From contig OMVY01000016.1 of assembly GCA_900314635.1 (NCBI GenBank), positions 1 to 32,883 on the forward strand: DNA of 32,883 nt, read 5' to 3'. The notes beneath the pieces are model-generated. The model made no database searches. It was not told the origin of the DNA and worked only from the letters and a program-made list of their open reading frames with translations. Source of the stretch: an uncultured Methanobrevibacter sp. Its GTDB lineage: Archaea; Methanobacteriota; Methanobacteria; Methanobacteriales; Methanobacteriaceae. Below are positions 1-32,883 of this stretch, in pieces. Position 1 is the stretch's first letter, and every line of letters starts with the position of its first letter. The position numbers were made by a program, and so were the translations under genes.

Positions 1-212
1 GAACTTTTGAGGGAGTATTGACACGATTTGGTCTTAAATTAAGATTTTGGGATGGAAAACTGATTTGTTGAAAAATCACCCAAATTTGTGACAGTCCCTT
101 GATTTTATATGTTAAGGTTTATATTTATCTTTAAATATATATTATTGTATTAGTGATTATTTCATAAAATAAATTATGATTACAATTTCATCAAGATAAA
201 GGAAGGTTATAA
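1..212 (+). promoter_or_regulatory. Leader and promoter region of ilvBN
   Basis: This is the spacer before ilvB. A TATA-like stretch, CTTTAAATATATAT, lies at 129-142, which would place transcription start near 160-165 and give a leader of about 50 nt. The ribosome binding site AAAGGAAGG is at 198-206. A small palindrome, CTTAAATTAAG, is at 33-43. One frame is open from the window edge to a TGA at 69-71 and could be the tail of an upstream gene, but its short translation is not recognisable. No riboswitch-like structure was seen. Confidence 0.45.
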
Positions 213-1916
213 ATGAAAGGTGGAGAAGCGATAATAAAAGCTTTAAAAGACCAAGGCACCGACGTCATATTCGGATACCCTGGAGGAACGGTTATCCAGT
301 TTTATGACATGCTGTATGACTCTGATATGAGGCATATCCTTGTAAGGCATGAGCAATGTGCGGCTCATGCTGCTGAAGGTTATGCAAGGGCATCAGGCAA
401 AGTGGGGGTCTGCCTTGCAACATCAGGTCCTGGAGCAACCAATCTGGTTACCGGAATAGCCAATGCATATATGGATTCATCACCGATTCTAGCTATTACC
501 GGACAGGTTAAAAGCTCAGTCATAGGAAATGATGCGTTCCAGGAAGCGGATATCATGGGCATCACAATGCCTATTACAAAGCATTCATCTCAAGTGAAAA
601 ATGTCGATGACATTCCAAAAATAATCAGCACATCATTTAAAATAGCATCTACAGGTAGGCCGGGTCCTGTTCTTATGGATGTTCCAAATGAGATATTCAC
701 CGAGGATTTAAATGAATATGTCAATGAACTGCTTGAAACTCCAGGATACAATCCCACAATCAAGGGAAACATCAAGCAGATTAGAAAAGCTGTAAAAATG
801 ATTCAAAAAGCTGAAAGGCCTATGATTTTAGCTGGAGGCGGAGTAATAAGCGCCAATGCATCAGAGGAGCTTCAGGAATTTGCAAAATTAATCAATGCTC
901 CTGTCGCTACAAGTCTGATGGGAAAGGGATCAATTCCTGAAGATGACGAGTCAGCTATTGGAATGCTTGGAATGCATGGAAGGGAAGTAGCCAATCAGTC
1001 AGTCAACAAATCAGATGTTTTAATAGCAATCGGATGCAGATTCTCCGATAGGACAACCGGACAAATGGAAAGCTTTGTTCCTGACGCAAAAGTTATTCAT
1101 ATTGACATAGACCCTGCTGAAATAGGCAAGAACATTGAAGTCGACCTGCCTATTGTGGGAGATGCAAAGATAATCCTGTCTTCATTGATAGAGGAGATCA
1201 AGAGTTCCAACTATAAATCAAACTCTCTTGAATGGCTTGAAGGCATAAAGGCATATAAGAAATCAGCTGTTCCAAGAGTATCATATGATGATATTCCATT
1301 AAAGCCTCAGCAGGTCATCAAGGAGATAGCTAATTCAATTACAGATGATACCATCGTTACAACAGATGTTGGAGTTCATCAGATGTGGGCGGCTCATTTC
1401 CTAGATATTGCAAAGCCTCGCAAGTTCATATCCTCTGGAGGACTTGGAACCATGGGATTCGGTTTCCCTGCAGCTATTGGGGCAAAAATCGCATGTCCTG
1501 ACGAAGCGGTTCTTGCAATTGTTGGAGATGCAGGATTCCTGATGGTCAACCAGGAGCTAGCTACCATCAAGGAGTATGACATTCCTGTTGTTGTAGCTAT
1601 TTTAAACAATAGAAAACTTGGAATGGTATACCAATGGCAGCACTTGATGTATAATCAAAGATATGCTGAAACAGACATGGGTAATTCTCCAGACTTTGTA
1701 AAGCTTGCTGAAAGTTATGGAATCAATGCAGAGAGAGTTACAGATGTTGGAGAGACTCAAAAAGTACTTTCCAAGGCATTGAAGGATAATGAAGCTCTTG
1801 TAGTCGATATTGAAATAGAAAAGAATGAATTCATTCCGATGTTTCCTGCAGGAGAGCCTGTTGATTTCGTACTCGGTGAGTATAAATATGAATCTGATGC
1901 TAAAGGAGGCAAGTAA
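213..1916 (+). CDS. ilvB: Acetolactate synthase, large (catalytic) subunit
   Basis: Catalyses the first common step of valine, leucine and isoleucine synthesis: condensation of two pyruvates, or pyruvate plus 2-oxobutyrate, using thiamine diphosphate, Mg2+ and FAD. The 567 residues match the usual family length. Visible signatures are the N-terminal GYPGG (21-25), the catalytic glutamate E47 in RHEQ, the SGPGATNLVTG segment near 72-82, and the ThDP-Mg motif with GDAGF at 438-442 and NN at 465-466. The ATG at 213 follows a good AAGGAAGG site. The stop codon is directly followed by the ATG of ilvN, and the ribosome binding site for ilvN (AAAGGAGG, 1902-1909) lies inside the last codons of ilvB, so the two subunits are co-transcribed and probably translationally coupled. 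Confidence 0.96.
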   Translation: MKGGEAIIKALKDQGTDVIFGYPGGTVIQFYDMLYDSDMRHILVRHEQCAAHAAEGYARASGKVGVCLATSGPGATNLVTGIANAYMDSSPILAITGQVKSSVIGNDAFQEADIMGITMPITKHSSQVKNVDDIPKIISTSFKIASTGRPGPVLMDVPNEIFTEDLNEYVNELLETPGYNPTIKGNIKQIRKAVKMIQKAERPMILAGGGVISANASEELQEFAKLINAPVATSLMGKGSIPEDDESAIGMLGMHGREVANQSVNKSDVLIAIGCRFSDRTTGQMESFVPDAKVIHIDIDPAEIGKNIEVDLPIVGDAKIILSSLIEEIKSSNYKSNSLEWLEGIKAYKKSAVPRVSYDDIPLKPQQVIKEIANSITDDTIVTTDVGVHQMWAAHFLDIAKPRKFISSGGLGTMGFGFPAAIGAKIACPDEAVLAIVGDAGFLMVNQELATIKEYDIPVVVAILNNRKLGMVYQWQHLMYNQRYAETDMGNSPDFVKLAESYGINAERVTDVGETQKVLSKALKDNEALVVDIEIEKNEFIPMFPAGEPVDFVLGEYKYESDAKGGK

Positions 1917-2414
1917 ATGGGCGAAGAAATATATTCTCACATTATCAGCATTCTGGTTGAAAACAAGTCTGGTGTTATTCAAAGAGTCACTGGTTTGTTC
2001 ACCAGACGTGGATTCAATATCGACAGCATTGCTGTGGGGGCATCCGAGGTTGAAGGCCTTGCAAGAATGGTTTTTGTTGTAAAAGGAGACCAGAAGATTC
2101 TTGAGCAGGTCATCAAGCAGACAAACAAGCTTGTGGATGTGGTCAAGGTAAAGGACCTGGATCCAAACAACAGTGTAAAAAGAGAGCTTTGTCTGGTTAA
2201 GGTTAAAACTTCTGACGACAAGGTGCGTTCTGAAATCATGCAGTATTCTGATGTCTTCAGAGCACAGATTGTGGATGTCTGTGATAACAATCTGACTGTT
2301 GAGATTACAGGCAGTCCGTCCAAGATAGACTCATTTATCAGTCTGCTCAAGCCATTTGGAATCAAACGCATAGCTAGAACCGGAATGACTGCAGTACCTC
2401 GCGGTCGAGGATAA
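1917..2414 (+). CDS. ilvN: Acetolactate synthase, small (regulatory) subunit
   Basis: Regulatory partner of IlvB; in this family it raises catalytic activity and carries the site for feedback inhibition by valine. The N-terminal ACT domain (about residues 5-80) begins HIISILVENKSGVIQRV and continues TRRGFNIDSI, the classic sequence of this subunit. The C-terminal half (about 85-160) matches the ALS small-subunit C domain (RELCLVKVK and the later SLLKPFGIKRIARTG). The length of 165 residues is normal; E. coli IlvH has 163. It starts immediately after the ilvB stop codon with zero spacing and ends just before a strong terminator, so ilvBN appears to be a two-gene operon. Confidence 0.96.
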   Translation: MGEEIYSHIISILVENKSGVIQRVTGLFTRRGFNIDSIAVGASEVEGLARMVFVVKGDQKILEQVIKQTNKLVDVVKVKDLDPNNSVKRELCLVKVKTSDDKVRSEIMQYSDVFRAQIVDVCDNNLTVEITGSPSKIDSFISLLKPFGIKRIARTGMTAVPRGRG

Positions 2415-2424
2415 TCAAATTTTC

Positions 2425-2455
2425 AAGAGTTTTTAACTCTTTTTTTCTTTTTTTA
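2425..2455 (+). terminator. Terminator of ilvBN
   Basis: AAGAGTT (2425-2431) pairs with AACTCTT (2435-2441) around a TTT loop and is followed by a long T-rich run (2441-2455). It begins 11 nt after the ilvN stop codon. Confidence 0.75.
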
Positions 2456-2484
2456 ATTTAATTAAACTATTATTTTATCTTTTT

Positions 2485-2581
2485 TAGCTTAAATTAGCTA
2501 TTACTTCCTTTTTTAGTTAATAAATCATATTTTTTTTAGTTTAAATTAACTAATATCTCTTTTTTTAGTTAAAATTAACTA
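2485..2581. repeat. Three short AT-rich palindromes between convergent genes
   Basis: Three related 16-bp near-palindromes each follow a run of T: TAGCTTAAATTAGCTA (2485-2500), TAGTTTAAATTAACTA (2537-2552) and TAGTTAAAATTAACTA (2566-2581). The third has perfect 7-bp arms. They lie between the ends of ilvN and marR. They could be bidirectional terminators; an operator role is less likely because no promoter is nearby. Confidence 0.5.
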
Positions 2582-2684
2582 CAATTTTCTTTAATTTAAA
2601 AATAGCTTCTTTAAAATAGTAAATAATGATTTAAATAATTAAATAATATATAAAAAAAGTAAAAATAGTAGGATTTTATCCTAA

Positions 2685-3158
2685 CTATTCGTTTTTTAAG
2701 TTCTGATTCATTTCAAAGGATTTCAAACTGATTTTCTTTAAAACATCATGGGTTATTTCCTTTTCTTCAGCGGTAATGTCCTTGTAGACTTCACTTTCCC
2801 AGTTGTCAAGGATTATTAGGGCCTGTTCCAGTGTTTCATAGCCTTTCTCGGTTAAGGAAAGCATGTTCTGTCTTCTATTGTTCTCATCCACTTCCCTTTT
2901 GACTAATCCCTGCTCTTCCAGTTTTCTTAAAGCTCTAGCTACCGCTCCCTTGTCTATGCTGCAGTTTGTAGACAGGTCGTGCTGGTTGATGTTCTTTCTG
3001 CATTTGATTTCAATCAGAAAGGACAACTGGTTGGGGTTGATGTTAAGATTTCTAAACTTGCTGTTGAGATAGTTGTAGTGAGACCTGCTGATCATTCCAA
3101 CCAGTCTTCCAAGGGGCAAATCGCCAGCTTCAGTCTCTTTGAATTTTTTGAATGACAT
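2685..3158 (-). CDS. MarR family transcriptional regulator
   Basis: A 157-residue winged-helix protein of the MarR family, which act as dimeric, often ligand-responsive repressors. The recognition part is visible at about residues 60-115: a helix-turn-helix around QHDLSTNCSIDKGAVARALRKLEEQGLV followed by a wing, VDENNRRQNMLSLTEKG. The ATG at 3158 is 9 nt after the stop of the MATE exporter on the same strand, so the gene is the second cistron of that operon. Only a weak ribosome binding site (GATGAT) is present, consistent with coupling to the upstream gene. A MarR regulator beside an efflux pump, with a palindrome at the shared promoter, suggests that it represses its own operon. Family assignment is firm; the ligand is unknown. 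Confidence 0.9.
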   Translation of the reverse strand: MSFKKFKETEAGDLPLGRLVGMISRSHYNYLNSKFRNLNINPNQLSFLIEIKCRKNINQHDLSTNCSIDKGAVARALRKLEEQGLVKREVDENNRRQNMLSLTEKGYETLEQALIILDNWESEVYKDITAEEKEITHDVLKKISLKSFEMNQNLKNE

Positions 3159-3167
3159 GGTATCATC

Positions 3168-4547
3168 TTATGAATCATTACTATTTTTCTTTAATCCTCT
3201 AATGTAGAGCTTGCACCAGATGTAAGCTATTACGCTTCCAATCGCTGCAGCCAATACCATACCTGAATAGATACCCGCTTCTCCAAAACCGAGAACCAGT
3301 CCGAGGAAGTATGCAAGCAGAAGCTCGATGATCAATGCTCTGAATACGGTGATTGCAAGGGATGTGAATCCTTTTCCAACTCCCTGGAACACCATTGCTG
3401 ACATAATTCCAGCTGGAATGGCGAGAAGGAAGAAGCATAATATCTTCAAGACGCTTGAAATCATCGGAGCCAGGGAGGCACTCTGGTCTGAATATGCAAA
3501 CAGAAGGGCGATATAATCTGATCCAAAGAACATGATGAATATCAGCACGATTGATATCATATATCCGAATTTGATGGAATAGCTGTGGGCTTCCTCCAGC
3601 TTGTGATAATCCCTTTGTCCGAATGCTGCTCCTGCAACTGTGAGCATTGCTGTTCCGATTCCCATCAGAGGAATCATCGCCAGTTGGTTTATTCTTGCCG
3701 CTGAGGTATAGACAGCTACTGCGGTTGTTCCTGCAGCAATTGTAAGCATCATGTTTATGAATATGATCATTACTGAAAATGTGATTCCTTCGGTCATGTT
3801 TGGAACGGCGACAACAGCAATTTCCTTCAGGATATGATTCTTGTATTCAAAGGCTTTTCTTGTAACTGTAAGATAGGTATCCTTCTTGCCCCATATCCAC
3901 CAGCCCATGATTACGCAGGATACTGCTACTGAAAGAACGGTTGCCCATGCGGCACCGGATACTCCCCATCCTGTTGGATAAATGAAGATAGGGTCGAGGA
4001 CGATGTTGAGAACGGATGTGACTATTGTTACATTCATTGCTCTTTTTACATCTCCTTCCGCTCTTAAGAGTGATTGCAATACTCCTGAAAGCACAAAGAA
4101 GAATGTGAATCCAAACATAATCTGGCCGTATTCTATTCCCAGCTGTGTTGAGCTGCCGGCTCCCATGAGGTTGAGCAATGGTCCCATGAATGGAATCAGT
4201 ATTATAGGAACAATGATTGACAGGATTATTGACAGCAGCAATGTGTGAACTGCAGCATTGTCTGCAAGCTCCTTGTTTTCAGCTCCTATCGCACGTGCGA
4301 TAAGTGAGTTTGCTCCTGCTCCGATACCATTTCCCACGTTTATGATTATGAAAAAGACAGGTGTGATGAAACCGACTGCTGCAAGTGCGTCGGCTCCTAG
4401 TCCTGCCACCCAGAGGCTGTCTGCCAGGTTATAGATCATAAGTATCAGCATGGACATCATTGTCGGTACTGACAGTTTTCTTATGGCCCTTTTAGGGTCT
4501 CCGCGTATTAATTCAATGTTTTCATCTGTTCTATTATTATTTGCCAT
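3168..4547 (-). CDS. MATE family multidrug/cation antiporter
   Basis: A 459-residue integral membrane protein with about twelve hydrophobic helices in two similar halves, as expected for MATE exporters that expel organic cations or metabolites in exchange for Na+ or H+. Typical sequences are the N-terminal IRKLSVPTMMSMLILMIYNLADSLW segment, the GxGxGAnSLIARAIGA stretch near 75-90 and the corresponding second-half segment GTAMLTVAGAAFGQRDY near 300-315. The start is supported by AAGGAG eight nucleotides upstream of the ATG. It is the first gene of a two-gene operon with marR. The substrate cannot be told from sequence. Confidence 0.92.
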   Translation of the reverse strand: MANNNRTDENIELIRGDPKRAIRKLSVPTMMSMLILMIYNLADSLWVAGLGADALAAVGFITPVFFIIINVGNGIGAGANSLIARAIGAENKELADNAAVHTLLLSIILSIIVPIILIPFMGPLLNLMGAGSSTQLGIEYGQIMFGFTFFFVLSGVLQSLLRAEGDVKRAMNVTIVTSVLNIVLDPIFIYPTGWGVSGAAWATVLSVAVSCVIMGWWIWGKKDTYLTVTRKAFEYKNHILKEIAVVAVPNMTEGITFSVMIIFINMMLTIAAGTTAVAVYTSAARINQLAMIPLMGIGTAMLTVAGAAFGQRDYHKLEEAHSYSIKFGYMISIVLIFIMFFGSDYIALLFAYSDQSASLAPMISSVLKILCFFLLAIPAGIMSAMVFQGVGKGFTSLAITVFRALIIELLLAYFLGLVLGFGEAGIYSGMVLAAAIGSVIAYIWCKLYIRGLKKNSNDS

Positions 4548-4616
4548 GTATTTTCTCCTTAATTTGTTTCGTTTTTTGGCAATATTTTTTTAGTAATAAT
4601 AAAAAATATTTTTTTT

Positions 4617-4692
4617 AGTTGTAATTGTTAACTCATATTATTATGTATTTGGCGATATATAAATGTTGCTTATGCAACAATTGTTTTAACAA
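4617..4692 (-). promoter_or_regulatory. MATE-marR promoter with adjacent operator-like palindromes
   Basis: On the minus strand a TATA box, TTTATATA, lies at 4662-4655. Directly upstream of it, over the BRE position, is a palindrome with arms TGTTGC (4664-4669) and GCAACA (4674-4679), followed by a second one with arms TTGTT/AACAA (4681-4692). A weaker inverted element, arms AGTT/AACT, is at 4617-4633 near the expected start point. This is where a repressor blocking TBP/TFB would bind, and the operon's own MarR is the natural candidate. The rest of the 383-bp divergent spacer (4548-4930) is very AT-rich, with only the cab ribosome binding site recognisable. Confidence 0.6.
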
Positions 4693-4930
4693 CTAAAATT
4701 TGTTTATCATTTTCTAAATAAATCAATTATTGTTTAAAAATATTTATATTTTTTATTTATTTGTCCATAAATTTTAATTTAGAGTAAAATGTTTTAATTA
4801 AATAAAATAGACTATTTATAGTTAATCAAAATTTATTTTGCTTAATGTTTGCAGATTTTAATTTTTTTAAATTTATTTCTGCTTGAGTAGGGAATTTTAA
4901 TTTTTTGCAAAGTCCTAGGAGATTGTAATA

Positions 4931-5464
4931 ATGGTAATAGATGAAGTTTTAAAAGCAAATGAAGAGTTTGTAGCAAATTATGAAGGTAGTCCAATGAGCC
5001 ACCTTCCTCAAAAGAAACTAGCTATTCTGACTTGCATGGATACACGACTTACCTGCTTCCTTCCTGAAGCTTTGGGAATCGGCAGAGGAGATGTCAAATT
5101 AATCAGAAATGCTGGAAACACAATTGTGGGCGAGGATGCTATCAGATCAATTGCGGCAGCTATCTACTCCCTTGGATGCGAGGAAGTAATGGTAATCGGC
5201 CATACAGACTGCGGAATGGCAGGTGCTGATGCCAACAAGGTAAAAGCTAAAATGATCGAATACGGTATCGATGAAGCTGAAATCGACAAGGTCGACCTGA
5301 CTGAATGGATTGGAGCTATTCCTGACGAGGAACAAAATGTCATTGAAACAGTAGAAAAGATTAAAACCCATCCTTTAATCACTGACAAGGTTCCTATTCA
5401 TGGTTTGATTATTGATATTGTAAGTGGAAAGCTGGACGTTTTAGTTGATGGAAGGGAAAATTAA
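4931..5464 (+). CDS. cab: Beta-class carbonic anhydrase (Cab type)
   Basis: Zinc enzyme interconverting CO2 and bicarbonate in the cytoplasm; in methanogens it probably balances CO2 for methanogenesis against bicarbonate for carboxylases. The 177 residues are close to the 170-residue Cab of Methanothermobacter. Zinc ligands C35, H91 and C94 are present, in CMDTRL and GHTDCGM, together with the D37-R39 dyad typical of the beta class. The ATG at 4931 follows AGGAGAT at 4917-4923. It lies alone between a divergent exporter operon and an unrecognised gene, and is probably a single-gene transcript. Confidence 0.93.
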   Translation: MVIDEVLKANEEFVANYEGSPMSHLPQKKLAILTCMDTRLTCFLPEALGIGRGDVKLIRNAGNTIVGEDAIRSIAAAIYSLGCEEVMVIGHTDCGMAGADANKVKAKMIEYGIDEAEIDKVDLTEWIGAIPDEEQNVIETVEKIKTHPLITDKVPIHGLIIDIVSGKLDVLVDGREN

Positions 5465-5558
5465 TTTTTCTCTTTAATTTTTTTTAAATATTCATTTTTC
5501 AAGTTGATTTTATTTTTTTGATGATTATTTCTATTTTTATAGTTTAGGTGGTATATCA

Positions 5559-6269
5559 TTGTTTGAAAGTCTTTTTAACAGAAGCAAATCTGAAGCGAGC
5601 AATTTCAAACGCTTTGACGAGTATCTTGATATTTCTGGAATGGAAGAGATAAGGGATGTTCTTGCGGGTTTGAAGGCAGATGATAAATACGCCTATCTGT
5701 CCAATCATGAGGGAATACTTGACGGCGAGTTCAAGTCCATTACTACAAAACACCCATATTCATCCATTATCGCCAATGTTAAAACAGGATTGAGCGATGC
5801 GATGTTTTCAAGCGATTTGATTCAATTCATGAACTTCAGAGCGGTTTATGAGCTTATATGGTTGAGCATAGAATCCGAGGAGAAACGGGGATTGTCTAGT
5901 GAGGAAATCAATAGGATTATTGAATCAGATCTTCCTTTTAAACTCACAATAGGCTTGGACGAGTATCCGATGGTGAATGATTTTGATATCCTGGATGTGT
6001 GGTTTTTTAAAAGAATGGCGGGTTTAAGCTTTGATAAAAGAGCGATGAGGCTCAACAGTCTTTTATGCAAGGAATGTTTGAATGATTTAAACGACGAGCT
6101 TGGAATCTACTTCATGACCTTCAATTCACTTGCATTCGCCGCCGAATACTTTACAGCATGCTTCGCACTTAGAGACGATAGGGATGAAATGAACTGTGAT
6201 GATGTTGTAAAAGCATGGCTGCTTATGCTCAACTTGTTTTTATCCGATATAAAACCTCTGATTTTTTAA
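5559..6269 (+). CDS. Hypothetical protein, predicted soluble and helical
   Basis: I do not recognise this 236-residue protein. It begins with TTG at 5559, chosen because AGGTGG (5546-5551) sits 7 nt upstream. It has no signal peptide or clear membrane segment. The composition is acidic and rich in Leu, Ser, Phe and Asp, with several predicted helices, for example the stretch SDLIQFMNFRAVYELIWLSI near 90-110 and a hydrophobic C-terminal helix at about 218-236. Two cysteines lie close together near residue 170 (LLCKECLN) without a second pair to complete a zinc site. It is between cab and ilvC on the same strand, 94 nt after cab, so it could be read from the cab promoter. Confidence 0.75.
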   Translation: MFESLFNRSKSEASNFKRFDEYLDISGMEEIRDVLAGLKADDKYAYLSNHEGILDGEFKSITTKHPYSSIIANVKTGLSDAMFSSDLIQFMNFRAVYELIWLSIESEEKRGLSSEEINRIIESDLPFKLTIGLDEYPMVNDFDILDVWFFKRMAGLSFDKRAMRLNSLLCKECLNDLNDELGIYFMTFNSLAFAAEYFTACFALRDDRDEMNCDDVVKAWLLMLNLFLSDIKPLIF

Positions 6270-6370
6270 ATAAGTTATTTTTAGCTTTTTTTATTTCAAT
6301 TTTTGCACAATTCCCCTTTTTCAATGACATTAACAAATTTTATAAAGTATGAAAAGTAGATATAATACCA

Positions 6371-6385
6371 TTATATTTAATATAA
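6371..6385. promoter_or_regulatory. Palindrome in the ilvC promoter region
   Basis: TTATATTTAATATAA is a perfect inverted repeat (7-bp arms around one T) about 110 nt before ilvC. A TATA-like TTTATAAAG lies just upstream near 6337. In such AT-rich DNA a palindrome of this composition can arise by chance. Confidence 0.3.
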
Positions 6386-6494
6386 GATTGAACAAATTAA
6401 ATAAAACTTAGCAATTGCCTTAAAGTTTATTTTATTAAATATAATCAATTTTATTCTAAAAATTATTAAAAAAAAATAATAGGAGTAATTTAAT

Positions 6495-7487
6495 ATGAAA
6501 ATGTATTATGAAGACGATGTAGACGCTTCAATCGTCGCAGATAAAACCATTGCTGTAATGGGTTACGGAAGTCAAGGCAGAGGCCAATCCAGAAACATGG
6601 CTGACAGCGGACTTAATGTAATTATCGGACTTAGAAAAGACGGTTCATCCTGGCAGAAAGCTGTTGATGACGGCATGAATGTAATGACTGTAGAGGAAGC
6701 TGCAGAAAAAGCAGACATCATCCACATATTATTGCCTGATGAAACCCAAGAAAAAGTTTATGCTGAACAAATCGCTCCTTATGTCGAATCCGGAAACACA
6801 ATTTCATTCTCTCACGGATACAACATCCACTTCGGTTTAATCGAACCTCCTGAAGATGTAAACATCATCATGTTCGCACCAAAAGGACCTGGTTCCAGAG
6901 TAAGACAAACCTACAAAGAGGGCTTCGGTATTCCTGGTTTAGTAGCTATTGAAAGAGATGCTACAGGAGATGCTTTGCAAATTGCATTAGGTCTTGCAAA
7001 AGCTGTAGGACTTACCAGAGCTGGAGTTATTGAAACTACATTTAAAGAAGAGACTGAAACTGACTTATTTGGTGAGCAGGCTGTATTATGCGGAGGACTC
7101 ACTGGATTAATCAAAGCTGGTTTCGAAACCTTGGTTGAAGCGGGATACCAGCCTGAAATCGCTTACTTTGAGACATGCCACGAGGTAAAGCTCATTGTAG
7201 ATGATATTTACGAAAATGGTTTCGGTGGAATGTGGAAGGATGTAAGTAATACTGCTGAATACGGTGGATTAACCAGAAGAGACATGGTTATCACTGAAGA
7301 AGCTAAAAAAGGTATGAAAGAAATCTTAGGCCAGATCCAAGACGGAACCTTCAAAAAACAGTTTGCCGATGAAAACGCTACCGATGCTGCTAACTTGAAA
7401 GAAATGAGAGCAGCTGAAGAAAAAGAAGATATTGAAGTAGTCGGTAAGAGATTAAGAATCGCTTGTGGATTACAAGACGAAGAATAA
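6495..7487 (+). CDS. ilvC: Ketol-acid reductoisomerase (class I)
   Basis: Second step of branched-chain amino acid synthesis: NADPH- and Mg2+-dependent rearrangement and reduction of acetolactate or acetohydroxybutyrate. The 330 residues are the class I length. The N-terminal Rossmann domain has GYGSQG at 23-28. The knotted C-terminal domain carries the metal ligands D190, E194, E226 and E230, and the catalytic histidine is H107 in SHGYNIHFG; all fall at the canonical positions. After the glycine motif the sequence is RGQSRN rather than the bacterial HAQALN, which I take as a lineage variant. The ATG at 6495 follows AGGAG at 6481-6485. It uses the product of ilvBN encoded upstream. Confidence 0.96.
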
Positions 7488-7505
7488 GTAAGCTTTTAAA
7501 AAGTT

Positions 7506-7540
7506 AATCAAAATTTATTTTTGATTTGCTTTTTATTTTT
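7506..7540 (+). terminator. Terminator of ilvC
   Basis: AATCAAAA (7506-7513) pairs with TTTTGATT (7519-7526), followed by a T-rich tail. It begins 18 nt after the ilvC stop codon. Confidence 0.65.
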
Positions 7541-7694
7541 CTATTTTTTTAGAATTTTTTATTTTTTTTCAGGTATTTTTTTCACTTTTTTATGGATTTT
7601 TATTTTTCTGTTTTTTTAATAATTACCTAAAAACTTTTAAGCAATGCTTTATAAAGTAGTTATGTTTATATTTATTTTATTTTAGGTGTTATTT

Positions 7695-8699
7695 ATGGTA
7701 TATGTTGGAATGGATCATGGAACCACTGGTATTTCCTTTGCTATTCTGGAAGAAAACGGGGATGTGAGGGAAGTATTTAAGATTTCCCGTGAAGATAGCA
7801 AGAAGGGTCTGGTGTCAGCTATTGAAGAGATAGAAAAAAGAGTTTCATTATCCGATATCAAATTAATGATGGTTACTTATGCAATGGGGGATGGGTTCAA
7901 CACCATCAAGCCTATGAGCGAAGTAAAAGACCGAGGCATATTGTCAATCGGTGGAGCAGGAAAAGTAACAGGTGGGGGAACCTCTGTATATTCAGAAATT
8001 GAAAACAGCGATATTTCGGTGCTTATGATTCCAGGCCTCCATAAGGACAGCGAATGCCTGGACCCATTATTCAGAGCAGCTTATTCTCATCACGCAAGTC
8101 CTGAAAAGGTCAGCATCTCATATAATGCATATCTTGAGACAGGCTGGGAAAACATGATAGTTGCAGACTTGAGCTCCAACAGCGTTGACCTGCTTATTGA
8201 AAATGGATGCATTAAAGGAGCTGTTGATGCCTGCTGCGGTGCAATGGGCATAGTCCATGGCCCTCTTGATTTGGAAATGATTCGCGATATTGATGAAGGT
8301 CGCAGGACTGCAAATGAATGCTTTTCACATGCTGGAGCTATTAAAATTGCAGGAGTCGATAATAAAGTGGCTTTCATGAAACAGGATCTTCTGGATTTGT
8401 ATGAAAAAGGAGATGAAAAAGCTGTTTTAGCTATTGATACAATGATCATGACAGTTTCCATGGAGATAGCTGGATTGATTGCTGTGTCTCATGAGGAAAT
8501 AGAAGGCATTGTTTTAACAGGTTCCATGGGTTCAATGAAAAAGCCTGTTGACTTTGAAGCTGGATTGAACAGGTATTTGAAAAACAAGTATCCGATTAGG
8601 ATTATTTCATCTGAATCCGGAGCTATTGGCGCTGCTCAAATAGCCAAGGACATTTCTGAGGGAAAAAGAGAAATCATGGGTATTAAAGTCGAATTATAG
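7695..8699 (+). CDS. Methanogenesis marker protein 12 (ASKHA-fold, unknown function)
   Basis: A 334-residue protein of the acetate kinase/sugar kinase/Hsp70/actin fold group found across methanogens; its biochemical role is not established. Visible ASKHA features are the N-terminal phosphate-1-like GMDHGTTGISFAI (about 4-16), a second phosphate-like segment around IVADLSSNSVDLLI near 158-171, and a late adenosine-type motif, IVLTGSMGSM, near 273-282. An in-frame GTG at 7686 would add three residues, but it overlaps the ribosome binding site AGGTG (7684-7688) that correctly serves the ATG at 7695. A TATA-like CTTTATAAAG lies at about 7648-7657, so the leader is short. It has its own promoter after the ilvC terminator. 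Confidence 0.85.
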   Translation: MVYVGMDHGTTGISFAILEENGDVREVFKISREDSKKGLVSAIEEIEKRVSLSDIKLMMVTYAMGDGFNTIKPMSEVKDRGILSIGGAGKVTGGGTSVYSEIENSDISVLMIPGLHKDSECLDPLFRAAYSHHASPEKVSISYNAYLETGWENMIVADLSSNSVDLLIENGCIKGAVDACCGAMGIVHGPLDLEMIRDIDEGRRTANECFSHAGAIKIAGVDNKVAFMKQDLLDLYEKGDEKAVLAIDTMIMTVSMEIAGLIAVSHEEIEGIVLTGSMGSMKKPVDFEAGLNRYLKNKYPIRIISSESGAIGAAQIAKDISEGKREIMGIKVEL

Positions 8700-8726
8700 C
8701 AAGTAATTTTTTCTATTTTAGGAGGA

Positions 8727-8888
8727 ATGGTTCTTTTAAGGGGTTATAGTTTGGTCCTTATGGAACTTCATTCTATCTTTTTTATGGAAATTTTGTCCTT
8801 TTTTAAGGAATTTTATTCTAAATTTCATCTTTTTATGGAACTTATTCTTTTTTTAAATGAAACTAATCTGTTTCTAAAAAGGGAATAA
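8727..8888 (+). CDS. Possible small repetitive hydrophobic protein (doubtful)
   Basis: A 53-codon frame opens 27 nt after the stop of the marker-12 gene. It contains four degenerate copies of a TTATGGAA-type unit (starts at 8758, 8782, 8803 and 8833). The spacings are 24, 21 and 30 bp, all multiples of three, so the repeats translate in phase as LMELHSI, FMEILSF, FKEFYSK and FMELILF. For it: the phase-keeping and a perfect AGGAGG at 8720-8725. Against it: only one nucleotide separates that site from the ATG, and the frame overlaps the 3' end of the opposite-strand gene. No family is recognised; it may equally be non-coding repeat DNA. Confidence 0.25.
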   Translation: MVLLRGYSLVLMELHSIFFMEILSFFKEFYSKFHLFMELILFLNETNLFLKRE

Positions 8889-9228
8889 CTGTTATTTTCA
8901 CAGTAGTTTCTCCTACTTTATCTAAATTTTTAGAGTCCAATACGGAAACTTTTAATTTATGTTCCATCATTTCATCTCCATATTTTTCGGATAATTCACG
9001 AAGCAGGTTTATATATTTGCCATCATTCACTTTCTCATATTTGTAATTTATATAGTTCATATTGTTTGTTTCGATATACTGATCTATAAGTTTACCATCC
9101 TGTTCAATTGAGATTAATTTTGTAGGTATGTCGTCATTAACATTCAATTCCTCAGGGGCATTCCTTAGAATCTCTTTTGCTTCATTTCTGATTTTCTGCT
9201 CTAAGATTTTATTTACTAATTTTAACAT
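8863..9228 (-). CDS. Hypothetical protein, 121 residues
   Basis: Not recognised. The ATG is supported by AGGAG (complement of 9235-9239) upstream. The N-terminal 25 residues look helical and charged (MLKLVNKILEQKIRNEAKEI), followed by an apparent alternating beta/charged region ending TTVKITVIPFLETD. It has no cysteine motif, signal peptide or membrane helix. Residues 32-60 resemble residues 21-50 of the neighbouring upstream protein (shared DD, an isoleucine-rich strand, then D-x-x-hydrophobic-ETxxMxYI), and both end in a similar beta strand before an acidic tail. The two may be diverged duplicates. They lie 68 nt apart on the same strand and could be co-transcribed. Confidence 0.7.
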   Translation of the reverse strand: MLKLVNKILEQKIRNEAKEILRNAPEELNVNDDIPTKLISIEQDGKLIDQYIETNNMNYINYKYEKVNDGKYINLLRELSEKYGDEMMEHKLKVSVLDSKNLDKVGETTVKITVIPFLETD

Positions 9229-9296
9229 TTTTCGCTCCTATTGATTTTCCATACATTTTCAACTCAATTATCAATTTTAATGCTATTTTTAGCTGC

Positions 9297-9722
9297 TTAA
9301 GTTTCTTCAAGACATTTTATCATGATTTCATCCCTTTGGGTTGGAATTATTGAAATGATGATTTCGGCATCTTTTTCTATTGTTTTTCTTATTTTTTCAT
9401 TCACGTGTTCTGAAATGGGAACAGTGTATTCCTTCCTTACGTAATTGATATTTTCATGGTATACGATTTCCAACTCGTCAAATGGTGTTTGAATTCCGTC
9501 GCTTATGTAGGAGAAATGTATTACCAAAAGTCCAACCAATCCTTTGGGAAGCATAGGCTCCGCCACTTCGTTGTCAATGTATGCCATCTTTTTTGTTTCT
9601 AAAAATATGTCTGTGGTTGTGTCGTTTACTTCAACCATGATTATTTTGTTGATGCCGTCATCTTCATCCTCTAAAAAGTCCAAATCGGGGTAGCCTTCAT
9701 AATTTTCATTTTCATCTTTCAT
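9297..9722 (-). CDS. Hypothetical acidic protein, 141 residues
   Basis: Not recognised. The ATG at 9722 follows AGGTGAT, a strong archaeal ribosome binding site, at the usual short spacing. The first 22 residues are extremely acidic (many Asp and Glu) and probably disordered. The remainder reads as a beta-rich soluble domain, for example KIIMVEV and GLVGLLVIHFSY, with a near C-terminal strand EIIISIIPTQRDE. Part of it resembles the downstream 121-residue protein. It is the first gene of a possible two-gene unit. The spacer before it holds 37-bp tandem repeats. Confidence 0.72.
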   Translation of the reverse strand: MKDENENYEGYPDLDFLEDEDDGINKIIMVEVNDTTTDIFLETKKMAYIDNEVAEPMLPKGLVGLLVIHFSYISDGIQTPFDELEIVYHENINYVRKEYTVPISEHVNEKIRKTIEKDAEIIISIIPTQRDEIMIKCLEET

Positions 9723-9894
9723 TTTATCACCTATTTTTTTTAAAATAAAATTGTATTTAAAGTTTTTATTTTAATTATTTAAATATTTTTGCTTTTATTT
9801 TTAAAAAATAAGTAATTTAAAGTCAATTTAATAAATTTAAAGCAATTTAACAAGTTATTATCAAAATTGCTTCAATTTTAAAATATTTTATTAT

Positions 9895-10005
9895 CTTGTA
9901 AAAATAGTTTAAGTTTGGAATTTTTTCTTGAGTTGTAAAAATATTCCAAGTATGAAATTTTTTACTAGCTTGTAACAAAATTCCAAAGATACTAATAAAA
10001 AAAAG
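9895..10005. repeat. 37-bp degenerate tandem repeat, about three copies
   Basis: Three units start at 9895 (CTTGTAAAAATA), 9932 (GTTGTAAAAATA) and 9969 (CTTGTAACAAAA), exactly 37 bp apart. The first two also share a TTTGGAA/ATGAAA segment and a T6 run; units two and three share ATTCCAA. The array lies in the 356-bp spacer 9723-10078, upstream of the gene at 9722 and downstream of uppP. The rest of the spacer is AT-rich, with the uppP terminator at its right end. Confidence 0.6.
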
Positions 10006-10049
10006 TTTACAAAAACTGAAAATTAAATAGGTGTTTAAAACACTTAATT

Positions 10050-10092
10050 TAAAAAAAGAATAAAAAAGAAAAGTTTGATTAAAGAATCAAAC
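10050..10092 (-). terminator. Terminator of uppP
   Basis: On the minus strand GTTTGATT-CTTT-AATCAAAC forms an 8-bp stem (10092-10073) overlapping the stop codon, followed by a T-rich run (10072-10052). A second small palindrome, GTGTTTAAAACAC, is at 10031-10043. Confidence 0.7.
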
Positions 10093-10903
10093 TTCCAACA
10101 AGAATAACTGCTCCGACTATCCAGCAGTAGTAGGCGAAAATATCCAGGCTTTTTTCTCTAATCAACTTAAGCAGTACGCTTATAGCCAGGTATCCGGAAA
10201 TAACCGCAACGATAAATCCTGCAATGCAGGCTTCGATTTCCACGTTTCCTCCAGATAAATCCTTAAGTTGGAATACCCCCGCACCAAATATTGCTGGAAT
10301 TGACAATATGAAGCTGAATTTTGCTGCAAATTCCTTGTCGAGTCCTGAGAATAATCCTGCAGCAATTGTGGTTCCTGAACGGGAAAGACCAGGCATAACT
10401 GCCAAAGCCTGTCCGCATCCCATTATGAGGGCTTCTTTTAAAGTAATATTGGACAGGTCTATGCCTCCTGAGTTCATTCTTTGAGAAACATATAATAAAC
10501 ATCCAGTTATAAGCAAGAAGAATGCAGGAACTGTGATTCCTGTAAATAATGATTCCACCAGGTCATTGAAGAGTACTCCGACTATTCCGACAGGAATTGT
10601 TGCAATGATTGTAAGCCATGCCAGTTTTTTATAAGGGTCTCTTCTGACTTCCTCCATGAACTTTCCATCTTTCAAGTCTATCAGGCTTAGGAAAAATCCC
10701 TTGATCATACTTATGATATCTGAGAAGAAGTATGCGACAACCGCCACAAGTGTTCCAACATGCAGTAAAACATCAAAAGCCAATCCCACATCACTTAATC
10801 CCAGAGCCTGCTGGGTAAAGATTAAATGAGCGGAACTGCTTACTGGTAAAAACTCTGTCAGTCCTTGGACAAGTCCAATGATAATAGCTTGTAAAATATC
10901 CAT
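10079..10903 (-). CDS. uppP: Undecaprenyl-diphosphatase-like membrane enzyme (UppP/BacA)
   Basis: Polytopic membrane phosphatase that, in bacteria, removes a phosphate from undecaprenyl diphosphate so the lipid carrier can be reused for wall synthesis. In a pseudomurein-walled methanogen the substrate is presumably the C55 polyprenyl carrier of wall or glycan assembly (inference). Both active-site motifs are present: LTEFLPVSSSAHLIF at residues 15-29 and PGLSRSGTTIAAGL near 170-183. There are about eight hydrophobic helices, and 274 residues is the standard length. The ATG at 10903 follows AAGGTGA. It is a single-gene unit with its own terminator; the leader contains several inverted repeats. 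Confidence 0.93.
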   Translation of the reverse strand: MDILQAIIIGLVQGLTEFLPVSSSAHLIFTQQALGLSDVGLAFDVLLHVGTLVAVVAYFFSDIISMIKGFFLSLIDLKDGKFMEEVRRDPYKKLAWLTIIATIPVGIVGVLFNDLVESLFTGITVPAFFLLITGCLLYVSQRMNSGGIDLSNITLKEALIMGCGQALAVMPGLSRSGTTIAAGLFSGLDKEFAAKFSFILSIPAIFGAGVFQLKDLSGGNVEIEACIAGFIVAVISGYLAISVLLKLIREKSLDIFAYYCWIVGAVILVGSLIL

Positions 10904-10934
10904 ATATTCACCTTCTAAATCATCTTAGATGTTT

Positions 10935-11022
10935 ATTAATAACATGTAATTCGATGATTATTCCATTTATCAATAAATAATTCTGCAATGTTATTAATCA
11001 ATGCAGGTTCTTATTGATAAAT
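10935..11022 (-). promoter_or_regulatory. Interleaved inverted repeats in the uppP upstream region
   Basis: Three pairs of complementary arms occur here: ATTAATAACAT (10935-10945) with ATGTTATTAAT (10988-10998); ATTTATCAATAA (10965-10976) with TTATTGATAAAT (11011-11022); and CTGCA (10983-10987) with TGCAG (11002-11006). The first two pairs interleave, so in RNA they would form a pseudoknot or compete. The region lies between the ilvE terminator and the uppP start, and could be uppP promoter operators or a structured leader. Confidence 0.4.
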
Positions 11023-11051
11023 AAAATAAAAGTTGGTGATTGAATCACCAA
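11021..11051 (-). terminator. Terminator of ilvE
   Basis: TTGGTGATTGAATCACCAA (11033-11051) is a perfect 9-bp-arm palindrome just after the ilvE stop codon. On the minus strand it is followed by CTTTTATTTTATTTAT. Confidence 0.7.
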
Positions 11052-11060
11052 AAAAAGAAT

Positions 11061-11984
11061 TTAGTCTACGTAAGTCAACCAGCCGAATTTGTCTTCGACT
11101 TTTCCTTCAACAATGTTGAAGAAGGTTTCCTGCAATTCTTTTGCAACAGGTCCTCTTCTGCCTTCACCAATTTTTCTGTTGTCTACCGCTCTGATTGGAG
11201 TGATTTCAGCAGCGGTTCCAGTGAAGAACACTTCATCAGCAAGGTATAATCTTTCTCTTGAGATATTGTCTTCCTTGACTTCATATCCTAAGTCTGCTGC
11301 AATTTTCATGACGCTGTCTCTGGTTATTCCGGAGAGAATTGAATTGCCGAGTCCAGGGGTGATGAGCTTGCCGTCTTCTACAATAAAGAGGTTTTCTCCG
11401 CTTCCTTCTGCAACATGGCCTTCAACATCGAGCATGATTGCTTCATCGTATCCGTGTTCACCTGCTTCCAGGTTTGCAAGCTGGGAGTTCATGTAGTTTG
11501 CTCCGGCTTTTGCAAGAACAGGCAGTGTAGCAGGTGCTGGTTTTCTCCAGGTGGAGATTCCGATGTTCGCACCGTTTTCCATTTCCTCTTCGCCTATGTA
11601 GGATCCCCATTCCCAAGCAGCTATTGCGGTTTCAACAGGACAGTTCAATGGGTTGACTCCTAATTCTCCAAATCCTCTGTAGGTAATTGGGCGAATGTAG
11701 CATCCTTTTAAGTTGTTTTCCCTGACAGTGTCTTTACATGCTTCTACTAATTCATCAAGGGTGTAAGGAATTTCCATCTTGTAGATTTTTGCAGAGTTGA
11801 TCAGTCTTTGCATGTGTTCCCTTACACGGAAGATTGCAGGTCCGTTAGGGGTGTCATAACATCTAATTCCCTCGAATACTGCGCTTCCGTAGTGTACTAC
11901 GTGAGCAAGGATGCTAATGTTTGCATCTTTAAGTTCTTTAAATTCTCCATCCATCCAGATTTTCATATTTTCATCAAATGCCAT
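11061..11984 (-). CDS. ilvE: Branched-chain amino acid aminotransferase
   Basis: PLP enzyme for the last step of valine, leucine and isoleucine synthesis, transferring the amino group from glutamate to the 2-oxo acids. It is a class IV aminotransferase; the Schiff-base lysine is K159 in LAKAGANYMNS, followed by the signature EAIMLDVEGHVAEGSGENLF. Length is 307 residues from the chosen ATG at 11984, which has AGGTGAT (complement of 11988-11994) just upstream. An in-frame GTG at 12005 would add seven residues but lacks such a site and would overlap it. It completes, with ilvBN and ilvC, all steps but the dehydratase. It is monocistronic on the opposite strand. Confidence 0.95.
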   Translation of the reverse strand: MAFDENMKIWMDGEFKELKDANISILAHVVHYGSAVFEGIRCYDTPNGPAIFRVREHMQRLINSAKIYKMEIPYTLDELVEACKDTVRENNLKGCYIRPITYRGFGELGVNPLNCPVETAIAAWEWGSYIGEEEMENGANIGISTWRKPAPATLPVLAKAGANYMNSQLANLEAGEHGYDEAIMLDVEGHVAEGSGENLFIVEDGKLITPGLGNSILSGITRDSVMKIAADLGYEVKEDNISRERLYLADEVFFTGTAAEITPIRAVDNRKIGEGRRGPVAKELQETFFNIVEGKVEDKFGWLTYVD

Positions 11985-12110
11985 TTTATCACCTAATTTT
12001 TGCACTTAGATATAAATTAATTGTTATAATTTTAAGAATTCGCATTAATGATAATTGATTAAAACTAATTATAATAATTAATTTTGATAAGAAATAACTT
12101 CTCTGTTAAT

Positions 12111-12136
12111 AGTTTATATATCTTATTTTAAATAAG
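12111..12136 (-). promoter_or_regulatory. ilvE promoter with palindrome over the BRE position
   Basis: On the minus strand a TATA-like ATATATAAAC (near 12120-12111) is directly preceded by a perfect palindrome, arms CTTATTT/AAATAAG around one T (12122-12136). The predicted leader is about 100 nt. The position suits a repressor site, but the AT-rich composition limits certainty. Confidence 0.4.
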
Positions 12137-12205
12137 TTTCTTTAATTTTTCATTAATTTGGGCTTTTTTATAAAGTTTTTTTCATTTTGTTTAGAAAAGA
12201 TATTT

Positions 12206-12233
12206 TTTCGATTTAATCGAAACTTTTAAATAA
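12206..12233 (+). promoter_or_regulatory. tRNA-Val promoter with overlapping palindrome
   Basis: A strong archaeal BRE/TATA pair, CGAAACTTTTAAATA, lies at 12219-12233, about 30 nt before the first tRNA. A perfect 17-bp palindrome with arms TTTCGATT (12206-12213) and AATCGAAA (12215-12222) covers the BRE. Confidence 0.65.
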
Positions 12234-12261
12234 GAGGGTAGCTAATATATTTATGTTGTAT

Positions 12262-12333
12262 GGTTCCGTGGTCTAGAGGTATGATACCTCGCTTACAACG
12301 AGGGGATCACGAGTTCGAATCTCGTCGGAACCA
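12262..12333 (+). tRNA. tRNA-Val (anticodon TAC), copy 1
   Basis: A 72-nt cloverleaf without encoded CCA. The acceptor stem is GGTTCCG (12262-12268) with CGGAACC (12326-12332) and discriminator A at 12333. The anticodon stem is CCTCG/CGAGG with loop CTTACAA, so the anticodon is TAC (12294-12296), reading GUN valine codons. The T-loop is GTTCGAAT. A good TATA box lies upstream. Confidence 0.97.
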
Positions 12334-12340
12334 CTCAATT

Positions 12341-12376
12341 AAGTTTTTAATTCATTTTAAAAACTTATTTTTCTTT
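12341..12376 (+). terminator. Hairpin between the two tRNA-Val genes
   Basis: AAGTTTTT (12341-12348) pairs with AAAAACTT (12359-12366), followed by a T-rich tail. It may end transcription of the first tRNA or mark a processing site. A weak TATA-like TTTTTAAAC follows near 12374, so copy 2 could have its own start. Confidence 0.5.
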
Positions 12377-12401
12377 TTAAACTTTTTTAATCATTTTTTA
12401 T

Positions 12402-12473
12402 GGTTCCGTGGTCTAGAGGTATGATACCTCGCTTACAACGAGGGGATCACGAGTTCGAATCTCGTCGGAACCA
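12402..12473 (+). tRNA. tRNA-Val (anticodon TAC), copy 2
   Basis: Identical over all 72 nt to the copy 140 bp upstream, with anticodon TAC at 12434-12436. The flanks differ apart from a few bases on each side, so this is a tandem duplication of the tRNA unit kept identical by selection or gene conversion. Confidence 0.97.
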
Positions 12474-12652
12474 CTTATTTTTACTTTTTTAATTATTTTT
12501 AGCTATTTTTATTGAAATTTTTTGTTCTATTTTTCTATAAAAAACTCATTTTTAAAAACCAAACAAGAATTATTTTAATAATATGAAAAAGAGCATGCAG
12601 TAAATATGGTTTATGGTGATAAACTGGTTTTTTATAAATCGAAAAATCATTT

Positions 12653-12693
12653 TAAAAAAAGATTAAGCATGTAAGGGTAAACCTTACAATGCT
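12653..12693 (-). terminator. Terminator of the nuclease-like membrane protein gene
   Basis: An extended hairpin overlaps the 3' end of the gene: AGCAT-GTAAGG (12666-12676) pairs with CCTTAC-ATGCT (12682-12693, one bulged A). On the minus strand it is followed by a T-rich stretch (12661-12653). Confidence 0.6.
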
Positions 12694-13787
12694 ACCATAG
12701 CTATCATGAGGATAACTAATGAAATAAAGAATATTATAGTTCCCTTAACCAGAATATCAGAACTTCTCTCGGCATATAATGCAAGTGCATAGGATAATAA
12801 GAATGCAACTATGAGTTCTACTAATCCTAAATATCCTGCAGGGACTTTGGCAAAGTTACCAAGAACATATGCTATTAGATATGTCACTAAAACCACAATG
12901 GCTATTATGACTATCGTATTTGAAAGGATTGGCTTTAAGATAACTCCAATAGGAGCTCTTTCCTTTTGCACAGGCCTTCTTACCCTGGACAAGACGTCAT
13001 CTGACCGTGAACTGAATCTTGAAGTGTGTCCTTGAGGGTTGTTTCTTCTATGAGAATTGCCTGAGCTTAAATCATTATGGGATGATCTTCTGAATCTTGA
13101 TCTGCTTTCCTGCTGATGATGGGAATTTCTTGAGACAAGGGTTTGTCTTGGCTGTTCATAATAGCTCTTAGGCTGTGTTTTATTGAGGAACGCAGCCCTG
13201 TATAATTCGTCATCGTATTCGCTGTATCCACTGAGGTCTATTCCTCCGACTTGTGATTCGTAGTATTCCATGTCTGATTCGTAGTCATCGTAATCATCAT
13301 AAGGGTTGTATGCAGGCTCGTATTCAGGGGACTGATAAGGATTTTCTATGTCCTCTGCATTGATTTCATAACTTTTTGGAGCCTCTTCCACTTTACGATC
13401 CAGTCTTGCAGGTTCTTTTTCGTTTTGAATCTTTTCTGAATATCTTTTAGCAAGTGCGACAAGATTTGTCCTATCCACCAGCTTCATCTTTTTCTCCTCC
13501 CCATAGCGCTGAGCCTGAGATGAGAAACTTGAACTGGTTATGATAGCAACCTTAGATGCCTTCAGCTGTTTTCCAATTATTTCCATTTCCTTCAAGACAT
13601 CTATTCCAACTTCCCATTCCTTGTCATAGTTCTTGCATGCACAAACCACACCGAAATCCCCTATTGATGTTGGAAGTATTGCATATATGTCTATGACCTG
13701 CTGTGATGTCTTGAAATTCTTGTAAACTCTAAAGCCGGCATCTTCAAGCACTTTAGCTATAAAATTTACTAATTGTGGCTTTTCCAC
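12684..13787 (-). CDS. Mrr-like nuclease-fold protein with C-terminal membrane domain
   Basis: A 367-residue protein of three parts. Residues 5-115 resemble the Mrr/restriction endonuclease-like PD-(D/E)xK fold: an N-terminal helix (FIAKVLEDAGFRVYKNF), D33 in VIDIYA, CACK with K52, and the later AIITSSSFSSQAQRYGEE. The usual acidic or glutamine residue two before the lysine is A50, so cleavage activity is doubtful. Residues 120-270 are low complexity, first acidic and Tyr-rich, then Arg/Ser-rich. Residues 290-367 form about three membrane helices. A GTG start is chosen because GGGTGA lies 4 nt upstream; a TTG 12 nt earlier would add four residues but has no properly spaced site. Possibly a membrane-tethered DNA- or RNA-binding protein; function unknown. 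Confidence 0.7.
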   Translation of the reverse strand: MEKPQLVNFIAKVLEDAGFRVYKNFKTSQQVIDIYAILPTSIGDFGVVCACKNYDKEWEVGIDVLKEMEIIGKQLKASKVAIITSSSFSSQAQRYGEEKKMKLVDRTNLVALAKRYSEKIQNEKEPARLDRKVEEAPKSYEINAEDIENPYQSPEYEPAYNPYDDYDDYESDMEYYESQVGGIDLSGYSEYDDELYRAAFLNKTQPKSYYEQPRQTLVSRNSHHQQESRSRFRRSSHNDLSSGNSHRRNNPQGHTSRFSSRSDDVLSRVRRPVQKERAPIGVILKPILSNTIVIIAIVVLVTYLIAYVLGNFAKVPAGYLGLVELIVAFLLSYALALYAERSSDILVKGTIIFFISLVILMIAMVAL

Positions 13788-13997
13788 GTTTTCACCCAAT
13801 CCTTTTTTTATATTATTTTATTTTATTTTTTAGAGTATATAATTTTTTATGATTGTTGTTAAATTTTCAAATTGGAAATGTTGATTTTTTTAACTGCTTT
13901 AACTATAAGTAATGTATTTTGCATCCAAAACAAATTTTTTAAACCTTGAGACTATTTTTTTACAAAATCATTGGTTGAAATTTGTATTGATTTCAGT

Positions 13998-14046
13998 TTG
14001 TAAAATTGTTATAAGCTTGTAAAATTGATTTTAATTTGTTAAATTG
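13998..14046. repeat. Three 11-bp direct repeats at 19-bp spacing
   Basis: TTGTAAAATTG occurs at 13998-14008 and 14017-14027, and a one-mismatch copy, TTGTTAAATTG, at 14036-14046. The start-to-start distance is 19 bp each time. They lie about 35-80 bp upstream of the TATA-like ATTTTAATATATTA near 14079-14092 of the Bro-N gene. The surrounding spacer 13788-14221 (434 bp) is otherwise AT-rich apart from the palindrome at 14162-14188. Confidence 0.6.
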
Positions 14047-14161
14047 CTTTTATTTTCAACAAAAACTATATTTACTTCTTATTTTAATATATTACTACTT
14101 AATTATCTTTAATTAAGTGAAAGATGTAAAATATGAAAGAAAATTATCATATGAATCTGGC

Positions 14162-14188
14162 CAACCTTACGAAAATTTCGTAAGGTTG
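14162..14188. promoter_or_regulatory. Perfect 27-bp palindrome in the Bro-N gene leader
   Basis: The arm CAACCTTACGAAA (14162-14174) is exactly mirrored by TTTCGTAAGGTTG (14176-14188) around a single A. It lies between the likely transcription start (about 14115, from a TATA at 14079-14092) and the ribosome binding site GAGGT at 14211-14215. It is less AT-rich than the surroundings. It could be an operator for a dimeric protein, plausibly the Bro-N protein itself, or an RNA hairpin controlling expression. Confidence 0.7.
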
Positions 14189-14221
14189 AACTTAGCCTAT
14201 GGTAAAAAAAGAGGTAAAAAT

Positions 14222-15046
14222 ATGAAAGAAGAATATGCAATCAAATTATTTGATGAATATAAGATAAGAACCAAATGGGATTTAGAAATAGGGGATTACT
14301 ACTATTCAGTAATTGATGTCATTGCGGTTCTTACAGAAAGTAAAAATCCTAGAAATTATTGGAAAGTATTGAAAAAGAGGTTGAAAGATGAAGGCAATGA
14401 ACTGGTTACAAATTGTAACCGTTTGAAAATGCCGGCTAAAGATGGCAAGATGCGTTTAACAGATGTTGCAACAACCAAGCAGTTATTACGTATCATTCAA
14501 TCAGTTCCATCACCAAAAGCGGAACCATTCAAGCAATGGCTGGCTCAAATGGGCAAGGAAAGACTAGAAGAAATAGCAGATCCCGAAATCGCCATGCAAA
14601 GATCAATCAATACTTATCGAAGAAAAGGATATTCTGAAGAATGGATAACTCAAAGAATGAGAAGCATTGAAACCAGGAGAGAACTGACTGCAGAATGGGA
14701 CAGGGTGGGTGTTAATGAAGGAATTGAATATGCAATATTGACTGATGACATTTCAAAAGCATGGTCTGGAATGTCCACAAAAGAATACAAGCAATACAAA
14801 GGACTTAGGAAAGAAGGATTGAGGGACAATATGACAAACATGGAACTGATATTAAGCATGCTGGCTGAAGGATCTACAACTGAAATTAGCAAAGTTGAAA
14901 ATCCTGATGGCTTTGTAGAAAGCCGTAGCGTGGCAAAGCGAGGGGGAAACATTGCGGGCAATGCAAGAAGGGAACTTGAATCAACAACCCGCCGCAAAGT
15001 CATAAGCAGAAGGAATTCCAAGACTCCTAACTTTCTGGATGAATAG
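14222..15046 (+). CDS. Bro-N domain protein (phage antirepressor-like)
   Basis: A 274-residue protein of the BRO/phage-antirepressor group, DNA-binding proteins best known from viruses and prophages. The Bro-N domain covers about residues 1-105 (DLEIGDYYYSVIDVIAVLTE, then NPRNYWKVLKKRLKDEG, and MRLTDVATTKQLLRIIQSVPSPKAEPFKQWL). The helical C-terminal part has the conserved YRRKGYSEEWITQRMRSIETRRELT and later GGNIAGNARRELE segments seen in chromosomal members. The ATG at 14222 has GAGGT six nucleotides upstream; an in-frame GTG at 14117 would read through the palindrome and has no ribosome binding site. No other phage gene is adjacent, so it is a solitary domesticated or recently acquired gene. 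Confidence 0.85.
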   Translation: MKEEYAIKLFDEYKIRTKWDLEIGDYYYSVIDVIAVLTESKNPRNYWKVLKKRLKDEGNELVTNCNRLKMPAKDGKMRLTDVATTKQLLRIIQSVPSPKAEPFKQWLAQMGKERLEEIADPEIAMQRSINTYRRKGYSEEWITQRMRSIETRRELTAEWDRVGVNEGIEYAILTDDISKAWSGMSTKEYKQYKGLRKEGLRDNMTNMELILSMLAEGSTTEISKVENPDGFVESRSVAKRGGNIAGNARRELESTTRRKVISRRNSKTPNFLDE

Positions 15047-15127
15047 TTTTAAAATTTGGGATGTATAGTTTAAATCCAGTTCAATAGTTTTTTTAAAGAA
15101 AAATATTAATAAAGTTAAAATTAATCT

Positions 15128-15907
15128 ATGTATATGAAAATTTTATTATCTAACGATGACGGTGTAGATGCTTCCGGAATTCTGGCTTTGAAGCAGGCTG
15201 TTGAAGAATTCGGTGAAGTCTATGTTGTGGCGCCATCCAATCAGCAAAGCGGCATTGGCCATGCGCTGACTCTTTATGAGCCATTGAGAATCAATAAAAC
15301 CATATTGAGGGATGGAAGCCTGGCATATTCAGTTTCAGGAACTCCAACGGATGCTGTGACTCTCGGAGTATATGAAATCATGGATGAAAAGCCGGATCTT
15401 GTCATATCAGGCATAAATACTGGTCAAAATACTGGAAAGGGAGAGCTTACCACTTCCGGAACTTTGGGAGCGGCGATGGAAGCTGCTTCACTTGGAATTC
15501 CAGCTATTGCAGTATCCCAGCATATCGACAAGGATGAGGTGAAATTCGATGAGGGTGCAGTGGAGATAGATTTCAGCTCTACTCAAAGGGTTGTTAAAAA
15601 TCTTGTTAAAAAAATAAGGGACAATGGGATGCCTGGAGACATCAAGCTATTGAACTTGAATGTTCCATCCAATCCTGATTCCTATGAGCCAGTCATTGCA
15701 GGACTTGCAAACAGAATGTACTTGCCTGGAGTTGAAAAGCGTCTTGATCCCCGTGGAAAGCCTTATTACTGGATAACTGGAGAGCTCCATACTGATAATC
15801 CTGTAGACACCGATGGCTACATACTGCAGAATAAGAATCTTCCTACTTTAACACCGTTGAGCCTTGACATGACTTATGGTTTGGACATATTGAAAGACTG
15901 GATTTAA
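15128..15907 (+). CDS. surE: 5'/3'-nucleotidase SurE
   Basis: Metal-dependent phosphatase acting on nucleoside monophosphates and short polyphosphates, linked to survival under stress. The SurE signature is intact: SNDDGVDASG at residues 8-17, NQQSGIGHALTL with the metal-ligand serine, and SGINTGQNTGKGELTTSGTLGAAMEA with the ligand asparagine. Length is 259 residues, normal for the family. No ribosome binding site precedes the ATG, but AAATATTAATAAAG lies about 20-25 nt upstream, so the mRNA is probably leaderless. The second ATG two codons in (15134) is an equally possible start. Confidence 0.94.
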   Translation: MYMKILLSNDDGVDASGILALKQAVEEFGEVYVVAPSNQQSGIGHALTLYEPLRINKTILRDGSLAYSVSGTPTDAVTLGVYEIMDEKPDLVISGINTGQNTGKGELTTSGTLGAAMEAASLGIPAIAVSQHIDKDEVKFDEGAVEIDFSSTQRVVKNLVKKIRDNGMPGDIKLLNLNVPSNPDSYEPVIAGLANRMYLPGVEKRLDPRGKPYYWITGELHTDNPVDTDGYILQNKNLPTLTPLSLDMTYGLDILKDWI

Positions 15908-16001
15908 TGCAGTCAATAAATTGCAATCATAAAAACGAAGTAAATTAATTGCAGTCATAAAAAAGAGTAAATAAATGCAGTATAAAAAGAAGTGTTTATT
16001 T
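15908..16001. repeat. Degenerate TGCAGTCATAAAA repeats after surE
   Basis: Four related units begin at 15908, 15922, 15950 and 15976; the best two are TGCAATCATAAAAACGAAG and TGCAGTCATAAAAAAGAG. Spacings of 14, 28 and 26 bp are irregular. They follow the surE stop codon directly and have no assigned role. Confidence 0.45.
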
Positions 16002-16107
16002 AATAAGTTTTAAAAAAGTATTTATCGAGTTTTAGTTAATTCAAAAAAAATAGTTTAAATTTTAAATAGCTATTGGAAGAAAGTTTAATAGCTATTTAAT
16101 CATTAAA

Positions 16108-16254
16108 TTAATTCAGATTTAATTCATCTAAAATTCTATCTCTTTCTTTTCTAAGCTCTTTCAACATTTTTTCATCATCGCAGCCTTCTTTTTCCAATTT
16201 TGCGATGGTGTGGGTAATTGCCTGCAGGGTAGCTTCAAGTTGATTTATTGCCAT
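16108..16254 (-). CDS. Small helical (coiled-coil) protein, 48 residues
   Basis: A very small protein starting MAINQLEATLQAITHTIAKLE, followed by DEKMLKELRKERDRILDELNLN. Leucine and isoleucine spacing suggests two helices forming a hairpin or coiled coil, with KEGCDDE as the turn. The ATG at 16254 is clearly favoured by GGAGG (complement of 16261-16265); an upstream in-frame ATG at 16326 would place that site inside the gene. Function is not recognised. It is divergent from the Sm-like gene across a 354-bp spacer. On the minus strand a TATA-like CTATATATAAT (16337-16328) lies about 75 nt before the start codon. Confidence 0.7.
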   Translation of the reverse strand: MAINQLEATLQAITHTIAKLEKEGCDDEKMLKELRKERDRILDELNLN

Positions 16255-16347
16255 GTTTTGCCTCCATTTTTTTTTAAAATCTATCATTATCAAGATTTTC
16301 AATACTATTTTATATCTCTTTTTCATATTATATATAGTTTGTATATT

Positions 16348-16568
16348 ATGGAATAATTTCCATTTAAATCGTGAAAAAAGTTCATTTTGTGCCTTTTTTT
16401 AGTTGAAAATATCTATATGGATTTTTTAGACAGTTTAATCCTTTGTAACTGATTTTCTTAAATGTGTTATTTTAAAAAATAAAAGATTAAATAAATAACT
16501 TTATTATAGATTAAAACTAAAATAATTAGTGTAGCATTTTGTAGTTATTAAATTAGATTTATCTAATT
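16348..16568. promoter_or_regulatory. Two palindromes in the spacer before the Sm-like gene
   Basis: ATGGAA-TAAT-TTCCAT (16348-16363) lies just upstream of the minus-strand TATA of the 48-residue protein gene. AATTAGAT-TT-ATCTAATT (16551-16568) lies about 40 nt before the Sm-like start and could be a leader hairpin or an operator. The rest of spacer 16255-16608 is AT-rich without other features. Confidence 0.4.
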
Positions 16569-16608
16569 GATTACAAATTTTTTTTATAATTTTAATTGAG
16601 GAAAAATA

Positions 16609-16815
16609 ATGAGTAATGATAACTTCCAAGTAAACAAACAATTCGCTAATTTCAAAGGTAAAAATGTTCTTATCGGTTTAAAAAATTGGGAAGAACTTGA
16701 AGGAAAAATAATAGCTATAGATAACTTTTTAAATGTTGTTTTAGATGATGGTAATGGTTTAAAAGTTATCAAAGGTGGAAAAATAGCTTTTATTTCCATT
16801 AAAGAAGATGAATAA
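16609..16815 (+). CDS. Sm-like (LSm) RNA-binding protein
   Basis: A 68-residue archaeal Sm-like protein; these form hexa- or heptameric rings that bind U-rich RNA. The Sm1 motif covers about residues 17-50 (KNVLIGLKNWEELEGKIIAIDNFLNVVLDD, with the expected G in EG and D-x-F-x-N), and Sm2 about 52-63 (LKVIKGGKIAFI, matching the I-x-G pattern). The ATG follows TTGAGG 6-11 nt upstream. Archaeal Sm rings act in RNA metabolism, but no target can be read here. Confidence 0.85.
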   Translation: MSNDNFQVNKQFANFKGKNVLIGLKNWEELEGKIIAIDNFLNVVLDDGNGLKVIKGGKIAFISIKEDE

Positions 16816-16904
16816 TTTTTATCTTTAAATTTTTTGTTTACTATTTTTATTAATTAATTTTTTATTTATTGTATTTTGCTAACTACTTCTTTTTATACTT
16901 ATTA

Positions 16905-16945
16905 CAATAAAAAAATAAAAAAAGGTATTGCAGCTATTTGCTGCA
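16905..16945 (-). terminator. Terminator of the CobT-related gene
   Basis: On the minus strand TGCAGC-AAATA-GCTGCA (16945-16929) forms a 6-bp stem followed by TACC and a T-rich run (16925-16909). Confidence 0.65.
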
Positions 16946-17022
16946 GTATTTTAGTTTGTATTTGTAGCTATTTGCTGCAGTATTTTTTTTAGTTTAGTTT
17001 TTGCTTTATTTACTGCAATATT
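16933..17022 (-). repeat. Tandem copies of the 3' end of the CobT-related gene
   Basis: A 20-bp segment GCTATTTGCTGCAGTATTTT occurs at 16933-16952 and exactly again at 16967-16986. A diverged copy, GCTTTATTTACTGCAATATT, is at 17003-17022, covering the last codons and stop of the gene. Offsets are 34 and 36 bp. Each perfect copy can fold as a GCAGC/GCTGC hairpin or half of one. Confidence 0.6.
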
Positions 17023-18067
17023 CATCAATAGCTTCTCTGACTTCATCAATGTCGTGGCCCATCATGAGAGCTAAAAACATTGCTCCTCCAGCTCCAGCTC
17101 CTTCTTTTACAAAACCGTCAAGGTAGTTTTTAAGGCCGCCGTATCTGGCCTTTTCAAAGCAAGGGTTTACCGCATTCACGGTAATGTCTCCAATTTGGCT
17201 TACAATATCAAGAAGGTCTGCTGTTTCGTCTTTCACTACAAATGATGTTGTGGCAAGGCAGATGTTGGAGAAATCAAATTCCGGATCCAATGCCTTGATT
17301 ATCGCACATGCGGATGCAAGCTGGGTTCCTCCAGCAAGCACTACAGGCACTTCCGCTCCCATTGCAACTCCTGCAACTGCAGGAAGCATAGGGTCTCCAA
17401 CAGCAGCTATGACATCGAATGGATCGTTGTCCTTGCTTGGTGTAATGCCTGCCTTTTCAAGGCCCGCCTTCACGGTTTCGTTTTTCAAGTCATGAGGGTT
17501 TGTAGGCATGCTTCCACTTACTTTTCCCCATGCATCGTAGCCTAATCCTATCAAAACACCAAGTGCGGTGGTTGTTCCAGCTGCAATTGTCTCTCCTATT
17601 ACAATGTAGTCCTGTGTGTCGGATAAGGTTCTTCCAAGGTCAAATGCCTTTTGGAAGATGTCTTCAGCATCGCAGACAGCCTTTCCAGTTGCAATGTTCT
17701 TTCCATGATGTTCTGAGAGGGTTAATTTGTCAGTTTGAGGTTTGATTTCAGTACCTGCATCTAGAATAAGCAAAGCAGGCTTGCAGAGGTCAACTGAAGC
17801 TTTTGTAAGCATGGATGGAGTTGGTGCGGCATCTCCTTCGACAACTGTTTCCGGAATGCTTTCCATGCATTTCACTTCGCCGTCTAGAATAAGTTCCGCA
17901 TCAGCTGCTGGTGTGAATTTGGTTAGTTCAGGACTTGCTCCAGCACCGCTTATTCCTGGAATATTGGATGTTTCAGTTGTCGCTGTTGTGCAGATAAAAA
18001 TAGGATTTTCCAATTCCTGCAGTCTCTTGTTGATTTCATCTGATCCGTAAGTAGTTAAGCCTTTCAT
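17006..18067 (-). CDS. CobT-related (nicotinate-nucleotide phosphoribosyltransferase-like, UPF0284) protein
   Basis: A 353-residue protein of the archaeal family related to bacterial CobT, which activates the lower-ligand base of cobamides. Supporting segments are the Gly-rich SGAGASPELTKFTPAADAELI near 40-60, the TLSEHHGKNIATGKAV stretch, the GETIAAGTTTALGVLIGLG motif near 158-176 that matches the CobT nucleotide-binding GEMGIGNTT region, and a final GAGAGGAMFLALMMG segment. Cobamide is essential for methanogen methyl transfer, so a role in its assembly fits, but activity of archaeal members is less certain than for CobT. AGAAGG lies upstream of the ATG. It is divergent from Kae1-Bud32. Confidence 0.82.
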   Translation of the reverse strand: MKGLTTYGSDEINKRLQELENPIFICTTATTETSNIPGISGAGASPELTKFTPAADAELILDGEVKCMESIPETVVEGDAAPTPSMLTKASVDLCKPALLILDAGTEIKPQTDKLTLSEHHGKNIATGKAVCDAEDIFQKAFDLGRTLSDTQDYIVIGETIAAGTTTALGVLIGLGYDAWGKVSGSMPTNPHDLKNETVKAGLEKAGITPSKDNDPFDVIAAVGDPMLPAVAGVAMGAEVPVVLAGGTQLASACAIIKALDPEFDFSNICLATTSFVVKDETADLLDIVSQIGDITVNAVNPCFEKARYGGLKNYLDGFVKEGAGAGGAMFLALMMGHDIDEVREAIDEYCSK

Positions 18068-18371
18068 AATTCTGCCTTCTAATTTGAATGATTATATAAG
18101 TTTTAATTCTAATTTAAGCTCTTATTTTCTTTACTTTGCTTTTTTAAAGTATGTTTTAGTTTTATAAACTTAAATTAATCTAAATTAAAATTTATTTTAT
18201 AATTTAATATTTTTAACATTCAGTATATAAAATTATGTAATTATTTTTTAGAAAAAAATTTATTTTACTTAAAAAGTATTCTTAGAAAGATTTAATTATT
18301 TTATCAAACTAACTTATTAATTGAATTTAATTCATAAATTTCTATTTTTATAATTTTAAGGAGCATTCAGA
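18068..18371. other. Divergent spacer between CobT-related gene and Kae1-Bud32
   Basis: 304 bp, strongly AT-rich. It holds the CobT-related ribosome binding site (complement of 18075-18080), a minus-strand TATA-like CTTATATAA (18100-18092), and the Kae1 ribosome binding site AAGGAG (18358-18363). I see no hairpin, repeat or RNA gene. Confidence 0.5.
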
Positions 18372-20009
18372 TTGATATCTTTAGGAATTGAGGGAACTGC
18401 GGAAAAGACAGGTGTTGGAATTGTTGACAGTGATGGAAATGTCCTTGCTATTGCTGGAGAGCAATTGTACCCGAAAGAGGGAGGCATACACCCAAGGGAA
18501 GCTGCCGAACATCATGCCAAATGGATTCCTCAGCTCATTCCACAGGCACTTGATGAAGCAGGCCTTGGATACAAGGATATAGATCTTGTTTCATTCTCCC
18601 AGGGGCCGGGACTTGGTCCTGCCCTTAGAATAGTGGCTACCGCAGCAAGAACTCTTGCAGGCTCATTGAATATTCCAATCGTCGGCGTCAACCACTGCAT
18701 AGGCCATGTGGAGATTGGAAAGCTCGACACAGGTGCTAAAAACCCTGTAACTCTTTATGTAAGCGGAGGAAACAGCCAGGTGATTGCATACGAATCCGGA
18801 AGATACAGAATCTTCGGTGAGACTCTGGATATTGCTATCGGCAATTGCCTTGATCATTTCGGACGTGAAAGTGGACTTGGACATCCTGGAGGTCCGGTTA
18901 TTGAAAAGCTGGCCCTTGAAGGTTCCTATATTGACCTTCCATATGTGGTGAAAGGAATGGACTTTTCCTTCTCAGGACTCTTGAGCGCAGCACTCAGAGC
19001 TTATAAGAGAGGAGAGAAAATAGAGGATGTCTGCTACAGCCTTCAGGAAACAGCTTTTGCAATGCTTGTCGAAGTTACTGAACGTGCTCTTGCCCATACT
19101 GGAAAAAATGAGGTAATGCTTTGCGGAGGGGTTTCCGCCAACTCACATCTTAGAGAGATGATGAAAACCATGGCTGACGAGCATTTCGCCGAATTCTATT
19201 GTCCTGAAATGAAGTTTTCAGGGGACAATGGCGTGATGATTGCATGGCTCGGCCATTTGATGTATGAAACCTACGGTCCTTTGAAACTGGAGGATACCCA
19301 TATCATTCAAAGATTCAGAACCGATGAGGTTGATGCTCCATGGGTGGATAACACCATCAATAAAATAAATCTGCCTGACGAGTTGCTTGCAAAGGGAGCG
19401 GAAAGCGATATCTACAGGGCTAAATGGCTTGGAATGCCAGCTATTGTAAAGCACAGGCTTCCAAAGTCATACAGGATCGGGGAAATCGATGAAAAAATAA
19501 GGAAGCACAGGACAAAGTCTGAAGCTAAAATACTCTCTGATGTTAAAAGAGCCGGTGTGAGAGCTCCTGTCTTATATGATGTTGACTTGAAGAGGAAGGA
19601 TATCATCATGGAGGATATTCCGGGACCTATGATTAAGGATATAATGCCGGATTTAGCTCATGAAAAACGAAAGGAGCTTGCAGTTGCAATCGGCGAGACA
19701 ATAAGGGCATTCCATGATGTGGATATCATCCACGGCGATTTGACAGGCTCCAACATGATTCTTGTAGATGATAATGTGGATGACATCAAGAACAATCTTG
19801 CTGTTTTCGATTTTGGGCTTGGCAGATATTCAGATCTGCTCGAAGACAAGGCTGTGGACCTGCTTGTCTTGAAGAAGTCATTCCAAAGCGTAGATTATGA
19901 TATAGCCAGCGAAACATTCGACTGGATTTTGGATGCTTATGACAGCGACTCAAGCAAAATGAGAGACAAGATTTCTGAAATCCAATCCAGAGGCCGTTAT
20001 ACTCATTAG
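18372..20009 (+). CDS. Kae1-Bud32 fusion: tRNA t6A synthase subunit plus kinase/ATPase
   Basis: A 545-residue archaeal fusion of the two central KEOPS subunits, which make N6-threonylcarbamoyladenosine at position 37 of ANN-reading tRNAs. Kae1 (about 1-325) is an ASKHA-fold transferase with metal ligands H108 and H112 in HCIGHVE, SGGNSQV near 131-137 and the late [11 protein letters not shown]. Bud32 (about 340-545) is a small atypical kinase with the ATP-binding start [23 protein letters not shown] at 454-463 and the DFG at 480-482. The start is TTG at 18372, eight nucleotides after AAGGAG; it yields the standard [15 protein letters not shown]-terminus. Both domains look intact. Confidence 0.96.
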
Positions 20010-20049
20010 ATATTATTATTATTTTAAAAATGTAAATGAGGAATTGATT

Positions 20050-20334
20050 TTACAAAATGGAGTATAGTCTGTAATTACTTGATCTTTTAATTATATCCAA
20101 TATATAAATTTCATTTTTTTCTTTATCAACATAAAATATTATTCTCAGATTCCCTACGCGAGCTCGTTGACATTGAGGGCATCTTTTAGATTTAATAAAT
20201 TTATATTTTGGATGAAATGGCCTTTGTGTAATGTTTTTAATTTCTTCATAGATTCTTTTTGTTGTAACAGTATCTTTTTTATTTTTTTTAAGGAATTTTT
20301 CAGGATTTTCCTCTATAAAGTATCGGTAATGCAT
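20050..20334 (-). CDS. RelE/ParE-family toxin
   Basis: A 94-residue protein with the compact RelE-like fold pattern: N-terminal strand and two helices (MHYRYFIEENPEKFLKKNKK, then TVTTKRIYEEIKNITQRP), then beta strands with VGNLRIIFYVDKEKNEIYILDIIKRS. This GxLRIIYxVD and I-x-x-I-x-x-R pattern is typical of RelE mRNA interferases, which cut mRNA on the ribosome. A CPQC near residues 52-55 is unusual and may be structural. It begins 13 nt after the antitoxin gene on the same strand with a GTGATT ribosome-binding sequence. Basic composition fits an RNA-binding toxin. Confidence 0.85.
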   Translation of the reverse strand: MHYRYFIEENPEKFLKKNKKDTVTTKRIYEEIKNITQRPFHPKYKFIKSKRCPQCQRARVGNLRIIFYVDKEKNEIYILDIIKRSSNYRLYSIL

Positions 20335-20347
20335 GGAATCACTATTT

Positions 20348-20602
20348 TCAGTTGCTTAATTCTCTGATTTTTTCATCTAAATCTTCATCATTAAACTCTT
20401 TAAACCCTTTTCTATTCCCCTTTTTGATTTCGTTTATCATAGATTCGTATTTTGCTTCTTGTTCTGGTGTTAAATGATCATCAGAATCATAATTTTTAAT
20501 TAATCTATTAATAATGTCATCGTATGTTTCTTTTTTAAAACCCAAATCTGTTAATTTCTTATGGGTTTCTTCACTAATTTTAATTGTTTTTGTCAAACTC
20601 AT
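20348..20602 (-). CDS. Ribbon-helix-helix antitoxin
   Basis: An 84-residue partner of the downstream toxin. The N-terminal part (SLTKTIKISEETHKKLTDLGFKKETYDDIINRLIKNY, residues 2-38) has the strand-helix-helix layout of RHH DNA-binding antitoxins. The acidic C-terminal tail (LTPEQEAKYESMINEI to the end) is likely the toxin-binding segment that folds on its partner. It is first in the operon, as is usual for antitoxins. GGTG lies before the ATG at 20602. Palindromes over the promoter just upstream suggest autorepression. Confidence 0.85.
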   Translation of the reverse strand: MSLTKTIKISEETHKKLTDLGFKKETYDDIINRLIKNYDSDDHLTPEQEAKYESMINEIKKGNRKGFKEFNDEDLDEKIRELSN

Positions 20603-20614
20603 GATAACACCACT

Positions 20615-20660
20615 TAGTATTATTTACTATTAGGTATACTGAGTATATTATATATATTTT
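20615..20660 (-). promoter_or_regulatory. Toxin-antitoxin promoter with two operator palindromes
   Basis: TATACT-G-AGTATA (20635-20647) is a perfect palindrome, and TAGTA-TTATT-TACTA (20615-20629) is a second with 5-bp arms containing the same ACTA/TAGT half. The minus-strand TATA region AATATATATAATATA is at about 20658-20644, so the two sites cover the TATA edge to the expected start point. This fits binding of RHH antitoxin dimers in tandem. Confidence 0.65.
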
Positions 20661-20971
20661 TCTGTTATTTTTTCAATATTTGATGAGTTTTGAGATTTAA
20701 ATTAAAAAATAAGATATGGAATTTTAATCTTTTTATTTAAAAACTTTTGTTTAATGAAATATTTGTTTTTATTACTTAAATACTTTAAAAAAGAGTATTT
20801 GAAAACTAATATTAAAAATAAACTATTTATAATGTATAGTTTACTATTTAGAGAATTAATTTTAACTCATTATGAATTTTTTCTTACAAAAAATGATAAA
20901 TTTTCATTAAGCCATTTTTTTCATATATTTTTAGATAAATATATAAAAAATTTCATATAATAAATACTTTT
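20661..20971. other. AT-rich spacer before the XTP pyrophosphatase gene
   Basis: The spacer between the antitoxin and the pyrophosphatase gene totals 369 bp; beyond the operators it is extremely A/T-rich. A 68-codon frame within it has no ribosome binding site and a composition expected from AT-rich DNA. AAATATATAAA at about 20937-20947 is a probable TATA box for the following gene. Confidence 0.45.
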
Positions 20972-21529
20972 ATGATAACATTTATAACTGGGAACGAACA
21001 TAAAGTAATAGAAGCAGAGAATATTTTTTCAAATCACGGCATTGAATTGGAGCATATTGATTTAGGCTACATGGAACCTCAGGATACTCTTGAGAATGTG
21101 GCCAGATTTGGTGCAAGGTATGCCAGCCGTGAATTAAATAAATCTGTGATTGTAGAAGATGCTGGTTTATTCATAAGAGCTTTGAATGATTTTCCAGGAG
21201 TATACAGCCATTATGTGCAGGATACATTGGGAAATCAGAACGTATTGAAACTTATGGATGGAATAGATGACCGATACGCTGAATTCAGGTCAGTTATTGG
21301 GTATTGCACTCCCAATTCTGAGCCCAAGGTCTTTTTAGGGCGTGTCGTTGGTCAGATAGCTCATGAAGAAAGAGGCGATCTGGGTTTTGCCTTTGATCCG
21401 ATTTTTTATGTCGAGGAAGAGGGAAAAACATTCGGAGAGCTTACTACTGAAGAGAAAAACCAGTTTTCTCATAGAAGAAATTCTTTGGAGAAATTCGTTG
21501 CATGGTATGTAAGCCACGGCGGTGAATGA
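20972..21529 (+). CDS. XTP/dITP diphosphatase (HAM1/RdgB family)
   Basis: House-cleaning enzyme that hydrolyses non-canonical purine nucleotides (dITP, XTP, ITP) to monophosphates and pyrophosphate, keeping them out of DNA and RNA. The 185 residues match archaeal members such as Mj0226. Motifs are [10 protein letters not shown] at 6-15 (phosphate/substrate binding), VEDAGLFI near 61-68, [13 protein letters not shown] near 134-146 and [10 protein letters not shown] near 165-174. There is no ribosome binding site, but a TATA-like sequence 25-35 nt upstream suggests a leaderless transcript starting at the ATG. Confidence 0.94.
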
Positions 21530-21812
21530 TTTAATTTAATTTTAAATGGAAATTCGGGCTTAAAATACTCACCCCTATCTATTATCCTAATTAGAATTTA
21601 TTTGATAGATCCCGATTGAATATGATGATTGTCAAAATTGAATTTTATAGGATGAATCTTTTCAATTAATACTGTCTGATTTCTTGTTTAAGTCAAAAAT
21701 TAATCATCAAAGAATTTCTTAAACTGAATTGAATAAGTTTGATCATATGGTTAAACCTTATTTTTAAAGACCTTACTGTAAATAATCAATTAACTAAATG
21801 GAGAAGATATTT

Positions 21813-22211
21813 ATGGCAAGACCAGAATGGATCGCATATTCCGACGAGGAAATCGAAGAATTTATTGTAAAATTCAAAAGAGAAGGTAACTCAGCAAGTA
21901 AAATAGGTGTAATTTTAAGAGACCAATATGGTATTCCTAGTGTAAAGGAAGTAACCGGCAAGAAAATCACTGAAATCTTGAAAGAACACGATCAAGCTGA
22001 TGAATATCCTGAAGATTTAATGAACTTGTTCAAAAGAGCAGTAAACATCAGAGATCACTTAGCTGAAAACCCTAAAGACCTTCACAGCAGAAGAGGATTA
22101 GTTGTCATCGAATCCAGAATTCGTAGATTAGGCAGATACTACTCCAAATCTGGAAAGTTACCTGAAGGATGGAGATACGATCCAGTCCAAGCAGCACTCC
22201 TTGTTAAATAG
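21813..22211 (+). CDS. rps15: Ribosomal protein S15 (archaeal uS15)
   Basis: Small-subunit primary 16S rRNA-binding protein. The 132-residue archaeal/eukaryotic form has an N-terminal extension ([21 protein letters not shown]) before the conserved helical core with [26 protein letters not shown]. An upstream in-frame ATG at 21798 would add five residues, but it overlaps the GGAGAAG ribosome binding site, and MARPEW is the standard start. A TATA-like CTTATTTTTAAAG lies near 21755. It overlaps the next gene by 11 nt. The 283-bp spacer before it shows no clear RNA gene. Confidence 0.96.
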
Positions 22212-23532
22212 AGCTGGAGAAGCTTGTGATGTGCTCAAGAAGCACATTGAAAAGGATAACATTATAAGATTGATTTCTCATAATGATGCTGATGGATTAT
22301 CAGCAGCGGGTGTTATAGCGAACGCTATAAAGGAAGAAGGGGGACAATTCCATACTACTATTGTTCCTCGATTGAAAAAAGATGTGATAAGAAGTCTTTC
22401 TCATGAAAAGTATGAGCTCTATGTTTTCTGTGACATGGGCAGTGCATGCATAAAACCATTAAACTCCCTTAAAGGGGATATAATTGTTGCAGATCATCAC
22501 CAGCCCAGCAAAACAGTTGCCAAGGAGCATATTTCTCATGTGAATCCCCATCTCTTTGGAATCGATGGAAGCCGTGACATAAGCGGAGCGGGCTCCAGTT
22601 ATCTGGTAGTTCGCAACATGGATAAAAAGCATCTGGCCTATATGGCTCTTGTTGGAGCCTTTGGCGATATGCAGTATTCCAATGGCTTCAATGGTGTTAA
22701 TCAATTGATTCTCAATGATGCATTGGAGTCAAAAACTTTGGATGTTCATGAAGGTTTGAAAATCGTATCCAAAGCTACTGAACCTCTATACAAGTCAATG
22801 GCATATACATTGAATCCTCCCCTTCCAGGATATACTGGAAACCTGGAGGCTAGCCAGGAGCTCCTTGAGAGAATGGGAGTCTCTTATGGTATTCCATTTG
22901 CTGAATTTGAAGAAGAGGAAAAGGACGTTATCAAGAGAGAACTTGAAAAGATAAATCCGGAAATATTTGGAAATGTCTATTCACTCCCTCATGAAGTTCC
23001 AGCCCTTCGCGATTTAGAGGAGTATTCAGCTATTCTCGATGCATGTGGAAAGAACAAGGAATACGGATTGGCTTTAAGCATAGTTCTTGGCGAGAGAGAC
23101 AAATCATTGGAAAAGGCTCTTGAACTTCAAAAGACCTATAGGAATGAACTGATGAAGGGATTCGAATGGATCGCCCGTGAGGGTGCGGTTCAGTTGAATT
23201 CAATCCAGTATCTTTATAGTGAAGACAAGGTTTTAAAGTCCATCATGGGCACTTTGGCTGGAGTAGGCATGTCTGCAAAGATTCTATCAGACGACAAGCC
23301 TGTAATAGGCCTGTCCAGACTGCATAAGGATATTAAGGTTTCAGGCAGAGCCACCAGACCTTTAGTGGAACTTGGTGTGGACTTAGGCAAGGCCTTGAGT
23401 GATGCTTCAGTTAATTTTGGAGGTCAAGGCGGCGGTCATGACATAGCAGCCGGTGCGATGATTCCATACGAAGCAAAGGATAAGTTTTTGCATCTTGTTG
23501 ATGAAATAATTGAAGAGCAGATGAATAGTTAA
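22201..23532 (+). CDS. RecJ-like single-strand DNA exonuclease (DHH family, GAN type)
   Basis: DHH phosphoesterase of the archaeal RecJ/GAN (GINS-associated nuclease) group, involved in DNA replication and repair. Metal-binding motifs are SHNDADG (26-32), D78 in CDMGS, DHH at 98-100, and the C-terminal DHHA1 motif [13 protein letters not shown] near 415-427. It is 443 residues long from a TTG that overlaps the end of rps15 by 11 nt; no ribosome binding site precedes this TTG. A GTG at 22231 with GGAG upstream is another possible start, losing ten residues. Linkage to S15 is common in archaea and suggests co-transcription with translation genes. Confidence 0.9.
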
Positions 23533-24070
23533 AACTTTTCTTTAACAGTTCAGCTTAATATTTCTTTTAGGATGCAAGTTTATTTTGAGTTTTACTCAAT
23601 TAAACCAACTTATCTTTTTATATTTTTTTAACTCATTTTTTGGACTCTTTTTAATTTTAAATACTGATTTCATTTATAATTGTGAATATGTGACTTCATT
23701 AAGTTTCAACAACTGATTTATTTCTATTTCTAGTTCAATTATTAATTAATCAAAATAGTTCTTATTTTATCCAATTTCTCTAAAAAAAGCATTTTAATTG
23801 TAGATGTATACTATTTCAATTAATAAAAAAATCTATTGTATACTTTTAATTTATTCGTCTATTTTTGCAATTTAACATTTTTTGTTTTCATAGTTCTTTG
23901 GTGCTTTAACTATTTTTCATTTCTATTCTTGGTTTGGCTAATTCAAGTCGGTCATGGATTTTGCTTGTTTTAAAGGAAAGATTTATTATTTTTAAAAATA
24001 AATTAAATCCTAAGCAATCATTATTTTTATCAACTAAATTATCAAAAAAATTTTTTATTTGAGGAGTTTT
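23533..24070. other. Long AT-rich spacer before acnX
   Basis: 538 bp with no convincing gene. TTGAGT-TTT-ACTCAA (23585-23599) is a small hairpin about 50 nt after the RecJ-like gene and may be its terminator, although the following T-run is delayed. The GAGGAG ribosome binding site of acnX is at 24061-24066. I see nothing else: no tRNA, C/D-box pattern or repeat. Confidence 0.4.
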
Positions 24071-25306
24071 ATGTTTTTAACTAAGGAAGAAGAGAAGATG
24101 GCTGATGGCGAGTATGGAGAGACCATCAGAAAAAGCATGGATATTCTAATCGCACTTGGAGATATCTATGGTGCTGAGAAATTTGTTGACATCAAGTCCG
24201 CTCAGGTTTCAGGCGTTTCATACAAGACTATCGGAGAAGCAGGCCTGGAATACCTTCAGGATTTGGCTGCAGGAGCTGAAATCATCTACAATGAAAACGG
24301 AACAATCAGCGATAAAAGTGGAATCGCAACAATATCCGCTACATTGAATCCTGCAGGAACCGATCTGGACAACTGGAGGGAGTTTGGCTTTCCAATTGAT
24401 TTTGCAAAAAAGCAGGTTGAAATCTGTGATGCCTACGGGGCCCTTGGAATAAGCACCACATGCACATGCACTCCTTATCTGATTGGAAATGTTCCACGTT
24501 TTGGAGACCATGTCTCATGGTCAGAGTCCTCCGCTGTTGCCTATGTCAATTCAGTAATAGGAGCACGCACCAATCGTGAAGGAGGTCCTGGAGCATTAGC
24601 TGCAGCTATTATAGGCAAAACTCCATTATATGGTTATCATTTCGATGAAAACAGAAAGGCAACATTATCCGTTGATGTGGAATGCAAGCTGGAAAGAGCT
24701 GACTTCGGCGCACTTGGATACTATGTAGGCCAGATTGTCAAGGATGGTGTTCCATACTTCAAGATGCAGAACAAGACTCATGAAATCGCAAGCGGAAACC
24801 TTAAGGCTCTTGGAGCGGCTCTTGCATCATCAGGGGCTGTTGCATTGTATCATGTTGAAGACATCACTCCAGAGTATGGAAATGCAGGTCTTGAAGAAGT
24901 CGATGAAAAAATAACCGTTACAAAAGATGATATTCTAGAAACCCGTGAGAAATTATCCACTGCCGAAGGATATGCTGATCTTGTATGTCTGGGATGCCCT
25001 CATGCATCTCTTGAGGAAATCCAGGAGGTTGCAGAGATTGTCAAGGGCAGAAAAATCAAGAATGAGCTTTGGGTATGCTCATCCATCAGCGTAAAGGCGG
25101 CTGCTGACAGAATGGGATATACAAAGCAAATCGAGGATGCCGGAGGACATATAGTCCTTGATACCTGCATGGTGGTTGCTCCTATCGAGCAGATGGGATA
25201 TGAAGTGATTGGAGTAAACTCTGGAAAAGCAGCCAATTACGTGCCTTCAATGTGCGGATTGAAAGTCATTTTCGATGACATCGAGAATCTGCTTGATTTT
25301 GAATAA
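24071..25306 (+). CDS. Aconitase X catalytic (large) subunit, mevalonate 5-phosphate dehydratase type
   Basis: Fe-S hydro-lyase of the AcnX family. In archaea AcnX, with a separately encoded small subunit, is the phosphomevalonate dehydratase of the modified mevalonate pathway that supplies isoprenoids for membrane lipids. Recognisable segments are the N-terminal [32 protein letters not shown], the [12 protein letters not shown] region with C131 and C133, [22 protein letters not shown]306/C309 in CLGCPH, and C-terminal cysteines in DTCMVV and PSMCGLK. Length is 411 residues from the ATG at 24071, which has GAGGAG four nucleotides upstream; the in-frame TTG at 24059 lies before that site. The small subunit is not in this window. 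Confidence 0.9.
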
Positions 25307-25395
25307 ATCTTGAATCGAATGCCCAATGCATTAATTGAAATGCAGTGACCTGATAGAAGTTTTGTGATTATAGATTTGCTGTAATTTTCATAGAA

Positions 25396-25417
25396 GATTA
25401 TCTTAATATGGATAATC
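25396..25417 (-). terminator. Hairpin at the 3' end of the AAA ATPase gene
   Basis: GATTATC (25396-25402) pairs with GATAATC (25411-25417), overlapping the stop codon. There is no long T-run after it, so a terminator role is only possible. Confidence 0.35.
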
Positions 25418-26584
25418 TCCTTTTTCTTTATGTTCTGTTTTTAGCCATGTTTTAAAAATTTGATCATATATTTTAAAACCATCTTTGTCTAATTCTATTA
25501 AAGTTTTGTTCTGCAAGGATTTCAGGGAAGCTCCTATGGCTCCGCTGGTTACTCCAAGTTTATTTGCTATTTCAATTCTTTTCAGTGGTTTTTCAACAAG
25601 AGCAGTTATGATTCTCTTTTCTTGATTATTTAGTTTATACCATTCATTGGTTAAATGAATTAACAAGTAAGGAAGTGTTTTCTTAAATTCGTAAATTATT
25701 TTTTCTTCATTCAACTCTTCGTTAGGAGGCAACAATCTAGCAAAACTATTAACATAGTATGGAATTCCATTTGTGCATTTATAAAACCTTTCAAAACCTT
25801 CATCTGTGAATTTAAGATAATCTGCTTTTTCCATTAAATAATTTTTTGTTGTATCAAAAGAAAATGTTTTTAATTCATAATTTAATATTCTGCCTCCAAA
25901 AGCACCTTTTTGGCCTGCAATATCTGCTATCAGTTCATCTTTAATGCTCATGCTTCCAGAAAAGATATATCCAATGTGGTTTTGGGATTGTATGACACTT
26001 CTAATATACCACAAGAATCCATTAACATCTTCATCAAGTTGTTTTAAGATTTGAAATTCATCTAAGAATATTAATACTCCATCAATGTCCTCTTTGCAAT
26101 CATCATATATCTGCTGAGGCAAGTCCATTGCAAAAGTAGCAAATTTCGCATAATCCTCTTGTGAGTTTAGAATTGGAATTGGAATATTATCAATTGATTC
26201 TAGTTTGTCTAATTTGAAGTTGCGGGTTTTAAAATATTTTAAAATATGTTTATCTATAGTTTTGATATTTGATTGTCTGCATGCTTTTATAATTGACTCG
26301 TAAAATAATTTCATAAAGCTAAAACGGGTTAGTTTTTCGGTTTTGAATTTATCCATTGCGGATAAATCCATGTAAACAACCAAATAATCATTTTGGAAAT
26401 CCTTTTTCAATTTTTTCATTAAGGCAGTTTTGCCCACTCCCCTAATTCCTGTGAGCAATATTGTTGGTGTTGATCCCTTTTTGGTTATTTCCAGATTATC
26501 CCGGATAAATGAAATTTCATCAATTCTGTTATAGAACTGTGCGTCATTTAAATCATTATCATTTCCTAATGGCAAGCTTGTCAT
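25403..26584 (-). CDS. Archaeal AAA ATPase with C-terminal winged helix
   Basis: A 393-residue STAND-like ATPase of the archaeal ATPase family. Walker A is LLTGIRGVGKTALMKKL (about 43-59), and Walker B is VLIFLDEFQIL (about 174-184). A sensor-like FSGSMSI follows near 210. The C-terminal part (about 315-385) reads as a winged helix: EKRIITALVEKPLKRIEIANKLGVTSGAIGASLKSLQNKTLIEL. The ATG at 26584 is preceded by AAGGTG; the frame stays open upstream for 48 more codons through the repeats, but a TATA box there argues this is non-coding. Cellular role is unknown. Relatives are often multi-copy in archaeal genomes. Confidence 0.85.
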   Translation of the reverse strand: MTSLPLGNDNDLNDAQFYNRIDEISFIRDNLEITKKGSTPTILLTGIRGVGKTALMKKLKKDFQNDYLVVYMDLSAMDKFKTEKLTRFSFMKLFYESIIKACRQSNIKTIDKHILKYFKTRNFKLDKLESIDNIPIPILNSQEDYAKFATFAMDLPQQIYDDCKEDIDGVLIFLDEFQILKQLDEDVNGFLWYIRSVIQSQNHIGYIFSGSMSIKDELIADIAGQKGAFGGRILNYELKTFSFDTTKNYLMEKADYLKFTDEGFERFYKCTNGIPYYVNSFARLLPPNEELNEEKIIYEFKKTLPYLLIHLTNEWYKLNNQEKRIITALVEKPLKRIEIANKLGVTSGAIGASLKSLQNKTLIELDKDGFKIYDQIFKTWLKTEHKEKGDYPY

Positions 26585-26621
26585 ATTTACACCTTTGTTT
26601 ATTATGTTTGGAAACATTTTA

Positions 26622-26648
26622 TATAAATATAATGGAAATTCCATTATA
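26622..26648 (-). promoter_or_regulatory. ATPase promoter: TATA box overlapping a 21-bp palindrome
   Basis: On the minus strand a TATA box, ATTTATATAAAA, lies at about 26630-26619. A perfect palindrome with arms TATAATGGAA (26628-26637) and TTCCATTATA (26639-26648) around one A overlaps its upstream edge. A site here would control access of TBP/TFB. The protein's own winged helix is a candidate binder. Confidence 0.6.
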
Positions 26649-26719
26649 ATGGGAAAAACACACATTGCATTATGTAATGGATTTTGCATTATAATGGGGA
26701 AAACACACATTGCATTATG
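26642..26719. repeat. Two 33-bp direct repeats upstream of the ATPase TATA box
   Basis: Segments 26642-26674 and 26687-26719 are identical except for one base (GGGA versus GGGG at the twelfth and thirteenth positions) and are 45 bp apart. Each contains CATTATAATG, itself palindromic, and ACACACATTGCATTATG. The 12-bp gap is too short for a CRISPR spacer. The remaining spacer up to 27076 is AT-rich, with only the AGGAG site of the next gene. Confidence 0.7.
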
Positions 26720-27076
26720 CTGCTTCAAAAACTCTCATAACATATTTAGTTTAATATTTAAGTACTTTTAAGGATTTTAATGTTGAAAAATACTATTTTC
26801 GATTTTTCCCAGGAATTAAAATAAATATTTCCATATTTTTTTTATCATCCGCTTATTTTTTCTTTTTTGTTTTTAAATCAAATTTAAACTTACATTTCTT
26901 TTAATCTGCAAAAATCTTTGTTTTAAATCGTTAAAACATTTATTTTAAGAAAAATTCCTTATTTTAATAAACTTTATTATAGATAAAAAGCAAATCTAAT
27001 ATCATAATACTTTATAATCATATTCTATGATTTAAAAAGAAACATCTTTAATTAAAAAACCTTTAGGAGTGCTATA
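26720..27076. other. Divergent AT-rich spacer between ATPase repeats and Mur ligase
   Basis: About 357 bp. It contains the presumed promoter of the Mur ligase gene, with TATA-like stretches such as CTTTATAATC near 27010, and the ribosome binding site AGGAG at 27065-27069. No gene, strong hairpin or repeat was seen. Confidence 0.4.
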
Positions 27077-28573
27077 ATGAATGTTATTGTTGTAGGAGCA
27101 GGAAATGCAGGTCGTCCTGTTGCAAGATTATTAAACTATGCCGGCCACAAGGTCAAGATAACCGATCCTAAGAATATTGAAGATTTCCATATGGATGTTC
27201 AAAAAACACTTACCCTTATGGAAAAAGAAGGAGTGGAATTGGATTTAGGAGTATTCGAGCCTAGCCTCGATGGAATTGATACAGTTTACTTGTCTCCAAC
27301 AGTTCCTGAAAACTCTCCAGCTTACAAAATCATAGCTGGTGCTGATTTGGATGTATTTTCCAATGAAGACTTTGGAAGACTGGCGGATAGTTTCATCAAA
27401 CCAGATATAATAGGCATTACAGGTAGTGTAGGTAAAACCAGTACCACCCACATGGTAAGCGAGATATTCCGTGCTGCAGGCTACAAGGTCTGGCTCTGCT
27501 CTTCAATGACTCAGAATCTGGTCAGCGAAGTCATAGTCGATGGAATAATCAAAGGCCTTCCGGATAAGGCGGACATTGCTGTTTTAGAGCTTCCTCATGG
27601 TACTGCCGGATTGATGGGCGAGCTCAGACTGAAGGTTGGAGCTTTGCTTAACATTTATGAAGAGCATTTATCCGAGTTTGGCGGATCAATGGAAAAGTAT
27701 ACAGAACGTAAAATGTTCATAACCAAGCACAGCGAGAATTTCATAACAAGCATTCATTGTAAGGACACAGTAAAAGAAGCAAGACCTGATGCAATCTTTT
27801 ACGCCATGGTAAAGGATTTGCCTGGATATGACGATGAAAAGAAGCAGAGATACTTCGATAAGATAGCTAATTTCGAAGAGATAGCCATCGGCGAAAACCA
27901 GGTATGCAATTTCATTGGAGACAGTGCTAAAGGCGCTATAGAGATTGGCTATAAATTCAGAAATAAAAACGATGAACTTTTAAAGGGAAGCTTCACATCC
28001 GAATTCCATATGATGAGTTATTATTATGAAAATGCCGTAGCTGCAACAGCTATTGCCATGGCTTATGGACTGGACCTTCCAATAATTAAAAAAGGATTAT
28101 CCAACTTCAAGGGACTGGCTGTCCATATGGAATACATAGGCGATTACAACGGTCGGGAGGTATTTGTGGATGCATCTTATCTTATTGAAGGAATTACCGC
28201 AGCTCTTGACTTTTTAGGCGACAGAGACCTTGTATTGCTGCTTGACAACTTTGATACTTCAACAAAGCGTGACAAGAAGGAAACTGGAAGACTCATGGGC
28301 AAGTATGCCGATGTCATGATTGCCACAGGTTTCAATGAAGTCTATCAGAGAGTTGACCTCGAACCTGCCCAGGAGCTGCTTGATGCCGCAGTTGACTCAA
28401 AGGCATGCAAGGTAATTGCAGGAACCATGGAAGAAGGTGCTGAGCTTGCAATCAAATATTCAAAGCCTGGAGATACCATATTGCACCTTGGACCTCAATT
28501 GATGCAGGATCCTGAAGGCATAATGGCCAAGATAGTTTCCGGTCTGGAAGAAGGTTGTAAAAAGTACGAATAG
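27077..28573 (+). CDS. Mur ligase family protein, probable pseudomurein peptide synthesis
   Basis: A 498-residue ATP-dependent amide ligase of the Mur family. Domain 1 is a Rossmann fold (VVGAGNAG, residues 5-12), like MurC/MurD. Domain 2 holds the P-loop GITGSVGKTS (113-122) and LLNIYEEHLSEFGGSMEKYTERK, which corresponds to the N-x-x-x-DHL and Mg2+-binding region. Domain 3 (about 365-498) ends with a Rossmann-like part. Methanobacteriales build pseudomurein with such ligases, adding amino acids to a UDP-linked peptide; that role is inferred. A strong AGGAG precedes the ATG. A second Mur ligase follows 240 nt downstream on the same strand. Confidence 0.85.
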   Translation: MNVIVVGAGNAGRPVARLLNYAGHKVKITDPKNIEDFHMDVQKTLTLMEKEGVELDLGVFEPSLDGIDTVYLSPTVPENSPAYKIIAGADLDVFSNEDFGRLADSFIKPDIIGITGSVGKTSTTHMVSEIFRAAGYKVWLCSSMTQNLVSEVIVDGIIKGLPDKADIAVLELPHGTAGLMGELRLKVGALLNIYEEHLSEFGGSMEKYTERKMFITKHSENFITSIHCKDTVKEARPDAIFYAMVKDLPGYDDEKKQRYFDKIANFEEIAIGENQVCNFIGDSAKGAIEIGYKFRNKNDELLKGSFTSEFHMMSYYYENAVAATAIAMAYGLDLPIIKKGLSNFKGLAVHMEYIGDYNGREVFVDASYLIEGITAALDFLGDRDLVLLLDNFDTSTKRDKKETGRLMGKYADVMIATGFNEVYQRVDLEPAQELLDAAVDSKACKVIAGTMEEGAELAIKYSKPGDTILHLGPQLMQDPEGIMAKIVSGLEEGCKKYE

Positions 28574-28813
28574 TTACAGCTCATGATTGTAAAAGGACGA
28601 ATAATTCCAGTCATTGACTGAATTAGGAATAATTCGTTTAGATATTGGCTAAAGTACAGATAATAAGTTTAAATTTTTATTTAAACTTTTAATTTTTCTT
28701 TTTTTTATTTTAATAAAATCTAATAGTGTCTCATTGGAAGAAATAAAGATTAAATCTACTGTTTAATTTAATATTCATTCAATTATTGGTTTACTTTTGT
28801 GTTGGTGTTTAAA

Positions 28814-30448
28814 ATGAATAGTTTAGAGCTTTCCAGTATGTCAGATGAGAAATTGAACTCTCTTGAACTTGACGGCAAGACATTTGGTGTTATTGGGGTA
28901 TGCGGCATAGTCGGAAATCTTGTTGCTAGAATCCTCATGGACAGAGGATACAAGGTTATAGGTACCGACATGTCTTCCAAAGAGAATTGTCGCTTTGACA
29001 GTTCATTTGAAGGCTATGATATTAAGATATATTATGGCGGACACCCAAAGGCCTTCTTTAAGGAAATCGATTATGTCTTCGTCCCTCCAAGCCTGCCGAA
29101 AAAAGCCAAGGTCTTTGATTTCATCGAAGAAGCAGACATATGCATCCTGGAGCTTGGAGACATATTCAAACTGTTCAAACCAGATAAGAAGGTCATCTGC
29201 ATAAGCGGAACAAACGGTAAAACCACAACAACACAGCTGCTTAAAAAAATAGCTTATTCTGCAGGCTTGAAACCCTGTGAACATAATTTGGAAGGCATGC
29301 AGGGCAATAATGAATTCATTCCATCCCTGCAGGACAGATTGAACGGCGACATTGCCATACTTGAAACAGGAACCGATGGAACTCCTGGAGGATTGAAATC
29401 AGTTGTCGATTTGACCCATCCTAATTTCGCTATACTTACAAACATCACACCTGACCATCTAGTGGATCCGGAAAATACTGACAAGCACAAAGGCTTCCTT
29501 GATTATGCCAAAGTAAAGGGAGAGCTGATTCAAGGCATAGAAGAAAATGAAGGAACATTGATCTACAACAGCGACGACCCTACAGTGGTTGGACTTTTAC
29601 AAGAGTTGGACTACCAGGGTAAATCTATAAGCTTCGGCCTCGATTATGATAATGAATCATCTTCTACTAAGCCATGCTGGTGCGGCAGGGAAATAGAGAT
29701 TGATGAGGTTATCTATGGCTGTGGAGTTTATGACTGCGAATGCGGCATAAGATATGAAAAACCTGATTATATTGCAAGCAATATTTCATTGGAAAATAGA
29801 AGCTTCACTCTTGAAGGCCCTGATGGAGTTTATGGTTTCAAATTAGCCATGGATGGTCTTCATAACATCTACAATGCAGTCGGGGCGATTATCGCTTCTC
29901 GCATATTCCTGGACCTATCAGATGATGAGATACAGAATGGATTGTCTCAATTCACTGGAGCACTTGGCAGAATGGAAGTCATGGGAGAGGTCGAAGGCAA
30001 GACAATAATGGTCGACTATGCACATAATCCTGCAGGTGTCAAATCAGTATTGCAGGCTGTGGATGAGATTTATGACAAGGTTGCAGTTGTAATTACCGTC
30101 ACCTCCGAATCTGGAGAGGAAGGGGATATTGAAATTCTTAAAAATGCGATTGGAAATGTGGATTATATCATTCCGGCATCATATGACTGCAAGGCTGCTG
30201 CAGATAAGCTTCTCTCCATTGCAAGTGAAGGAGAGGGTGATTATGACTTAAATCTGCTTTCATCAATCTTCGTCTTCACTGAAGGAGAAATGGAGCAGAA
30301 GGGAGTTCGCACTTTAGGAGCCAGCCAGGAGCAGGTTCTGAATGGCCTTGAAACTGCATTGAAAACCGATGCAGACCTTGTATTATGTCTCGGCGAGGCG
30401 GCTTTCAAATTCGATCCTGCAATCAAGGACTTTTGTAAAAATCAGTAA
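28814..30448 (+). CDS. Mur ligase family protein with four-cysteine (MurT-like) insertion
   Basis: A 544-residue second Mur-type ligase. Domain 1 has a Rossmann-like GVIGVCGIVGN (25-35), domain 2 the P-loop ISGTNGKTTTTQ (130-141) and TNITPDHL (209-216). Near the C-terminal domain is GRMEVMGEVEGKTIMVDYAHNPAG. Residues 286-312 carry CWCG and CECG (C288, C290, C308, C310), resembling the zinc ribbon inserted in MurT, the lipid II-amidating ligase of Gram-positive bacteria. MurT normally works with GatD; no glutamine amidotransferase is present here. The ATG at 28814 follows GGTG; the in-frame GTG at 28799 lies before that site. A pseudomurein role is inferred. Confidence 0.85.
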   Translation: MNSLELSSMSDEKLNSLELDGKTFGVIGVCGIVGNLVARILMDRGYKVIGTDMSSKENCRFDSSFEGYDIKIYYGGHPKAFFKEIDYVFVPPSLPKKAKVFDFIEEADICILELGDIFKLFKPDKKVICISGTNGKTTTTQLLKKIAYSAGLKPCEHNLEGMQGNNEFIPSLQDRLNGDIAILETGTDGTPGGLKSVVDLTHPNFAILTNITPDHLVDPENTDKHKGFLDYAKVKGELIQGIEENEGTLIYNSDDPTVVGLLQELDYQGKSISFGLDYDNESSSTKPCWCGREIEIDEVIYGCGVYDCECGIRYEKPDYIASNISLENRSFTLEGPDGVYGFKLAMDGLHNIYNAVGAIIASRIFLDLSDDEIQNGLSQFTGALGRMEVMGEVEGKTIMVDYAHNPAGVKSVLQAVDEIYDKVAVVITVTSESGEEGDIEILKNAIGNVDYIIPASYDCKAAADKLLSIASEGEGDYDLNLLSSIFVFTEGEMEQKGVRTLGASQEQVLNGLETALKTDADLVLCLGEAAFKFDPAIKDFCKNQ

Positions 30449-30583
30449 AAGCCAATTTTTATGAAAATCCCATATTTTAAGACTTTATATTGATTTCTAT
30501 ATTTTTTCAATTTTTTTCATTTATTTAATCTTTAAATTTTTCTATTATCAAATTTTTATAAAAATGATTTTTCAAGGTTTAAC

Positions 30584-31471
30584 ATGATACTTAATGCAAG
30601 CGGCAGAACTGATATAGTGGCATTCTACACCCCATGGTTCATGAACCGCTACCACGAAGGATTTCTCGATGTTCGAAATCCCTTCAATCGCGACATGGTG
30701 AGCAGAATAAATTTTGATGATGTCGATCTCATATCCTTCTGCACCAAAAATCCCACTCCAATCGTTAAAAGGATTGGGGAGATTGAAAAACCCATTCAAT
30801 TTCAGGTGACCTTGACAGCCTACGGCAGGGATATCGAACCTCAGGTTCCCCTCAAAGCCCGAACAATCAAATATATTAAGAAAATAGCGCCAATCATAGG
30901 CAAGGAGAATATTACAATCAGATATGATCCTATCCTGTTTAATGACAAGTATGACCTTGAATATCATATCGACAAATTTGACAAGTACTGCAAGTCATTA
31001 AACGGCTATGCAGACAGGCTCACCATTCATTTTGTGGATGACTACAAGAATGCAAGGAGAAACAGGGATGTTTTAAGCTACAGGGAAGTGACAGACAATG
31101 ACTACAAGGTCATTGGAGAAAACTTTGCAAGAAGCGCCAAGGAAAACGACATGACTGTCTTTGCCTGTTTTGAAGACAGGAATCTCTGTGAATACGGATT
31201 TTCCCATGATGAATGCCTTTCACCAGCCCTTGCATACAAGCTCACCGGCAAGGAATATCCAAGATGGACTGCCCGAGAAGGCAACAAGTGTCATTGTGTT
31301 CAAATGGCTGATGTCGGAGAATATAATACCTGCCGTCACTTCTGCAAGTACTGCTATGCAAATTATGATGAAAAAAGAGTCAGAAGCAACTGCAAGGTTC
31401 ATTACGAGGATTCTTCACTTTTAATAGGTCGTTTGAAGAAAAATGATGTAATCAAGCTTCGAAAAAACTGA
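30584..31471 (+). CDS. DUF1848 family protein with C-terminal cysteine cluster
   Basis: A 295-residue protein of the uncharacterised DUF1848 family. The N-terminal signature is LNASGRTDIVAFYTPWFMNR, followed by FCTKNPTPIV and FQVTLTAYGRDIEPQVP; the alternating strands and helices look like a TIM-barrel-type fold. Near the C-terminus are C236, C238, C250, C254 and C257; the last three form CxxxCxxC, the spacing of radical-SAM 4Fe-4S sites, though at the opposite end from classical enzymes. AAGGT lies before the ATG. It is 198 nt upstream of the macrodomain gene on the same strand but that gene has its own promoter. Reaction and substrate are unknown. Confidence 0.85.
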   Translation: MILNASGRTDIVAFYTPWFMNRYHEGFLDVRNPFNRDMVSRINFDDVDLISFCTKNPTPIVKRIGEIEKPIQFQVTLTAYGRDIEPQVPLKARTIKYIKKIAPIIGKENITIRYDPILFNDKYDLEYHIDKFDKYCKSLNGYADRLTIHFVDDYKNARRNRDVLSYREVTDNDYKVIGENFARSAKENDMTVFACFEDRNLCEYGFSHDECLSPALAYKLTGKEYPRWTAREGNKCHCVQMADVGEYNTCRHFCKYCYANYDEKRVRSNCKVHYEDSSLLIGRLKKNDVIKLRKN

Positions 31472-31597
31472 TTTTCTTAAAATTTATCATATTCAAAAAG
31501 ACCTTCTTTCATTTCATCATTTTTCAAATTTTTTCTTCTTTTTTAAAACTCCATTTTTGTTTCATTGGATATTTTGCATTTTTTTATTTCTGTTTTA

Positions 31598-31648
31598 TTT
31601 ATATACTCTTAAACCTAATATTATAATAGATTAAAAAATATTAAAGGT
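31598..31648 (+). promoter_or_regulatory. Promoter of the macrodomain-sirtuin operon
   Basis: A TATA box, TTTATATACTC, is at about 31598-31608. Downstream, at the expected start region, an imperfect inverted repeat pairs ACCTAATATT (31613-31622) with AATATT-AA-AGGT (31637-31648). GGTGGT (31661-31666) is the ribosome binding site of the macrodomain gene. Confidence 0.45.
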
Positions 31649-31669
31649 AATTTAAGATATGGTGGTATA

Positions 31670-32479
31670 ATGGAAAACATCGATGCTTTAATTGAATACT
31701 TGATAAATGACAATCCCCGTTATCATGTAAGCGAGGAGCCGGAGACCTTTGAAGACAAGTTCAGAATATACCGCAGCCTGGTGAATATCAGGAATCCGAA
31801 TCCTGTTGATGATGATTATGTGGAAATGGAAAATGAAATGCTTCAGGAGCTGCTTTTAAAAAAAGAGATAAGCTCTTTTGAAGATATTGAAACAATAGGA
31901 GTCAAATATCCTCAAACAAAGCTTAATCATAAGGATATCCTGGCTCTCTGGCAGGGAGACATATGTACTCTTGAAATAGATACTATTGTAAATGCTGCAA
32001 ATTCACAGGGGCTGGGATGCTTCATACCATGCCATGACTGCATCGACAATAAGATTCACACTAATGCCGGAGTCAAGTTAAGACTTGAATGCTATCAGGA
32101 GATGCAGAAGTACGATTATACCCTGCCTTCAGGAACATGCCTCTTTACCGATGCCTATAACCTTCCTTCAAAACATGTCATCCATACTGTCGGTCCTGTT
32201 GTAACTGGACATCTCACCGATAGAAAGCGTGATGACCTTGCCAAATGTTATAGAAACTGTCTTGAAATATGCATCGAACATGGAATAAGGTCTATTGCAT
32301 TCTGCAGCATTTCAACAGGAGTGTTCAGATTTCCAAAAGACGAGGCATGCAGAATCGCAGTCACTACAGTTGAAGAAGTGCTTGATGAAAATCCTGATGC
32401 CTTTGACAAAGTGGTTTTCAATGTATTTTCAGACGAGCAGCTATCTATTTATGAGGATTTTATTAAGAATAGGGGTTAG
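31670..32479 (+). CDS. Zinc-dependent macrodomain protein (ADP-ribosylhydrolase, SirTM-linked type)
   Basis: A 269-residue macrodomain of the zinc-containing class that removes ADP-ribose from proteins modified by SirTM. A helical N-terminal extension (1-85) precedes the macrodomain (about 88-265), as in the staphylococcal and streptococcal enzymes. Visible are DTIVNAANSQGLG (104-116), the zinc ligands C117, H122 and C124 in GCFIPCHDC followed by IDNKIH, and the phosphate loop SISTGVF (213-219). GGTGGT precedes the ATG. The next gene, 39 nt downstream, is SirTM itself, so the pair can write and erase the same mark. All key residues of the class appear present. Confidence 0.92.
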   Translation: MENIDALIEYLINDNPRYHVSEEPETFEDKFRIYRSLVNIRNPNPVDDDYVEMENEMLQELLLKKEISSFEDIETIGVKYPQTKLNHKDILALWQGDICTLEIDTIVNAANSQGLGCFIPCHDCIDNKIHTNAGVKLRLECYQEMQKYDYTLPSGTCLFTDAYNLPSKHVIHTVGPVVTGHLTDRKRDDLAKCYRNCLEICIEHGIRSIAFCSISTGVFRFPKDEACRIAVTTVEEVLDENPDAFDKVVFNVFSDEQLSIYEDFIKNRG

Positions 32480-32518
32480 TCGATTTCTTTAAATTTCATT
32501 AACTATAGGGTTGAGAGT

Positions 32519-32883
32519 ATGGAAAGTTTGAACGAACGTATTGAAAAATTAAGGAATCTAATTGAAACATCTGACCACATCATCATAGGTGCAGGTGCGG
32601 GATTATCCACTGCAGCAGGAATTGAATATGGAGGGGAGCGTTTCAAAAAGCATTTTGCAGACTTCATCAAGAAGTATGATTTCACAGACATGTATACTTC
32701 AGGATTCTATCCCTTTAAAAGCGAGGAGGAGAAATGGGCCTACTGGGCTCGTCATATCAGCGTGAACAATGTGGACATGCCGGCAACCAGCCTTTATGGA
32801 AAACTGCTTGATCTCGTTGAAGACAAGGATTATTTTGTAATAACCACAAACGTGGACGACCAGTTCTTCAAAACAGGATTTGA
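32519..32883 (+). CDS. Class M sirtuin (SirTM), protein ADP-ribosyltransferase, partial
   Basis: The first 121 residues of a Sir2-family protein, cut by the window end. The NAD-binding motif is IIIGAGAGLSTAAGIEY (21-37), followed by the class M segments GGERFKKHFADFIKKYDFTDMYTSGFYPF and WAYWARHI, and the TTNVDDQF motif at 109-116 in place of the usual TQNID. These features separate SirTM from deacetylase sirtuins; members ADP-ribosylate, in known bacteria, a lipoylated GcvH-like carrier. The ATG follows AGGGTTGAG. It starts 39 nt after the macrodomain gene. The catalytic core beyond residue 121 and any further operon genes lie outside the window. Confidence 0.9.
   Translation, partial: MESLNERIEKLRNLIETSDHIIIGAGAGLSTAAGIEYGGERFKKHFADFIKKYDFTDMYTSGFYPFKSEEEKWAYWARHISVNNVDMPATSLYGKLLDLVEDKDYFVITTNVDDQFFKTGF

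Follow-up and report, generated by a model that had tools for sequence, protein, structure and literature searches.

A gut-type methanogen of the Methanobacteriaceae carries adjacent, co-directional genes for a zinc-type macrodomain and a class M sirtuin (SirTM), both with all catalytic and zinc residues in place. We consider it probable (roughly 0.78) that this minimal operon constitutes a reversible ADP-ribosylation switch acting on a lipoyl-free, probably redox-linked acceptor outside the two-gene unit. The DNA analyzed here, referred to as the window, is a stretch of 32,883 nucleotides that represents contig C30 of a draft genome (2.29 Mb, 36 contigs, 96.8% complete). A sequence-only reading had named the pair as its best candidate for an undescribed variant system. 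This view had to be abandoned, as the minimal Zn-Macro/SirTM operon has already been published, including a structure from Methanobrevibacter oralis. The macrodomain was found in 49 of 78 good-quality Methanobacteriaceae genomes; the lipoate-free form is therefore a standing archaeal feature and the window pair is one more member of the published kind. What is new here is the recurrence of DUF1848 genes in or beside SirTM/macrodomain operons. The features discussed below are the following:

27077..28573, + strand, pMurD1 pseudomurein peptide ligase (NF053646, 731 bits), left flank, outside the system
28799..30448, + strand, pMurC pseudomurein peptide ligase (NF053645, 704 bits), left flank, outside the system
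30584..31471, + strand, DUF1848 protein, 295 aa, candidate third component (PF08902, 2.3e-82)
31472..31669, + strand, AT-rich gap of 198 bases: T-runs behind the DUF1848 gene, TATA-like TTTATATA, Shine-Dalgarno-like GGTGGT just before the macrodomain ATG (from the sequence)
31670..32479, + strand, Zn-macrodomain (protein-ADP-ribose hydrolase), 269 aa (PF01661, E=7.5e-36)
32018..32041, + strand, Zn-loop Cx4HxC of the macrodomain, C117, H122 and C124 (from the sequence; motif definition from PMC11490716)
32519..32883, + strand, SirTM, first 121 codons plus two bases, running off the contig (5A3A alignment, invariant catalytic residues)

The macrodomain-SirTM pair and its contig

The macrodomain scored 305 bits with the NCBIfam model for protein-ADP-ribose hydrolases (NF003163, cut-off 272). 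Its nearest solved structures are SauMacro (5KIV/8RSL) and MorMacro (8RSI), with E=3e-60 or better, and the structure of the Streptococcus pyogenes Zn-macrodomain was matched as well. The Cx(4)HxC Zn-loop defines the Zn-Macro subfamily (PMC11490716), and the three zinc residues proposed from the sequence alone were found exactly in this spacing and at the positions claimed. The NAAN motif is present (N108-N111), and so is the N-terminal extension, a 3-alpha bundle: about 90 residues ahead of the Macro domain align to 5KIV/8RSI. The protein is predicted to act as a hydrolase. Zn-macrodomain genes without an adjoining SirTM occur at two other loci (L048 in genome G120 and L053 in G124).

The SirTM gene starts 39 bases past the macrodomain stop on the same strand and is thus directly linked to a Zn-macrodomain. 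The final 99 bases of the window are an exact match, in reversed orientation, to the end of contig C23, on which the gene resumes from 82236 downwards on the minus strand (19300-19837 of locus L003). The joined ORF is in frame and encodes 300 aa, and the join is supported by the unbroken alignment of its product to SpySirTM (5A3A) across the junction (7.5e-51). That a class M sirtuin directly follows the macrodomain was confirmed on this joined protein. QG stands in place of the usual HG (FATQGTYAKIQC, Q130-G131), and N118, Q137 and R192 of SpySirTM, the mutation of which abolishes activity (PMC4518038), correspond to N111, Q130 and R186 in the 5A3A alignment. QG and these residues are invariant in nine archaeal sequences. 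The pyrophosphate motif GVGx[NT]TP reads GVGFNTP (residues 222-228). Chance is excluded for the observation as such, and ADP-ribosyltransferase activity is predicted for SirTM. M. olleyae-type genomes contain a second, degenerate SirTM gene after the pair (L034, 10603-11457; L035, 11054-11908), in which QG has become NG and the glycine-rich GAG has become AGG while the zinc-ribbon cysteines are kept; the copy in L035 has also lost the catalytic Asn. These second genes look like pseudo-enzymes retained beside the active copy.

To the left, the pair is accompanied by DUF1848, pMurC and pMurD1, and to the right by adhesin-like ORFs only: beyond SirTM, contig C23 shows about 500 AT-rich bases and then two very large ORFs of this type. 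The AT-rich gap ahead of the macrodomain suggests that the pair has its own putative promoter; RNA folding of the 198 bases gave nothing beyond chance (z=0.39). In the macrodomain tree, the window sequence groups with Methanosphaera-type sequences, without strong support (88/90), and stands apart from the type that most congeners carry. The idea that the contig is a Methanosphaera contamination was nevertheless ruled out by pMurD1, which is 87-90% identical to that of most congeners as opposed to 41-48% (or partial) for genus g12; the contig is therefore correctly binned. Elsewhere, near-identical contigs were binned to two genera (L036 on G018:C61 and L049 on G126:C3), which probably reflects cross-contamination between co-assembled genomes. 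Further upstream in the window, an ORF for a predicted ATPase-like protein (25403-26728, minus strand) has a repeated HNAMCVFPIIM segment among its first residues, which suggests that the start codon was misassigned across a short repeat in the DNA.

Lipoate genes and the proposed switch

SirTM/macrodomain pairs occur as independent as well as extended operons (Rack et al., 2015, PMC4518038). The earlier statement that the bacterial pair acts on GcvH-L is correct only where Lactobacillales and Staphylococcaceae carry the extended operon and does not stand as a general one. With the extended operon of S. aureus and S. pyogenes (GcvH-L, Zn-Macro, SirTM, LplA2, OYE, LLM; PMC4518038) the window shares a SirTM with QG and the N/Q/R triad as well as an adjacent, co-directional Zn-macrodomain. 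It differs in that none of GcvH-L, LplA2, OYE and LLM adjoins the pair on either flank and in that the host genome contains neither GcvH nor a lipoate ligase. The lipoyl target had been described as not visible on the left side; this holds, and the absence extends to the right flank and to the entire genome. Past 32883, where GcvH-L or a lipoate ligase was specifically sought, the end of SirTM is followed by the adhesin-like ORFs, and the pair thus stands alone as a minimal operon. A profile search with GCV_H gave no match in the whole genome, while 13 of 14 control genomes were positive in the same search. Biotin_lipoyl (PF00364) matched a single protein, the pyruvate carboxylase subunit PycB with its biotin site EAMKMEN, so that the only domain of this type is biotinyl. 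The one match to BPL_LplA_LipB is the biotin ligase BirA (TIGR00121, 216 bits), and the LplA catalytic family LplA-B_cat (PF21948) reached at best 14.9 bits, with the same BirA gene and no lipoate ligase above the cut-off. Within the reach of a 97%-complete draft, lipoyl target and ligase are absent; as the genome is in 36 contigs and 96.8% complete, a missing gene cannot be wholly ruled out.

Among the closest described counterparts is the minimal operon of M. oralis, the macrodomain of which (MorMacro) has been crystallized (Ariza et al., 2024, PMC11490716; PDB 8RSI/8RSJ/8RSK). MorMacro demodifies PARP1 E988Q but fails to do so with SpyGcvH-L, and its natural target is stated as an open question in the same work (PMC11490716). 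Both operons belong to the same genus-level group and share the two-gene layout, the Cx4HxC Zn-loop, the N-terminal extension and the lack of lipoate genes in the operon. The window differs by its macrodomain, which lies on a Methanosphaera-like branch instead of the branch typical of congeners, and by the DUF1848 gene upstream. The fungal fusion Mfs1 (8RSN) combines a macrodomain and a SirTM in identical order and is likewise independent of an operon-encoded GcvH-L, whereas the window encodes two separate proteins.

Since the organism possesses neither a lipoylated GcvH-L nor a lipoate ligase, the acceptor must be a different one. In the switch that we propose, SirTM would use NAD+ to place a single ADP-ribose on the acceptor, probably on an Asp or Glu side chain of one protein if GcvH-L may serve as a guide. 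The Zn-macrodomain would take the ADP-ribose off again, and the balance of both reactions would set the activity of the acceptor. For relatives, transfer of ADP-ribose to an acidic residue and its removal by the Zn-macrodomain have been published, and the SirTM systems of S. aureus and Candida albicans have been argued to be redox-responsive. By analogy with these better-known relatives, the switch in the methanogen probably responds to redox state or to oxidative stress.

The neighbors of related pairs fit a redox-responsive system. We compared genes near the pair (-3.5 to +2.5 kb) with those farther away over 101 loci and obtained near/far counts of 32/4 for HxlR regulators, 25/0 for PNPOx-like flavoproteins, 11/0 for MBL-fold proteins and 9/2 for Rrf2. 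In the window itself, neither a gene of these four kinds nor a peroxidase gene lies next to the pair. An enrichment of glutathione peroxidases, suggested by an early count of Methanosphaera pairs, disappeared when all loci were included (near/far 5/4, p=0.25). At six Methanosphaera-type loci (L036, L050, L051, L052, L053 and L056), genes resembling glutathione peroxidase and flavodoxin come after the pair or the macrodomain in conserved order.

DUF1848 as a candidate third component

The gene upstream of the pair on the same strand, 30584-31471, was absent from the sequence-only reading. The DUF1848 protein that it encodes is the strongest candidate in the neighborhood, either as a target of the switch or as a functional partner. 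We tentatively suggest, at odds somewhat below even, that it may be a working third component and not a chance neighbor; it could be the target, a partner that depends on a cofactor, or a repair enzyme acting downstream. Among 103 SirTM loci, 11 have a DUF1848 gene in or beside the SirTM/macrodomain cluster; these come from archaea, Clostridia, Sporomusa, Acetobacterium, Bacilli and Bacteroidales. The gene orders comprise SirTM-DUF1848-macrodomain (L079), macrodomain-SirTM-DUF1848 (L073, L124) and DUF1848-macrodomain-SirTM (L104, L088, L068), and in Sporomusa DUF1848 lies between SirTM and macrodomain. The near/far count is 10/1 over the 101 loci (p=6e-4). Among 391 evenly sampled Clostridia genomes, DUF1848 and a Zn-macrodomain occur together in 27, more than expected (Fisher p=3e-4), and the two genes are adjacent on one strand in four Clostridia genomes (three without the seed) versus 0.09 expected. 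We read 80 further DUF1848 loci. They yielded one macrodomain-SirTM-DUF1848 cluster (L177), in which a stop or frameshift interrupts the macrodomain gene, three pairs of DUF1848 with a canonical MacroD (L166, L182, L188) and one with a CobB-type sirtuin (L210), the MacroD and CobB neighbors being independent of SirTM. The count of DUF1848 with a sirtuin or macrodomain was eight versus about 0.6 expected (P ~1.6e-7, for an assumed base rate of six such genes per genome). At two loci, DUF1848 stands beside DNA alkylation-repair genes, named by eye and similarity as Ogt/AlkA-like (L170) and Ada/Ogt-like (L176).

The setting of the trio also bears on this suggestion. Synteny with congeners stops just past pMurC. 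In two of them (G019, G021) adhesin-like genes directly follow pMurC, so that the site is cleanly empty there, which counts in favor of a third component, and in two others (G032, G018) pMurC is followed by unrelated genes. As none of these four carries the trio at the pMurC site, the DUF1848-macrodomain-SirTM block is a lineage-specific insertion. The same gene order is found in a Bacilli locus (L068), which also has the closest DUF1848 (61%, 100/100 sister). A transfer of all three genes as one block with L068 is supported by DUF1848, not rejected by the macrodomain (common clade retained, p-AU 0.22) and rejected by SirTM (p-AU 0.0007). Since the SirTM clade with L068 is rejected although gene order and DUF1848 point to this locus, more than one origin of the arrangement is probable, which counts in favor of a third component; the retained macrodomain clade counts against it.

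Several further observations count against a third component. About 88% of the sampled Clostridia DUF1848 genes stand away from any sirtuin or macrodomain. Of the other Methanobacteriaceae DUF1848 matches, none for which a comparison by contig was possible adjoins a sirtuin or macrodomain, and within the family only the window genome has DUF1848 next to the pair. Moreover, the 198-base gap with its likely promoter separates DUF1848 from the pair in the window, and the P values for the association treat the genomes as independent and depend on a base rate that was guessed. Taken by count, the association of DUF1848 with sirtuins and macrodomains is real but partial.

The sequence and predicted structure of DUF1848 offer a hint at its nature. 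Invariant in 28 homologs are C195, C211, C236 and C238 together with a C-terminal CX3CX2C (C250, C254, C257), the cluster motif of radical SAM proteins. An AlphaFold2 model (pLDDT 89.6, pTM 0.89) matched spore photoproduct lyase (4K9R, 4FHF) in Foldseek with a probability of 0.99-1.00, TM 0.34-0.42 and E 0.004-0.006; many other barrel-type matches had slightly better E-values and poorer overlap. The model thus weakly resembles spore photoproduct lyase, a radical SAM enzyme. Common to both are the partial fold match and a CX3CX2C followed by a YCYA-like sequence, whereas the cysteine motif is C-terminal in DUF1848 and lies in the N-terminal part of the lyase. Comparison with PDB sequences gave no significant match for DUF1848. 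Both the C-terminal cluster motif and the partial sequential match would be accounted for if DUF1848 were a radical SAM protein with circular permutation. Sequence did not establish such a permutation: artificially permuted DUF1848 matched Radical_SAM in Pfam over the length of the cysteine motif only (E=0.0035 at best). We regard it as unlikely that DUF1848 is a circularly permuted, spore photoproduct lyase-like radical SAM protein that works with the SirTM/macrodomain pair as target or gated enzyme and replaces lipoyl-GcvH-L. If true, some 'minimal' operons would be three-component systems in which NAD+-dependent tagging is linked to redox or nucleic-acid repair chemistry. The open-access literature searched contained no mention of DUF1848 and no paper that brings sirtuin, macrodomain and radical SAM together.

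Other readings and significance

Lipoyl and biotinyl carrier folds are related, and PycB, the only PF00364 protein, is the sole biotin/lipoyl-type carrier of the genome, its cofactor being supplied by BirA. The biotinyl carrier domain of PycB could therefore be thought of as a stand-in for lipoyl-GcvH-L. This is improbable, as PycB is unlinked to the pair in every locus examined and as biotinyl-BCCP is not modified by SpySirTM or SauSirTM (PMC4518038).

Other macrodomain/ADP-ribosyltransferase pairs, DarTG for example, are toxin-antitoxin systems, and the window DUF1848 is matched by RTasDUF1848, a PADLOC model of defense-associated reverse transcriptases (DRT, 2.4e-29). An anti-phage or toxin-antitoxin module with SirTM as toxin and the macrodomain as antidote is nonetheless a very improbable reading. 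No PADLOC model matched the macrodomain or SirTM, only two fragmentary relatives were present in 2.9 million viral contigs, and several archaeal lineages keep the gene order from species to species, with housekeeping genes as neighbors. One of the two viral-collection matches (L136, IMG/VR) is a pair of macrodomain and SirTM fragments on a viral-labeled contig and could be a host fragment.

Hardly any weight can be given to the known lipoate-dependent extended operon of bacteria, acquired by transfer with its accessory genes lying just beyond the window. The interleaved archaeal and bacterial clades of the SirTM tree do show that members of this family have been transferred, but the window SirTM falls inside an archaeal clade (99/99) that also includes Methanosphaera and congeners, and for this assembly the reading is refuted by the flanking genes and by the searches with GCV_H, Biotin_lipoyl, BPL_LplA_LipB and LplA-B_cat.

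The proposed switch on a lipoyl-free acceptor bears on a question posed in the literature, namely which targets minimal SirTM/Zn-Macro systems have, GcvH-L being the only known SirTM substrate. A methanogen devoid of a lipoate pathway indicates that the switch can persist without the lipoyl cofactor and offers a small genome for target hunting. The association with DUF1848 provides a named candidate, and the enrichment of HxlR and PNPOx genes points to control by redox state, as for the bacterial and fungal counterparts.
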